From Bacteroidota bacterium (lineage in GTDB: Bacteria; Bacteroidota; Bacteroidia; Chitinophagales; Chitinophagaceae): 64,000 nucleotides of DNA. Below the pieces are notes generated by a model that ran no database searches, was not told where the DNA came from, and worked only from the letters and a program-made list of their open reading frames with translations. Position numbers and translations under genes: made by a program. The stretch spans positions 1-64,000 of the forward strand of contig SYEV01000049.1 in assembly GCA_005800655.1 (NCBI GenBank), in the 5' to 3' direction. Of the stretch, positions 1 to 64,000 are shown one piece after another; positions within the stretch are counted from its first letter, which is position 1, and the number at the start of each line of letters is the position of its first letter.

Positions 1-2055
1 AAGGACAAGCATTTATTTAATACAGATACTTTTAAGCTTGGAAAACCTTGGCCAACTGCTATTGGCCCTTCAGGCATTGCATTAGATGAAAAAAGAAATT
101 TATTATATGTCGTTACACGTGAGGATAAACAGCTTTATATTTTTGATTTAAAAACAAAGCAATTTGTAAAAAAGTTATCTATTGATGGTGAAGCGTATGC
201 ATGCATTATGAATCCCAATAACAATGAACTTTATGTGAGCTGCTGGGGATGTGACCAAGTAAATACGCTTGATTTAACTACTTTAAGTTGGAAGCCATCC
301 ATCAAAGTGGGTGACAATCCAAATGAAATGTTAGTGACCCCCGATGGCAAATACTTATATGTTTGTAATTCAAATGATAATAGTGTTTCGGTAATTGATT
401 TAAAATCCAAAACAGTTATTGAAACATTAGACGCTGCGCTTTTTCCAAATGCGCCTAGTGGTTCTACGACCAATAGCTTATGCTTGGATGCTATTAATAA
501 GCGTTTATACTTAGCGAATGCAAATAATAACTGTATTGCAGTTTTTGATGTGGAGGAGCCTGGTGAAAGCGTTGCAAAAGGGTTTATTCCAGTGGGTTGG
601 TATCCAACTTCAGTGCGTGTAATCAATAAAAAATTATGGGTTGCTAACGGAAAAGGGTTTTCATCAAAACCAAATGCTTTTGGTCCTTCTCCAGTGCGTC
701 CAAAGGAGGAAGTGATAAGCCATGGAGCCAGTTTTAAACCAGGCGACCAGGTTGAATATATTGGAAGCTTGTTCAAAGGCAGTATGAGTATTATTCCTAT
801 TCCTACTGATAAGGATTTAGTAGCTTACTCAAAGGCGGTTTATAAAAATGTGCCTTATTCAATTGCTAAAACAATATTAGCGGATGCAACAGCACCTGGT
901 TTCCCTATCCCAATGAAGCAAAATCAAAGTTCGCCCATCAAGTATGTTTTTTATGTCATTAAGGAAAACAGAACCTATGATCAGGTATTAGCTGATCTCC
1001 CGCAAGGAAATGGAGATACTAGTTTGTTATTATTCGGAAGAAATATAACCCCCAACCAGCATCATATTGCGGAGTCATTTGTTTTGCTTGATAATTTTTA
1101 TGTGGATGCCGAAGTGAGTGCGGATGGTCATAATTGGTCCATGGGTGGATACGCAACTGACTATTTAGAAAAAACATGGCCAAGTAGTTATGGTGGTCAT
1201 GGCGGTACTTATGGGGGTGAAGGTGAAAGAGAAATTGCCAATAATAAAAATGGCTTTATTTGGAATCAATGTTATCGAAACGGGGTAAGCTATAGAAGCT
1301 ATGGTGAATTTGTATCTGCAGGCAAACCTAGAATTTCAATTTTAAAAGACCATTATTCTACTAAGTATCCAAGTTATAATTTAGCAATTACGGATACGTA
1401 TCGTTATCAAGTATGGAAAAAGGATTTTGATTCCTTGTTGGCAATAAATAAAGTGCCACAGTTTAATACCGTTCGATTTGGAAATGACCATACGGAAGGT
1501 TTGCGATTAGGTAGACCAACGCCGTATGCGCATGTTGCTGATAATGATTATGCAGTTGGTTTATTTATTGAAGCATTAGCCAAAAGTCCCATCTGGAATG
1601 AGACAGCTGTTTTTATTTTGGAAGATGATGCGCAAAATGGATCTGATCACGTGGATGCGCACCGCAGTCCAGCTTATCTAGCAGGAGGTTTTGTGAAACG
1701 CAATTATGTTGACCATACACCTTATACCACTACTTCTATGTTAAGAACCATGGAGCTTATTTTAGGCATGCCTCCAATGACGCAGTATGATGCTGCTGCA
1801 ACGCCCATGTGGAAATGTTTTGATTCAACTGCAAAACCATTTGTGTTTTCAGCGATTCCTCCAAAAATTAATACGAAGGAAGTAAATACGGCGCGTAATG
1901 AATGGCAGCAAAAATCAGAAAAATTAAATTTTGTTGTTGAGGATAGTAACAATGACTATGAGTTTAATAAAATATTATGGCATGGGTTAAAAGGGAATAT
2001 TCCTTACCCTGCGCCACGTCGTGCAGCCTTTGTAACTCCAACGGAAAAAGATTAA
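1..2055 (+). CDS. YncE-like beta-propeller / alkaline phosphatase-type phosphoesterase fusion protein, 5' truncated by window edge
   Basis: Frame is open from base 1 through the listed ORF at 208. N-terminal YVCNSNDNSVSVID propeller repeats; C-terminal phosphoesterase motifs (KENRTYDQVLAD, FILEDDAQNGSDHVDAHRSP). Confidence 0.85.
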   Translation, partial: KDKHLFNTDTFKLGKPWPTAIGPSGIALDEKRNLLYVVTREDKQLYIFDLKTKQFVKKLSIDGEAYACIMNPNNNELYVSCWGCDQVNTLDLTTLSWKPSIKVGDNPNEMLVTPDGKYLYVCNSNDNSVSVIDLKSKTVIETLDAALFPNAPSGSTTNSLCLDAINKRLYLANANNNCIAVFDVEEPGESVAKGFIPVGWYPTSVRVINKKLWVANGKGFSSKPNAFGPSPVRPKEEVISHGASFKPGDQVEYIGSLFKGSMSIIPIPTDKDLVAYSKAVYKNVPYSIAKTILADATAPGFPIPMKQNQSSPIKYVFYVIKENRTYDQVLADLPQGNGDTSLLLFGRNITPNQHHIAESFVLLDNFYVDAEVSADGHNWSMGGYATDYLEKTWPSSYGGHGGTYGGEGEREIANNKNGFIWNQCYRNGVSYRSYGEFVSAGKPRISILKDHYSTKYPSYNLAITDTYRYQVWKKDFDSLLAINKVPQFNTVRFGNDHTEGLRLGRPTPYAHVADNDYAVGLFIEALAKSPIWNETAVFILEDDAQNGSDHVDAHRSPAYLAGGFVKRNYVDHTPYTTTSMLRTMELILGMPPMTQYDAAATPMWKCFDSTAKPFVFSAIPPKINTKEVNTARNEWQQKSEKLNFVVEDSNNDYEFNKILWHGLKGNIPYPAPRRAAFVTPTEKD

Positions 2056-2082
2056 TTTATTTTTTTGGAATAGAATATTTCT

Positions 2083-3033
2083 ATGAATATTAAAATTATT
2101 AAAAATAGATCTGATATTGGCGCGGGTACGCGTGGTTCAGATATGGGTATAGATGCAATTGAAATTGCTGCAATTAATCAGAATAATGATTTTTTTCATC
2201 GACATGCATTTGTTGATGTTAAAACGCATAATGAATCTATCTATCATAAAAACACCAATAATTTTGCCAAGCGTATTGAGCATGTAAAGGAACAGTGCCA
2301 GCGAGTTTCTGATGTAGTCAAGGAAACAATTTTATCGGGAGCTTTACCCATTGTATTATCTGGAGATCATTCATCGGCGCTAGGTACCATTAGCGGTATT
2401 AAGGCAGCAAATCCGGATAAAACAATCGGTGTAATTTGGATTGACGCACATGCTGATTTACACTCTCCATACACTTCACCTTCAGGTAATATTCATGGAA
2501 TGCCTTTGGCTGCAGCAATGAATTTGGATAATATAGCTGCAAAAATTAATGAACCAGGTGAAATCACGGCGCAACAATGGAACGAATTAAAAAATATTGG
2601 AATTACTGGGCCAAAAATAGTTCCTGCACATTTAGTTTATTTTGGTTTGCGTGATTTTGAGACCGCAGAAAAAAAAGTTATTGATCAGTACGAAATTTTA
2701 TTTTTTGATGTTGAAGAGACTAGAGTAAAGGGGTTGGAATTTTGTATTCAAAAAGCGATTAACCAATTAAATAGTTGCAATCAAATTTATATTTCCTTTG
2801 ATGTGGATTCATTGGATTGCGATCGTGTTTCTTATGGAACTGGGACTCCGGTGCCTGTTGGCTTTTCATCAGGTGAAATAAAGGAGCTATTATCGCTCTT
2901 TATTACAACAAAAAAGGTTTGTTGTGTTGAATTTACCGAGGTTAATCCACTTTTGGACAACAAAGGCAACAAAATGGCCGAAACGGCATTTGAAATTTTA
3001 GATCAATTAGTCATTGACTTAATGCACTCCTAA
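2083..3033 (+). CDS. Arginase/agmatinase/formiminoglutamase family (arginase-like)
   Basis: Motifs GDHSSALGTISG, WIDAHADLHSP, SFDVDSLDCD typical of the ureohydrolase Mn sites. Confidence 0.88.
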   Translation: MNIKIIKNRSDIGAGTRGSDMGIDAIEIAAINQNNDFFHRHAFVDVKTHNESIYHKNTNNFAKRIEHVKEQCQRVSDVVKETILSGALPIVLSGDHSSALGTISGIKAANPDKTIGVIWIDAHADLHSPYTSPSGNIHGMPLAAAMNLDNIAAKINEPGEITAQQWNELKNIGITGPKIVPAHLVYFGLRDFETAEKKVIDQYEILFFDVEETRVKGLEFCIQKAINQLNSCNQIYISFDVDSLDCDRVSYGTGTPVPVGFSSGEIKELLSLFITTKKVCCVEFTEVNPLLDNKGNKMAETAFEILDQLVIDLMHS

Positions 3034-3097
3034 TTAATTTTTTATTTATTCTTTTTTTAGTGACTAATGTATTATTTTTATCACCTAAATTAAAAAT

Positions 3098-3322
3098 ATG
3101 TCAACTAAAATTACTATTAACAATAACGGTTCATTAAAAGTAGAAGGAGAATTTACCATTGTAGATCGTGCTGGAAATACATACGATTTAGCAGGTAGGG
3201 AAGTGATTGGACTTTGCCGTTGTGGATTAAGTAAGAACAAGCCATTTTGTGACGGCGCTCATAATGGAAATTTTGAACACGAAGCAACTGCGTTCGCACT
3301 TCCGCCTAAAAAAACGGTTTAA
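3098..3322 (+). CDS. CDGSH-type iron-sulfur domain protein
   Basis: CRCGLSKNKPFCDGAH matches the CxCx(n)CDGxH cluster motif. Confidence 0.9.
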   Translation: MSTKITINNNGSLKVEGEFTIVDRAGNTYDLAGREVIGLCRCGLSKNKPFCDGAHNGNFEHEATAFALPPKKTV

Positions 3323-3331
3323 TACTAGTTT

Positions 3332-4171
3332 ATGTCTGAAATTAACATCATAAGGGATAGTCGAAGAAAATTCATTAAAAATATATCATTTGCTTCCGCA
3401 TTTTTAATCACCGGTAAAGTAATCCCATTAAGTGCAAATGATGTTATTGGTTTAAGAAGTAAAATTAAACTCCGTTTTGTAGTGGCTTCTGATGTTCATT
3501 ATGGACAACCTAATACTCCATTTGAGCAAATGACAGAAACGGTTGTCAATCAAATAAATTTATTTCATCAACAAAGCCCATTGGATTTTTCTGTGGTAAA
3601 TGGTGATTTGATTCATAACGAAAAAGAATTTTTGCCATTAGTAAAAGGGAAATTAGATGCATTAAAAATGCCTTATTACGTAACTAGAGGCAATCATGAT
3701 ATGGTAACACCCGAATATTGGAACAGTGTTTGGGGCACGCCTTTAAATCATGATGTTGTTGTAAAAGACAATGGAATTTTATTGGGAGATACTTCCAATG
3801 AAAAAGGCGTTTATTTATCTCCGGATTTATCTTGGCTGAACAAAACCTTGGAATCACATAAGGACAAGAAGCAGGTTTTTATCTTTTTACATATACCACA
3901 AGCAAAGTGGACAAAGAATGGCATAAGCACGCCTGAAGTTTTTGATACTATCAAAAAATTTCCAAATGTGAAAGCCGTTTTCCATGGTCATGAGCATGAT
4001 CAAGATAGTTTTAAAATGGTTGAAAAAGTGCCCTATATTTTTGATGCGCATGTAGGTGGCAATTGGGGAACCCCTTATAAAGGATTTAGGGTAGTAGAAT
4101 TATTGAAGAACAATTCAATGATTACTTACATGATGAATCCTACGGATAAATTGAATGAGCTTAGTTTTTAA
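3332..4171 (+). CDS. Metallophosphoesterase with Tat-like N-terminus
   Basis: RRKFIKNISFASAFLITG signal; DVHYG, NGDLIHN, RGNHD, HGHEHD calcineurin-type motifs. Confidence 0.85.
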   Translation: MSEINIIRDSRRKFIKNISFASAFLITGKVIPLSANDVIGLRSKIKLRFVVASDVHYGQPNTPFEQMTETVVNQINLFHQQSPLDFSVVNGDLIHNEKEFLPLVKGKLDALKMPYYVTRGNHDMVTPEYWNSVWGTPLNHDVVVKDNGILLGDTSNEKGVYLSPDLSWLNKTLESHKDKKQVFIFLHIPQAKWTKNGISTPEVFDTIKKFPNVKAVFHGHEHDQDSFKMVEKVPYIFDAHVGGNWGTPYKGFRVVELLKNNSMITYMMNPTDKLNELSF

Positions 4172-4379
4172 TCATCCTAATATACAGTTGCTCCACTTTA
4201 GTGCGTGCCCAAGGGGTTTTGCGTAAAAAAGTTAAACTTGATTTGATGCTGGGGTTGCTATTAAAGCAATTAATAGGAATATGCTGACCTAAATCCTCCC
4301 AACCAAAATAGTTCACAAGCTCAGTTACGATAAATTCAAGTGTTTTACCGTGTAAAGGATCATTAGAAGTTTGTTCCAT
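4161..4379 (-). CDS. VF530/DUF2132 family small protein
   Basis: NDPLHGKTLEFIVTELVNYFGWEDLGQHIPINCFNSNPSIKSSLTFLRKTPWARTKVEQLY. Start set at internal ATG 4379 of the listed ORF; the 3' end overlaps the convergent gene by 11 bp. Confidence 0.75.
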   Translation of the reverse strand: MEQTSNDPLHGKTLEFIVTELVNYFGWEDLGQHIPINCFNSNPSIKSSLTFLRKTPWARTKVEQLYIRMIKN

Positions 4380-4425
4380 ATGCAATATTAAGTAATTTGC
4401 TCTAAGGAACATGTAATTTGCTACT

Positions 4426-5016
4426 ATGAAGCCACACCGATATTTTATACTTAACAAGCCAATGAATATGGTGTCGCAGTTTGTCAGCAGTCATCAGGTG
4501 AAATTATTAGGTGACTTGAAGTTTAATTTTCCGGAAGAAACCCACGCAATTGGCAGGTTAGATCAAAATTCCGAAGGATTATTATTACTTACTACCAATA
4601 AAAAAATTATACGTCTTTTATTTCAAGGCCCAGTGCCGCATACAAGAACTTATTTAGTACAAGTAAAAAATACGGTAAGTGCTGAAACCGTGCTAAGGTT
4701 GGCCAATGGCATTGCGATTAGTGCACCCAATGGTACCCAATTTATCACTACCCCTTGTATGGTAAAATTAGTCAACAAGCCCACTAATTTATTTGAAGTA
4801 GGGAAGCCTTTACACGAAAATGTTAAAACAAGTTGGTTGCAAATCACTTTAACTGAAGGTAAGTTTCATCAGGTTCGAAAAATGGTAGCCGCTGTAAATC
4901 ATAAGTGTATTCGCCTCATTAGAACTGAAATTGAAAACATAGGTATTGGGAACATGCAGCCTGGGGAAGTCATTGAAATGGATGAGCCAACCTTTTTTTC
5001 ATTGCTAAAATTATAA
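4426..5016 (+). CDS. RsuA/RluE-type 23S rRNA pseudouridine synthase
   Basis: IGRLDQNSEGLLLLTTN and GKFHQVRKMVAAVNHKCIRLIR motifs. Confidence 0.88.
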   Translation: MKPHRYFILNKPMNMVSQFVSSHQVKLLGDLKFNFPEETHAIGRLDQNSEGLLLLTTNKKIIRLLFQGPVPHTRTYLVQVKNTVSAETVLRLANGIAISAPNGTQFITTPCMVKLVNKPTNLFEVGKPLHENVKTSWLQITLTEGKFHQVRKMVAAVNHKCIRLIRTEIENIGIGNMQPGEVIEMDEPTFFSLLKL

Positions 5017-5087
5017 AATATATTATTTGTATATTTAAGTGTCATGAATGGTATTGTGCTTTTTTTGTTTCTAATTAACTTAATAAT

Positions 5088-6185
5088 ATGAAAAATTTAT
5101 TCAGGATATTCATTACAATTGCTTTTGTATTTTGTTTTAGCACTGTTTTTTCACAGCGTATTAATTACGGGAAAGTGGATAGTATAATAAGCAACCTGGT
5201 TTACAATAATAAATTTAGTGGGGTAGTACTTATAGCAGAAGATGGCAAAGTGAAATATAATAAAGCAGTAGGATATATCGATTATGCCAAACAAAAGTCC
5301 TTAAATAAAAACAGCATCTTTGAGTTAGCCTCAGTCAGTAAGCAGTTTACTGCCATGACTTTGATGATGGTTAAAGAAAAAGGATTATTAAATTACGATG
5401 ACTTGGTTGAAAAGTACATCAACATTCCTTACAAGGGAATTACCATACGTCAGCTACTTACGCATACTAGCGGACTTCCGGATTACCAAGTAATCATGGA
5501 TGCTTATTGGGATAAAGCAAAAGTGGCTGGCAATGATGATATTATTAACTATTTAAATAAATATGCACCATCCAAATTATTTGAACCGGGTGAAAAGTAT
5601 TTATATAGTAATACGGGCTATGTTTTATTAGCCAGCATCGTTGAAAAAGTAAGCGGCAGGGATTTTATTGAATTTTGCAATACTGAAATATTCAGTAAGT
5701 TAAAAATGAATTATACTGCTATTCGCAGTTTAGCTGAAAAGACGGCCATTAAAAATTTTGCTTTAGGGCATGTATATGTTCCAGAAAGGAACGCCTATAT
5801 AAGAGCTGATTCATTTCCTTCATCTAATTATACCATTTGGTTAGGGAATAGAAAAGGCCCAGGAAGGATAAGCTCAACCGTAACTGATCTATTAAAATGG
5901 GACCAGGCATTATATACTAATAAGTTAATAAGCCAGACTGCTATGGCAGATGCCTTTACGCCCATGCATTTAAATAATGGGACTATTTCTAATTATGGGT
6001 TTGGTTGGGATTTAAAGCTTGGTGAAAATATAGTATGGCACAATGGTGATAACCCAGGGTATAAAACCATCATTATCAGGTTTTTAAAAACAAATAAAAC
6101 ATTAATCATTCTCTGCAATAATGCAACCGATGCCTTTGAGGATTTGACGACTACATTAAAAAATTGTATTCAGCCTGCTAAATAA
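5088..6185 (+). CDS. Serine hydrolase, beta-lactamase/PBP4* family
   Basis: Signal peptide, ASVSKQFTAM (SxxK), YSNTGY (YxN), HNGDNPGY. Confidence 0.88.
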   Translation: MKNLFRIFITIAFVFCFSTVFSQRINYGKVDSIISNLVYNNKFSGVVLIAEDGKVKYNKAVGYIDYAKQKSLNKNSIFELASVSKQFTAMTLMMVKEKGLLNYDDLVEKYINIPYKGITIRQLLTHTSGLPDYQVIMDAYWDKAKVAGNDDIINYLNKYAPSKLFEPGEKYLYSNTGYVLLASIVEKVSGRDFIEFCNTEIFSKLKMNYTAIRSLAEKTAIKNFALGHVYVPERNAYIRADSFPSSNYTIWLGNRKGPGRISSTVTDLLKWDQALYTNKLISQTAMADAFTPMHLNNGTISNYGFGWDLKLGENIVWHNGDNPGYKTIIIRFLKTNKTLIILCNNATDAFEDLTTTLKNCIQPAK

Positions 6186-6199
6186 AGTAAATTACCTAA

Positions 6200-7081
6200 T
6201 TAGTCATGTATAACCATATCATATAAATGATGGATTAGCCCATCCGCTAGTCCTATTTTCGGTACATGAATTTCTGTAACTGCTGCCCACTTGCATATTG
6301 CGTTATAAATAGTTAATGCAGGTACAATAACTTCAGCCCGATCTTCTTTAATCGTATATTTTTTCATTCTTTCATCTATAGCGAGTGGCTCCATTTCCTT
6401 ATAAATATCTTTCAAAGTTTCATAGGATATTGATTTACCTGCTTTTGCTCCGCTAATTGAAAATAGTTTATTGATATTGCCTCCCGACCCAATCCCAATG
6501 ATATTTTCGTATTTTTTTGAAAGGTCCTTTAAGGTTTCCTTCATTTCATCCCAAGTTTCGTCCTTGACCTTTTTTGTAAGAATACGAACAGTGCCAATAT
6601 TAAATGATTTTTGCAGAATTATATTGGATTTGTGATATAAAGTAAGCTCGGTACTTCCACCACCTACATCAATGTATAAATAACTCTTATCGTTATCTAA
6701 CATTTCTGCAATATGATTTTCGTATATTATTTCTGCTTCTAATTCACCAGTGATTACCTCAATCTCAATACTGGTTTCAGATTTTATTTCTTTTATTATT
6801 TCTTTGGCATTTTCAGCATCACGCATGGCACTTGTTGCACAAGCCATATAGTGATCAACTTCGTATACTTTCATTAAGTTGTTAAAAGCCTTGATGGTAT
6901 TAATCAGCATCTTCTTTTTTTGTCCACCAATATGCCCTTTTTCAAAAACGTCAAACCCTAATCGAACTGGGATTCTTAAAAGGTTCAATTTATTAAATTC
7001 TGTGGCTTTCCCTTTTTTTATTACTTCACAAATGAGTAATCTGACCGCGTTACTACCAATATCTATTGCTGCAAGTATCAA
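6200..7081 (-). CDS. ppx: Ppx/GppA exopolyphosphatase family
   Basis: AIDIGSNAVRLLICEV, YIDVGGGSTELTLY, GIGSGGNINKL; adjacent to ppk1. Confidence 0.85.
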   Translation of the reverse strand: MILAAIDIGSNAVRLLICEVIKKGKATEFNKLNLLRIPVRLGFDVFEKGHIGGQKKKMLINTIKAFNNLMKVYEVDHYMACATSAMRDAENAKEIIKEIKSETSIEIEVITGELEAEIIYENHIAEMLDNDKSYLYIDVGGGSTELTLYHKSNIILQKSFNIGTVRILTKKVKDETWDEMKETLKDLSKKYENIIGIGSGGNINKLFSISGAKAGKSISYETLKDIYKEMEPLAIDERMKKYTIKEDRAEVIVPALTIYNAICKWAAVTEIHVPKIGLADGLIHHLYDMVIHD

Positions 7082-7087
7082 AGTATT

Positions 7088-7618
7088 TTATTTTTTACCA
7101 ATTAAGTAGTTGTAAGTAGCTACCTGTGATTTGCAATGTTTTTTACCAACGGAAGATACATAATTATTGCCTAAATTTTCATCCAAAATTCTGGCTTTTT
7201 GATTGTCTTTCAATTGAATATTGATGATTTCAACCAATTCTTTTTTTAATTTTACATCTAAAATTGGTGCAGCAGCTTCAATTCGATGATCTAGATTACG
7301 TACCATCCAGTCGGCACTTGAAATGTATACTTTTTCATTTCCTTTATTGTGAAAAATCATTACCCTGGCATGTTCTAAATATTGGTCTACAATACTTATG
7401 GCATTTAATTTATTTTTTAATTTTTCACTACCTTTTTTCAATGTTAATATGCCTCGAATAATTAAATGTACTTCCACACCCGCTTTGGTTGCCTTGTATA
7501 AATGATCAATGAGTGTGTGGTCACTGATTGAATTTGATTTGATAATTATTTTAGCAACCCTTCCTTGTTTCGCATGCTTTATCTCATTTTCAATTAATTG
7601 GATAATTGAATTGCGCAT
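7088..7618 (-). CDS. ppk1: PPK1 C-terminal domain fragment
   Basis: VEVHLIIRGILTLK, ISIVDQYLEHARVMIFHNKGNEKVYISSADWMVRNLDHRIE match the PPK1 C-terminal catalytic domain. Confidence 0.8.
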   Translation of the reverse strand: MRNSIIQLIENEIKHAKQGRVAKIIIKSNSISDHTLIDHLYKATKAGVEVHLIIRGILTLKKGSEKLKNKLNAISIVDQYLEHARVMIFHNKGNEKVYISSADWMVRNLDHRIEAAAPILDVKLKKELVEIINIQLKDNQKARILDENLGNNYVSSVGKKHCKSQVATYNYLIGKK

Positions 7619-7675
7619 ATTGATGGGAGAAATGAGTAAGTTTCTTGTTTTGCCAATAGGCTTATCTCCTAATTG

Positions 7676-9151
7676 TCAAGTTTCTAGATAAGTGAAAACC
7701 TTGTTTACTTCTATTAATAAGGGCCTGGAAGCGGTTAATAAACAATGATCAGCATAAACCCTTGCTGTTTTTTCATTTAAATTTCCAGTGCTTATGAAAC
7801 CATATTGTAGTAGCTTTTTTTCCACCCTTTTTTGTATCACACAAATTTTAGCGTGCACTTTTACATTAGGAATACCTACTAAAACCTTTACACCTTCTTC
7901 TTCCATTAATGTTTTCCACTCCAAATTTGCTTCTTCGTCAAATCTTGCTTTTAATTCTAAAAACACGGTAACTTTTTTCCCATTACGCGCTGCGTTGATT
8001 AAAGCGTTGATCACCTTTGAATTGCTAGCCAAACGATAAGCAGTTATTTTGATGGACTCTACCGCATCGTCCATAGCGGCCTCCCTTAACATATCAATGA
8101 CTGGATCAAAACTGTGGTAAGGAAAATGTAACAAAACATCTTTCTGTAATATTACTTCTGAAACCTGATATTTATTTCTAAAGGATGGATGGATAAAAGG
8201 TTTAGGACGTTCCGCTTTTTCCACGAGAACATCTGGAAAATCCATGAAATGTCTAAAATTATGAATATGCCCACCTGGTATGATACTGCTTTTTCGAGTT
8301 AAATGTAGTTTTTGAATTAAAAAATCAAGTAGTTCTGCATTCATCTCCTTATCATATACAAAACGGACGGGCTTTCCTTTTCGTCTGTTTTTAATTCCTT
8401 TAGAAATTTTTTCTACAAAATTCAATCCAACTTCTTGGTCTAAATCAATTTCAGTATCCTTGGTTATTTTAAATACATGGGCTTCAAATTTATTAAACTT
8501 GAAGTGTGAAAATATAATGGGTAAATTATACTTCACAATATCTTCTAATAAAATGATTGATTTTGTAGCACCTGTTGATGGTAAAATAACGAATCTGCCT
8601 ATGGATTTAGAGGGAATTTCAATTAATGAAAACTTTTCATGATATGCATCCATCTTATTTTTCATTACAATCGCCAAATACAAACTCTTATCTCTTAAAT
8701 AGGGAAGCTCTGGTAAATTTTCAATCATTAAAGGAATAATGTATGGGCGCACTACATTGTCAAAATAATCTCTGACAAATTCCTTTTGTACGGCATTTAA
8801 TTTTCGCTCATTAATAATTAATACTTTTCTTTTTATTAATTCTTTATTAATGTTCCCCCAAATGCGTGCAAATTCACTTTGTTGTTTTAAAACGACTCTT
8901 TGAATTTCATCGAGTATTAGTTGTGGTGATTCAAGAATATCAATATTGGTATTCTTCTTTTTATCAACAAATTCAAGCATTCTTTTTAAGGTGGCTACCC
9001 GTACCCTGAAAAATTCGTCTAAATTATTTGAAAAAATACCTAAAAATCTAATTCTATCCTTTAAGGTTACACTTGGATCATTGGCTTCCTGTAAAACTCT
9101 TGCATTAAAGCTTAGCCAGCTAATATCTCTAGGTATAAACTCATGCTTCAT
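7676..9151 (-). CDS. ppk1: PPK1 N-terminal fragment, ends at in-frame TGA
   Basis: RDISWLSFNARVLQEA, SNNLDEFFRVRVATL, VKVHAKICVIQKR, ISTGNLNEKTARVYADHCLLTA. The listed ORF begins at 9190; the internal start is preferred. Confidence 0.8.
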   Translation of the reverse strand: MKHEFIPRDISWLSFNARVLQEANDPSVTLKDRIRFLGIFSNNLDEFFRVRVATLKRMLEFVDKKKNTNIDILESPQLILDEIQRVVLKQQSEFARIWGNINKELIKRKVLIINERKLNAVQKEFVRDYFDNVVRPYIIPLMIENLPELPYLRDKSLYLAIVMKNKMDAYHEKFSLIEIPSKSIGRFVILPSTGATKSIILLEDIVKYNLPIIFSHFKFNKFEAHVFKITKDTEIDLDQEVGLNFVEKISKGIKNRRKGKPVRFVYDKEMNAELLDFLIQKLHLTRKSSIIPGGHIHNFRHFMDFPDVLVEKAERPKPFIHPSFRNKYQVSEVILQKDVLLHFPYHSFDPVIDMLREAAMDDAVESIKITAYRLASNSKVINALINAARNGKKVTVFLELKARFDEEANLEWKTLMEEEGVKVLVGIPNVKVHAKICVIQKRVEKKLLQYGFISTGNLNEKTARVYADHCLLTASRPLLIEVNKVFTYLET

Positions 9152-9229
9152 AATGTATACAAATTTGTAGTGCGAATTTAGTTCATTCAAGATTAAGTAA
9201 TATTCTGTTCACTATTTCTTAATACTATG

Positions 9230-9258
9230 GTAACATGCTGGAAACATTAAAGTTACAT
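9230..9258 (+). promoter_or_regulatory. Three direct repeats with exact 11-bp period between ppk1 and lpxH-like gene (Pho-box-like)
   Basis: GTAACAT-gctg-GAAACAT-taaa-GTTACAT at 9230, 9241, 9252. Confidence 0.6.
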
Positions 9259-9289
9259 CGTATAGCGTTATTTACATAAAATACAAGCC

Positions 9290-10129
9290 ATGGACAAGCG
9301 ACCAATGGAAATATGTATCGTAAGTGACCTGCATTTAGGCACATTTGGATGTCAAGCAAAGGAAGTACTTAATTATTTAAAAAGTATAAAACCTAAAACT
9401 TTGATTTTGAATGGTGACATTATTGACATTTGGCAATTCAATAAGCGTTATTTCCCTAAAAGTCATATGGCGGTGATCAAACAAATATTTAGTATGGCAA
9501 GTAAAGATACAAAAGTGATATATATCACTGGCAATCATGATGAAGCTTTACGGAAATATGCCGACTTTGAGATGGGTAATATTCAATTGACTGACAAAAT
9601 TGTTTTTGAAATCAATGGAGAAAAGAATTGGGTTTTTCATGGTGATGTTTTTGATAGAACAACTAAGGGAAGCGCTAAGCTATTAGCAAAATTGGGTGGA
9701 TATGGATATGATTTATTAATTCTTATCAATAGTCTTTTAAACTGGAGTTTAAAAATTATGGGTAAAGAAAAAATGAGTTTAAGCAAGAGTATTAAGAACG
9801 GGGTGAAGAAAGCGGTATCCTGGATTAATAATTTTGAACAAACAGCAGCTGAATTAGCCATCGAGAATAATTACCAATATGTTATTTGTGGTCATATTCA
9901 TCAACCACAACATCGCGTCGTTACCACTGATAAGGGATCCGTTACTTATTTAAATAGCGGCGATTGGATTGAAAATTTAACATCATTAGAATATTTCGAT
10001 AATGCTTGGCGCTTATATCAGTATGATCCCAAGCAATTTGAAGAAACTAACAAGAAAAGTAAAATCATACAATTACAGGAGGAACTAAGTGTGATTACGC
10101 AGGAGGTAGCTTTTCAGGTATCTATGTAA
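9290..10129 (+). CDS. UDP-2,3-diacylglucosamine diphosphatase-like metallophosphatase (LpxH-like)
   Basis: VSDLHLGTFG, NGDIIDIWQF, TGNHDE, FHGDVFD, CGHIHQPQ. Confidence 0.82.
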   Translation: MDKRPMEICIVSDLHLGTFGCQAKEVLNYLKSIKPKTLILNGDIIDIWQFNKRYFPKSHMAVIKQIFSMASKDTKVIYITGNHDEALRKYADFEMGNIQLTDKIVFEINGEKNWVFHGDVFDRTTKGSAKLLAKLGGYGYDLLILINSLLNWSLKIMGKEKMSLSKSIKNGVKKAVSWINNFEQTAAELAIENNYQYVICGHIHQPQHRVVTTDKGSVTYLNSGDWIENLTSLEYFDNAWRLYQYDPKQFEETNKKSKIIQLQEELSVITQEVAFQVSM

Positions 10130-10139
10130 AGTTGACCCT

Positions 10140-11141
10140 ATGAAAATATTTTACGCAATTCAAGGGACGGGAAATGGTCATTTAAGTAGGGCTGAACAAT
10201 TGTATCCTTACTTACAAAAATACGGAGAGGTTGATTTTTTTTTAAGTGGATCAAATTCTCAATTAAATACGCGAATCCCAATTAAGTACAAAAGTCAGGG
10301 ACTTAGTTTGCATTACAAACATACCGGTGGGCTGGATTATACCAATATTGCAAAATCTATTTCTTTTAAACTATACAAAGATGCCAAGACTTTGCCTATT
10401 GATCATTATGACTTAATCATCAATGACTTTGAATTTATTACTTCGCTCGCTTGCGGGATTAAGAGAAAAAAAAGTATTCAATTTGGCCACCAAGCAAGTT
10501 TTCAGAGTAAATTAACTCCTAGGGCTAAAACAATCAATCCCATTGGGAAATTGGTTTTAGAAAACTTTGTCAGAAGTACCTCCTTCCTTGGTCTTCATTT
10601 TGAATCCTATGATGATCAAATTTATAACCCAATCATTAAGGATGAAATTATTGAAGCACGCAAAATAGATGAAGGACACATCACTGTTTATTTGCCACAA
10701 TATACTATTGCATATGTTAGTCCATTTTTACATGCGCAATCACTATTTCATTTTGAGGTATTTACAAAGGAAGTTACGGAGGTGACTCATTCAAAAAACA
10801 TTACTTTTTTTCCAATTAGTAACATTGCATTTACCAATAGCTTAATAAGCTGCCATGCTATTATTACTGCTGGCGGCTTTGAAACACCTGCGGAAGCAAT
10901 GTATTTGAATAAAAAGCTGTTAAGTATTCCTATCTTAAATCATTTTGAACAAGAATGTAATGCAGCGGCTTTAAATAAAATGGGTGTAAAAGTGTTAAAA
11001 AAATTAGACCAACATTTTGGGGAAAATTTCAAAATCTGGATCAACCAAGACAATTCCGTAAAAATTTCCTTAACCCATTCTACCAAGGATATTGTGGAGG
11101 TATTAATGAATAATTCATTAGCAAAAACGCAAAACACCTGA
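10140..11141 (+). CDS. GT28/MurG-like glycosyltransferase family protein
   Basis: FYAIQGTGNGHLSRAEQLYPYL N-terminus; AIITAGGFETPAEAMYLNKKLLSIPILNHFEQECNA C-terminal motif. Confidence 0.78.
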   Translation: MKIFYAIQGTGNGHLSRAEQLYPYLQKYGEVDFFLSGSNSQLNTRIPIKYKSQGLSLHYKHTGGLDYTNIAKSISFKLYKDAKTLPIDHYDLIINDFEFITSLACGIKRKKSIQFGHQASFQSKLTPRAKTINPIGKLVLENFVRSTSFLGLHFESYDDQIYNPIIKDEIIEARKIDEGHITVYLPQYTIAYVSPFLHAQSLFHFEVFTKEVTEVTHSKNITFFPISNIAFTNSLISCHAIITAGGFETPAEAMYLNKKLLSIPILNHFEQECNAAALNKMGVKVLKKLDQHFGENFKIWINQDNSVKISLTHSTKDIVEVLMNNSLAKTQNT

Positions 11142-11191
11142 CCTCAGATAACTATTTAATAAAATTATTTCAAATCATTAACACCATCATT

Positions 11192-11428
11192 ATGTATTTA
11201 ATACATGATCAAAAAAAAGAAACCATCGCTTATATCGAAAACATGATGATTTTAGACACCAATCATGAACATGTCATTGGTATTTTAATTGGAGATTGCT
11301 TTTTTGGTCGTAATAAAAAAGTAGTAGGAAAAATTATCAATCAAATTGTGTATTTATTAAACGGAGAAATTGCAGGTAAGGTTGAATTAAATCAAGAATA
11401 TAAAAATACCAGTATCAAAAAAGCTTAA
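11192..11428 (+). CDS. Small four-fold repeat protein, beta-flower-like
   Basis: Four internal approx 16-18 aa repeats visible by eye (IAYIENM / VIGILIGD / VVGKIINQ / IAGKVELN). Confidence 0.55.
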   Translation: MYLIHDQKKETIAYIENMMILDTNHEHVIGILIGDCFFGRNKKVVGKIINQIVYLLNGEIAGKVELNQEYKNTSIKKA

Positions 11429-11535
11429 TGGTGGAAGCCTGGGATTTTTTAATGAATATCAATGAGCATACTGGCGCATGGATTGAAATAACAAAAAAAT
11501 GGAGTAAAACCCCATTCTTAAGTCATTTAAATTAA
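11428..11535 (+). CDS. Candidate 35-aa small protein overlapping the upstream stop codon (TAATG)
   Basis: MVEAWDFLMNINEHTGAWIEITKKWSKTPFLSHLN; ATG at 11428 shares a base with the TAA of the previous ORF. Confidence 0.4.
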   Translation: MVEAWDFLMNINEHTGAWIEITKKWSKTPFLSHLN

Positions 11536-11543
11536 TAAGGCAA

Positions 11544-12842
11544 TTAGTTTACCCTGCTACCGTAAATAATTCTTTCGATAATTCCACTAAGCTCTCCATG
11601 CGAATTTGGGTTATGTTGCGTCATGATTAAAACTACTAATTTATCTTTTGGATCAGCCCAATAGCTGGTGCCGTAATAGCCGCCCCAGGAAAAGGAACCT
11701 TTATTTCTAAAATTTAAGTTGGCTGATTTTTCAGAAGTAATCATAAAACCCAAACTAAAATCATCCTGGCCATTGAATTTAAAATCTAATTGTGGGCTTG
11801 TCATTATTTCGGCAGTTCGAGGCGCGATAATTTGTTTTCCATTGTACTTTCCGCCGTTCAAAATCATTTGTAAAAATATGGCATAGTCATACGCAGTTGA
11901 AGATAACCCTGCACCCCCAGAGAAATAGGTTTTAGGCATCATTGGATAATTAGGATTGATATCTCTAAAAGTGGGCGACCATTCAATAATTTTTTTATCA
12001 TCGTTTTCCGTGTAAACTGTCGGCATTCTTTCCGCTTTTGCCATTGGAACATTGAAATAAGTATCCTTCATTCCTAATGGATGAAAAATATTTTTTTGAC
12101 AATATGCTTCCAAGGATAAACCACTCACCACTTCAACAATACAACCAAGTAAGTCTGTATTTAATCCATAAGTGAATCTTTCACCAGGTTGATGAAGTAA
12201 TGGCAAACTTCCAAGCGTTTTCATTCTATCTAATAAGCTCGCATTAAAATCACCTAATCCTGAAGGAATGCCTGCTTTGGTATAAATAGCATTCATTTTA
12301 GGGGTACCAATAGCTGTATAATCAATACCAGAAGTATGGGTTAATAAATCACGAATAGTTAACTCTCTTTTAGCAGGAATGGCGGTGTAGCTACTATCCT
12401 TTGCATTAAAATCCTTTAATACAGTGGGATTTTTAAAGCTGGAAATGATAGTTGAAACATTTTGGTCAAGACTAATTTTACCTTGTTCATACAATTGCAT
12501 AATCGCTAGGCTAGTAATGGCTTTCGTTTGACTCATGATGCGATAAATTGCATTGCTCGGCATGGCTTTTTTACTCGCTTCATTAGCGTATCCAAAACCT
12601 TTGTGGTAAACCACTTGGTTATCTTTTACCACTATGACTGTTGAACCGATTAACCATCGGTTGCTCACATATTTATTTACAACGGTATCAATTTGTGCAA
12701 GCTTACTATAATCAAACTTATTGCTTTTCACTGTTTCAAATGTAAGCACTTGGCTATTGCCTTTAATTGTAATCGCAAAAGCGAATACGATAATAATACA
12801 TGCGATTAGTAGTTGATTTATTTTTAAAGAGGCATTTTTCAT
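11544..12842 (-). CDS. Serine hydrolase, beta-lactamase family
   Basis: RIMSQTKAITSLAIMQLYEQGKI, LLTHTSGIDYTA, YGLNTDLLG. Confidence 0.88.
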   Translation of the reverse strand: MKNASLKINQLLIACIIIVFAFAITIKGNSQVLTFETVKSNKFDYSKLAQIDTVVNKYVSNRWLIGSTVIVVKDNQVVYHKGFGYANEASKKAMPSNAIYRIMSQTKAITSLAIMQLYEQGKISLDQNVSTIISSFKNPTVLKDFNAKDSSYTAIPAKRELTIRDLLTHTSGIDYTAIGTPKMNAIYTKAGIPSGLGDFNASLLDRMKTLGSLPLLHQPGERFTYGLNTDLLGCIVEVVSGLSLEAYCQKNIFHPLGMKDTYFNVPMAKAERMPTVYTENDDKKIIEWSPTFRDINPNYPMMPKTYFSGGAGLSSTAYDYAIFLQMILNGGKYNGKQIIAPRTAEIMTSPQLDFKFNGQDDFSLGFMITSEKSANLNFRNKGSFSWGGYYGTSYWADPKDKLVVLIMTQHNPNSHGELSGIIERIIYGSRVN

Positions 12843-12868
12843 ATTTTATGAATTTTTATTTTACTTTT

Positions 12869-13852
12869 TTATTTTGCTGGGAACCATGTTCCAAATTTAG
12901 TTAAATCTACATTTCCACCGGATAATATGATACCTACCTTTTTTCCTTTAAATAAATTTGCATTGCGCATAGCCGCAGCTAATGGAACTACACAACTTGG
13001 CTCAACAATTATTTTCATTCTTTCATACACCAATCGAAGTGCATTTATGATTTCATTTTCGGAAACCAATAATATATCAGAAACATGTTCTTTTATAATT
13101 CCTAAGGTTTGTTCACTTAATGTAGTGAGTAATCCGTCAGCGATGGTTTCAATAAATGGCGCTTTTTCAACCTTACCTGATTGTAAACTTAAAACTGCAT
13201 CTGCTGCGCCTTCGGGCTCTCCGCCATATACTTTCAAACCCGATTTAAAATAAAATGCGCCTAAGCAGGTACCTGATAACAAACCACCGCCACCCACAGG
13301 AGTAATTACAACATCTAACTCGGGGACTTCTTCCAATAATTCTTTAACACAGGTTGCTTGTCCGGTAATGACGCGATAGTCGTCGTAGGGGTGAATAAAC
13401 TCCGCACCCGTTTCTGCTACTACTTTATTTAAAGCTTCCTCTCTTGCGGCCTGATTTGCTTCACATATTATAACAGTAGCACCATAACCTTTCACGGCAT
13501 CTACTTTTACTTGTGGGGACGACTTGGGCATTACAATGTATGCTTGAATGCCCAATGTTTTTGCTGCAAATGCCAAGGCTTGCGCGTGATTGCCTGAAGA
13601 ATGTGTTGCAATCCCATTTTTTAATTGATCTGCACTCAACGTGAGCGTCGCATTCATACCACCTCTTATTTTAAATGCACCTATTTTTTGAAAGTTTTCA
13701 CACTTAAAATAAAACTGAATGCCAGTCATTTCATTAATACTCTGGTTGGACATTACAGGCGTGCGATGTATATAGGGCTTTATGCGTTCATGTGCACTTA
13801 AGATATCTTCTTTAGATATTTTCATTTTGCGCTCTAATTTATTTGCTTTCAA
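12869..13852 (-). CDS. PLP-dependent threonine dehydratase / serine racemase family
   Basis: FKCENFQKIGAFKIRGGMNA, SSGNHAQALA, PVGGGGLLSGT. Alternative start at 13825. Confidence 0.87.
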   Translation of the reverse strand: MKANKLERKMKISKEDILSAHERIKPYIHRTPVMSNQSINEMTGIQFYFKCENFQKIGAFKIRGGMNATLTLSADQLKNGIATHSSGNHAQALAFAAKTLGIQAYIVMPKSSPQVKVDAVKGYGATVIICEANQAAREEALNKVVAETGAEFIHPYDDYRVITGQATCVKELLEEVPELDVVITPVGGGGLLSGTCLGAFYFKSGLKVYGGEPEGAADAVLSLQSGKVEKAPFIETIADGLLTTLSEQTLGIIKEHVSDILLVSENEIINALRLVYERMKIIVEPSCVVPLAAAMRNANLFKGKKVGIILSGGNVDLTKFGTWFPAK

Positions 13853-14004
13853 AAAGCTAATTTAATATATAAAATGGTTTGTTTCCTGTATGAATTTAAT
13901 GAATTATTCATCAATTTGCTGATCAATATAAACCAAATAATATTTTCGATTTTATTAATTCTATAAGATGATTTATATTTAGTAACCATTGTAAAAAAAT
14001 AACT

Positions 14005-14847
14005 ATGTCAACGACAACTTTAACCCAGCAACAAATTGCATCCTTTCATAAAGATGGCTATGTGATTGTTAAAAACTTTTTAGCACCAAAAGCGGTTGAA
14101 AAGCTTTACAGTACTGCAATAGGGGACAATGCGATGGAAAATAATGCTATTAATGTAACGGATCAAACTGGGAAAAATTCAAAACTGTCATTGTGGTTTA
14201 CACCAGGCAATGATGTTTTTGGTTTTTTAACTCGTAGTGAAAGATTAGTGAATAGCGTAGCTGCATTATTAGATAGCGATGCAGCTGTTTGTCATTACCA
14301 TTCCAAGTTGATGCAAAAGGAGCCAAAAGTAGGCGGTGCTTGGGAATGGCATCAAGATTATGGCTACTGGTACAAAAATCAATTCATGTTCCCGGACCAA
14401 TTAATCAGTGTCATGGTAGCTTTGACACCAGCGAATAAACAAAATGGCTGTTTACAAGTGATTAAGGGTTCGCATAAATTAGGTCGTATTAATCATGGTT
14501 TTGCGGGGGAACAAGTAGGTGCTGATATGGTCATGGTAAATAATGCGCTTAAAACAATGGATTTAGTTTATGTTGAGATAGAACCAGGGGATGCTTTGTT
14601 CTTTCATAGTAATATTTTACATCGCTCCGAAGCCAACTTATCAGATCACCCAAGATGGTCCATCATTTCTTGCTATGCATCTCAATCCAATTTGGCGTAT
14701 AATGAAAATTCAACTTCTTGGAAAACACCTATTGCATTGGTGCCCGATAATGCCATAACTGAATGGGAATCAAGTAGTTTATCCGATGCCGACTTCTTAA
14801 AAAAGGAGAATGATCCTGCATTAAAGGAAACGGGTTGGGAGAAATAA
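14005..14847 (+). CDS. Phytanoyl-CoA dioxygenase (PhyH) family protein
   Basis: FHKDGYVIVKNFL, WEWHQDYGYWY, ALTPANKQNGCLQVIKGSHKLG, HSNILHRSEAN. Confidence 0.88.
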   Translation: MSTTTLTQQQIASFHKDGYVIVKNFLAPKAVEKLYSTAIGDNAMENNAINVTDQTGKNSKLSLWFTPGNDVFGFLTRSERLVNSVAALLDSDAAVCHYHSKLMQKEPKVGGAWEWHQDYGYWYKNQFMFPDQLISVMVALTPANKQNGCLQVIKGSHKLGRINHGFAGEQVGADMVMVNNALKTMDLVYVEIEPGDALFFHSNILHRSEANLSDHPRWSIISCYASQSNLAYNENSTSWKTPIALVPDNAITEWESSSLSDADFLKKENDPALKETGWEK

Positions 14848-14898
14848 ATCCTTATTTAGGAAGGGCGAAGTAGCGTTTATTAAGGCAGTAAAAAATGA

Positions 14899-14937
14899 TT
14901 GTCATAACGCTGTCATATATCTTACTTAAAATGTCAT
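14899..14937 (+). promoter_or_regulatory. TGTCAT direct repeats upstream of xylB
   Basis: TTGTCAT (14899), CTGTCAT (14910), ATGTCAT (14931). Confidence 0.55.
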
Positions 14938-15022
14938 ATTAGTTCCCTAATACTATTATTTATTTCTTATTTTTAGAGATAACAATCTCCCCCAAATATT
15001 GGGGTTAATAAGTTTAATTTTT

Positions 15023-16498
15023 ATGTATTTATTAGGCATAGATATAGGCACTTCATCCATCAAGGTGTCGGTTGTAGAAACAAGTACAAGTCAATGTATC
15101 GCATCCGCACAATTTCCTGAAACCGAATCAGCAATTACCTCCCTTGAAAAAGGATGGGCCGAGCAGTCGCCTGAAATGTGGTGGGATCATATTCAACAAG
15201 CCATTTTAAAATTAAACAACACCAAAAAATTTGCACCTGCTGATATTAGCGCGATTGGAATATCCTATCAAATGCATGGATTGGTTTTGGTTGATCAAAA
15301 TAAGCAAGTGCTAAGAGATAGTATTATTTGGTGTGATAGTAGGTCGGTAAGTATTGGTGATGCTGCGTTTAATGCCATTGGTCCTGAAAAGTGTTTAAGC
15401 CATTTGTTAAATTCACCTGGAAATTTTACCGCATCAAAATTAGCTTGGGTGAAACAAAATGAACCTGCTATTTATGATAAGATCGCGCATGTGATGCTGC
15501 CTGGTGATTTTGTTTCAATGAAATTTACGGGTCATATCACTACGAGTATCTCCTCTTTATCAGAAGGCATATTTTGGGATTTCAAAAACAATGAACTGTC
15601 AAAAGATATTTTGAAATATTATGGATTTGATCAATTAGTATTACCAAATATTCAACCTGTATTTAGCAATCATGGTGAATTACTTCCTGAAGTTGCTGCT
15701 AAATTAAATTTAAAATCAGGCATTCCTATTACTTATAAAGCGGGAGATCAACCCAACAATGCTTTATCCTTAAATGTTTTGGAACCGGGTGAAGTTGCAG
15801 CAACAGCAGGCACTTCGGGGGTGATTTATGGGGTTACAGATAAGATTACCTATGATCCACAATCAAGGGTGAATACTTTTGCGCATGTCAATCACACTGA
15901 TCAATTAAACAGATTGGGTGTATTACTTTGTATTAATGGCACCGGTATTTTAAATAGTTGGGTGAAAAAAATGGTAGGTGCTGGTAATGATTATCCGCAA
16001 ATGAACCAAGCCGCCAGTCATATTCAACCCGGAAGCGATGGCTTACAAATTATGCCTTTTGGTAATGGGGCTGAGCGTATTTTTAATAATAAAATGATTG
16101 GTGCACAATTTGTAAATATCGATTTCAATAAACATAGTGAAGCACATATTTTTAGAGCGGCGCAGGAAGGCATTGCTTTTACGTTTAGATATGGCCTTGA
16201 TATTATGCGCAGTAACGGTATGAATCCAAGCATTATTCGTGCAGGGTATTCAAATATGTTTTTAAGTGATGTATTTACAGAAGCTTTTGTAAATGCGACT
16301 AATGTGCCAGTTGCATTATACCATACGGATGGTAGTGTAGGTGCAGCGATTGGTGCAGGAATAGGTTCCGGTACGTATAAAAATGCCACCGAAGCTTTTA
16401 GTAATTTTAAACCTATTAAAGTAATGGAACCATCCAACGCAAAAGGGTTTAACGAATTATATTTGGATTGGCACAAATCATTAGAAAAGTATTTATAA
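15023..16498 (+). CDS. xylB: Xylulokinase
   Basis: MYLLGIDIGTSSIKVSVVE, MHGLVLVD, IIWCDSRS, AATAGTSGVIYG. ATG 15023 preferred over the TTG at 14999; precedes xylA. Confidence 0.9.
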   Translation: MYLLGIDIGTSSIKVSVVETSTSQCIASAQFPETESAITSLEKGWAEQSPEMWWDHIQQAILKLNNTKKFAPADISAIGISYQMHGLVLVDQNKQVLRDSIIWCDSRSVSIGDAAFNAIGPEKCLSHLLNSPGNFTASKLAWVKQNEPAIYDKIAHVMLPGDFVSMKFTGHITTSISSLSEGIFWDFKNNELSKDILKYYGFDQLVLPNIQPVFSNHGELLPEVAAKLNLKSGIPITYKAGDQPNNALSLNVLEPGEVAATAGTSGVIYGVTDKITYDPQSRVNTFAHVNHTDQLNRLGVLLCINGTGILNSWVKKMVGAGNDYPQMNQAASHIQPGSDGLQIMPFGNGAERIFNNKMIGAQFVNIDFNKHSEAHIFRAAQEGIAFTFRYGLDIMRSNGMNPSIIRAGYSNMFLSDVFTEAFVNATNVPVALYHTDGSVGAAIGAGIGSGTYKNATEAFSNFKPIKVMEPSNAKGFNELYLDWHKSLEKYL

Positions 16499-16537
16499 AC
16501 AAAAAATAATTTTAGTAAATTTTTTAAAAATTAAGTT

Positions 16538-17866
16538 ATGTCAGTTGTATTAGGTGAAAAAGAATTTTTCAAAGGAATTGAAAAAGTAAAATTTGAAGGA
16601 CAAGGAAGTGATAACCCTTTAGCATATCGTTGGTATGATGAATCCAAAGTGGTGGCAGGTAAGCCAATGAAAGAATGGTTACGATTCGCAGTTGCTTATT
16701 GGCATAGTTTTGTTGGTAATGGTGCCGATCCTTTTGGCGAACCCACTTTAATATATCCATGGAATAATAATGCAGATGCAGTCGGACGTGCAAAAGATAA
16801 AGCAGACGCTGCTTTTGAATTTATTACCAAATTAGGTTTGCCTTATTATTGTTTTCATGATGTGGATGTGGTTGATTTTACCAATGATGTTCATGACAAT
16901 GAAAAAAGATTAGCTGCATTAACTGCTTATCTTAAACAAAAGCAAGACGCGAGTGGTGTGAAACTATTGTGGGGCACTGCGAACGTATTTAGCAACAAAC
17001 GTTATATGAATGGTGCATCCACCAATCCTGATTTTCATGTTTTAACACATGCGGCTACACAAGTAAAAGGGGCATTAGATGCAACTATCGCTTTGGGTGG
17101 CGAGAACTATGTATTCTGGGGTGGTCGTGAAGGATATATGTCCTTGTTAAACACCAACATGAAAAGAGAAAAAGAACATTTGGCGAAATTTTTACATACA
17201 GCAAAAGATTATGCGCGTAAAAATGGTTTTAAGGGTACTTTCTTTATCGAGCCAAAACCATGTGAGCCAACTAAGCATCAATATGATTATGATTCAGAAA
17301 CCGTAATTGGTTTTTTAAGACAATATAATTTACTGAATGATTTTAAATTAAATATTGAAGTGAACCATGCGACATTGGCGGGTCATACCTTCCAACATGA
17401 ATTACAAGTTGCAGCAGATGCAGGTATGTTAGGTAGTATGGATGCGAATCGCGGTGATTATCAAAATGGATGGGATACCGATCAGTTCCCTACCAATATT
17501 AATGAGTTGGTAGAATCCATGTTGATCATTGTTGAAGCGGGTGGCTTCCAAGGTGGTGGCATTAATTTTGATGCTAAACGCAGAAGAAATTCAACGGATG
17601 CTGCTGATTTATTCCATGCACATATTGGTGGTATTGATACTTTTGCGCGCGCTTTAATTACAGCAGATGCCATTTTACAAAAATCTGAATACAAAAAAAT
17701 CCGTGCAAATAGATATGCTTCTTTTGATTCAGGCAAGGGTAAGGAATTTGAGCAAGGAAAATTAAGCCTGGAAGATTTACGCAACTTTGCTATTGAAAAT
17801 GGAGAACCAGCATCCATCAGCGGACAGCAAGAATTAATAGAGAACATCATTAATAGGTATATTTAG
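16538..17866 (+). CDS. xylA: Xylose isomerase
   Basis: [75 protein letters not shown]. Confidence 0.96.
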
Positions 17867-17869
17867 GCA

Positions 17870-19207
17870 ATGCAAACAGCCGATAAAAAACTGGGTTTAT
17901 GGACTAGTACTTCTTTAGTAGTAGGCAATATGATAGGTGCGGGTGTTTTTTTAATGCCTGCTACATTGGCTAGTTTTGGAAGCATTAGTTTACTAGGCTG
18001 GGTTTGTTCGGCCATTGGCGCTTTTTTACTTTCAAAAGTATTTGCGCATTTAAGTTGGTTGCTACCAGCGGCTAATGGAGGTCCTTATGCTTATTCTCAA
18101 AAAGGTCTCGGTGATTTTGCAGGCTTTTTAGTTGCATGGGGTTATTTGGTTTCGGTATGGTGTACCAATGCAGCTATAACGGTCTCTTTTATCAGCGCAT
18201 TAAGCACTTTCATCCCTGCATTAGCAACTAATGCAACACTAGCTATTATCACAGGTTTAGCAACCATTTGGTTTTTAACTTGGGTAAATTCCTTGGGTAT
18301 ATTTACATCAGGAGTAGTTCAATTAATTTCGACCATTTTAAAAATCGTACCTATTATATTAATTGGCGTTGTGGGATTATTTTATATTCAATGGAAAAAT
18401 TTCTTACCGTTTAATACAAGTGGCACAGGTAATATTGCAGCAATAACAGCTACAACTACCTTAACTTTTTTTGCTTTTTTAGGTATTGAATGTGCTACGA
18501 TTCCTTCGGGCAGTGTTACTAATTCTGCAGCTACCGTGGCCAAGGCTACGACACTTGGAACGCTGATTGCCACTGTGGTATATATTTTAAGTACAGTGAG
18601 TATTATGGGTATGATTCCTGCCGCACAATTAAAAACAAGTGTTACGCCCTTTGCAGATGCTGCTGTATTAATATGGGGTCATGGCGCAGCCTATTGGGTA
18701 AGTGCAGGGGTTGCTATTGCAGCTTTTGGGGCCCTGAATGGCTATATATTAATTCAAGGTCAATTACCATTTGCGATTGCGAAGGACAAATTATTCCCCA
18801 CTGTTTTTATGCAAGTGAATTCAAAAGGGATACCGGTTTTAGGCGTGGTCATTTCAAGTGTATTTGTTTCGGTGTTTATGTGTATGAATTATACCAAAGG
18901 CTTGGTAGACCAATTTAAATTTTTAATGTTAATGACTACTTCTACTATTTTAATACCCTATATTTTTTGTACAGCCGCTTATTTGATTCTGCGTTTTAAA
19001 TTACCTTTCCAATCAAGTAAATATTTAGCGCTAGCTATTTTATTGGCTACCCTTACTTTTATTTTTTGTTTGTGGTTGATGATAGGTTTAGGACAAGAAT
19101 CTGTTTTCTGGGGTTTTTTCCTAACGATGTCATCAGTGCCCATTTATGTTTTTGCTGTTTGGAAGAGAGAAAAATCGGAAAATAATTCAACTTTTTCCAA
19201 ATCATAA
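17870..19207 (+). CDS. APC-family amino acid permease (AdiC-like arginine/agmatine antiporter type)
   Basis: LGLWTSTSLVVGNMIGAGVFLMPATLA and 12-TM profile; immediately upstream of the DDAH-like gene. Confidence 0.82.
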   Translation: MQTADKKLGLWTSTSLVVGNMIGAGVFLMPATLASFGSISLLGWVCSAIGAFLLSKVFAHLSWLLPAANGGPYAYSQKGLGDFAGFLVAWGYLVSVWCTNAAITVSFISALSTFIPALATNATLAIITGLATIWFLTWVNSLGIFTSGVVQLISTILKIVPIILIGVVGLFYIQWKNFLPFNTSGTGNIAAITATTTLTFFAFLGIECATIPSGSVTNSAATVAKATTLGTLIATVVYILSTVSIMGMIPAAQLKTSVTPFADAAVLIWGHGAAYWVSAGVAIAAFGALNGYILIQGQLPFAIAKDKLFPTVFMQVNSKGIPVLGVVISSVFVSVFMCMNYTKGLVDQFKFLMLMTTSTILIPYIFCTAAYLILRFKLPFQSSKYLALAILLATLTFIFCLWLMIGLGQESVFWGFFLTMSSVPIYVFAVWKREKSENNSTFSKS

Positions 19208-19217
19208 TATTTTTTAC

Positions 19218-20093
19218 ATGAGTCATTTAGCGCATTCTGAATTTGGTAAATTAGAAACCGTATTTATAAAAAAAGCAAGCGCTGCTTTTATAAATGAAGA
19301 ACATATACATCAGCATTGGGAATCTTTAAATTATTTAGGCAAACCTGACATCAACCAAGCACTTGTTGAGTATGATGCATTTGAAAATATTTTAAAGGAG
19401 TATGGTGCTGAAATTTTATATTTTCAGGAAGATGCTTCTGTGAATATGGATTCCATTTATTGCAGAGATGCTGCTATTGCAACTAGTCATGGCATGATTA
19501 TTTGTAATATGGGAAAGGAAGGACGAAAAAATGAACCTGCTGCACAAGCGCGCGCTTATGCAGAACAAGGCATACCTGTTTTAGGAAGTATTGTAGCGCC
19601 AGGAACTATTGAAGGTGGTGATGTGGCTTGGTTAGATGCAACTACACTAGCAGTTGGTAATACTTATCGTTCGAATGAAGCGGGTATTCAACAACTCAAA
19701 GAATTATTAAATCCAATATTGGTGAAAGTGATTACTGCGGATATGCCCCATTACAAAGGACCATCGGATGTATTTCATTTAATGTCGGTGTTAAGTCCAG
19801 TGGATAATAATTTAGCAGTGGTGTATTCTCCCTTAATGCCTATTGCATTTCGAAATTTATTAATTGCGCGCGGTTTTGAATTAGTGGAAGTGCCTGATGA
19901 GGAATTTGACAGTATGGGTTGTAATGTATTGGCATTGGCGCCAAGGGTTTGCTTGATGGTCAAGGGGAATCCTATTACCAAATCTCGTCTCGAAGCGGCC
20001 GGCTGTAAAGTAATTGAATATGAAGGTGCGGAAATCAGCGTCAAAGGCGGCGGTGGTCCCACTTGTTTAACACGTCCTGTAACGAGGTCATAA
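19218..20093 (+). CDS. Dimethylarginine dimethylaminohydrolase / amidinotransferase family
   Basis: MDSIYCRDAAIATSHG, GTIEGGDVAWLDA, FHLMSVLSPVDNN, terminal GGGGPTCLTRP. ATG 19218 preferred over listed 19146. Confidence 0.85.
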   Translation: MSHLAHSEFGKLETVFIKKASAAFINEEHIHQHWESLNYLGKPDINQALVEYDAFENILKEYGAEILYFQEDASVNMDSIYCRDAAIATSHGMIICNMGKEGRKNEPAAQARAYAEQGIPVLGSIVAPGTIEGGDVAWLDATTLAVGNTYRSNEAGIQQLKELLNPILVKVITADMPHYKGPSDVFHLMSVLSPVDNNLAVVYSPLMPIAFRNLLIARGFELVEVPDEEFDSMGCNVLALAPRVCLMVKGNPITKSRLEAAGCKVIEYEGAEISVKGGGGPTCLTRPVTRS

Positions 20094-21350
20094 TTTCGCA
20101 ATTTTCTTAAAATATTTATACGCAATATATTTCGCTCCTAATTTTAATTTAGCATTATAAATCCCATTGGATCCTGAGGTAAAATAAGCAGCTATACTTG
20201 CAAGGCCAACATATATACCTGCTTTCATTCCGAATAATTCTAATCCCAGCGCTATAGACGCAAAAACACAATTGGTAGCACCGCTAAAAACGGCAACAAA
20301 TCCCATGCCTGCCAAAAGCGCCATGGGTAAAGGGATAAACCAGATTAATAGATTACCTAATGTGGCCCCAATAAAAAATAATGGCGTCACCTCACCTCCT
20401 TTAAAACCCGCGCTTAAAGTAAAACTGGTTAAAATTAATTTGATGGCGAAGTCAAATTGGCCTGCATTATTTATAAATGCATCTTGGATAGTTGGAATTC
20501 CCAATCCAATGAACTTTGTACTATTAAATACAACAATAAATAATGCGATAATAATCCCACCAATAAAAGGGCGCAAGGGGGCAAACTTTATTTTGTTAAA
20601 TATATTTTCAAATAATTTTCCAGTGGAAGTAAATGCAAGTGCAGTTAATCCAAAAATGATACCAGCAGCAATTGCCCAAAGTAAAGTTGTTAGGGATATT
20701 ACGGGTATATTGGGGACGCTATAAATAGTATGTTTTACTTGCCAAGCCAAGCAGGAATAATGTGCGACATAGGCAACAAAAAAACTGCCGAATACCTGAT
20801 TGATTTTGACTTTTTTAATGCTTAATATTTCTAACGCAAAGATGGCACCAGCCAAGGGTGTACCAAACACCGCTGCAAATCCACTACTAATACCAATGAT
20901 TAATATCGTTTTTCGATCTGCTGTATTTAACTTAAATAATCCTGTGAACTGATCTGCTATTGCACCGCCCATTTGAACAGCAGTTCCTTCCCTACCAGCA
21001 GATCCTCCAGCAATATGTGTTAACAGGGTGCTAAATAAAACTAAAGGCGCCATTTTAAATGGAACCGGTTTTGGGGTTTCTCCATTCTCTAAAGAATGGT
21101 GCGTTTCAATTAATAAGTTATTGCCTTTATTCGCAGCAGTTCCATAATAATAATAGAGTAATCCAATCACTAAACCTGCAATAGGTAAAAAATATATGAC
21201 CCAAAGATGTTCCTCACGAAACAGGGTAACATCATCTAAGGTTTGTAAAAAAAATGCAGTAGCCGTCCCTATGATACCACCAATGAGTATATACATGGCG
21301 ATCCATTTTAGCCAACTTGTGATCGTAGTATTTAATTTATTTAAGGGCAT
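20088..21350 (-). CDS. ClC-family chloride channel/antiporter
   Basis: GGSAGREGTAVQMGGAIAD, GFAAVFGTPLAGAIFALE, GGEVTPLFFIGATLGN. Confidence 0.92.
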   Translation of the reverse strand: MPLNKLNTTITSWLKWIAMYILIGGIIGTATAFFLQTLDDVTLFREEHLWVIYFLPIAGLVIGLLYYYYGTAANKGNNLLIETHHSLENGETPKPVPFKMAPLVLFSTLLTHIAGGSAGREGTAVQMGGAIADQFTGLFKLNTADRKTILIIGISSGFAAVFGTPLAGAIFALEILSIKKVKINQVFGSFFVAYVAHYSCLAWQVKHTIYSVPNIPVISLTTLLWAIAAGIIFGLTALAFTSTGKLFENIFNKIKFAPLRPFIGGIIIALFIVVFNSTKFIGLGIPTIQDAFINNAGQFDFAIKLILTSFTLSAGFKGGEVTPLFFIGATLGNLLIWFIPLPMALLAGMGFVAVFSGATNCVFASIALGLELFGMKAGIYVGLASIAAYFTSGSNGIYNAKLKLGAKYIAYKYFKKIAKL

Positions 21351-21401
21351 CTATGATTAATATTTTAAGCAATCGGAATTGCGTTTGCACAACCCAAAAA
21401 T

Positions 21402-21656
21402 CTAGTCATTTTTGGCATTATTTTTCTTCTTCTTGCTGATCATATAAATGGCAATAATGACCCAAATCACATTCACGATCATGGAAGGGTAGGCTTTGTG
21501 ATAATAGGTGTTTACCACAAAAAATATACCTCCAATAATATTCGCTAAAACATAGGTTTTACTTGAGGCAGACAATCTGCCAGTAATGTTTAAGGCATAT
21601 GAGCCTACAATTAATACAGAGGCAATCCAGCCCAACACTTCTATTAGTATACCCAT
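21402..21656 (-). CDS. Small membrane protein (CBU_0592-like)
   Basis: Three hydrophobic helices, VLGWIASVLIVGSYALN...IIGGIFFVVNTYYHKAYPSMIVNVIWVIIAIY. Confidence 0.65.
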   Translation of the reverse strand: MGILIEVLGWIASVLIVGSYALNITGRLSASSKTYVLANIIGGIFFVVNTYYHKAYPSMIVNVIWVIIAIYMISKKKKNNAKND

Positions 21657-21750
21657 GTAATAAAATTAAGTCAATTCGCCTTAAATAAGGGCGTTATCTG
21701 CTGTTTAAACTTTAAACAAAATCCAAAATAATGACTAATTTTATTAAGGA

Positions 21751-22389
21751 ATGGAAAAATCATACAAGCAACTTCTAGAAAACAACAAGCAATGGGTAGC
21801 AGATCAATTAGCTATAGAACCCAACTATTTTGATAAATTGGCTAATAGCCAAAATCCGGAATACTTATGGATTGGTTGTTCTGATAGCAGGGTGCCTGCC
21901 AATATCATCACCGGAACGAATCCTGGAGAAATGTTTGTGCATCGTAATATTGCCAATATGGTAGTACATAGCGATATGAATATGTTGAGTGTTTTGTCCT
22001 ATGCAGTGGAAGTATTAAAAGTGAAACACATTATAGTATGTGGACATTATGGCTGTGGCGGTGTATTGGCAGCTATGGGAAATAAGCAGATTGGATTAAT
22101 TGATAACTGGCTAAGACATATTAAGGACGTATATAGGTATCATCACAAAGAATTAGATGCAATCAAAAATATGGAGCAAAGGGCGAGGCGTTTTGTGGAA
22201 GTAAACGTGATGGAGCAAGTACATGATTTAGGAAAAACATCTATTGTGCAAAATGCATGGAAAAATAAACAACCCTTACATTTACATGGTTGGGTGTATG
22301 ATATTAATGATGGCTTAATCAAGGATTTGAATGTAACATTTACCTCTACTAAGAATTTGCATAGTGTGTATCATTTGGATAAATTGTAA
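21751..22389 (+). CDS. can: Beta-class carbonic anhydrase
   Basis: WIGCSDSRVPANIITG, VHRNIANMV, HIIVCGHYGCGGV. Confidence 0.95.
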   Translation: MEKSYKQLLENNKQWVADQLAIEPNYFDKLANSQNPEYLWIGCSDSRVPANIITGTNPGEMFVHRNIANMVVHSDMNMLSVLSYAVEVLKVKHIIVCGHYGCGGVLAAMGNKQIGLIDNWLRHIKDVYRYHHKELDAIKNMEQRARRFVEVNVMEQVHDLGKTSIVQNAWKNKQPLHLHGWVYDINDGLIKDLNVTFTSTKNLHSVYHLDKL

Positions 22390-22412
22390 TTCATAAAACG
22401 GTTAATACTTTT

Positions 22413-22440
22413 AAGGCGATTTGAAAAAATCGCCTTTTTT
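22413..22440 (+). terminator. Rho-independent terminator after carbonic anhydrase
   Basis: AAGGCGATTT-gaaa-AAATCGCCTT followed by a T-run. Confidence 0.85.
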
Positions 22441-22513
22441 AATTAATTGATTTACAATTAGTTGTATTATAAGGGAGGTGCTTATAAATAGTTAATATTA
22501 AGTTCACTTTGCG

Positions 22514-22531
22514 TTAACATTCCGGTAACAT
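22514..22531 (+). promoter_or_regulatory. Two direct repeats with 11-bp period upstream of TonB receptor (same motif)
   Basis: TTAACAT-tccg-GTAACAT. Confidence 0.55.
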
Positions 22532-22566
22532 TGAAATGTAATATTTGCTGAATAAATAATTACATC

Positions 22567-25329
22567 GTGAAAAGGTTATTACTCTTAATTTGTTTCGTAG
22601 GATTTGCAATAATTTCTCAAGCGCAAAAAGCTAAAATCGCAGGAAAAATTACCAGTGTTAAAAATGATGCTTTAATTGGAGTTTCGTTAACCTTAAAATC
22701 TGACAAAACGCAAGTATCAAAGTCAGATGTAGAAGGTAGATATAGCTTTACAATAGATGTAAATAAAAAATATACACTTACCTTATCCTATGTAGGGTAT
22801 GAATCAAAAACAGTTGCCGATATATCAGCATCAAACGCAGGTGAAGAGGTTTTATTAGATATTTTACTTGAAGAATCAGGCGCTAGATTAACTGATGTTA
22901 CTGTAAGTGCTACCAAAACAAGTAATAAAGGTGCTATGGACAATGCATTAATCGCATTTCAAAAAAATACCAACACAGTTGCTTCCGTTATTTCTGCCGA
23001 GTCCATCAAAAGAAGTCCAGATCGTAATACTGCCGAAATTTTAAAAAGAACACCGGGTGCTTCTATCCAAGAAGGGAAGTACATCATTGTAAGAGGTTTG
23101 GCGGATCGTTATAACCAAGCCATGTTAAATGGTATATTATTAACGAGCACTGAAGCGGATCGCAAAACATTCTCTTTTGATTTGTTTCCTTCTCAAATCA
23201 TTGACAATATAATTATTAATAAAGCTTTTGTACCTGAATTACCAGGTGAGTGGGCGGGTGGTTTAATTCAAGTAAATACAAAAGATATTCCAACAAAAAA
23301 TTTCTTTAATGTTCAATTAGGGACAAGCGTCAATAGCTTAATCACTGGTAAAGACTTTTTTAAAGATAAGGGTGGCAAAACAGATTGGTTAGGATTAGAT
23401 GATGGTACAAGGGCTTTACCTACTGGCTATACAACTAAATCTAATTTTGACACATCAAGCCTAGCTGCTAAAACTGCATTAGGAAAAACAATGTCTAATA
23501 ACTGGGCGCCAGTGTTAACAACTGCAAAACCAAATTTAAGCGTACAAATGAATGGCGGTTTTTCTGGAACATTATGGGGTAAAAAAATTGGCGGTATGAT
23601 TGGTGTGAGTTATGCTAATTCTTATCGATTTCAAGATAATACCAATAATCAAAACGGAATTACTGACGAAAAATTTAATCCAATCACTGAATTAAGGGAT
23701 AACAAATATTTTCAGGATATTAATATGGGCGCTCTTGCTGGTTTATCCATATTCTTAAATCCATTAAATAAAATTAGTTACAAAGCAATCGTGAACGTGA
23801 AAACATCCAATGTCTATAATTCTAGGTTAGGCAAGGACTATTCAAGACAGGATTTGGTAAAAGGAAATGAATTTGTGTTTGGACAAAATATATTTTTCAC
23901 CAATCAATTGAATGGAGAACATAGTTTGTCACAAAAATTAAAATTTAACTGGTATGGTGCGTTTAATATTTTAGATGCGTATACGCCTGACCAAAGAAGA
24001 ATAATGTATACAAAAAGTTTTACAGGTAGTGATCCATATGTATTAAATATTTCAAACACTTTATCGCAACAATCAGGTAGTAGAATATTTCAAACTTTAT
24101 CTGACTATATATATACGGGCGGTGGCGACTTAACATTAAAAGTTAAACAACAAACAATTAAGGCGGGTTACATGATTCAAATCAAGGATCGTTTGTACGA
24201 TGCGCAATTATTTGCCATCACCATGCCAGTAGATAATCCGGCGTTAAGATTATTGCCAGCTGAATCTGCATTTGTTTCTACTAATTTCGGAACTGGTACT
24301 GATAATAAATTTGCGTTCAATTCAATTGAAAATAGAAACTTTAGATATTTAGCTAATACTATTTTAAATGCCGGCTTTGTCCAATTTGATAATAAATTAT
24401 CTGATGGTTTAAGAATAGTTTGGGGTTTAAGGGTAGAAAATTTTGACCAATTAGTAGGCTCGGTAAAAAAATGGGATCCAAGACATACCTATTCAAAAGT
24501 TACCGATTATCTACCAGGTGTAAATGCAACTATTAAATTATCTCAAAAGGCTAATTTAAGAATTACAGGATCACAAACTGTTATCAGACCAGAATTAAGA
24601 GAGCTTTCTGCACTAAATATTTATGATTTTGAATTAAACGCATCTGTATCCGGTAATCCTTCCTTAAAAAGAACAAAAATTACGAATACTGATGTAAGAT
24701 ATGAATTATACCCTGCTGCAGGTGAGATGTTTACTGTTGGTATTTTTTATAAGAATTTCGAAAATCCAATTGAAAGTATTTTCCAAGAAGGTGCTGGCGG
24801 CTCAAGTCTATTTTCCTTCCAAAATGTTTCTAAAGCAATAGCTTTTGGATTTGAGATTGAAGGACGCAAAAAATTATCTAAACGCTTTACATTACAAGCG
24901 AATGGTTCATATATTAATTCAAAAATTGATGATGCAGCGTTGAATATCAGTAGGTCACTTCAAGGACAATCACCTTATTTAATCAATACGGGTATTTTAT
25001 ATGATGTTATTGAAAAAGGCTTTAATACAACAATATTATTCAATCAAGTAGGTAAGCGCATTTATTTAGTGGGAGATATTCAAGCAGGAGCGGGTACACC
25101 AGATGTGTATGAAAATCCAAGAGCTTTGATTGATTTTCAAGTAAGTAAGAAATTTGCAAAAAATAAAGCAGAAATTAAATTAACTATTTCCGACTTGTTG
25201 AATCAACGACAAATTTTCTATCAAAATAATAATGCTAATACCGATTATAACACAACAACGGATGCAATTAGATTGTCAAGAAAATTCGGTACCACCTATG
25301 GCGTAACAATTAACTATTCCTTATTATAA
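22567..25329 (+). CDS. TonB-dependent outer-membrane receptor with carboxypeptidase-like N-terminal domain
   Basis: GTG start, signal peptide, KIAGKITSVKNDALIGVSLTLK, AEILKRTPGASIQEGKYIIVRGLADRYNQAMLNG plug, beta-barrel C-terminus. Confidence 0.92.
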   Translation: MKRLLLLICFVGFAIISQAQKAKIAGKITSVKNDALIGVSLTLKSDKTQVSKSDVEGRYSFTIDVNKKYTLTLSYVGYESKTVADISASNAGEEVLLDILLEESGARLTDVTVSATKTSNKGAMDNALIAFQKNTNTVASVISAESIKRSPDRNTAEILKRTPGASIQEGKYIIVRGLADRYNQAMLNGILLTSTEADRKTFSFDLFPSQIIDNIIINKAFVPELPGEWAGGLIQVNTKDIPTKNFFNVQLGTSVNSLITGKDFFKDKGGKTDWLGLDDGTRALPTGYTTKSNFDTSSLAAKTALGKTMSNNWAPVLTTAKPNLSVQMNGGFSGTLWGKKIGGMIGVSYANSYRFQDNTNNQNGITDEKFNPITELRDNKYFQDINMGALAGLSIFLNPLNKISYKAIVNVKTSNVYNSRLGKDYSRQDLVKGNEFVFGQNIFFTNQLNGEHSLSQKLKFNWYGAFNILDAYTPDQRRIMYTKSFTGSDPYVLNISNTLSQQSGSRIFQTLSDYIYTGGGDLTLKVKQQTIKAGYMIQIKDRLYDAQLFAITMPVDNPALRLLPAESAFVSTNFGTGTDNKFAFNSIENRNFRYLANTILNAGFVQFDNKLSDGLRIVWGLRVENFDQLVGSVKKWDPRHTYSKVTDYLPGVNATIKLSQKANLRITGSQTVIRPELRELSALNIYDFELNASVSGNPSLKRTKITNTDVRYELYPAAGEMFTVGIFYKNFENPIESIFQEGAGGSSLFSFQNVSKAIAFGFEIEGRKKLSKRFTLQANGSYINSKIDDAALNISRSLQGQSPYLINTGILYDVIEKGFNTTILFNQVGKRIYLVGDIQAGAGTPDVYENPRALIDFQVSKKFAKNKAEIKLTISDLLNQRQIFYQNNNANTDYNTTTDAIRLSRKFGTTYGVTINYSLL

Positions 25330-25358
25330 ATTAAATATTTTTTTTAAATAACAAAACA

Positions 25359-26867
25359 ATGAAACAGCTATTAATTTTATCATTCGCTTTCCTAGCCATT
25401 ACTGGTTGTAGAAAAATCGAAGTAGACGGTGAAAAAGAAATCTTCGTAGTAACCAAGGAAGTTACTCCAGTGGGTGTTGTAAGCAATATCGTCACCTTGT
25501 CAGGAAAAATTACAAAAGACACTACTATGTATGCAAAAGATGTAAACTACCTTTCTGGAATAGTTTATGTTACCAAAGGCGTTACTTTAACAATACAAGA
25601 AGGTGCAACTGTAAAAGGCAAATCTGGTTTAGATGTGGCATCATTAGTTATTTGTCGTGGTGCAAAATTAATTGCTAAAGGAACTGCGGATAAACCTATC
25701 GTGTTTACATCTGCATCGCAAAATCCACAGTCAGGAGATTGGGGAGGTATTGTTTTATTAGGAACCGCAAAAGTAAACCAAGCTTTAACTTGGAAAGGTA
25801 CTGCAGTGACAGGATTAACTTCGGTGGAGGGTGGTGTGAATGACACGCAAGTAGGATACGGATTGGCTGGATCAGGTGATGCTGATTTCCCTACGGGCAA
25901 TGATGCAGATAACAGTGGTATTTTACAATACGTTAGAATTGAATATGCGGGTTATGCTTACCAACCAGATAATGAGTTGAACAGTTTAACAATGGCTGGT
26001 GTTGGAAGTGGTACCACTATTGATCATATTCAAGTTACCTACGCAAAAGATGATGCTTACGAGTGGTTTGGTGGTACAGTGAACTGTAAATATTTGATTG
26101 CTTACAAAACACAGGATGATGATTTTGATACAGACTATGGTTATGCAGGTAATGTTCAATTTGGTATCGTATTAAGAGATTCGGCAATTGCGGATATTTC
26201 TAAATCGGAAGCTTTTGAATCTGACAACGATGGTAAAGGTTCAACTTTGTCTCCAAAAACAACTGCGGTTTTCTCTAATATCACTGCAATTGGACCAAGA
26301 ATTGATCCAACGTATGGTAAAGGAAATACTTTGTATTTAGCAGGTGCTCAAATCAGAAGAAACTCTGGTATTTCAATCATGAACTCAATATTTGCAGGAT
26401 GGCCTACTGCTTTATTAATTGACGCTTCTACTGGAACTGCTGTTGATAAAAACATTGATGATAGTACGATCAGAGTAAGAAACTGTACTTTCGCAGGTAA
26501 TACAGTGAATGTGAAATATGTAGTTAATGGTACACCTACTGGTGCTACTGATGCAAGTATATTAACTTGGTTTTCAAATGCATACCATGGCAATACTATT
26601 TTAACAACGGCTGCTCCTGACGTGTTAAAATTGATTCAGCCATTTAATTATAAGAATCCTGATTTTACACCTTATGCAAGTGGTGGAAGTTTTTCTTCAT
26701 CTATTGGTTCGTTAGGTGTTGCAGGGCATTTAGATTACAAAATAAACGGAAGTTTCACAGATTCTAAATTGCAAAATGCTTTCTTCGAAAAAGTAACTTT
26801 CAGAGGAGGTGTTGCAACATCAGGTGTAAATCAAACCTGGTGGAAAGGTTGGTCTATTTGGAACTAA
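25359..26867 (+). CDS. Secreted lipoprotein with right-handed beta-helix-like repeats, partner of the TonB receptor
   Basis: Lipobox LAITGC; YVTKGVTLTIQEGATVKGK and GDWGGIVLLGTA motifs. Confidence 0.65.
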   Translation: MKQLLILSFAFLAITGCRKIEVDGEKEIFVVTKEVTPVGVVSNIVTLSGKITKDTTMYAKDVNYLSGIVYVTKGVTLTIQEGATVKGKSGLDVASLVICRGAKLIAKGTADKPIVFTSASQNPQSGDWGGIVLLGTAKVNQALTWKGTAVTGLTSVEGGVNDTQVGYGLAGSGDADFPTGNDADNSGILQYVRIEYAGYAYQPDNELNSLTMAGVGSGTTIDHIQVTYAKDDAYEWFGGTVNCKYLIAYKTQDDDFDTDYGYAGNVQFGIVLRDSAIADISKSEAFESDNDGKGSTLSPKTTAVFSNITAIGPRIDPTYGKGNTLYLAGAQIRRNSGISIMNSIFAGWPTALLIDASTGTAVDKNIDDSTIRVRNCTFAGNTVNVKYVVNGTPTGATDASILTWFSNAYHGNTILTTAAPDVLKLIQPFNYKNPDFTPYASGGSFSSSIGSLGVAGHLDYKINGSFTDSKLQNAFFEKVTFRGGVATSGVNQTWWKGWSIWN

Positions 26868-26896
26868 GCTCTGTATTTAAAAACTTGATGTTCTAT

Positions 26897-26928
26897 AAAA
26901 AACGCCCCGATAATTCGGGGCGTTTTTG
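26897..26928 (+). terminator. Rho-independent terminator
   Basis: AACGCCCCGA-taat-TCGGGGCGTT flanked by A- and T-runs; can work on both strands. Confidence 0.9.
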
Positions 26929-26988
26929 TTGAGGTAAGTCGTCAATTAAAATATATTTTATTGAAACTATATTCTGTTTAAATCTTTA

Positions 26989-28074
26989 TTATGCATTAAA
27001 CGCATCCGCTACCCCTTTATGTAATATTTTTCCTGCTTTAATATTTAATCCTTTTGCAAGTGCTGCATTTTCAACACATGCTTTTTCCCATCCTTTATTT
27101 GCAATCGCAATTGCATAAGGAAGTGTAGCTTGTGTTAACGCGCGTGTTGATGTTTGCGGTACTGCCCCTGGCATATTTGCAACGCAATAGTGTAAAATAT
27201 TTTGTTCCATGTACACTGGGTTTTCATGTGTGGTTGGTTTACATGTTTCTATACATCCTCCTTGATCTACTGCAACATCTACCACCACGGTACCTGCTTC
27301 CATTAATGCCAAGTCCACTTTTTTAATTAAGTGAGGCGCTTTTGCACCGTGTAATAAAACAGCACCAACCACTAAGTCAACCGTTGGTAATTTTTCTTGT
27401 ATCGCCATTAAAGTAGAATATTGTGTAACCACGTTCGCTGGCATTACATCCGATAAATATCTTAATCTTGTTAAGTTGGTATCCATAATAGTTACATTCG
27501 CGCCTAAGCCCGCCGCCATCTTAGCAGCTTGCGTTCCCACAATACCACCACCTATAATTAATACTTCCGCTGGTTTTACGCCAGGTACACCCCCTAATAA
27601 TTTTCCTTTTCCGCCGAATGGTTTTCCTAAATAATACGCACCTACATTTATGGCCATTCTTCCTGCAACTTCGGACATAGGTACTAATAATGGTAAGGAA
27701 CCATCTGGTAACTCCACCGTTTCATAAGCAATACAAACTGCCGATGATTTCATCATTGCATCGGTTAATTCTTTGGATGCCGCAAAATGGAAATAAGTAA
27801 ATAATATTTGTCCAGCTTTTATTAATGGAAATTCGACTGCTAATGGTTCTTTTACTTTTATGATCATTTCAGCAATAGCAAATACTTCAGCAGCAGTTGC
27901 TAAAATAGAAGCGCCTGCTTTAATATAGGCCTCATCTGAAAATCCCGAACCAGCACCTGCTTTCGTTTCAACATAAACAGTATGGCCTTGTCTTACAAGT
28001 GCATCTGCACCTTCAGGGGTTAAACCTACTCTGTACTCCTGAATTTTAATTTCTTTTGGGCATCCGATAATCAT
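26989..28074 (-). CDS. ald: Alanine dehydrogenase
   Basis: MIIGCPKEIKIQEYRVGLTPEGADALVRQGHTVYVE; GGGIVGTQAAKMAAGLGANVTIMD. Confidence 0.95.
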   Translation of the reverse strand: MIIGCPKEIKIQEYRVGLTPEGADALVRQGHTVYVETKAGAGSGFSDEAYIKAGASILATAAEVFAIAEMIIKVKEPLAVEFPLIKAGQILFTYFHFAASKELTDAMMKSSAVCIAYETVELPDGSLPLLVPMSEVAGRMAINVGAYYLGKPFGGKGKLLGGVPGVKPAEVLIIGGGIVGTQAAKMAAGLGANVTIMDTNLTRLRYLSDVMPANVVTQYSTLMAIQEKLPTVDLVVGAVLLHGAKAPHLIKKVDLALMEAGTVVVDVAVDQGGCIETCKPTTHENPVYMEQNILHYCVANMPGAVPQTSTRALTQATLPYAIAIANKGWEKACVENAALAKGLNIKAGKILHKGVADAFNA

Positions 28075-28247
28075 AATATTTGATTTAATTACTGGATAAA
28101 TATCATCAAAAAGGAAATATTATGTCTAAAATTCAAATATTCAGTAAAATATACTATAAAATTTAGTATTTTAAGAAATTGTCGGTAATTTTGACTGCGG
28201 TTTTGCCCTAGGGCAGAATTTATTCCTTCACCTTGAATGCAACCCCT

Positions 28248-28706
28248 ATGAGTTTAGATGCTATTGATATTGCCATTTTGAAAATTTTGCAAAAAAATGC
28301 TTTGGCAAAAATTAAAGAGATCAGCGCACAAGTGAACCTTTCCATGAGCCCAACACATGATCGCATTAAACGTTTGGAATTAGAAGGATATATTCAAGGG
28401 TATGTAGGCATATTAGATAGAAAAAAAATTGACCTTGGTTTAATCGTCCATTGTCATGTGACTTTAGACAAACAAACCACCAATAATTTTTCCGAATTTG
28501 AACAAATCATTGCACAGTATCCCGAAGTTATTTCCTGTAGTTTGGTATCAGGGAATTTCGATTATTTTTTAAAATTAGTGACCAAGGATGTGGAGTCTTA
28601 TAATAAATTTTATCAAGAAAAATTAGCTGTGCTTCCCATGGTGGCACATATCAATAGTTTGTTTGTGATGGATGAAATAAAAACCACCACCGAACTACCC
28701 TTATAA
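28248..28706 (+). CDS. Lrp/AsnC family regulator
   Basis: LDAIDIAILKILQKNALAKIKEISAQVNLSMSPTHDRIKRLELEGYIQGY; divergent from ald. ATG 28248 preferred over TTG 28233. Confidence 0.92.
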   Translation: MSLDAIDIAILKILQKNALAKIKEISAQVNLSMSPTHDRIKRLELEGYIQGYVGILDRKKIDLGLIVHCHVTLDKQTTNNFSEFEQIIAQYPEVISCSLVSGNFDYFLKLVTKDVESYNKFYQEKLAVLPMVAHINSLFVMDEIKTTTELPL

Positions 28707-28726
28707 TTATATACTAATTAAATGCA

Positions 28727-29383
28727 ATGCCTGTAAGCATTTCAAACATAAACGCAATGAATACACCAATTAAAAATTTAATTTTCGATTTAGGAAATAT
28801 TTTATATGATATTGATTTTAAAAAAATGAATGATGGCTTTACATCCATCGGAATAAAAGATATCGAGACCCATTTTACCTTAAATCAATCACATCAATTA
28901 TTTCTTGATCTTGAAATGGGTTTTGTCAATGAACAAACATTTTTTGATGGGTTTCGTGCATTATCAAATTTGCCTTTAACCAATGATCAAATTACTATTG
29001 CATGGAATTCATTGTTAGTTGGTTTTAGAAAATCTAGCATTCAATGGGTGAAGGATAATAATAAAACCTATCCCACTTTTTTATATTCCAATACCAATCA
29101 AATTCATTGTGATCATTTCATTCCAGAATTTGAAAGAGAGGTGGCTGATTATCCATTTGAGTCCTTATTTCAAACGCCCTATTATTCTCATAAAATGGGG
29201 ATGCGCAAACCCGATCCATTTTCTTTTACTCATATATTAGAGAAAGAGGGGTTGGTGGCAGGTGAAACCTTATTTGTAGATGATAATGAACCCAATATTT
29301 TAGCTGCTGCCTCGGTAGGGTTGAAAGTGCTTCACCTAAAACCTAGTATGATGCTAGAAAATGAAATTCAAGCTTACTTGTAG
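28727..29383 (+). CDS. HAD-superfamily hydrolase (YihX-like)
   Basis: NLIFDLGNILYDID, LYSNTNQIH, KMGMRKPDPFSF, FVDDNEPNI. Start may be 28757. Confidence 0.88.
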   Translation: MPVSISNINAMNTPIKNLIFDLGNILYDIDFKKMNDGFTSIGIKDIETHFTLNQSHQLFLDLEMGFVNEQTFFDGFRALSNLPLTNDQITIAWNSLLVGFRKSSIQWVKDNNKTYPTFLYSNTNQIHCDHFIPEFEREVADYPFESLFQTPYYSHKMGMRKPDPFSFTHILEKEGLVAGETLFVDDNEPNILAAASVGLKVLHLKPSMMLENEIQAYL

Positions 29384-29455
29384 GTAATAATAAGCCTCAA
29401 AAGGGTCAAACTATCCAATGAGACCAACATGGCAAGCGCTGTGTAAGTGAGGGGA

Positions 29456-29704
29456 TTATTTCTTCTTAACTTCTTCAAATTCAATGTATTCTGCTTCTAT
29501 TGGAGGACTAGCAGGCTTGGGATTGCTGTTAAAAGTACTATTTGAACTTGCATTTGAATTGGCTTGTTGCTTGGCTGCGGCATCCCTAGCTTGTGCCATC
29601 GTTTGCCTCACTGTTCTAACCCCTTTACTAACTGGCACAACCACATTGAAAATTAATTTGTAAAGGAAATAGATCATTATCCCGTAAAAAATCAGCTTAC
29701 TCAT
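29456..29704 (-). CDS. Hypothetical single-TM protein (DUF4834-like)
   Basis: N-terminal hydrophobic helix and polar tail; divergent from rimP. Confidence 0.6.
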   Translation of the reverse strand: MSKLIFYGIMIYFLYKLIFNVVVPVSKGVRTVRQTMAQARDAAAKQQANSNASSNSTFNSNPKPASPPIEAEYIEFEEVKKK

Positions 29705-29734
29705 ACTGCAAAAATAAGGGGTCTCTTAATATTA

Positions 29735-29766
29735 TTGGGATATTTCATCCCGTTTTATTACCTTTG
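29735..29766 (+). promoter_or_regulatory. Bacteroidota-type promoter for rimP-nusA-infB
   Basis: TTG (29735-29737), 21 nt, TACCTTTG (29759-29766), matching TTTG/TTG-N19-21-TAnnTTTG. Confidence 0.65.
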
Positions 29767-29785
29767 GTGTAGTGTAAAAGCTATC

Positions 29786-29818
29786 GAAGGGAACGAAATC
29801 GTTCCCTTCTTCTTTTTT
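29786..29818 (+). terminator. Terminator-like hairpin in the rimP leader (attenuator candidate)
   Basis: GAAGGGAACG-aaat-CGTTCCCTTC then TTCTTTTTT, just before the rimP start at 29823. Confidence 0.7.
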
Positions 29819-29822
29819 AATT

Positions 29823-30293
29823 ATGGAACCAAGTGTATTAATCGATAAGGTAAAAGCAGTCATTGACCCTTTGTTAGCAGAGGATCAAAGCTATTTTTGT
29901 GTTCAAATTAAAGTAAAGCCGACCAATAATATTAAAGTGTTTTTGGACGGAGATAATGGTTTACCGATTGAAAGATGTACTTTTTTTAATCGAAAATTGT
30001 ACAAAGCTATAGAGGAAGAAGCTTGGTTCCCGGAAGGTGATTTTTCATTAGAAGTTTCATCACCTGGGGTAGATGAACCATTATTATTACAACGACAATA
30101 TCAAAAAAATAAAGGTCGTAAGGTATTGGTTACTACAAATGATGGCGTTGAAAAGGAAGGGCAGTTATTAGAAGTTGGGGAACAGGAAATTACTTTGGAG
30201 TGGACGGAGGGTAAAGGAAAAAAAGCATTGCAACAGCAAATGCAAATACCATATGAAAATATTAAATCAACAATAGTTCAAGTTCAATTTTAA
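29823..30293 (+). CDS. rimP: Ribosome maturation factor RimP
   Basis: FSLEVSSPGVDEPL; upstream of nusA-infB. Confidence 0.92.
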   Translation: MEPSVLIDKVKAVIDPLLAEDQSYFCVQIKVKPTNNIKVFLDGDNGLPIERCTFFNRKLYKAIEEEAWFPEGDFSLEVSSPGVDEPLLLQRQYQKNKGRKVLVTTNDGVEKEGQLLEVGEQEITLEWTEGKGKKALQQQMQIPYENIKSTIVQVQF

Positions 30294-30331
30294 CAAATCA
30301 TCAAGCTGCATGCTTGAAAAAAAATTATGTT

Positions 30332-31582
30332 ATGGCAAGTATAAATTTGATCGAAGCTTTTCAGGAGTTTAAAGATGCTGAAAATATAGATCGCCCAACG
30401 ATGATGAAAGTGGTTGAAGATGTTTTTAAAACTTTGATCAGAAAAAAGTACGGTAGTGACGAAAATTTTGATGTAATCGTGAATGCCGAAAAAGGAGATT
30501 TGGAAATTATTCGTCGTCGTCAAATTAGACCCGATGATGATGTGGACAATCCTTTAGAGGAAGTACCGTATTCCTACGCAATCAAGATAGAGCCTGACTT
30601 TGAGATAGGTGAGGACTTATATGAGGAAGTGGATATTCTAGATTTTGGTCGTAGAGCAATTTTGGCTGCGAAACAAACTTTAGCTTCTCGTATTAATGAT
30701 TTGAAGAAGAATGTATTAGTAAAAAAATATTCAGATCGTATTGGTGAAATTATCAATGCAGAGATTTATCAGGTTTGGAAAAAAGAAGTTTTGTTACTAG
30801 ATGAAGAAGGTAATGAATTGATTCTACCAAAAACAGAACAAATTCCACAGGACTTTTTTAAGAAAGGTGAAAACATTCGTGCCGTAGTTGCAAGAGTGGA
30901 TATGAAAAATAATTCACCTGTTATTATTTTATCAAGAACAAGTCCATTGTTCCTTGCTAAATTATTAGAAATTGAAGTACCAGAAATTTTTGATGGTTTA
31001 ATTACCATTAAAAAAATTGTGCGTGAACCAGGGGAGCGTGCAAAAGTTGCCGTTGAATCATTTGATGATAGAATTGATCCAGTAGGTGCTTGTGTGGGTA
31101 TGAAAGGAAGTCGTATTCATGGTATCGTTAGAGAGTTGAAAAATGAAAATATTGATGTCATTAATTTTACAACCAATACACAATTATTAATTCAACGTTC
31201 TTTAACGCCTGCCAAAATCAGCTATATGAATATAGACAACGACACCAAACGTGTCGAAGTTTATTTACCTGCAGATCAGGTTTCATTAGCCATTGGTCGT
31301 CGTGGGGTAAATATCAAATTGGCCGCTGAATTAACGGGCTATGAATTAGATGTTTATCGTGAGGACGAGGAGATTGTAGATGAGTTTGATATTGATTTAG
31401 ATGAATTTAGCGATGAAATCGAAACCTGGATTATTGATGAATTTAAGCGTGTGGGTTGTGATACAGCGCGTAGCGTTATTAAATTAAGTGCAGATGAGCT
31501 AGAAAGAAGAACAGATTTGGAAAAAGAGACCATTGCGGATGTTCGTCGAATTTTACAAGAAGAGTTTGATAAAGGTGAATAA
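30332..31582 (+). CDS. nusA: Transcription termination/antitermination protein NusA
   Basis: INLIEAFQEFKDAENIDRPTMMKVVEDVFKTLIRKKYG, DPVGACVGMKGSRI, AIGRRGVNIKLAAELTG. ATG 30332 preferred. Confidence 0.95.
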   Translation: MASINLIEAFQEFKDAENIDRPTMMKVVEDVFKTLIRKKYGSDENFDVIVNAEKGDLEIIRRRQIRPDDDVDNPLEEVPYSYAIKIEPDFEIGEDLYEEVDILDFGRRAILAAKQTLASRINDLKKNVLVKKYSDRIGEIINAEIYQVWKKEVLLLDEEGNELILPKTEQIPQDFFKKGENIRAVVARVDMKNNSPVIILSRTSPLFLAKLLEIEVPEIFDGLITIKKIVREPGERAKVAVESFDDRIDPVGACVGMKGSRIHGIVRELKNENIDVINFTTNTQLLIQRSLTPAKISYMNIDNDTKRVEVYLPADQVSLAIGRRGVNIKLAAELTGYELDVYREDEEIVDEFDIDLDEFSDEIETWIIDEFKRVGCDTARSVIKLSADELERRTDLEKETIADVRRILQEEFDKGE

Positions 31583-31651
31583 CCTTGATTTTTGAAAGTA
31601 TATTTGTATTAGGTTACTCGTTCCTAAAAAAAAGGGGCAAAAAACAACAGA

Positions 31652-34543
31652 ATGTCAGAATTGAAATTACCAAGATTGTTAGCTGCGGCTAAGGAATTCA
31701 ACATCGGTCAAGATACCTTGATTGAATTCCTTTCAAAAAAAGGTTTCCCTAAGGATGACCTTAAGCCAGCGGCTAAATTAACTGAGGAGCAGTATTATGC
31801 TTTGCAAGCTGAATTCCAGGGCGACAAGGTTGCTAGGGATAAAGCAGATCATGTCGAATTGCCTAAAAATGCAATTACAGATAAAGCAAAAAAACCAGAA
31901 GAAGTAGTTGCTAAAAAAGCACTGGTAGCAGAAGTCCCTCCCGCCCCAAAAGCCAAAGAAGCCGTTGCTGAACAAGCAGAAAAACCTAAAGCAGCAAAAG
32001 CAAAGAAGGAAGAAACTGAAGCTGTTCCTGAAGAAGCGACTACTACAAATATAAAAGCGCAAGAAGTTGAAGCACCTAAGGTGATCAATAAAATAGATTT
32101 ATCTCAAATAGATTCATCTACAAGACCAAAAAAATCTGCAAAAAAAGCGGAGGAACCAAAAGCCCCAGATGAGAAGGCAGTAGCCCCAAAACAAGAGCCT
32201 GCTAAAAAAGTAGCAGCTCCTAAAAAAGATTCACCAGTGGATCATTCCATTGCACCTGAAAACGTGCATGGGAAAATTGAAAATATTAGAGCTGATAAAT
32301 TAGAAGGTCCAAAAGTGATGGGTAAAATTGATTTATCTGTTAATAGTGATACCAGACCTAAGCCAATGAATCAGGAGGAAAAGCGTGTTCGTAAACGTAT
32401 TCCTACACCAACGGGTCGTCCGCAACAAGGTGGTGGACAACAAGGCGGTGGACAACAAGCCGGCACTCGTCCAGGCGGCGGCTATCAAGGACAAGGTGGA
32501 AACCGTCCAGGCGGTGGTGGCTACCAAGGACAAGGCGGCGCAAGACCAGGTGGCGGCGCAAGACTAGGTGGTGGTGCTCGTCCTGGTGGTAATCGTAATG
32601 CACCTCAAACTGCAGAGCAAAAAGAAATCGGTCAAAAAGCAATTCAAGATAAGATTAAGGAAACGCAAGCTAAATTATCAGGCCAAGGGGGTCGCGGTAA
32701 AAGTTTGAAATCTAAATATCGTCGTGCGAAAAGAGAAGAAGCTGCAGAAAATGAACAAAATGAAATAAGTGATAATAAATTACAAGTAACAGAATTTGTT
32801 ACCGTAAGTGAATTATCAAGTTTGATGGATGTAAGCTTTGCAGATATCATTAGCAAGTGTATGAACTTGGGTATCATGGTTTCCATTAACCAACGTTTAG
32901 ATGCGGAGGTAATTGAATTAGTCGCAAGTGAATTTGGATTTGAAGTTGAATTTGTTGGATTAGAAGATGTGGAAGAATTAGATGAGGAAGAGGAAGCAGA
33001 AGATTTAGCAAATTTAGTAGAGCGTCCTCCAATTGTCACTATCATGGGACACGTAGATCATGGTAAAACATCTTTACTGGATTATATACGCAATGCAAAT
33101 GTAGTTGCTGGTGAAGCAGGAGGAATTACACAACATATTGGTGCCTATGAAGTAACCTTACCAAATGGTAAAGCAATTACTTTCTTGGATACGCCAGGTC
33201 ACGAAGCCTTTACAGCAATGCGTGCGCGTGGTGCGAAAGTAACTGATATTGCTATTATTGTTGTTGCTGCGGATGATGCAGTGATGCCTCAAACCAAGGA
33301 AGCCATTAGTCACTCACAAGCGGCTAGCGTTCCAATGATTTTTGCTGTAAATAAAATTGATAAAGATGGCGCGAATCCGCAAAAGATTTATGAGCAATTA
33401 TCTCAAATGAATATTTTAGTGGAAGCTTGGGGTGGTAAATTCCAAAACCAAGAATTATCTGCGAAACAAGGTTTGAATGTTGATACTTTATTAGAAAAAA
33501 TTATTTTAGAATCTGATTTATTAGACCTGAAAGCAAATCCAAATAAGGAAGCTACAGGTACAATCATTGAAGCATCTTTAGATAAGGGACGTGGTTATGT
33601 GGCTACCATATTAGTTCAAAACGGAACCTTGAAACAAGGTGATTTAATTTTATCAGGACAATATTACGGTCGTGTGAAAGCCATGTTTAATGAACGTAAC
33701 CAACGTATCGAAACTGCACCGCCATCAACACCAGTAGTAATATTAGGTTTAAATGGTGCGCCTCAAGCAGGTGAAAAATTTAAAGTATTCGATGACGAGT
33801 CTGAAGCAAAAGAATTAGCAACTAAGCGTTCTCAATTATTAAGAGAGCAAGGCTTAAGAACTAGAAAACATATCACATTGGATGAAATTGGTCGTCGTTT
33901 GGCTTTAGGAAATTTCAAGGAATTGAATATTATCATTAAAGGTGACGTGGATGGATCAGTAGAAGCCTTGAGTGATTCCTTACAAAAATTATCTACAACT
34001 GAAATTGCCATTCGTGTGGTTTTGAAAGGGGTAGGTCAAATTTCTGAGTCGGATGTTTTATTGTCAGCAGCATCGGATGCAATTATTATTGGATTTAATG
34101 TACGTCCAAGTATGCAAGCCAATAAGTTGGCGGAAGCAGAGGGCGTAGAGATTAAATTATACTCTATTATCTACAACGCAATTGATGAAATTAAGAGCGC
34201 CATGGAAGGTATGTTAGAGCCAAAAATTCAAGAAAAAATTGTTGCCAACGTTGAAGTACGTGAAGTGTATAAGTTTGATAAAGCGACCGTGGCAGGATGT
34301 TTTGTATTGGACGGAAAACTAAGCAGAAATAGTAAAATAAGAATCATTCGTGATGGTATTGTTGAATATCCTAAAGGAGAAGGACAAGCTGCTGAATTAG
34401 GAAGCTTAAAGCGTTTCAAAGATGATGTAAAAGATGTTGTTTCCAATATGGAATGCGGATTGACCATCAAAAACTTTATCGACTTAAAAGTAGGCGATAT
34501 CGTAGAAGCGTTTGAGGAAGAAGAAGTGAAGCGTACTTTATAA
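31652..34543 (+). CDS. infB: Translation initiation factor IF-2
   Basis: [46 protein letters not shown]; long N-terminal low-complexity region. Confidence 0.97.
32409..32600 (+). repeat. Imperfect Gly/Gln/Arg-rich repeats within infB
   Basis: [58 protein letters not shown]. Confidence 0.85.
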
Positions 34544-34611
34544 AATAATTAAGATTTGATTTTTGGGAAAACCGACCATGAATCAGATCTTTACACATTA
34601 ATATTATGTAG

Positions 34612-36003
34612 ATGAAAATAGTCAGTATTGTTTTTTGTTTCTTTTTTTTATCCATGTCGGTTGATGTTAACGCGCAAGTAAAAAAAGTATTAGCTGATAA
34701 AATTATTGGGACTGTCGGCGATAAATTTATTTTAAAATCGGATATCGAGAATACAATGCTCGATATGAAAAGGCAAGCACAGGGCGAGGAAAATATAATT
34801 TTACCCAATGCATGTCAAATAGTTGAGCAGCAATTAATTCGTAAAGCCTTGGTATTACAAGCTGAAAAGGATTCACTTATAGTAACAGAAGAGGAAGTAG
34901 AAAATGCCATTGATATGCGCATTAGACAATTCTTACAACAATTTGGTTCAAAGGAAGTGTTAGAGGAAGTTGCAGGCAGAAGCATTATTCAGTTAAAAGA
35001 GGACTTTAGAATTCAAATTAAGGAGCAGAAGTTGTCTGAAAACATGCAAGAAAAAATTGTTGAAAAAATTAAAATCACCCCATTTGAAGTAAGGGCTTTT
35101 TATAATAAAATTCCAGTGGATAGCTTACCCTTATATGAAAGTGAGGTGAGTATTGCAGAAATTATAATGCACCCTAAAGCAAATCGCGATATTGAAGAAT
35201 ATGTGATCAAGCAGTTATCCGATTACAGACGTCAAATTGAAACTGGAATTAATAAGTTTGACCAATTGGTTAAATTGTATTCCGAGGATCCAAGTTCTAA
35301 AGAAAACCTAGGGCAATTTAATATCAACAGAAATGAAAAAACTTGGGATCCTGCATTTATGGCTGGTTCATTTCGTTTAAAAGAAGGTCAAATTTCAGCA
35401 CCCATTAAATCAAAATTTGGATATCATATTATCCAACTTATTTCACGTTCGGGAGATGATGCTGTTGTTAAACATATTCTCAGAATTCCACCTATTACCA
35501 AGGATGAAATTAACATTACCAAAAACTTATTGGATAGTGTGAAAAAGGAAATCCTTGCAAATAAAATGAGTTTTGGAGAAGCAGTCAACAAATACAGTGA
35601 CGATGATGGAAGTAAATTTAGCGGTGGTGCAGTCACAGGTGGAGATGGATCTTCCTATGTAAATATTGATCAATTAGATAAGGATATGGTAGTGATGCTA
35701 AAATCATTAAAGCCAGGAGATATCTCAGATCCACAAGTTTACCAAGATGACCGTGGAAGACAAACCGTACGATTGATTTATTTTAGAGAAAGAACATTGC
35801 CACATAAAGAAAATCTAAGAGAAGATTATAACCGTGTGTCCCAGCGTGCGTTAGAGCAGAAAAAAGTCAAACAAATGGAAAGCTGGTTTAAAGAGCACAT
35901 ACCGAATTATTACATTTATGTAGATGCAGAATACCACGGATGTCCTGAATTAACTGATTGGGCAAAAGTGGCGGACGCAATTATAACAGAAAAAGTGTAT
36001 TAA
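34612..36003 (+). CDS. Parvulin-type peptidylprolyl isomerase, SurA-like
   Basis: Signal peptide; IIGTVGDKFILKSDIENTM; two parvulin-like regions (YSEDPSSKENLGQF, YSDDDGSKFSGGAV). Confidence 0.9.
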   Translation: MKIVSIVFCFFFLSMSVDVNAQVKKVLADKIIGTVGDKFILKSDIENTMLDMKRQAQGEENIILPNACQIVEQQLIRKALVLQAEKDSLIVTEEEVENAIDMRIRQFLQQFGSKEVLEEVAGRSIIQLKEDFRIQIKEQKLSENMQEKIVEKIKITPFEVRAFYNKIPVDSLPLYESEVSIAEIIMHPKANRDIEEYVIKQLSDYRRQIETGINKFDQLVKLYSEDPSSKENLGQFNINRNEKTWDPAFMAGSFRLKEGQISAPIKSKFGYHIIQLISRSGDDAVVKHILRIPPITKDEINITKNLLDSVKKEILANKMSFGEAVNKYSDDDGSKFSGGAVTGGDGSSYVNIDQLDKDMVVMLKSLKPGDISDPQVYQDDRGRQTVRLIYFRERTLPHKENLREDYNRVSQRALEQKKVKQMESWFKEHIPNYYIYVDAEYHGCPELTDWAKVADAIITEKVY

Positions 36004-36015
36004 TATTTATACATC

Positions 36016-37863
36016 ATGAGTGATGAGATCAAACACGAATGCGGCCTTGCTTACATTCGTTTAAGAAAGCCCTTTTCTTATTATCTTCAACAAAGAGGAA
36101 CGGTAACCTACGGCTTAAATAAGCTGTATCTTTTGATGGAAAAGCAACACAACCGCGGGCAGGATGGGGCAGGATTAGCCACTTTAAAATTAAATATTGA
36201 ACCCGGGAATCCTTTTTTATGTCGTTTGCGTAGCAACGCACAACAACCCATTGCTGATTTATTTTACAAAATTGGTTTAGAAATTCAAGAGCTCGAAAAA
36301 TTTCAACCAGATATTACCAAACATCCTGGATTAATGAAAGGTCACTTGCCTTTTATGGGTGAAATATTATTGGGACATTTAAGGTATGGCACACAAGGAA
36401 AAAATAATATTGAATTTTGTCATCCGTTTATAAAAAGAAATTTAGTCCCTGCTAAAAATTTAGCACTTGCGGGAAATTTTAATTTAGTCAATACAGAGGA
36501 ATTATACCAACACATCAATGTAACGCCTGGCACTTTTGAAAAAGAAAGTGATTTGGCAGCGATGATGGAAGTGGTTCATTATTTTTTGGAGAAGGAAGAA
36601 CATATCAATCCGAATAATCCCAATATTGTCAATGTACTAAAAAATGCGGTTCCTTTATTTGATGGTGGATTTACAGTTGGAGGGTTGTTAGGTAATGGCT
36701 ATAGCTTTATTATGCGTGATGCGCATGGCATACGACCTGCCTATTATTATATTGATGATGAAGTAATTGTAGCTGCGAGTGAGCGTGCTGCTATCCGAAC
36801 TACTTTTAATGTTGCTGAAAATGAAGTATTGGAGTTGATGCCAGGTATGGCATTGATTGTGGATGATCATGGCAAATATACCATTGAACAAATAGTTACT
36901 CCAAAGGAAAGAAGGGCTTGCTCATTTGAGCGCATCTATTTTTCAAGAGGAAGCGATGAAAAAATTTATCGCGAAAGAATTGCCTTAGGCAATCATTTAA
37001 GTGTAAGAGTATTAGATCGTATTGAAAAGGATTTGAAAAACACCATCTTCTCCTATATACCCAATACCGCCGAAGTTGCTTTTTATGGTTTAGTAAAAGG
37101 CATGGAGGAATACTTAAATAAAATTAAGGTGGAGCGAATTTTGAGTTGGGGAAATGAGGTGGATCCAGAAAAACTGGAGGCCATGGTGAATCGAAAAATA
37201 AGACAGGAAAAAATAGCGATTAAGGATGTTAAATTAAGAACTTTCATTACAGATGATGCCAATAGAAACGAAATGGTACAACATGTTTATGATATTACTT
37301 ATGGCACCGTTCGCAAAGATGAAGATACCTTAGTGGTCATTGATGATAGCATTGTTCGTGGTACTACGCTAAAGGAAAGTATTATTAAAATGCTTGCGCG
37401 TTTATCCCCTAAAAAAATTATTGTGGTTTCGTCTGCGCCACAAATTAGGTACCCTGATTGTTATGGAATTGATATGAGCAAAATGGGCGATTTTATTGCA
37501 TTTAGAGCGGTGATTGCTTTGCTCAATGAAACAGGTAAGTCAAATGTAATTACGGATGTATTACAGAAAATAAAAGCCCTTGAAGCAAAAGGGGAGTTGC
37601 ATTCTGAAAATGTGGTACGTCAATTATACAAACCATTCACTCCGGAAGAAATTTCAGATAAAATAGCGCAGTTAATTACGCCAGAAAATTTCAGCATTCC
37701 AGTGGAAGTTATTTATCAAACCATCGAGGATTTGCATTTATGTTGCCCAACCAACACAGGTGATTGGTATTTTACAGGTAACTATCCTACACCAGGCGGT
37801 AACAAAGTTTGTAACAAAGCTTTTGTTAACTATATGGAAGGTAAAAATGTAAGAGGGTATTAG
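36016..37863 (+). CDS. Amidophosphoribosyltransferase-like protein (long PurF type)
   Basis: HECGLAYIRLR (Ntn Cys), EKQHNRGQDGAGLA, VVIDDSIVRGTTLKES PRPP motif; 615 aa. Confidence 0.85.
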   Translation: MSDEIKHECGLAYIRLRKPFSYYLQQRGTVTYGLNKLYLLMEKQHNRGQDGAGLATLKLNIEPGNPFLCRLRSNAQQPIADLFYKIGLEIQELEKFQPDITKHPGLMKGHLPFMGEILLGHLRYGTQGKNNIEFCHPFIKRNLVPAKNLALAGNFNLVNTEELYQHINVTPGTFEKESDLAAMMEVVHYFLEKEEHINPNNPNIVNVLKNAVPLFDGGFTVGGLLGNGYSFIMRDAHGIRPAYYYIDDEVIVAASERAAIRTTFNVAENEVLELMPGMALIVDDHGKYTIEQIVTPKERRACSFERIYFSRGSDEKIYRERIALGNHLSVRVLDRIEKDLKNTIFSYIPNTAEVAFYGLVKGMEEYLNKIKVERILSWGNEVDPEKLEAMVNRKIRQEKIAIKDVKLRTFITDDANRNEMVQHVYDITYGTVRKDEDTLVVIDDSIVRGTTLKESIIKMLARLSPKKIIVVSSAPQIRYPDCYGIDMSKMGDFIAFRAVIALLNETGKSNVITDVLQKIKALEAKGELHSENVVRQLYKPFTPEEISDKIAQLITPENFSIPVEVIYQTIEDLHLCCPTNTGDWYFTGNYPTPGGNKVCNKAFVNYMEGKNVRGY

Positions 37864-37870
37864 CGTCTAA

Positions 37871-38935
37871 TTATACGCGGTAGCAAATAGCATTGATATT
37901 CATACCTGCACCCACGGATGCAAAAATGACAATATCACCTTTATGTAACTGGTGCTCCTTGTATTTTCCTCTTTTAACTAAGTCATATAAGGTGGGGATG
38001 GTGGCTACTGAACTATTTCCCAAATCATGAATACTCATGGGCATTACATTTTCTGGAACTATTCTTATATCATATAACTTAAACAAGGCCTTAATAAAGC
38101 CTTCATCCATTTTTTCATTGGCTTGGTGTAAAAAGAATTTTTTTACACCAAGTATATCTACGCCCGCTTTCTCAATACATTCCTTCATCGCTAATGGAAC
38201 ATTTTTGATTGCATATTCATATACTTTTCTACCTTTCATTTTAATATACCTTGTTGCTTCATCCCCTTCCGGATGGTAGGATTTACCCAAGTATAAAAAA
38301 TAGGTTTCGTCTACACAATGGCTTTGCACACTCGATGCTAAAATACCACTGTTGGTATTTGTATCTTCTTCTACAATACATGCGCCAGCGCCATCGCTAA
38401 AAATCATGCTATCTCTGTCATGACTATCTACGACTCTGCTTAAAGTTTCAGCACCAATCACTAAGCAACGCTTTGCCATACCTGATTTAATAAATGAATC
38501 CGCTTGTATCACACCTTGTATCCATCCTGGGCAACCAAATAAAATATCATAAGCTACACAATTTGGATTTTTAATACCTAGATGGTGCTTTACCCTTGAA
38601 GCAAGTGCTGGAATGGTATCTGTTTGAATAGTCCCTGGCAACACATCTCCAAAATTATGTGCTACAATAATTTGATCAATGGTTTCTGGATCAATGCCTG
38701 CATCTTGAATTGCTAATTCGGCCGCTTTGCTTGCCATTTCAGAGGTATTCATATTCTCTTCAGCATACCTACGCTCGTAAATACCAGTAATATCTTTAAA
38801 TTTTTCAACTATTTCTGCATTGGGTGTTTTAATTAACATGCCATCCTCTCCATAAAAAGTATTTTCAGCAAATGCTAGGTTTGTTTTTACGATGCTCGGT
38901 ATGTAACTGCCTGTTCCGCTGATGATGGTTGCCAT
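37871..38935 (-). CDS. Beta-ketoacyl-ACP synthase III-like
   Basis: AYDILFGCPGWIQGVIQAD, ESF-like thiolase fold, FFLHQANEKM, NSSVATIPTLYD. Confidence 0.88.
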   Translation of the reverse strand: MATIISGTGSYIPSIVKTNLAFAENTFYGEDGMLIKTPNAEIVEKFKDITGIYERRYAEENMNTSEMASKAAELAIQDAGIDPETIDQIIVAHNFGDVLPGTIQTDTIPALASRVKHHLGIKNPNCVAYDILFGCPGWIQGVIQADSFIKSGMAKRCLVIGAETLSRVVDSHDRDSMIFSDGAGACIVEEDTNTNSGILASSVQSHCVDETYFLYLGKSYHPEGDEATRYIKMKGRKVYEYAIKNVPLAMKECIEKAGVDILGVKKFFLHQANEKMDEGFIKALFKLYDIRIVPENVMPMSIHDLGNSSVATIPTLYDLVKRGKYKEHQLHKGDIVIFASVGAGMNINAICYRV

Positions 38936-38994
38936 GGGGGTACTTTTAATTAAGCAATTTTGTATTTAGCTAAGGTAGGTTTAAAAATAATAGG

Positions 38995-40080
38995 TTAAAT
39001 GTACTTATCCCCTTTATGTCTTTTTACTTCAGCTACATATTCTTTTATGGATTGTTCTTTTTCTTTACTGCAAATAAGCAATACATCTTTGGTATCTACT
39101 ATAATAAAATCATCCAAACCCTGCACCACCACCAATTTATCCTTAGGTGCGTTAATCATGCACTTAGTAGCATCAATCACAATTACATTATCCGAAGCTA
39201 CTGCATTACCAAAATAATCTTTTTCAATATTTTCATACGCACTATTCCAGGTACCTAAATCACTCCAGCCAAAACTAGATGGAATCACAAATACATTATC
39301 TGCCTTTTCCATGATCGCTATATCAATGGAGATATTCGTACACTGCGGGTAAATTTTTTGAATGGCCTTTGCTTCCTCAGGTGTATTAAAATACTGTTTT
39401 TCTTGATCAAACAATTCATACATTTCTGTTTGATTTTTTTCAAAAGCACTTAGTATCGTAGCTACTTTCCAAGCAAAAATTCCTGCGTTCCATAAAAAGT
39501 CACCACTTGCTAAAAAGGATTCGGCAATTTCCAAATCGGGTTTTTCTGTGAATGTTTTTACTTTATAAATTCCATGGGCTACTTCAAGTCCTTCATATTG
39601 TATATAGCCATAACCCGTATTTGGGTGGGTTGGTTTTATACCCAGCGTTGCTAAGGCTTTTATATTGGCTACAAAGTCAAGTGCTTGCAAACTAATTTTT
39701 TCAAAACTAGCTTCTTCTAAAATTAAATGATCACTAGGCGCTACAATAAAACAAGCTTCCGGATCAATTTGCGCCAACTTAAATGAAATATAGGCAATAC
39801 AGGGGGCTGTATTTTTTTTGCTAGGCTCAGCTAAAATATTTTCAACAGGCAGGTTGGGCAATTGTTTTTTTACAATGTCAACATATTCTTCTGAAGTTAC
39901 AATGAATATATTTTCTTCAGGAATGAATTTTGTATACCTGTCATAGGTCCATTGTATTAATGTTTTGCCTGTATTTAATACATCTAAAAATTGCTTTGGA
40001 AAAGAGGTCCTACTCATAGGCCAAAACCTACTTCCAATACCTCCAGCCATGATAGCAACATAATGATGTTTGTTCTTCAT
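38995..40080 (-). CDS. Mannose-1-phosphate guanylyltransferase
   Basis: HYVAIMAGGIGSRFWPMSRTSFPKQFLDVL, AEPSKKNTAPCIAY, FTEKPDLE, WNAGIFAWK. Internal start preferred. Confidence 0.92.
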   Translation of the reverse strand: MKNKHHYVAIMAGGIGSRFWPMSRTSFPKQFLDVLNTGKTLIQWTYDRYTKFIPEENIFIVTSEEYVDIVKKQLPNLPVENILAEPSKKNTAPCIAYISFKLAQIDPEACFIVAPSDHLILEEASFEKISLQALDFVANIKALATLGIKPTHPNTGYGYIQYEGLEVAHGIYKVKTFTEKPDLEIAESFLASGDFLWNAGIFAWKVATILSAFEKNQTEMYELFDQEKQYFNTPEEAKAIQKIYPQCTNISIDIAIMEKADNVFVIPSSFGWSDLGTWNSAYENIEKDYFGNAVASDNVIVIDATKCMINAPKDKLVVVQGLDDFIIVDTKDVLLICSKEKEQSIKEYVAEVKRHKGDKYI

Positions 40081-40138
40081 ATCTAATTTAATTATTTTTA
40101 TTCGTGTGCAATTAAACACACTGAATTGCTAGTTAATT

Positions 40139-41101
40139 TTATAAAATTCCTTCTTTCATTAAGTCATGAATATGAATCATGCCTATGTATTGATGATTAT
40201 CAGCAACGATTAATTGGCTGATGTCCTTTTGTTCCATAATTGCTAAAGCTTCCACTGCTAATGCATTAGGCGCAATAGTCGCAGGGTTGGTGTGATAAAT
40301 ATCTTCTGCGGTTAAGTTTTGAATATTATCATGTTGTTCTAACATACGGCGAATATCACCATCAGTAATAATACCTATTACTTTATTGTTTTCATCTGTA
40401 ATCACCGTTGCACCCATTCTATTTTTTGATATATCAATAATGACTTCTTTTATTTTTGCTTCTTTTTTCACAGCAGGCTTACTATTGGAGTCTGCTAAAT
40501 TTTGGGTGGTTAAGGTAAGTTTCTTTCCTAAGTTGCCCCCTGGATGAAATTGCGCAAACTGTGTAACGCTAAATTGTTTTAATTCCATCAAGCAAACTGC
40601 AATAATATCACCCATGACCATTTGCGCGGTGGTGGAGGAGGTAGGCGCTAGGTTGTTGATGCAGGCCTCTTTTGTAACAGTCGTATCTACAATTAAATCC
40701 GCATTGGTGGCCAAATAACTTTGCTTATTACCTACCATGCCAATAATGGTATTCCCAAATTGTTTTACTAACTGAACTAAATTTTTTATTTCGGGACTTT
40801 CTCCACTTTTGCTAATGATTAATACAATATCATTGGCTTGTATCATTCCTGAATCTCCATGTATTGCTTCGGCAGCGTGTAAGAATAATGCGGGTGTACC
40901 CGTTGAATTAAAAGTGGCCACCATTTTTTGAGCGATAATGGCACTTTTTCCAATACCACTGATCACCAGTCTTCCTTTGCTATTTAAAATGGCAGTGACT
41001 GCCTTTTCGAACGAGGCGTCGATGTATTTATTTAATTCAACCAAAGCTTCAGATTCTATAGCTAATGCTTTTTTTGCAATGGTTATAATGTTTTCTTTCA
41101 T
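40139..41101 (-). CDS. KpsF/GutQ arabinose-5-phosphate isomerase (SIS + CBS)
   Basis: RLVISGIGKSAIIAQKMVATFNSTGTPALFLHAAEAIHGDSG; CBS repeats at C-terminus. Confidence 0.93.
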   Translation of the reverse strand: MKENIITIAKKALAIESEALVELNKYIDASFEKAVTAILNSKGRLVISGIGKSAIIAQKMVATFNSTGTPALFLHAAEAIHGDSGMIQANDIVLIISKSGESPEIKNLVQLVKQFGNTIIGMVGNKQSYLATNADLIVDTTVTKEACINNLAPTSSTTAQMVMGDIIAVCLMELKQFSVTQFAQFHPGGNLGKKLTLTTQNLADSNSKPAVKKEAKIKEVIIDISKNRMGATVITDENNKVIGIITDGDIRRMLEQHDNIQNLTAEDIYHTNPATIAPNALAVEALAIMEQKDISQLIVADNHQYIGMIHIHDLMKEGIL

Positions 41102-41340
41102 ATTTGATTTTAGCTACTGGAATGCGCTGCCTTTATCAAGGCGGGATAATATGTTAAAATGCTTGTCAGTTCCAGCCGCACAAAGTTAACGTTTCAATTA
41201 GTTTACAGCTCAATTTTTAATAAAATGCTAAAAAAGGTACTTTAAAAAAAAATGCCCACCATTTGAACCTTTCTTGCCATATTTTCGTTAACTTAAACGT
41301 ACTGTAGTTTATACAAAAGATTGATTTTAAGATAATTATA

Positions 41341-43596
41341 ATGGCGACCACTAAAAAAACGATATCTAAGACCTCCAAAGCAATAAAAAATGACCGATCC
41401 ATTGATAAAGCTGCCCTTTTAACCGCCTTATCCAACAATTTTGGGTTCTCTGATTTTAAAGGCACACAGGAGGCGGCAATCATGTCCTTAATGAGTGGCC
41501 GCGACACTTTTGTAATCATGCCTACAGGCGGTGGCAAAAGTTTATGCTATCAGTTACCTGCATTGGTACTTCCTGGTTGTGCCATTGTGGTTTCTCCATT
41601 GATTGCCCTAATGAAAAATCAAGTGGATTTGGTTCGGGGTTATAGTGAAAATGAAGAGGTTGCCCATTTTTTAAATTCCTCATTAAATAAAGGGCAAATT
41701 AAAACCGTTAAAGAGGATTTGTTAAGTGGAAAAACAAAGTTATTATATGTCGCACCTGAAACTTTAACCAAACAAGAAAACTTAGATTTTTTTAGTGATT
41801 TGAATATTTCCTTTTTTGCTGTGGATGAAGCGCATTGTATTTCAGAATGGGGGCATGATTTTAGACCAGAATACCGACGCTTAAAAGAGATGATGGAGGA
41901 AATAAATGCAACTATTCCCATCATTGCACTCACTGCAACGGCGACACCAAAAGTGCAAAGTGATATTGTTAAAAATTTAGCATTGCGTGATCCAGAAGTA
42001 CTTATCTCTTCCTTTAATCGTGCTAATTTATATTATGAAGTACAGCCTAAAACAAAAAAGGAAGTTACTGTAAAAAGTATCGTAAAATATATTTCTGGAC
42101 ATAAAGGGAAAAGCGGCATTATTTATACCTTAAATCGAAAGACGACAGAGGAGCTGGCTGATTTATTATTAGCAAACAATATTAAAGCAGTGGCTTATCA
42201 TGCTAGGTTAGATCAAAAGTTGAGGGCATCAAGACAGGATCAATTCTTAAATGAAGATGTGCAGGTAATTGTTGCTACGATTGCGTTTGGTATGGGCATT
42301 GATAAACCAGATATTCGATTTGTGATACATTACAATATACCCAAATCCATTGAAAATTATTACCAAGAAACGGGTCGTGCAGGTCGAGATGGATTAGAGG
42401 GAAATTGTATTTTATATTATTCGCATAAAGATGTTTCTAAGTTAGAACACTTTTTAAAGGACAAGCCTTTAAGCGAGCGAGAAGTAGGTTCACAACTCAT
42501 TGACGAAACAGTTGCTTTTGCAGAAAGTGGTGTTTGTAGGCGCCGTAGTTTATTGCATTATTTTGGAGAGTCTTGGCCAGAAGAATATTGTGGTAATTGC
42601 GATAATTGTTTACACCCAAAGGAAAAAATTGCAGCCAAAGAACAGTTGGTTAATTTGTTACAAGTCATACAAGCTTTAGATGAAAGATTCGCTGCTGATT
42701 ATGTGGTGAAAATTATTTCGGGAGAATATATCCCGCAAATTGGCTTATATCGACATGAAAAATTGCCGGTGTTTGGGATTGGAAAAGACTATGATAATTT
42801 ATTTTGGAATAGCATGATTCGTCAAGCAATGCTTGAACAAATAATAGAAAAAGATATTGAAGAGTATGGTTTATTAAAAGTGACAGCGAAAGGAAAAAAA
42901 TATTTAAAAAAGCCAACTCCATTCAACATAACCTTGAACAATGTGTTTGATGAAAATGCGGAAGATGATGATAGCGAAAGTGAACCCACTGTTGGCGCTG
43001 CAGCGGATGACCGATTATTTGAAATGCTCAAAGGGTTACGCCAAACCGAAGCAAAAAAAATTGCTTTACCTCCTTTCGTGATTTTTTTAGAAAATTCCTT
43101 ACAGGATATGGCTACATTATATCCTACTACTTTAGAAGAGTTGGAAAGGTGTCAAGGCGTGAGTAAAGGAAAAGCCATCAAGTATGGTAAACCCTTTATT
43201 CAAATGATCGCCCAATATGTAACGGAAAATAATATTGAAAAACCGGATGACTTTATTATGCGTTCTGTTGCTAATAAATCAAATAATAAAATTTACATTA
43301 TTCAAAATGTAGATAAAAAAATTTCATTAGAAACCATTGCAAAAAACAAGGATTTAAAATTAGAGGCTTTGTTAGAAGAAATGGAAACGATTGCTGCTAG
43401 CGGTACAAAATTAAATTTGGATTACGCAATTGATGAATGGTTGGATGAATATGACCAAGCAGAAATTTTAGAATATTTTAAAAATTGCGATACTTCCTCT
43501 TTGCAAATTGCACAAGAAGAATTAAGTGAAAATGAATATAGTTGGGAGCAGCTTAAAATTATGCGCATTAAATTTTTAAGCGTAGTAGGAAATTAA
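41341..43596 (+). CDS. recQ: ATP-dependent DNA helicase RecQ
   Basis: MPTGGGKSLCYQLPAL, DEAHCISEWGHDFRPEY, YYQETGRAGRDG, HRDC-like domain. Confidence 0.96.
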   Translation: MATTKKTISKTSKAIKNDRSIDKAALLTALSNNFGFSDFKGTQEAAIMSLMSGRDTFVIMPTGGGKSLCYQLPALVLPGCAIVVSPLIALMKNQVDLVRGYSENEEVAHFLNSSLNKGQIKTVKEDLLSGKTKLLYVAPETLTKQENLDFFSDLNISFFAVDEAHCISEWGHDFRPEYRRLKEMMEEINATIPIIALTATATPKVQSDIVKNLALRDPEVLISSFNRANLYYEVQPKTKKEVTVKSIVKYISGHKGKSGIIYTLNRKTTEELADLLLANNIKAVAYHARLDQKLRASRQDQFLNEDVQVIVATIAFGMGIDKPDIRFVIHYNIPKSIENYYQETGRAGRDGLEGNCILYYSHKDVSKLEHFLKDKPLSEREVGSQLIDETVAFAESGVCRRRSLLHYFGESWPEEYCGNCDNCLHPKEKIAAKEQLVNLLQVIQALDERFAADYVVKIISGEYIPQIGLYRHEKLPVFGIGKDYDNLFWNSMIRQAMLEQIIEKDIEEYGLLKVTAKGKKYLKKPTPFNITLNNVFDENAEDDDSESEPTVGAAADDRLFEMLKGLRQTEAKKIALPPFVIFLENSLQDMATLYPTTLEELERCQGVSKGKAIKYGKPFIQMIAQYVTENNIEKPDDFIMRSVANKSNNKIYIIQNVDKKISLETIAKNKDLKLEALLEEMETIAASGTKLNLDYAIDEWLDEYDQAEILEYFKNCDTSSLQIAQEELSENEYSWEQLKIMRIKFLSVVGN

Positions 43597-43681
43597 AAAT
43601 TTACAAAAACTGATTGTATTTTTATCCTAGTTGACGCGACTAGTCCCAATCATTTTGGAGAACAAAAATGACTACGCGTTG

Positions 43682-44737
43682 CTATTTATTACTATAATTT
43701 TCTCCATTACTTAAATAAGTATTAACTCTTTCCGCAACATTGTTACGAACGCTTAAATAAAATAAGTTATAATCTGCAAAGTGGTAGTTAGGTGTATTGT
43801 ATAAAAAATTTCCGAAAAACTTAGGCTTCTTTGTCCATAAGACACCTCCATGATTATATGCCCCTGCTACCTTTGGTGTAATTGCCTTGAAATTATATAA
43901 TACAGACCCAGTATTATCAACTCTATCAATTTGAGTTATTTTATCACTCCAGCTTAATGGGTTTGTTACTATAGAAACATATTTTTCCTTCATTATCCAT
44001 TCAGGGGTATAACCTTCTTTATAGGTTCTCCATGCACAGATGCAGCCTAATGAAGTGGGGGTAGCACATGGCTTCAATTGAACATAATCAGCGGGGTTAA
44101 TCGCCATTCCTACCACGTAAGCCGCAATTAATTTTTTTGCGAGTGTTTTATCATCAAAATATTCTTTTAATAATCTCATGGCATGAGTTGATCCCTGACT
44201 ATGTGATGCAATGATAATGGGCCTGCCATTATTTTCGTTTTTCATATAATAGTCAAATGCCGATTTTATATCCTGATAAGCTAATTCAAAAGCGGCTATT
44301 GCTTTTAGCGTATCAGCATGACCCACCGGTGAGTAACTTTTTATATGTGCTTGACGATATCTTGGTGCAAAAACACGACCAGCAATATTAAATACACTTG
44401 CTTGATTTAAAATGGCCGTATAATCAATTTGAATATTGGTTTTTATGTCTTTAAATGACCCATTCCATCCATAAGGCTTTGTCGTATCCAAATAGGTGGT
44501 GGGATGTAAGAAAAATACATCTACTTTATCATTGGGTTGGTATTGTTTCGCTAAAACAATAGGTAAGCTATCGGATGGATCCTTTTTATTTGGATGCGCA
44601 GCCCAGTAAATTAAATTGCCATACTCTGGTATATCATTGTACGCTTCCTTTTCATAAATCGGAGCATACTTAACATAATTATTTTGCGCACAACTACTTA
44701 ACAGAAGCAATAGGATGAAATAAAAGGGGAAACGCAT
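43682..44737 (-). CDS. DUF3089-like alpha/beta hydrolase lipoprotein
   Basis: Lipobox LLSSC, VFFLHPTTYLD, IIASHSQGSTHAMRLL. Confidence 0.78.
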   Translation of the reverse strand: MRFPFYFILLLLLSSCAQNNYVKYAPIYEKEAYNDIPEYGNLIYWAAHPNKKDPSDSLPIVLAKQYQPNDKVDVFFLHPTTYLDTTKPYGWNGSFKDIKTNIQIDYTAILNQASVFNIAGRVFAPRYRQAHIKSYSPVGHADTLKAIAAFELAYQDIKSAFDYYMKNENNGRPIIIASHSQGSTHAMRLLKEYFDDKTLAKKLIAAYVVGMAINPADYVQLKPCATPTSLGCICAWRTYKEGYTPEWIMKEKYVSIVTNPLSWSDKITQIDRVDNTGSVLYNFKAITPKVAGAYNHGGVLWTKKPKFFGNFLYNTPNYHFADYNLFYLSVRNNVAERVNTYLSNGENYSNK

Positions 44738-44875
44738 AATAGGAAGGATTAATGTATGATTGCTAAGTGCAAAGTTAATTTATATAAATGGCAATCACAA
44801 CAACTTGGCTGGGGCGTGGGTATTTTTTATAGGGTGTATCTATAAAAACAATTAATTTTAAGTAAAACAAGGCTT

Positions 44876-46141
44876 TTGTATTTATTACGACATATCCCTT
44901 TTTTACGTGCTGTATTTAACTATAGCATTACTGCATTTGGCGGCCCACAGGTAGCGGTTGCGCTAATGCAAAACCGATTTGTTCAAAAGCGCAAAGATGT
45001 CACTTCGGAGGAATTACTAGAATACAATGCATTTTGTCAATTATTACCAGGTGCTTCCTCCACGCAAACCATTACTTTAATCGCCTATAAAAGAGGGGGG
45101 ACCTCCCTGGCCTTTTTAGCATTATTGGTATGGATTTTACCTGCTACTATTTTAATGACCTCCTTAGCTATTATTACAACGCATTTTGAATTAACGAATG
45201 GTTTAAAAAGTTTGGTATTACTCCAGCCGATGGCCATTGGATTTTTAGCCAGCGCGGGTTTATTGTTATACAAAAAAGCAATAAAAAGCACGATTACCTT
45301 TTTAATTTTTTTAGCGACCGCCATTCTCACTTATGTTGGATTTAAAACGCCTTGGACCATTCCTGTTATTATTGTGTTAGCAGGAATCGTAACTAATTTT
45401 AGTGGCAAAAGAATTCCCAATGACGGACCTCCACCTAAAAAAGTAAAATGGAGTGGCTTGTTTATTTTTCTTTTCTTATTTATTTTTGCTGGGTTTTTAT
45501 CTGAACAAGCAACACGTCAAAATTGGGAATATCGAAAAGCATTTAATTTATTTGAAAATAATTATCGATTTGGAAGTTTTGTTTTTGGTGGCGGCGATGT
45601 GCTAATACCTATGATGTATGAGCAATATGTAACCAGACCCAAATCGAATGCAGTTAAAAAAAATAAACGCGATGTTATAAAATTAACAAGTACTGAATTT
45701 TTAACGGGCTCTGGCTTTGTTAGAGCCATACCTGGTCCCATTTTTTCAATCGCAAGTTATACGGGTGCCGTCGCTTTAAAGGAAATGGGCATCCCAGGGC
45801 AGGTTTTGGGTGCAGTGATCGCCAGTATGGGCGTATTTTTACCTAGCTTTTTTATTGTGCTTTTTCTTTTCCCTTTGTGGCAGAAATTAAAAAAGTATGC
45901 AGTTTTTTATCGCTCTTTGGAAGGTATTTATGCAAGCATTGTGGGCATCATGATTGGGTCTACTTTTTATTTATTGAAGGATGTGGTCGTGCAATTACAA
46001 GTAGGTGATGCCATCCAATGGATTACCTTCCCTATTGTGTTTTTAGTAAGCACATGTTTATTGTATTATCAAAAGTTAGCACCGCAATGGATCGCTTTGA
46101 GTTGTGTTTGTATGGGTACGATATTTTATTTATTATCTTAA
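44876..46141 (+). CDS. Chromate transporter family protein (two-domain ChrA)
   Basis: TAFGGPQVAVALMQ and FGSFVFGGGDVLIPMM duplicated motifs; apparent TTG start. Confidence 0.87.
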   Translation: MYLLRHIPFLRAVFNYSITAFGGPQVAVALMQNRFVQKRKDVTSEELLEYNAFCQLLPGASSTQTITLIAYKRGGTSLAFLALLVWILPATILMTSLAIITTHFELTNGLKSLVLLQPMAIGFLASAGLLLYKKAIKSTITFLIFLATAILTYVGFKTPWTIPVIIVLAGIVTNFSGKRIPNDGPPPKKVKWSGLFIFLFLFIFAGFLSEQATRQNWEYRKAFNLFENNYRFGSFVFGGGDVLIPMMYEQYVTRPKSNAVKKNKRDVIKLTSTEFLTGSGFVRAIPGPIFSIASYTGAVALKEMGIPGQVLGAVIASMGVFLPSFFIVLFLFPLWQKLKKYAVFYRSLEGIYASIVGIMIGSTFYLLKDVVVQLQVGDAIQWITFPIVFLVSTCLLYYQKLAPQWIALSCVCMGTIFYLLS

Positions 46142-46213
46142 AAGGTAAAAACCTGTTAATTATAATACTGCTTTTACTATAATTATCAATCCTTTCATAA
46201 GTTTGTAGTCCAT

Positions 46214-46945
46214 ATGCAAAAGAGGACCGCGGTATTCATTTTTTTTATTTTCATTTTTATTACCAAATTGAATGCCCAATCGGTATCTATTAGTGGAAAC
46301 GTATATGATATTTCGGGGAGGCGTCCCATTGAGTCTGTGATCGTTTATAGTTCTGAAAATAGGGCCATCACGGATTCATTAGGGTATTATCAAATTCTTG
46401 TTAAGCCGAAAGATTCTGTTTGGTTTTCCTTATTTGGAAAACATACACAAAAGTATACCATTGATACTATTGAGGATTTGCAACATTTTAATATCATGAT
46501 TCATGTAACAGGATATGATTTACCAGAAGTGCGTGTTCGAAATTCTTATTATAAGTTGGATTCAATGCAAAACCGAGCAGATTATGCTAAGTTTTTTAAT
46601 TATTCCGCACCTGGTTTAAAATTAAGCAATAATCAAAATTTGTTGGGTCCGAATGGTTTAACGATTGGCTTTGACTTAGATGAAATTATTAATATGTTTC
46701 GTGTGAAGCGCAACCGTAATCTTCAATTTTTACAAAACAGGTTAATATCGCAGGAACAAGATAAATACATCAACTACCGTTTTACCAAAAGATTCGTACA
46801 AAAACTGACCCAATTGGAGGGGGCTGAGCTTGCTAAATTCATGGAATATTGTAGGCCAGATTACGCAGTGTTGGCCTTGCTTAATGATCTAGAATTAGGG
46901 TTATTCATCCAGAAAAGGTTTGCTATTTACAAAAAAAGGGGATAA
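46214..46945 (+). CDS. Secreted carboxypeptidase-like regulatory-domain protein
   Basis: Signal peptide; VSISGNVYDISGRRPIESVIVYSSENRAITDSLGYYQILV. Confidence 0.75.
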   Translation: MQKRTAVFIFFIFIFITKLNAQSVSISGNVYDISGRRPIESVIVYSSENRAITDSLGYYQILVKPKDSVWFSLFGKHTQKYTIDTIEDLQHFNIMIHVTGYDLPEVRVRNSYYKLDSMQNRADYAKFFNYSAPGLKLSNNQNLLGPNGLTIGFDLDEIINMFRVKRNRNLQFLQNRLISQEQDKYINYRFTKRFVQKLTQLEGAELAKFMEYCRPDYAVLALLNDLELGLFIQKRFAIYKKRG

Positions 46946-47020
46946 ACAACTGCCATTCATCTATTTAGTTCAAATAAAAAGTGTTTTTTAGCTATCTTTA
47001 ATAGCTAAAATTGTTTTGTT

Positions 47021-48070
47021 TTGAGAAAATTACAACTACTTGCGATATGTGCCACTTTCTTAGCGGTTGCATGTTCTAAAAAGCCGAAGTCGGTAGATAA
47101 ATTTAATCCGAATACGCCTGTCTCTGTTGATATTGCAGTTATCGAGAATCAAACTATCGATAAGCAAATTGAAGTGAATGGTTCAGTGTTAGCCAATGAT
47201 TATATTGATCTTCATCCAGAAACGAATGGTCGTGTTGTTTTCCTACAGATACCTGAAGGTAAAATGGTACAAGCGGGGACTATTTTAGCTAAATTAAATG
47301 ATGCTGATTTGCAAGCGCAACTTGAAAAAATAAAAGTGCAATTAGAATTGGCTACTATTAATGAGCAACGCAATAAGCAATTGTTAAATGTGAAAGGGAT
47401 CAATCAAAGTGATTATGATATTTCTTTACAACAAGTAAAAAGTTTAAAGGCCGATATTGCATTTATTCAATCTCAAATTGAAAAAACAATTATCAAAGCA
47501 CCATTTACAGGTTTGTTGGGTTTAAGACAAATTAGTTTAGGCGCTTTCATTAATAATGCAACGACTATTGCATCGCTTCAAAAAGTGGATCAGTTAAAAG
47601 TGGACTTTACTTTACCTGAAGTTTATCAAGGGTTTATTAAAGTAGGTAAAAAAGTAAAAATTGAAAGTATTGGCGGTGGTGATGCAAAATTAACTGCTAC
47701 TGTTATTGCCATAGAGCCTCAAATTATTGCGTCTACACGTAATATCAAAGTACGCGCTGTATTACAAGGAAAGTTATTGCCAGGCTCCTATGTGAAAGTA
47801 ATGCTTGGAGAAAATACACAAAAGCCAACCATATTAGTGCCTGCCAATGTGGTGATCCCGGATTCTCGCAGTAAGCAAATAACAATTGTAGAAGGGGGTA
47901 TTGCAAAACTTATTGATGTTGAAACTGGTTACCGTACTACTTCCTCTGTTGAAATTACCAAAGGATTAAAAGTAGGGGACAGTATTATAGTTTCAGGAAT
48001 GTTGTTTGTGCGCCAAGGAAGCAATGTTAAAGTAATCAAAACAGTGAAACTTGCCGATATCACTAAGTAG
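47021..48070 (+). CDS. RND efflux periplasmic adaptor (MFP)
   Basis: TTG start, lipobox AVACS, GRVVFLQIPEGKMVQAGTILAKLND, IKAPFTGLLGLRQISLGAFI. Confidence 0.92.
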   Translation: MRKLQLLAICATFLAVACSKKPKSVDKFNPNTPVSVDIAVIENQTIDKQIEVNGSVLANDYIDLHPETNGRVVFLQIPEGKMVQAGTILAKLNDADLQAQLEKIKVQLELATINEQRNKQLLNVKGINQSDYDISLQQVKSLKADIAFIQSQIEKTIIKAPFTGLLGLRQISLGAFINNATTIASLQKVDQLKVDFTLPEVYQGFIKVGKKVKIESIGGGDAKLTATVIAIEPQIIASTRNIKVRAVLQGKLLPGSYVKVMLGENTQKPTILVPANVVIPDSRSKQITIVEGGIAKLIDVETGYRTTSSVEITKGLKVGDSIIVSGMLFVRQGSNVKVIKTVKLADITK

Positions 48071-48109
48071 TGAATTAAAATAAATTTTTATATTAAGCTA
48101 TTATACTAG

Positions 48110-51100
48110 ATGAATATATCTGAACTTTCCTTGAAACGACCCGTGCTTGCTACTGTGATGAATATTGCCATCGTACTTTTTGGTATTGTTGGTTTTTCTT
48201 TTTTAGCATTACGGGAATATCCTGCAATTGATCCACCGATCATCAATGTACAAACCAATTATTCTGGTGCGAATTCGCAAGTAATACAAAGCCAAATAAC
48301 GGAACCACTTGAAAAATCTATCAATGGTATTCCTGGAATTAAGACTATCAATTCGTCCAGTTCTGTAGGATCATCTAATATTACCGTCGAATTTAATTTA
48401 GGGGTAAATTTAGAAACTGCGGCGAATGATGTTCGTGATAAAGTGAGTCAGGCTTCTCGAAGTTTGCCCGAAGATATTAGTAGTCCGCCCGTAGTTTCCA
48501 AATCTGATGCAAGTTCAGATTTCATTGTGTTAATGACTGTAAAAAGTAAATCAAAAAGTATTTATGAATTAACGGAGTATGCGGAGAATGTTTTACAGCA
48601 ACGTTTTCAAACGATCGACGAGGTGAGCAGTGTGAGTGTTAGAGGTAAGCGTTATTCAATGCGCATATTTCCTAATTCAGATTTATTGAATGCGTTTGGC
48701 ATTGCTTTTAATGATATTCAAGTAGCACTGAATAAAGAAAATGTAGAATTACCCGCTGGAAAAATTAATGGCACTAAAGCAGAATACATCATTCGTACAT
48801 TAGGTCGTTTATCCACCGAGGCTGAATTTAAAAATATCATATTAAAGCAGGATGCTTCAGGAATTATTCGATTAGGGGATGTTGCTAAAGTAGAATTAGG
48901 TCCTGAGCAAGAGGATCAAGCTGTTTATTTTAATGGTGCGCAATCAATAATGGTATCACTTTCCCCACAACCTGGCGCGAACTACATTAAAATTGCCGAT
49001 GAGTTTTATAAGCGATTGGAAGAAATTAAAAGATCCAATAAAACGGATATTGAATTTGATGTTCCTATTGATAATACTAAAAATGTACGCAGGGCTTTAG
49101 AAGAAGTGAAGGAGACAATTTTTATTTCATTTGCACTTGTGGTATTGGTGATATTTTTCTTTTTTAGAAATTGGCTCATTGCAATCAGGCCTTTAGTAGA
49201 TATACCTATCTCCTTGATTGCTACTTTCTTTATTATGTATTTAGCAGGATTTTCTATCAATGTACTTACTTTATTAGCCATCGTATTAGCGACAGGCTTG
49301 GTAGTGGATGATGGAATTGTGGTCACCGAAAATATATTTAGAAAATTAGAGGAAGGTTTAAGTTTAAAGGATGCGGCAAGAGAAGGTAGTAAAGAAATTT
49401 TCTTTGCGGTTATTTCTACTTCTATCACGTTGGCAGTGGTATTTATGCCAGTGATATTTTTACAAGGTTTCATTGGTTCATTATTTAAAGAGTTTGGCGT
49501 TGTAGTCGCCGGTGCAGTTTTGGTCTCCGCATTTGTTTCCTTGACCATGACGCCTGTATTGAATGTGTATCTAAATCGCAAGGATGGCAAACAAGGAAAG
49601 TTTTATGAGCAGACTGAACCGTTTTTTAAAGGCATGGAAAATGGCTATAAAAATTTATTGGCCAAATTTTTAAAAGTGCGTTGGATGGCTTGGGTAATTG
49701 TTGTTGCATGTGTGGGTATTATTGTTTTAATTGGAATCACTATTCAATCTGAATTAGCGCCAATGGAGGATAAGGGGACCGTGCGTGTTACCATGACAGG
49801 ACAGGAAGGAACTAGTTTTGATGATATGCGTGGTAATTTGCTAAGAACCATACGTTTGATGCAGGACTCTGTTCCTGAACATGCTTTTACATGGGGAAGT
49901 GTGCCAGGATATGGTGGCTCAAGTGGAAGTAGTAGTGCTTCTGGAAGGATTGGATTTGTGCCTTTATCTGAGCGAAAAAGAAGTCAAACAGAAATCGTAA
50001 ACGATTTAAATAAAAAGCTAAAAAAATTCAAAGACGTAAGAGTGTTTGTGGTGGAAGAGCAAACTATTTCAGTAGGTATTTCCTCGAGAGGCTCCTTGCC
50101 AGTTCAGTTTATAATACAGAATTTGGATTTCCAAAAAATTCGCAACGTCATTCCTGAATTTTTAGATGCTGCTCGAAAAGATAAAACTTTCCAAAATGTG
50201 GATGTGAATTTAAAATTCAATAAACCTGAATTTGATTTAAACATTGACCGTATGCGTGCGCGCGATTTAGGTTTAACGACAGCTGATATTTCTCAAGCAT
50301 TACAATCGGCATTTAGTGGTGCCAGATCCGCCTATTTTATAATGAACGATCGTCAATATGAAGTAATTACCCAAGTGCCAAGAGCGGATCGTAACTCTCC
50401 AGCAGATATTAATAAAATATATTTACGTAATAACCGTGGCGAGAGTATTCCAATTTCAAGTGTATTGACTGTTACTGAAAATAGTAACCCACCAAGTTTA
50501 TATCATTACAACCGATTTAATTCAGCCACTATTTCAGCATCATTGGCCGAAGGAAAAACGATTGGAGATGGTGTGGCTGCGATGGAAAGAATTTCAAAAG
50601 AAAAATTAGATGAAAGTTTCCAAACAGCTTTAAGTGGCCCATCAAGAGATTACAAAGAAAGTTCCTCCAATATTGCGTATGCATTAATTTTAGCGTTGAT
50701 TTTAATTTATTTAGTGCTTGCTGCGCAGTTTGAAAGTTTCAAGGATCCTTTCATTATTATGATTACTGTGCCTTTGGCGATCGCAGGCGCATTAATATTT
50801 TTATGGCTATTTGGACAAACTTTAAATATATTTTCAGAAATTGGAATTATCATGTTGATTGGACTCGTGACCAAGAATGGAATTTTAATTGTTGAATTTG
50901 CTAATAAAAAAAGAGCTGCGGGATTGGAGTTAAAGGAAGCAGTACTTGTAGCTGCATCACAAAGATTCCGTCCTATCTTAATGACAACTTTGGCTACGGC
51001 ACTCGGCGCACTTCCAATTGCAATTAGTATTGGTGCTGCTGCTACTAGTCGTAAACCGCTAGGGACCGTTATCGTAGGTGGATTAATGTTTTCATTAGTA

Positions 51101-51169
51101 CTGACCTTGTTTGTGATTCCAGCAGTATACACTTATGTATCAAGCAAGCATAAAAGAAAAATTGATTAA
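48110..51169 (+). CDS. RND efflux transporter (AcrB/MexF-like)
   Basis: LSLKRPVLATVMNIAIVLFGIVGF, GLVVDDGIVVTENIFRKLEEG, 1019 aa. Confidence 0.96.
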   Translation: MNISELSLKRPVLATVMNIAIVLFGIVGFSFLALREYPAIDPPIINVQTNYSGANSQVIQSQITEPLEKSINGIPGIKTINSSSSVGSSNITVEFNLGVNLETAANDVRDKVSQASRSLPEDISSPPVVSKSDASSDFIVLMTVKSKSKSIYELTEYAENVLQQRFQTIDEVSSVSVRGKRYSMRIFPNSDLLNAFGIAFNDIQVALNKENVELPAGKINGTKAEYIIRTLGRLSTEAEFKNIILKQDASGIIRLGDVAKVELGPEQEDQAVYFNGAQSIMVSLSPQPGANYIKIADEFYKRLEEIKRSNKTDIEFDVPIDNTKNVRRALEEVKETIFISFALVVLVIFFFFRNWLIAIRPLVDIPISLIATFFIMYLAGFSINVLTLLAIVLATGLVVDDGIVVTENIFRKLEEGLSLKDAAREGSKEIFFAVISTSITLAVVFMPVIFLQGFIGSLFKEFGVVVAGAVLVSAFVSLTMTPVLNVYLNRKDGKQGKFYEQTEPFFKGMENGYKNLLAKFLKVRWMAWVIVVACVGIIVLIGITIQSELAPMEDKGTVRVTMTGQEGTSFDDMRGNLLRTIRLMQDSVPEHAFTWGSVPGYGGSSGSSSASGRIGFVPLSERKRSQTEIVNDLNKKLKKFKDVRVFVVEEQTISVGISSRGSLPVQFIIQNLDFQKIRNVIPEFLDAARKDKTFQNVDVNLKFNKPEFDLNIDRMRARDLGLTTADISQALQSAFSGARSAYFIMNDRQYEVITQVPRADRNSPADINKIYLRNNRGESIPISSVLTVTENSNPPSLYHYNRFNSATISASLAEGKTIGDGVAAMERISKEKLDESFQTALSGPSRDYKESSSNIAYALILALILIYLVLAAQFESFKDPFIIMITVPLAIAGALIFLWLFGQTLNIFSEIGIIMLIGLVTKNGILIVEFANKKRAAGLELKEAVLVAASQRFRPILMTTLATALGALPIAISIGAAATSRKPLGTVIVGGLMFSLVLTLFVIPAVYTYVSSKHKRKID

Positions 51170-51187
51170 TTTAGCGAAGATGGGTGG

Positions 51188-51224
51188 AAATTAAATTTGA
51201 ATACGATTCAAGTTTAATTTTGTG
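51188..51224 (+). terminator. Terminator-like hairpin after the RND operon
   Basis: AAATTAAATTTGAA-tacga-TTCAAGTTTAATTT (one G-U pair) followed by T. Confidence 0.55.
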
Positions 51225-51250
51225 TATCTTAAATTGCCAAACGGAAACTT

Positions 51251-52342
51251 ATGCCTAATCAACGATTTTTATCCTTGGATGTTTTTAGAGGAATGACCAT
51301 TTGCTTAATGATCATTGTAAATACACCAGGTGATCCTTCACTCACGTTTGCTCCTTTTTTACATGCGAGTTGGCATGGGTTTACGCCCACTGATTTAGTA
51401 TTTCCTTCCTTTTTATTTGCGGTTGGAAATTCATTAAGTTTTATTGAGCCCACTTGGGCTAAATTAAATAATAGTACTGTTTTATTGAAAATTGGAAAAC
51501 GCACAGCCTTATTATTTTTAATAGGCTATTTAATGTATTGGTTTCCTTTCACAGGCAGTATTGACAATACCCGAATTATGGGGGTTTTACAACGCATTGC
51601 ACTATGTTATGGCTTTGCATCCTTAATTGCTTATTATATGCATGAGCGCGTGGTGATGATTTTATCTGGTTTATTATTATTACTGTATTGGTATGTTTCA
51701 TTTAAGTTCGGTGAGGTAGGTGATCCCTATAGTTTACATGGTAACGCAGGCTTAAAATTAGATACTTGGTTAATGGGGGATTCACACTTATACCATGGCG
51801 AAGGATTTGGGTTTGACCCTGAGGGATGGTTAAGCACCATTCCTTCCATAGTGAATGTACTCATTGGATATCGTGTAGGTAAGTTTATCCAAGAACAAGG
51901 AAAGACCTATGAGGGCTTGGCCTTATTATTTATGTGGGGTGCAGGTTTTATATTTTTAGCCTTTATGTGGAATTACCAATTTCCGATCAATAAAAAGCTT
52001 TGGACCAGCTCCTTTGTAATGTTAACGGTGGGAATTGACATGGTCATTATTGCCACCATTATCTATCGTGTCGAATTACAAAGACAATTACAGTTTTCCA
52101 GCTTTTTTACTGTTTTTGGACAAAATCCATTGGTTATTTACCTTTTTTCAGAGTTGCTCGTTGCTACCTTATATCTGATTCAAGGGCATAGTGGTACACC
52201 CTTATATACCTGGATTTATCAGAATACCTTTGCCAATTTAGCACCTTACTGGGGCTCCATGGGATTCGCCTTTACTGCGATGTTGATATGCTGGTTATTG
52301 GGTTATATATTAAATAAATATAAGATATATATCAGGGTGTAA
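51251..52342 (+). CDS. DUF5009 / HGSNAT-like membrane acyltransferase family
   Basis: RFLSLDVFRGMTICLMIIVNTPG, HASWHGFTPTDLVFPSFLFAVG, multiple TM helices. Confidence 0.85.
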   Translation: MPNQRFLSLDVFRGMTICLMIIVNTPGDPSLTFAPFLHASWHGFTPTDLVFPSFLFAVGNSLSFIEPTWAKLNNSTVLLKIGKRTALLFLIGYLMYWFPFTGSIDNTRIMGVLQRIALCYGFASLIAYYMHERVVMILSGLLLLLYWYVSFKFGEVGDPYSLHGNAGLKLDTWLMGDSHLYHGEGFGFDPEGWLSTIPSIVNVLIGYRVGKFIQEQGKTYEGLALLFMWGAGFIFLAFMWNYQFPINKKLWTSSFVMLTVGIDMVIIATIIYRVELQRQLQFSSFFTVFGQNPLVIYLFSELLVATLYLIQGHSGTPLYTWIYQNTFANLAPYWGSMGFAFTAMLICWLLGYILNKYKIYIRV

Positions 52343-52419
52343 ATCTTATTACTCCATTTTCCCCCATTTGTTTTTTTAGGAGCCTTAAACCATGTACCTT
52401 TGCAGCCTCAAAACAGTAC

Positions 52420-54222
52420 ATGGAAATAAGAAACATCGCTATTATCGCCCACGTTGATCACGGTAAAACTACCTTGGTGGACAAAATTTTACACGCTACA
52501 AAAGTATTCAGAGATAACCAGGAGACTGGTGAATTGATTATGGATAGCAATGAATTAGAACGTGAAAGAGGAATTACTATCTTAAGTAAAAATGCTTCAG
52601 TAACTTATAAAGACGTTAAGATTAACGTAATTGACACACCAGGTCACAGTGACTTTGGTGGGGAGGTGGAACGTGTATTAAAAATGGCTGATGGTGTTTG
52701 TTTGTTGGTGGATGCTTTTGAAGGTCCAATGCCGCAAACGCGTTTCGTATTACAAAAAGCATTACAGTTGAATTTAAAACCAATTGTAATTATTAATAAA
52801 GTAGACAAAGAAAACTGTCGCCCTGACGAAGTGCATGATGCAGTATTCGAATTATTTTTCAATTTAGATGCAACTGAAGACCAATTAAATTTCCCTACTT
52901 TTTATGGTAGTGGTAAAAATGGTTGGTTCAATGATAGCCTTACCCCTTGTACAGATATCTTCCCTTTGATGGATGGTATTTTGAAATATGTACCAGGACC
53001 TGATGTTAAGGAAGGGCATACACAAATGCAAATTACTTCATTGGATTATTCTTCTTTCTTAGGTCGTATTGCGATTGGTAAAGTTGAAAGAGGTACCATT
53101 AAAGAAGGTCAAAATATTGTTTTGGTGCAAGCGGATGGTAGCATCAAAAAAAATAAAGTAAAAGAATTATACGTTTTTGAAGGAATGGGTAAGCGTAAAG
53201 TATCTGAAGTTGTTTCAGGTGACTTATGTGCTGTAGTTGGTTTAGAAGAATTTAATATTGGTGATACCATTGCGGATCCAGAAAATCCAGAAGCTTTACC
53301 AATTATTAGTGTTGATGAGCCTACCATGAGTATGACTTTTAGTATTAACAATTCCCCTTTCTTTGGCAAGGAAGGAAAGTTTGTTACCTCTCGACATATT
53401 CGTGATCGTTTAATGAAAGAAACTGAAAAGAATTTGGCATTGCGTGTGGAAGAAACAGATAGTGCAGATAGTTTCTTGGTATTTGGTCGTGGTATTTTGC
53501 ATTTAGGTGTATTGGTTGAAACCATGCGTCGTGAAGGATATGAGTTAACTGTCGGAAATCCACAAGTATTAGTTAAAGAAATAGATGGTAAAAAACATGA
53601 ACCATTTGAGATATTGGTGGTGGATGTACCTGCTGATTTTAGTGGTAAAGTAATTGACTTAGTTACCCAAAAGAAAGGCGAAATGTTGATCATGGAATCA
53701 AAAGGAACTATGCAACATTTAGAGTTTGATATTCCTTCAAGAGGATTGATTGGACTTAGATCGCAAATGCTTACGCAAACTGCAGGTGAAGCTGTTATGG
53801 CACACCGCTTTAATGAATACAAACCTTGGAAAGGACCTATTCCTGGAAGAAGTAATGGTGTATTGGTTGCGAAGTTTGGTGGAACTACAACTGCTTACTC
53901 TATTGATAAATTACAAGATAGAGGACGTTTCTTTATTGAACCAGGTGAGGAAATTTATGCAGGTCAAGTATTGGCTGAGCACATTAAGCCAGGTGATTTA
54001 AATATCAACGCGGTCGAGATGAAAAAATTAACGAACCACCGTGCGAGTGGATCTGATGATAGCGTAAGAATTACCCCGAAAGTACAATTCACTTTAGAGG
54101 AGTGTATGGAATACATTCAATTTGATGAGTGTATTGAAGTAACACCTAAATCAGTTCGTATGCGTAAATCTATCTTAGACGAAAATAACAGAAGCAAGGC
54201 AACGAAAGCCGCATCGAATTAA
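52420..54222 (+). CDS. typA: GTPase TypA/BipA
   Basis: IRNIAIIAHVDHGKTTLVDKIL, ERERGITILSKNASV, NINAVEMKKLTNHRASGSDDSVRITP. Confidence 0.97.
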   Translation: MEIRNIAIIAHVDHGKTTLVDKILHATKVFRDNQETGELIMDSNELERERGITILSKNASVTYKDVKINVIDTPGHSDFGGEVERVLKMADGVCLLVDAFEGPMPQTRFVLQKALQLNLKPIVIINKVDKENCRPDEVHDAVFELFFNLDATEDQLNFPTFYGSGKNGWFNDSLTPCTDIFPLMDGILKYVPGPDVKEGHTQMQITSLDYSSFLGRIAIGKVERGTIKEGQNIVLVQADGSIKKNKVKELYVFEGMGKRKVSEVVSGDLCAVVGLEEFNIGDTIADPENPEALPIISVDEPTMSMTFSINNSPFFGKEGKFVTSRHIRDRLMKETEKNLALRVEETDSADSFLVFGRGILHLGVLVETMRREGYELTVGNPQVLVKEIDGKKHEPFEILVVDVPADFSGKVIDLVTQKKGEMLIMESKGTMQHLEFDIPSRGLIGLRSQMLTQTAGEAVMAHRFNEYKPWKGPIPGRSNGVLVAKFGGTTTAYSIDKLQDRGRFFIEPGEEIYAGQVLAEHIKPGDLNINAVEMKKLTNHRASGSDDSVRITPKVQFTLEECMEYIQFDECIEVTPKSVRMRKSILDENNRSKATKAASN

Positions 54223-54269
54223 TCATTATTGCCAATTTTTCCTTGAAAAATAAATTGGCAATAATGATT
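54221..54269 (+). repeat. 18-bp perfect inverted repeat immediately after bipA
   Basis: AATCATTATTGCCAATTT / AAATTGGCAATAATGATT with a 13-nt loop; no T-run follows. Confidence 0.85.
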
Positions 54270-54285
54270 CTCCTATGATTTTATT

Positions 54286-54319
54286 AAAAAGCCACCCCGA
54301 CGATTCGGGGTGGCTTTTT
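54286..54319. terminator. Bidirectional terminator, bipA/obgE
   Basis: AAAAAGCCACCCCGA-cgat-TCGGGGTGGCTTTTT. Confidence 0.9.
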
Positions 54320-54353
54320 AAATTCACTATAATCCAATTTTTTATTGAAAAAT

Positions 54354-54389
54354 AAAAAAAAGAGTCCCGATACATCGGGACTCTTTTTT
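54354..54389. terminator. Second bidirectional terminator, bipA/obgE
   Basis: AAAAAAAGAGTCCCGAT-aca-TCGGGACTCTTTTTTT. Confidence 0.9.
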
Positions 54390-54423
54390 TGGGAGTACAA
54401 TTTTGAATGCGGAATTGCTTTTT

Positions 54424-55425
54424 TTAGATTGGCTTATTTAATGCCTTCCAAAGTAAATCTTTTAATTCTACTAAGTTCTTTTGTGTAGCTGATGATATAA
54501 ATATATGTGGAATATTTTTTGGAAGTTCTTTCACAATGGCATCCGTTAATTCTTGGTCTAATAAATCCGACTTGCTAATGGCGATGATGAATTCCTTTTG
54601 TAAAAGTTCTGGATTGAATTCGGCTAGTTCGTTTTTAAGAATTTCAAATTCTTTTTTATGGTCATTACTGTCGGATGGAATAATAAAAAGTAAAACAGCG
54701 TTTCTTTCGATATGTCTTAAAAAGCGATGGCCCAACCCTTTGCCTTCCGCTGCGCCTTCAATAATACCGGGCAAATCCGCAATACAAAATGATCGGTTAT
54801 CACGATACGCCACCATACCTAATTGCGGCGTTAATGTGGTGAAAGCGTAATTGGCAATTTTAGGTTTTGCAGCAGTAATCACTGATAGTAGTGTTGATTT
54901 TCCTGCATTTGGAAATCCAACCAATCCGACATCTGCTAATACCTTTAATTCAATTTGTTTCCAACCCTCTATACCATCTTCTCCTGGTTGCGCATGTTCA
55001 GGCACTTGATTGGTCGGTGTCGCAAAATTAGAGTTACCTAAACCACCGCGTCCTCCTTTGGCTAATATAATTTCTTGGCCATCCGTTAATATTTCCGCTT
55101 CAATTTTGCCTGTTTCTTCATCTCTTGCGATGGTTCCTAGTGGTACTTCAATGATAATATCCTTTCCATCCTTACCGGTACAATTATTTTTACTTCCGCC
55201 TTCGCCATCCTCTGCGATTACATTTTTAAAATAGCGTAAGTGTAATAAGGTCCACAATTGCGCATTACCTTTTAAAATAATATGCCCACCACGACCACCA
55301 TCGCCGCCATCTGGGCCACCTTTGGCGGTTAGCTTGTTGCGCATTAAATGTCGCGCACCTGCGCCACCATGCCCACTATGGCAAAATATACGGATGTAAT
55401 CAATGAAATTATTTCTTTCAGACAC
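54424..55425 (-). CDS. obgE: GTPase ObgE/CgtA
   Basis: [59 protein letters not shown]. Confidence 0.97.
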
Positions 55426-55501
55426 GGGAAACTATTTGGCGCAAAGTTAAGATAATCCTAACTGAGGTGGCCTTTTATTAATTGAAACCTTTAGCGCTGC
55501 T

Positions 55502-56098
55502 TTATTTGGTTAATTTTAAACCATCAATTAAAATAGTCACCATATTTTGTTCCAATTCGTTCGCAGTAATTTTTTTGGTAGAACGATGCCAGCTTTCGAT
55601 GCCACTAACCGCATGTAAAAAAATTAATACCACTGTTGGCGCATCAATAGTTTTGATTTCTTTGTTTCTAATTCCTTCTTCAATAATGGCTGCAATCCTT
55701 TTGCGATATACTCTTCGTTGATTTTGATAATTGGACAAATAAGGATCAGACAAGTGTTTCCACTCCCTATCACTAACATAAACCTCCTCGTAATTATGGA
55801 TCATTTCAGTAATATGAAAACGTAGTAATTTTTCCATTTTTTCAAGGGAGGAAATGTTTTCAGATTCTATTTCATCCATCTTCAACACAAATTTATTCGC
55901 TACACTGAACACTAATTCGTGCAATAGCTCGCTCTTCGATTTTATATGATTGTATAAACTTGCTGCTTCCACACCAACCGCCTCAGCTAAATCACGCATG
56001 CTTGCCGCTTTGTATCCTTTTTCTCTAAATAGGGTGGCAGCTTTACGCACTATAACATCCTTTCTAGATCCGTTTTTTTCTGTTTTGATTCTAGCCAT
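55502..56098 (-). CDS. TetR family transcriptional regulator
   Basis: RKDVIVRKAATLFREKGYKAASMRDLAEAVGVEAASLYNHIKSKSELLHE. Confidence 0.92.
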   Translation of the reverse strand: MARIKTEKNGSRKDVIVRKAATLFREKGYKAASMRDLAEAVGVEAASLYNHIKSKSELLHELVFSVANKFVLKMDEIESENISSLEKMEKLLRFHITEMIHNYEEVYVSDREWKHLSDPYLSNYQNQRRVYRKRIAAIIEEGIRNKEIKTIDAPTVVLIFLHAVSGIESWHRSTKKITANELEQNMVTILIDGLKLTK

Positions 56099-56297
56099 TT
56101 TCTAATTTTTTGATCAATTTGTTAGTACAAAATTATAGATTAAATTCTTTAAATTAGATATCTTTTTAAAATAAAACCCCATTTTTGTTAGTTTTTTGAT
56201 TATCAAGGGATTACAAATTGGCTTGGCCCTTTTGGCATATCGTAATTTACTTAACAGTAAAAATCGTAGTTTCGCAGCTGAAAATAAAACAATATAC

Positions 56298-57218
56298 ATG
56301 TCATTAGTTGTAGTAGGATCCATGGCCTTTGATGCCATTGAAACACCCTTTGGTAAAAGTGATAAAATTATTGGTGGTGCAGCGACTTACATTGCTTGGT
56401 GCGCTTCCAATTTTACCACTGTAAAGCAAATTTCAGTAGTGGGTGGCGATTTTCCGCAATCCGAGTTAGACGCCTTAGCAAATAGAGGCGTGATTTTGGA
56501 AGGGGTCCAAATTAAAAAAGACGAAAAAACATTTTTTTGGAGCGGTAAGTATCATTTAGATATGAATAGCCGTGATACGATCGAAACACAATTAAATGTG
56601 TTAGAAAATTTTGAGCCTGTGGTTCCGGACAGTTATCAGGATTGTGAAATTTTAATGTTGGGAAATTTAGTGCCAGGTGTTCAAAGTAGCGTGATCAAAC
56701 AAATGAAAAAGCGTCCTAAGTTAATTGTGATGGACACTATGAACTTTTGGATGGAAATAATGATGGATGATTTATTACATACAATCAGTTTGGTGGATGT
56801 ATTGATGGTGAATGATAGTGAAGCGCGTCAATTAAGTGGAGAATATAGTTTGGTGAAGGCGGCTAAAAAAATAATGGCCATGGGCCCTAAATACTTAATC
56901 ATTAAAAAAGGAGAACATGGAGCATTGTTATTCCATGAGAATGAAGTGTTTTTTGCACCTGCTTTACCTTTAGAAGAAGTATTTGATCCAACCGGTGCTG
57001 GTGACACTTTCGCTGGTGGATTTGTAGCACATTTGGCTAAAACAAAAGATTTTTCTTTTAACAATATGAAGTCTGCAATTATTTTAGGTAGTGCATTGGC
57101 GAGCTTCTGCGTGGAAAAATTTGGTACACAAAGATTAACTGAAATAAACGAGTCAGATATCAAAGCGCGCGTACAATCGTTCGTTCAGTTGGTCAATTTT
57201 GATATTGAATTAGTTTAA
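56298..57218 (+). CDS. PfkB-family carbohydrate kinase
   Basis: MSLVVVGSMAFDAIETPFGKSDKIIGGAATYIAW; FDPTGAGDTFAGGFVAHL. ATG 56298 preferred over listed 56196. Confidence 0.9.
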   Translation: MSLVVVGSMAFDAIETPFGKSDKIIGGAATYIAWCASNFTTVKQISVVGGDFPQSELDALANRGVILEGVQIKKDEKTFFWSGKYHLDMNSRDTIETQLNVLENFEPVVPDSYQDCEILMLGNLVPGVQSSVIKQMKKRPKLIVMDTMNFWMEIMMDDLLHTISLVDVLMVNDSEARQLSGEYSLVKAAKKIMAMGPKYLIIKKGEHGALLFHENEVFFAPALPLEEVFDPTGAGDTFAGGFVAHLAKTKDFSFNNMKSAIILGSALASFCVEKFGTQRLTEINESDIKARVQSFVQLVNFDIELV

Positions 57219-57219
57219 A

Positions 57220-57251
57220 TTTGGTAAAATCAATTCATCCAATTAATTTTG
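57220..57251 (+). promoter_or_regulatory. Consensus Bacteroidota promoter upstream of asd leader
   Basis: TTTG (57220-57223), 20 nt, TAATTTTG (57244-57251). Confidence 0.65.
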
Positions 57252-57343
57252 TTGAACAATGATGAAAAATAAACATACAAAACAAATTAAGAAACCCCTG
57301 TAATAGGAAGGTCCTGATTGTTAGTATGCGAATAAATATACTC

Positions 57344-57376
57344 AAAAGCCTTCCAATAAAATGGAAGGCTTTTTTC
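57344..57376 (+). terminator. Terminator T1 upstream of asd
   Basis: AAAAGCCTTCCA-ataaaa-TGGAAGGCTTTTTT. Confidence 0.88.
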
Positions 57377-57430
57377 TTTTTCTAGGTATTTGTAAAACAG
57401 AACACATGAAAAAGACAACCCTCATTATTT

Positions 57431-57459
57431 CAAAATCCTTTAAAGGATTTTGAGTTTTT
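57431..57459 (+). terminator. Terminator-like hairpin T2 upstream of asd
   Basis: CAAAATCC-tttaaa-GGATTTTG followed by AGTTTTT; lies inside a 15-codon ORF. Confidence 0.5.
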
Positions 57460-57494
57460 CGACAAGGATAATTATAACGTAAAAAAATAAAAAA

Positions 57495-58493
57495 ATGAAA
57501 GTTGCAGTTGTAGGAGCCACAGGACTAGTTGGAACAAAAATGTTGCAAGTATTAGCGGAACGAAATTTTCCAGTAACTGAATTAATTCCTGTTGCATCGG
57601 CACGATCGGCTGGTAAGGAAATAATATTCAAGGGCAAACCTTATAAGGTGGTAACCATGGAGGAAGGGATTGCTGCAAAACCAGCCGTTGCTTTATTTTC
57701 GGCAGGCGGTAGCACCTCATTGGAGTGGGCGCCTAAGTTTGCAGAAGCAGGTATTCGTGTGATTGATAATTCCTCTGCTTGGAGAATGGATCCAACAAAA
57801 AAATTAGTGGTGCCTGAAGTAAACGCATCTGTTTTAACAGCCAACGATTTAATTATTGCGAATCCAAATTGCTCTACCATTCAAATGGTAGTGGCTTTGC
57901 AACCATTACATGATAAATATAAAATTAAAAGAGTGGTAGTAAGTACTTATCAAAGTGTAACAGGTACTGGTAAAAAAGCAGTGGACCAGTTAATGGAGGA
58001 AAGAAAAGGAAATCAAATGCCTGCCGCTGACATGGCTTACAAGTACACCATTGATTTAAATGCTATTCCGCAGATTGATGTTTTTTTGGAGAATGGTTAT
58101 ACCAAAGAGGAAATGAAAATGGTCAAGGAAACTTGCAAAATTATGCAGGACGATAATATCAAAGTTACAGCGACTACCGTTCGTATTCCGGTGATGGGTG
58201 GGCACAGTGAAAGCGTAAATGTGGAATTTGAAAATGAATTTGATTTAAATGAATTGATCGCATTGCTTGGAACGGCACCTGGTGTGGTTGTGCAACAGAA
58301 TGATGGGGATCAATTTTATCCAATGCCTTTATGGGCACATGAAAAGGATGAAGTATTTGTTGGCCGTTTGCGCAGAGATGAAACACAAGCGAAAACATTA
58401 AATATGTGGATTGTAAGTGACAACTTGCGTAAAGGCGCTGCTACCAATGCCATTCAAATTGCAGAATACCTTGCCGCAAAAGGGATTATTTAA
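57495..58493 (+). CDS. asd: Aspartate-semialdehyde dehydrogenase
   Basis: MKVAVVGATGLVGTKMLQVLAERNFPVTELIPVASARSAG; IIANPNCSTIQMV. Confidence 0.97.
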   Translation: MKVAVVGATGLVGTKMLQVLAERNFPVTELIPVASARSAGKEIIFKGKPYKVVTMEEGIAAKPAVALFSAGGSTSLEWAPKFAEAGIRVIDNSSAWRMDPTKKLVVPEVNASVLTANDLIIANPNCSTIQMVVALQPLHDKYKIKRVVVSTYQSVTGTGKKAVDQLMEERKGNQMPAADMAYKYTIDLNAIPQIDVFLENGYTKEEMKMVKETCKIMQDDNIKVTATTVRIPVMGGHSESVNVEFENEFDLNELIALLGTAPGVVVQQNDGDQFYPMPLWAHEKDEVFVGRLRRDETQAKTLNMWIVSDNLRKGAATNAIQIAEYLAAKGII

Positions 58494-58521
58494 AAAGGAA
58501 GTTCAATAATATTAAACTAAA

Positions 58522-58550
58522 TCAAAGCCCTCGTTTATGGGGGGCTTTGA
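58522..58550 (+). terminator. Hairpin after asd
   Basis: TCAAAGCCC-...-GGGCTTTGA; T-run is on the minus strand side. Confidence 0.6.
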
Positions 58551-58566
58551 AAAATCAAATATCAAA

Positions 58567-60676
<2,110 letters not shown>

Positions 60677-60763
60677 CTAAAATACAAATAGTTTTAATCT
60701 TTTATTTCGTATTTTGGGACTATAATTCCAATTTTTGAAACGGGCCGTTGTTGGGCAATAAAA

Positions 60764-61486
60764 ATGATGACTTCTAGTATGAATTTGAACAAAAAAGACG
60801 CCATAAAGCTGGTACAAACCTATCCAACAGTTCCATTGACCGTGGATTGTGTCATATTCGGGTTTGACGATAATTCATTAAAGGTACTTACCATTAAAAG
60901 TGATTTACCGCAATATGATGAGAAGCTATCCTTATTAGGAGATACTATTTTATCGGCGGAGGATTTAGATAATGCTGCAAATCGTGTTTTGTTAGAACGA
61001 ACAGGAATGCAAGACGTTTATTTAGAGCAAGTGCATACATTTAGCAAGCCTGATCGACATCCTGGCGGAAGAGTGGTTACTGCGGTTTATGCATCTTTAC
61101 TTAATATCAAACACCATGAATTGAAAATTTTGGAAAATGAATTAAGTTGGCACGTGGTAAAAGATATTCAAGAGATGGCTTTTGATCATAAGGAAATTTT
61201 GGATTTATGCCATGCTTGGTTACAAAAGCGAATTCAAGAACATCCCTTGGCATTTAATTTATTGCCTGTGAAATTTTCATTAAGGCAATTGCAAAATGTA
61301 TATGAAGCAATTTTAAATACATCATTGGATAGGCGAAATTTTAGAAAGAAGTTTGCGAGTATGGGCTTCCTAATTGACATTAATGAGATGGAAACGCAAG
61401 TGACACATCGGCCTGGTAAATTGTATTCCTTTGACTTTAAAGCATACCAATTGCGGAAGAAAAATTGGTTTGGCATAGATTTTTAA
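60764..61486 (+). CDS. NUDIX hydrolase with C-terminal winged-helix (NrtR-like)
   Basis: VPLTVDCVIFGFDDNSLKVLTIK; C-terminal FSLRQLQNVYEAILNTSLDRRNFRKKFASMGFL. Confidence 0.85.
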   Translation: MMTSSMNLNKKDAIKLVQTYPTVPLTVDCVIFGFDDNSLKVLTIKSDLPQYDEKLSLLGDTILSAEDLDNAANRVLLERTGMQDVYLEQVHTFSKPDRHPGGRVVTAVYASLLNIKHHELKILENELSWHVVKDIQEMAFDHKEILDLCHAWLQKRIQEHPLAFNLLPVKFSLRQLQNVYEAILNTSLDRRNFRKKFASMGFLIDINEMETQVTHRPGKLYSFDFKAYQLRKKNWFGIDF

Positions 61487-61547
61487 AAAAGGTGTAGGCT
61501 TGCCTATAATTTGATACCTTTATGCACTAATTAAACGAGGCTTTATT

Positions 61548-62423
61548 ATGTTATATTCAATGACAGGGTACGCAAGGGCAGAGGCGATATTAAAGGACAA
61601 GACATGCTTAATTGAAGTGAAGTCTTTGAATGGGAAACAGTTTGATGTTCGTTTGAATTGCCCCTCTTTGTTAAAACCTTACGAAGTTGAAATCAGAAAC
61701 AAATTGAATGAGTCGTTATTTAGGGGTAGTGTAGAGTGTTCAATCACTTTAAAGTCTAATGGCGTTCATAAGCCAGTAAGTGTCAATAAAGAATTAGCCA
61801 AATCGTATTATCAACCCATCATGGAATTGGCCAATGAATTAGGGATTGGCACAGAAAATATTTTAAGTACCATTTTGAAAATGCCGGATGTGGTTTCTTC
61901 TTCTAATGAAGTATTGACGGAAGAAGAGTGGAAATTCATTTTCGATTTATTACATCAAGCAATTCAGCATTTAATTAAACATAGGGCAGAGGAAGGGAAA
62001 TCCATTGAAAAGGATTTGCTTGAAAAAATCATTGCTATTGAGTCGCAGCAAGCGGTCGTTGAAATTCACGAGCCCAATCGTCGTGAAAAAATAAAGGACG
62101 GCATGGTTAAGTTATTAGAGCAACATGTGGGTGCTGATAAATATGATCAAAATAGATTAGAGCAAGAATTGATTTATTATATTGAAAAAATTGATATTTC
62201 AGAGGAGCGTGTTCGTTTAAAAAATCATTGTGATTATTTTAAAACAACGCTCAATGATGGGGATCCATGCAAGGGTAAAAAATTGTCTTTTATTTTACAA
62301 GAAATAGGAAGGGAAATCAATACCACTGGTTCAAAGGCCAATGATGTAGCTATTCAAAAGGCGGTGATCATGATGAAGGACGAACTTGAAAAAGCAAAAG
62401 AGCAAATATTAAATGTGTTGTAA
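61548..62423 (+). CDS. YicC family protein
   Basis: MLYSMTGYARAEAILKDKTCLIEVKSLNGKQFDVRL; REINTTGSKANDVAIQKAVIMMKDELEKAKEQILNVL. Confidence 0.95.
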   Translation: MLYSMTGYARAEAILKDKTCLIEVKSLNGKQFDVRLNCPSLLKPYEVEIRNKLNESLFRGSVECSITLKSNGVHKPVSVNKELAKSYYQPIMELANELGIGTENILSTILKMPDVVSSSNEVLTEEEWKFIFDLLHQAIQHLIKHRAEEGKSIEKDLLEKIIAIESQQAVVEIHEPNRREKIKDGMVKLLEQHVGADKYDQNRLEQELIYYIEKIDISEERVRLKNHCDYFKTTLNDGDPCKGKKLSFILQEIGREINTTGSKANDVAIQKAVIMMKDELEKAKEQILNVL

Positions 62424-62424
62424 G

Positions 62425-62895
62425 ATGGCAGGCGTTAAATCCTATATTTTTATTTTACTTGTTTTATTAATAACAAGCTGCGAGCCGATTCAATTATATG
62501 AACAAACGACTACTTATTCTACACATGAATGGTCTAGCAAGCAGGTAAATACTTACCAATTTAATATTTCGGACACCAATGCCTTATATAAAATTTATTT
62601 TGTGATAAGACATCATAATGCGTATCATTATAAAAATATTTGGTTGCAGGTGAGCACAAAGTCACCTTCAGATTCAGCAATAACGCAGACACTTAATTTG
62701 CAATTAGCCGATGATCAAAAAGGTTGGTTAGGTGTAGGTATGGATGATATTTTTGACCAACGTATTCCAATCAATGCAACACCTACTAAATTAAAGCTAG
62801 GTATATACAATTTTAGTATGCAACATACGATGAGAGAAGATCCTTTATTGGGTATACTGGCTACTGGCTTACGTGTTGAAAAAGTGCATTTATGA
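62425..62895 (+). CDS. gldH: Gliding motility lipoprotein GldH
   Basis: Lipobox LLITSC; YKIYFVIRHHNAYHYKNIWLQV; ATG 62425 preferred. Confidence 0.8.
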   Translation: MAGVKSYIFILLVLLITSCEPIQLYEQTTTYSTHEWSSKQVNTYQFNISDTNALYKIYFVIRHHNAYHYKNIWLQVSTKSPSDSAITQTLNLQLADDQKGWLGVGMDDIFDQRIPINATPTKLKLGIYNFSMQHTMREDPLLGILATGLRVEKVHL

Positions 62896-63875
62896 AAATG
62901 AGATGGTTTAATATCAGCAAATTAAAGTTTGTCAATTTTATTTATTGGGTTTTTCTTACCTATATGATTGCTGCGTTTGTTTGGTGGTATGTTTCTCTCG
63001 AAAAACAAAATAATGAAATAGCAACAGTTAAATTCCAATCGATTCGAACAGACGACCCTGCTTTATATGAAAAAGTAAAAGCAATTGAAGCATTTGAGAC
63101 AAGAAAAACAAAACAATATATTTACGAAGGGGTCACTTTTCTTTTTTTATTCTTACTCGGTGCGATTTATGTTTACAGGTCGTTATTAAAACAATTAAGG
63201 TATTCGAATCAACAACAAAATTTTATGATGGCGGTAACGCATGAATTAAAAACGCCTATTGCCATTACACAGTTGAATATCGAAACTTTACTTAAAAGAG
63301 AGTTAGAACCTGCACAGAAAAAAATGCTAATTGAGAATACCTTAAAGGAAACGCACCGATTAGACGCGCTTTGTAACAATATTTTATTAGCCTCGCAGTT
63401 AGATATGGGTAAATACGAATCCAACATGCAACTCATAGATTTGTCTGACCTTATTGAAAAGTTACTCCATTCCTTTCAAGAACGATTCGAATATCGAAAA
63501 TTAATTACAACAATTACTCCGTCTGTTTTTATACAAGCAGAACCATTACTTATTCAGTTATTAGTAAATAATTTATTGGACAATGCCCATAAATATTCAA
63601 CGATTGCTAGTCCGATTACGGTGTTACTTACTACCCATTCAAATCAAATTCATTTAATAATTAAAGATGAAGGGGTAGGTATTCCTATGGAAGAGCGTGA
63701 TAAAATATTTGAAAAATTTTACCGCATAGGAGATGAATCTACGAGAACTACAAAGGGGACTGGTTTGGGTTTGTATTTGTGTAAAAAGATCAGCGAATTT
63801 CATCAGGCAACAATTAACGTAGAAGCAAATATGCCCAACGGCAGTGTTTTCAAAATAAATTTTCCAATATCATGA
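62892..63875 (+). CDS. Sensor histidine kinase, two TM helices, no obvious HAMP
   Basis: NFMMAVTHELKTPIAITQLNIETLL H-box, NNLLDNAHKYS, GTGLGLYLCKKI. Confidence 0.93.
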   Translation: MKMRWFNISKLKFVNFIYWVFLTYMIAAFVWWYVSLEKQNNEIATVKFQSIRTDDPALYEKVKAIEAFETRKTKQYIYEGVTFLFLFLLGAIYVYRSLLKQLRYSNQQQNFMMAVTHELKTPIAITQLNIETLLKRELEPAQKKMLIENTLKETHRLDALCNNILLASQLDMGKYESNMQLIDLSDLIEKLLHSFQERFEYRKLITTITPSVFIQAEPLLIQLLVNNLLDNAHKYSTIASPITVLLTTHSNQIHLIIKDEGVGIPMEERDKIFEKFYRIGDESTRTTKGTGLGLYLCKKISEFHQATINVEANMPNGSVFKINFPIS

Positions 63876-64000
63876 GTACCCAAAAGCATAGCATTTTACT
63901 GGTGGAAGATGAGCAGCATTTGCATGAGGCACTTAAGTTAAATTTATCGTTGGAAGGATATGAGGTTAGCTCTGCTTATGATGGACCCAAAGCGTTACAG
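63872..64000 (+). CDS. Response regulator receiver domain, 3' truncated by window edge
   Basis: Reading frame from ATG 63872: MSTQKHSILLVEDEQHLHEALKLNLSLEGYEVSSAYDGPKALQ. Confidence 0.85.
   Translation, partial: MSTQKHSILLVEDEQHLHEALKLNLSLEGYEVSSAYDGPKALQ

Follow-up and report, generated by a model that had tools for sequence, protein, structure and literature searches.

A single in-frame TGA in place of a tryptophan codon in an otherwise intact ppk1 gene of a Chitinophagaceae bacterium

The window analyzed here, i.e., the whole stretch of 64,000 nucleotides at positions 1 to 64,000 of contig SYEV01000049.1 (assembly GCA_005800655.1, Bacteroidota bacterium), contains a gene for polyphosphate kinase 1, ppk1, whose reading frame is interrupted by one in-frame TGA. 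It is very probable that this TGA goes back to a single private base change from TGG, while the remainder of the gene is intact and under selection. Such a change would be a nonsense mutation that arose very recently in the population that was sampled, or else the consensus of the metagenome-assembled genome (MAG) is in error at this base. Overall, the mutation has about an even chance, and the error a somewhat smaller one. The lesion is most likely an ordinary one, affecting a single base of a conserved gene and being either recent or artefactual. As either of the two it matters little, apart from being a warning against annotating a split ppk1. The host assembly, from a freshwater Sediminibacterium-like bacterium, comprises 1.9 Mb in 116 contigs, is 88% complete and contains the window within its contig C32. 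The nearest named relatives are MAGs of Chitinophagaceae and Sediminibacterium, several of which are titled with lake names.

The ppk1 Gene and Its Interruption

Translation of the minus strand between 7060 and 9250 revealed that the ppk1 frame is broken only once, by the TGA at 7678-7676, and that it carries no other lesion, which confirms the preliminary description of a single in-frame TGA without frameshift or second stop. It is owing to this codon alone that the gene does not have the uninterrupted frame of a PPK1. The Pfam domains PP_kinase_N, PP_kinase and PP_kinase_C_1 are found upstream of the TGA and PP_kinase_C downstream of it, all of them well over cut-off, and the domain order N, middle, C1, C2 is kept across both pieces according to Pfam and NCBIfam. 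Moreover, the NCBIfam model TIGR03705 (673 positions) is almost completely covered, by the first piece from position 2 to 484 and by the second from 491 to 672, so that the flanks are indeed intact as had been described. Two long pieces in the same frame that cover nearly the whole family model are far beyond chance.

The histidine of the VHAK motif is residue 433 (7855-7853) and that of the EHARV motif is residue 594 (7372-7370). Both align with conserved histidines of the E. coli PPK (1xdo), and the TGA at residue 492 separates them, in agreement with the earlier statement that they lie on opposite sides of the stop. The TGA is positioned in the linker between the catalytic domains C1 and C2, which in the alignment with 1xdo is poorly aligned, with Pro or a gap in the respective column, and it does not fall among the catalytic residues. 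Thus, the gene shares with the PPK1 family (PF13089, PF02503, PF17941, PF13090; TIGR03705; E. coli PPK, 1xdo/1xdp) the four domains, both histidines and the ppx neighbor, and differs from it in the single TGA between C1 and C2. The extent of the gene has to be revised, however. A start at 9190 with 700 codons had been proposed, but an in-frame TAA separates the TTG at 9190 from the ATG at 9151 in five of the six close relatives, and therefore the ATG is probably the start (Table 1).

Table 1. Features of the ppk1 region in the window.
Feature	Position	Strand	Remarks
ppk1, polyphosphate kinase 1	7088..9151	minus	687 codons, one of them the in-frame TGA; begins probably with ATG 9151-9149 and ends with TAA 7090-7088
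Domains N, middle and C1 with the histidine of VHAK (7855-7853)	7679..9151	minus	491 codons; Pfam
In-frame TGA, residue 492	7676..7678	minus	all 28 relatives have Trp here; the codon is TGG in the six MAGs closest to this one
C2 domain with the histidine of EHARV (7372-7370)	7091..7675	minus	195 codons; Pfam
ATG proposed as restart	7616..7618	minus	conserved internal Met of intact relatives
Intact Ppx/GppA-family exopolyphosphatase gene	6200..7081	minus	directly downstream of ppk1; same neighbor in many relatives

Origin of the TGA Codon

The preliminary description had proposed an alignment with PPK1 of close relatives as a check and had suggested GGA as the source codon. In this alignment the column of the TGA is occupied by Trp in all 28 compared relatives and never by Cys, and the codon is TGG in all six nearest MAGs, so that GGA proved wrong and the change is a TGG to TGA substitution private to this genome. 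A residue other than Trp occurs at this position in L030, a more distant relative included in a wider alignment. As in a nonsense allele, the sense codon of the relatives is only one base away from TGA. Pairwise dN/dS values against the six nearest relatives range from 0.03 to 0.05 upstream of the TGA and from 0.02 to 0.05 downstream, which is the same range as among the intact relatives. This shows purifying selection on both parts of ppk1 without decay on either side, and hence the TGA is probably either too young for decay to have set in or a consensus error.

None of the relatives compared has a split ppk1. Stops found in the ppk1 of G025 and G022 were dismissed, as they are located at codons 3 and 8 of the matched frame, ahead of the probable start and in another column. 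With one private point change, intact flanks and selection on both sides, the gene resembles recent nonsense alleles and young bacterial pseudogenes, with the difference that it is represented by one MAG only, so that an assembly error is possible as well. Both a recent nonsense substitution and a sequencing error had been considered from the beginning, and both fit these data, which do not separate the one from the other; only the source codon suggested for the former has to be replaced.

Further Lesions in the Assembly

A scan for stops flanked on both sides by coding sequence covered about 1.25 Mb of the 1.9 Mb genome, and the number of further lesions is therefore a lower bound. Besides ppk1, two more clear premature stops were found, one in ctaD and one in a gene for a LuxR-type response regulator. 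The gene ctaD for cytochrome c oxidase subunit I (C22, L112 15153) has a premature TGA in place of a Gly that 19 relatives have without exception, and four codons ahead of it an invariant Val is changed to Glu. Because of these two oddities within five codons the ctaD TGA looks like a local consensus error, which lowers the trust in single bases of the assembly, including those of ppk1. As ctaD has a single match in this genome, a real stop at this position would be severe. In the gene of the LuxR-type response regulator (C34, L102 15975) the premature TGA replaces a Trp that is encoded by TGG in 11 of 11 relatives. Furthermore, comparison with the congener G033 revealed that a gene for a small Cys-rich protein on contig C1 is shifted out of frame by one base close to its start (L113 ~2915-2950).

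The single-base lesions in ctaD (TGA and Val to Glu) and on contig C1 support the explanation of the ppk1 stop as a recent mutation or consensus error. Counting against it, each of the three premature stops is a TGA, for which a share of about 0.25 would be expected, and two of the three replace Trp (expected share 0.03-0.13), which is above what is usual for random nonsense mutations, a comparison made post hoc and with n = 3. No comparable premature stops were seen in about 1.18 Mb of the relatives, a difference that is too small to mean much.

Two peculiarities of the assembly concern other loci. In the whole genome only 10 tRNA genes were found, all of them on the minus strand of their contigs, perhaps as an effect of assembly or binning. 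The contig C71 (L237 172-1080) has an ORF that is Arg-rich near its end, unlike the rest of the AT-rich genome, and may be a contamination.

Decoding of UGA and Alternative Explanations

The use of stop codons was counted over about 1.25 Mb of the genome, where 996 non-overlapping ORFs have 100 codons or more; 44 of them end in TGA, 772 in TAA and 180 in TAG. Extension of the TGA-ending ORFs to the next stop is mostly short, and one terminal TGA belongs to four bases that are shared with the following gene (window 62892-62895). In this genome UGA is a genuine stop but a rare one, the least used of the three, as it is in the congener G033. Within the window, the ORF 10140-11141 ends in TGA (11139-11141), where the relative G025 has a Cys codon followed by about five more residues.

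A reassignment of UGA to Trp could be assumed from two TGAs at Trp columns and from the fact that prfB, encoding release factor 2 (RF2), was not found in this genome. However, about 40 other ORFs terminate with TGA, on which grounds this explanation was rejected and is extremely improbable. Moreover, Trp is encoded by TGG at about 1.26% of all codons, as opposed to only two TGAs seen at Trp columns, and one of the premature TGAs replaces Gly. The gene prfB is above cut-off in 54 of the 61 genomes searched, but here it is absent along with its neighbors: the prfB stretch of a congener together with two neighboring genes gave only a short match to the prfA gene of this genome. As nusG is missing too, with no match above cut-off in this genome, these absences point to gaps in the bin, and a missing RF2 was discarded as the cause. 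An insertion of selenocysteine has nothing in its favor except that the codon is UGA. With Trp and never Cys in the column of all 28 relatives and a position in an inter-domain linker instead of a redox site, it is extremely improbable as well. The idea of a functional two-piece enzyme, in which the C2 domain would be translated separately from the ATG at 7618 and assemble with the first part, was based on the position of the TGA between C1 and C2 and on the in-frame ATG 19 codons after it. This ATG turned out to be the inherited internal Met of an NMR/xMR motif that is common to the intact relatives. It is residue 20 of the tail, whereas the Pfam match of C2 begins at tail residue 13, so that a restart would lose the first residues of C2. 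Since the 19 codons from the stop to the ATG are still conserved as coding sequence and no relative has a split ppk1, the two-piece enzyme is not supported and is very unlikely.

Leaky termination, which had also been proposed, gains some plausibility from the tRNA-Trp of congeners and from Trp being the lost residue. In this case a near-cognate tRNA-Trp(CCA) would read UGA as Trp often enough for part of the PPK1 to be made at full length and with its ancestral residue. A change from TGG to TGA would then be only mildly harmful in this lineage and could persist. The lost residue is Trp not only in ppk1 but also in the LuxR-type regulator (TGG in 11/11 relatives), and no stop is used less often in this genome than UGA. 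In G004, G012 and G033, C27 and U43 of the tRNA-Trp(CCA) are unpaired, and the tRNA also has G28.U42 and U11-A24, with position numbers according to our own reading of the cloverleaf. An unpinned tRNA-Trp(CCA) is reported to increase UGA readthrough in E. coli, and genomes with such a tRNA are reported to tend towards lower UGA use (PMC13092985). A24 in tRNA-Trp is the state of the Hirsh suppressor (PMC11805395), and of the three stops UGA is the one most prone to leak in E. coli, with Trp as the favored insertion (PMC11126739). On the other hand, no readthrough product is known, the tRNA-Trp gene of this genome itself was not found, and the intact congeners with the same tRNA show no such TGAs in about 1.18 Mb. 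In addition, the TGA in ctaD replaces Gly, which an insertion of Trp would not restore, and low RF2 can be a simpler reason for a rare UGA in AT-rich genomes (PMC4989110). Readthrough at the ppk1 UGA is therefore unlikely as an explanation. It is slightly less likely still that in this Sediminibacterium-like lineage a tRNA-Trp with unpaired 27-43 and U11-A24 makes UGA ambiguous, i.e., a weak stop that is partly read as Trp, with UGA being shunned as terminator and TGG to TGA changes being tolerated in ppk1 and the LuxR-type regulator, which would be an early natural step to UGA reassignment in a free-living bacterium. The case shares with known UGA readthrough by tRNA-Trp(CCA) variants (Hirsh A24; 4-bp anticodon stem, PMC13092985) the U11-A24 and unpaired 27-43 of the congener tRNA-Trp, the rarity of UGA and Trp as lost residue, but differs in that UGA is still a stop here and that the tRNA features are known from congeners only. 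Should UGA be decoded as Trp to a useful extent, this would be a free-living bacterial lineage for direct measurement of ambiguous UGA decoding.

Consequences for Polyphosphate Synthesis

The preferred explanation is that of a recent nonsense mutation or consensus error. If the change is real, ribosomes would stop at the ppk1 UGA and release a protein of 491 residues that lacks C2 and its conserved histidine. Judged from the architecture of PPK1, the activity of such a truncated protein should be lost or very low, and polyphosphate synthesis would be lost or cut to what readthrough permits. Neither a second ppk1 nor a ppk2 was found in this 88%-complete assembly, and a search of a plasmid collection gave short and weak matches only. 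A literature search on ppk1 with premature stops and on stop errors in MAGs yielded nothing useful. No ppk1 and no ppx were detected in G009, a genome of the same genus with a completeness of 97%, which suggests a joint loss of the polyphosphate gene pair. Therefore, the loss of ppk1 seems to be survivable, and the gene dispensable, in this genus.
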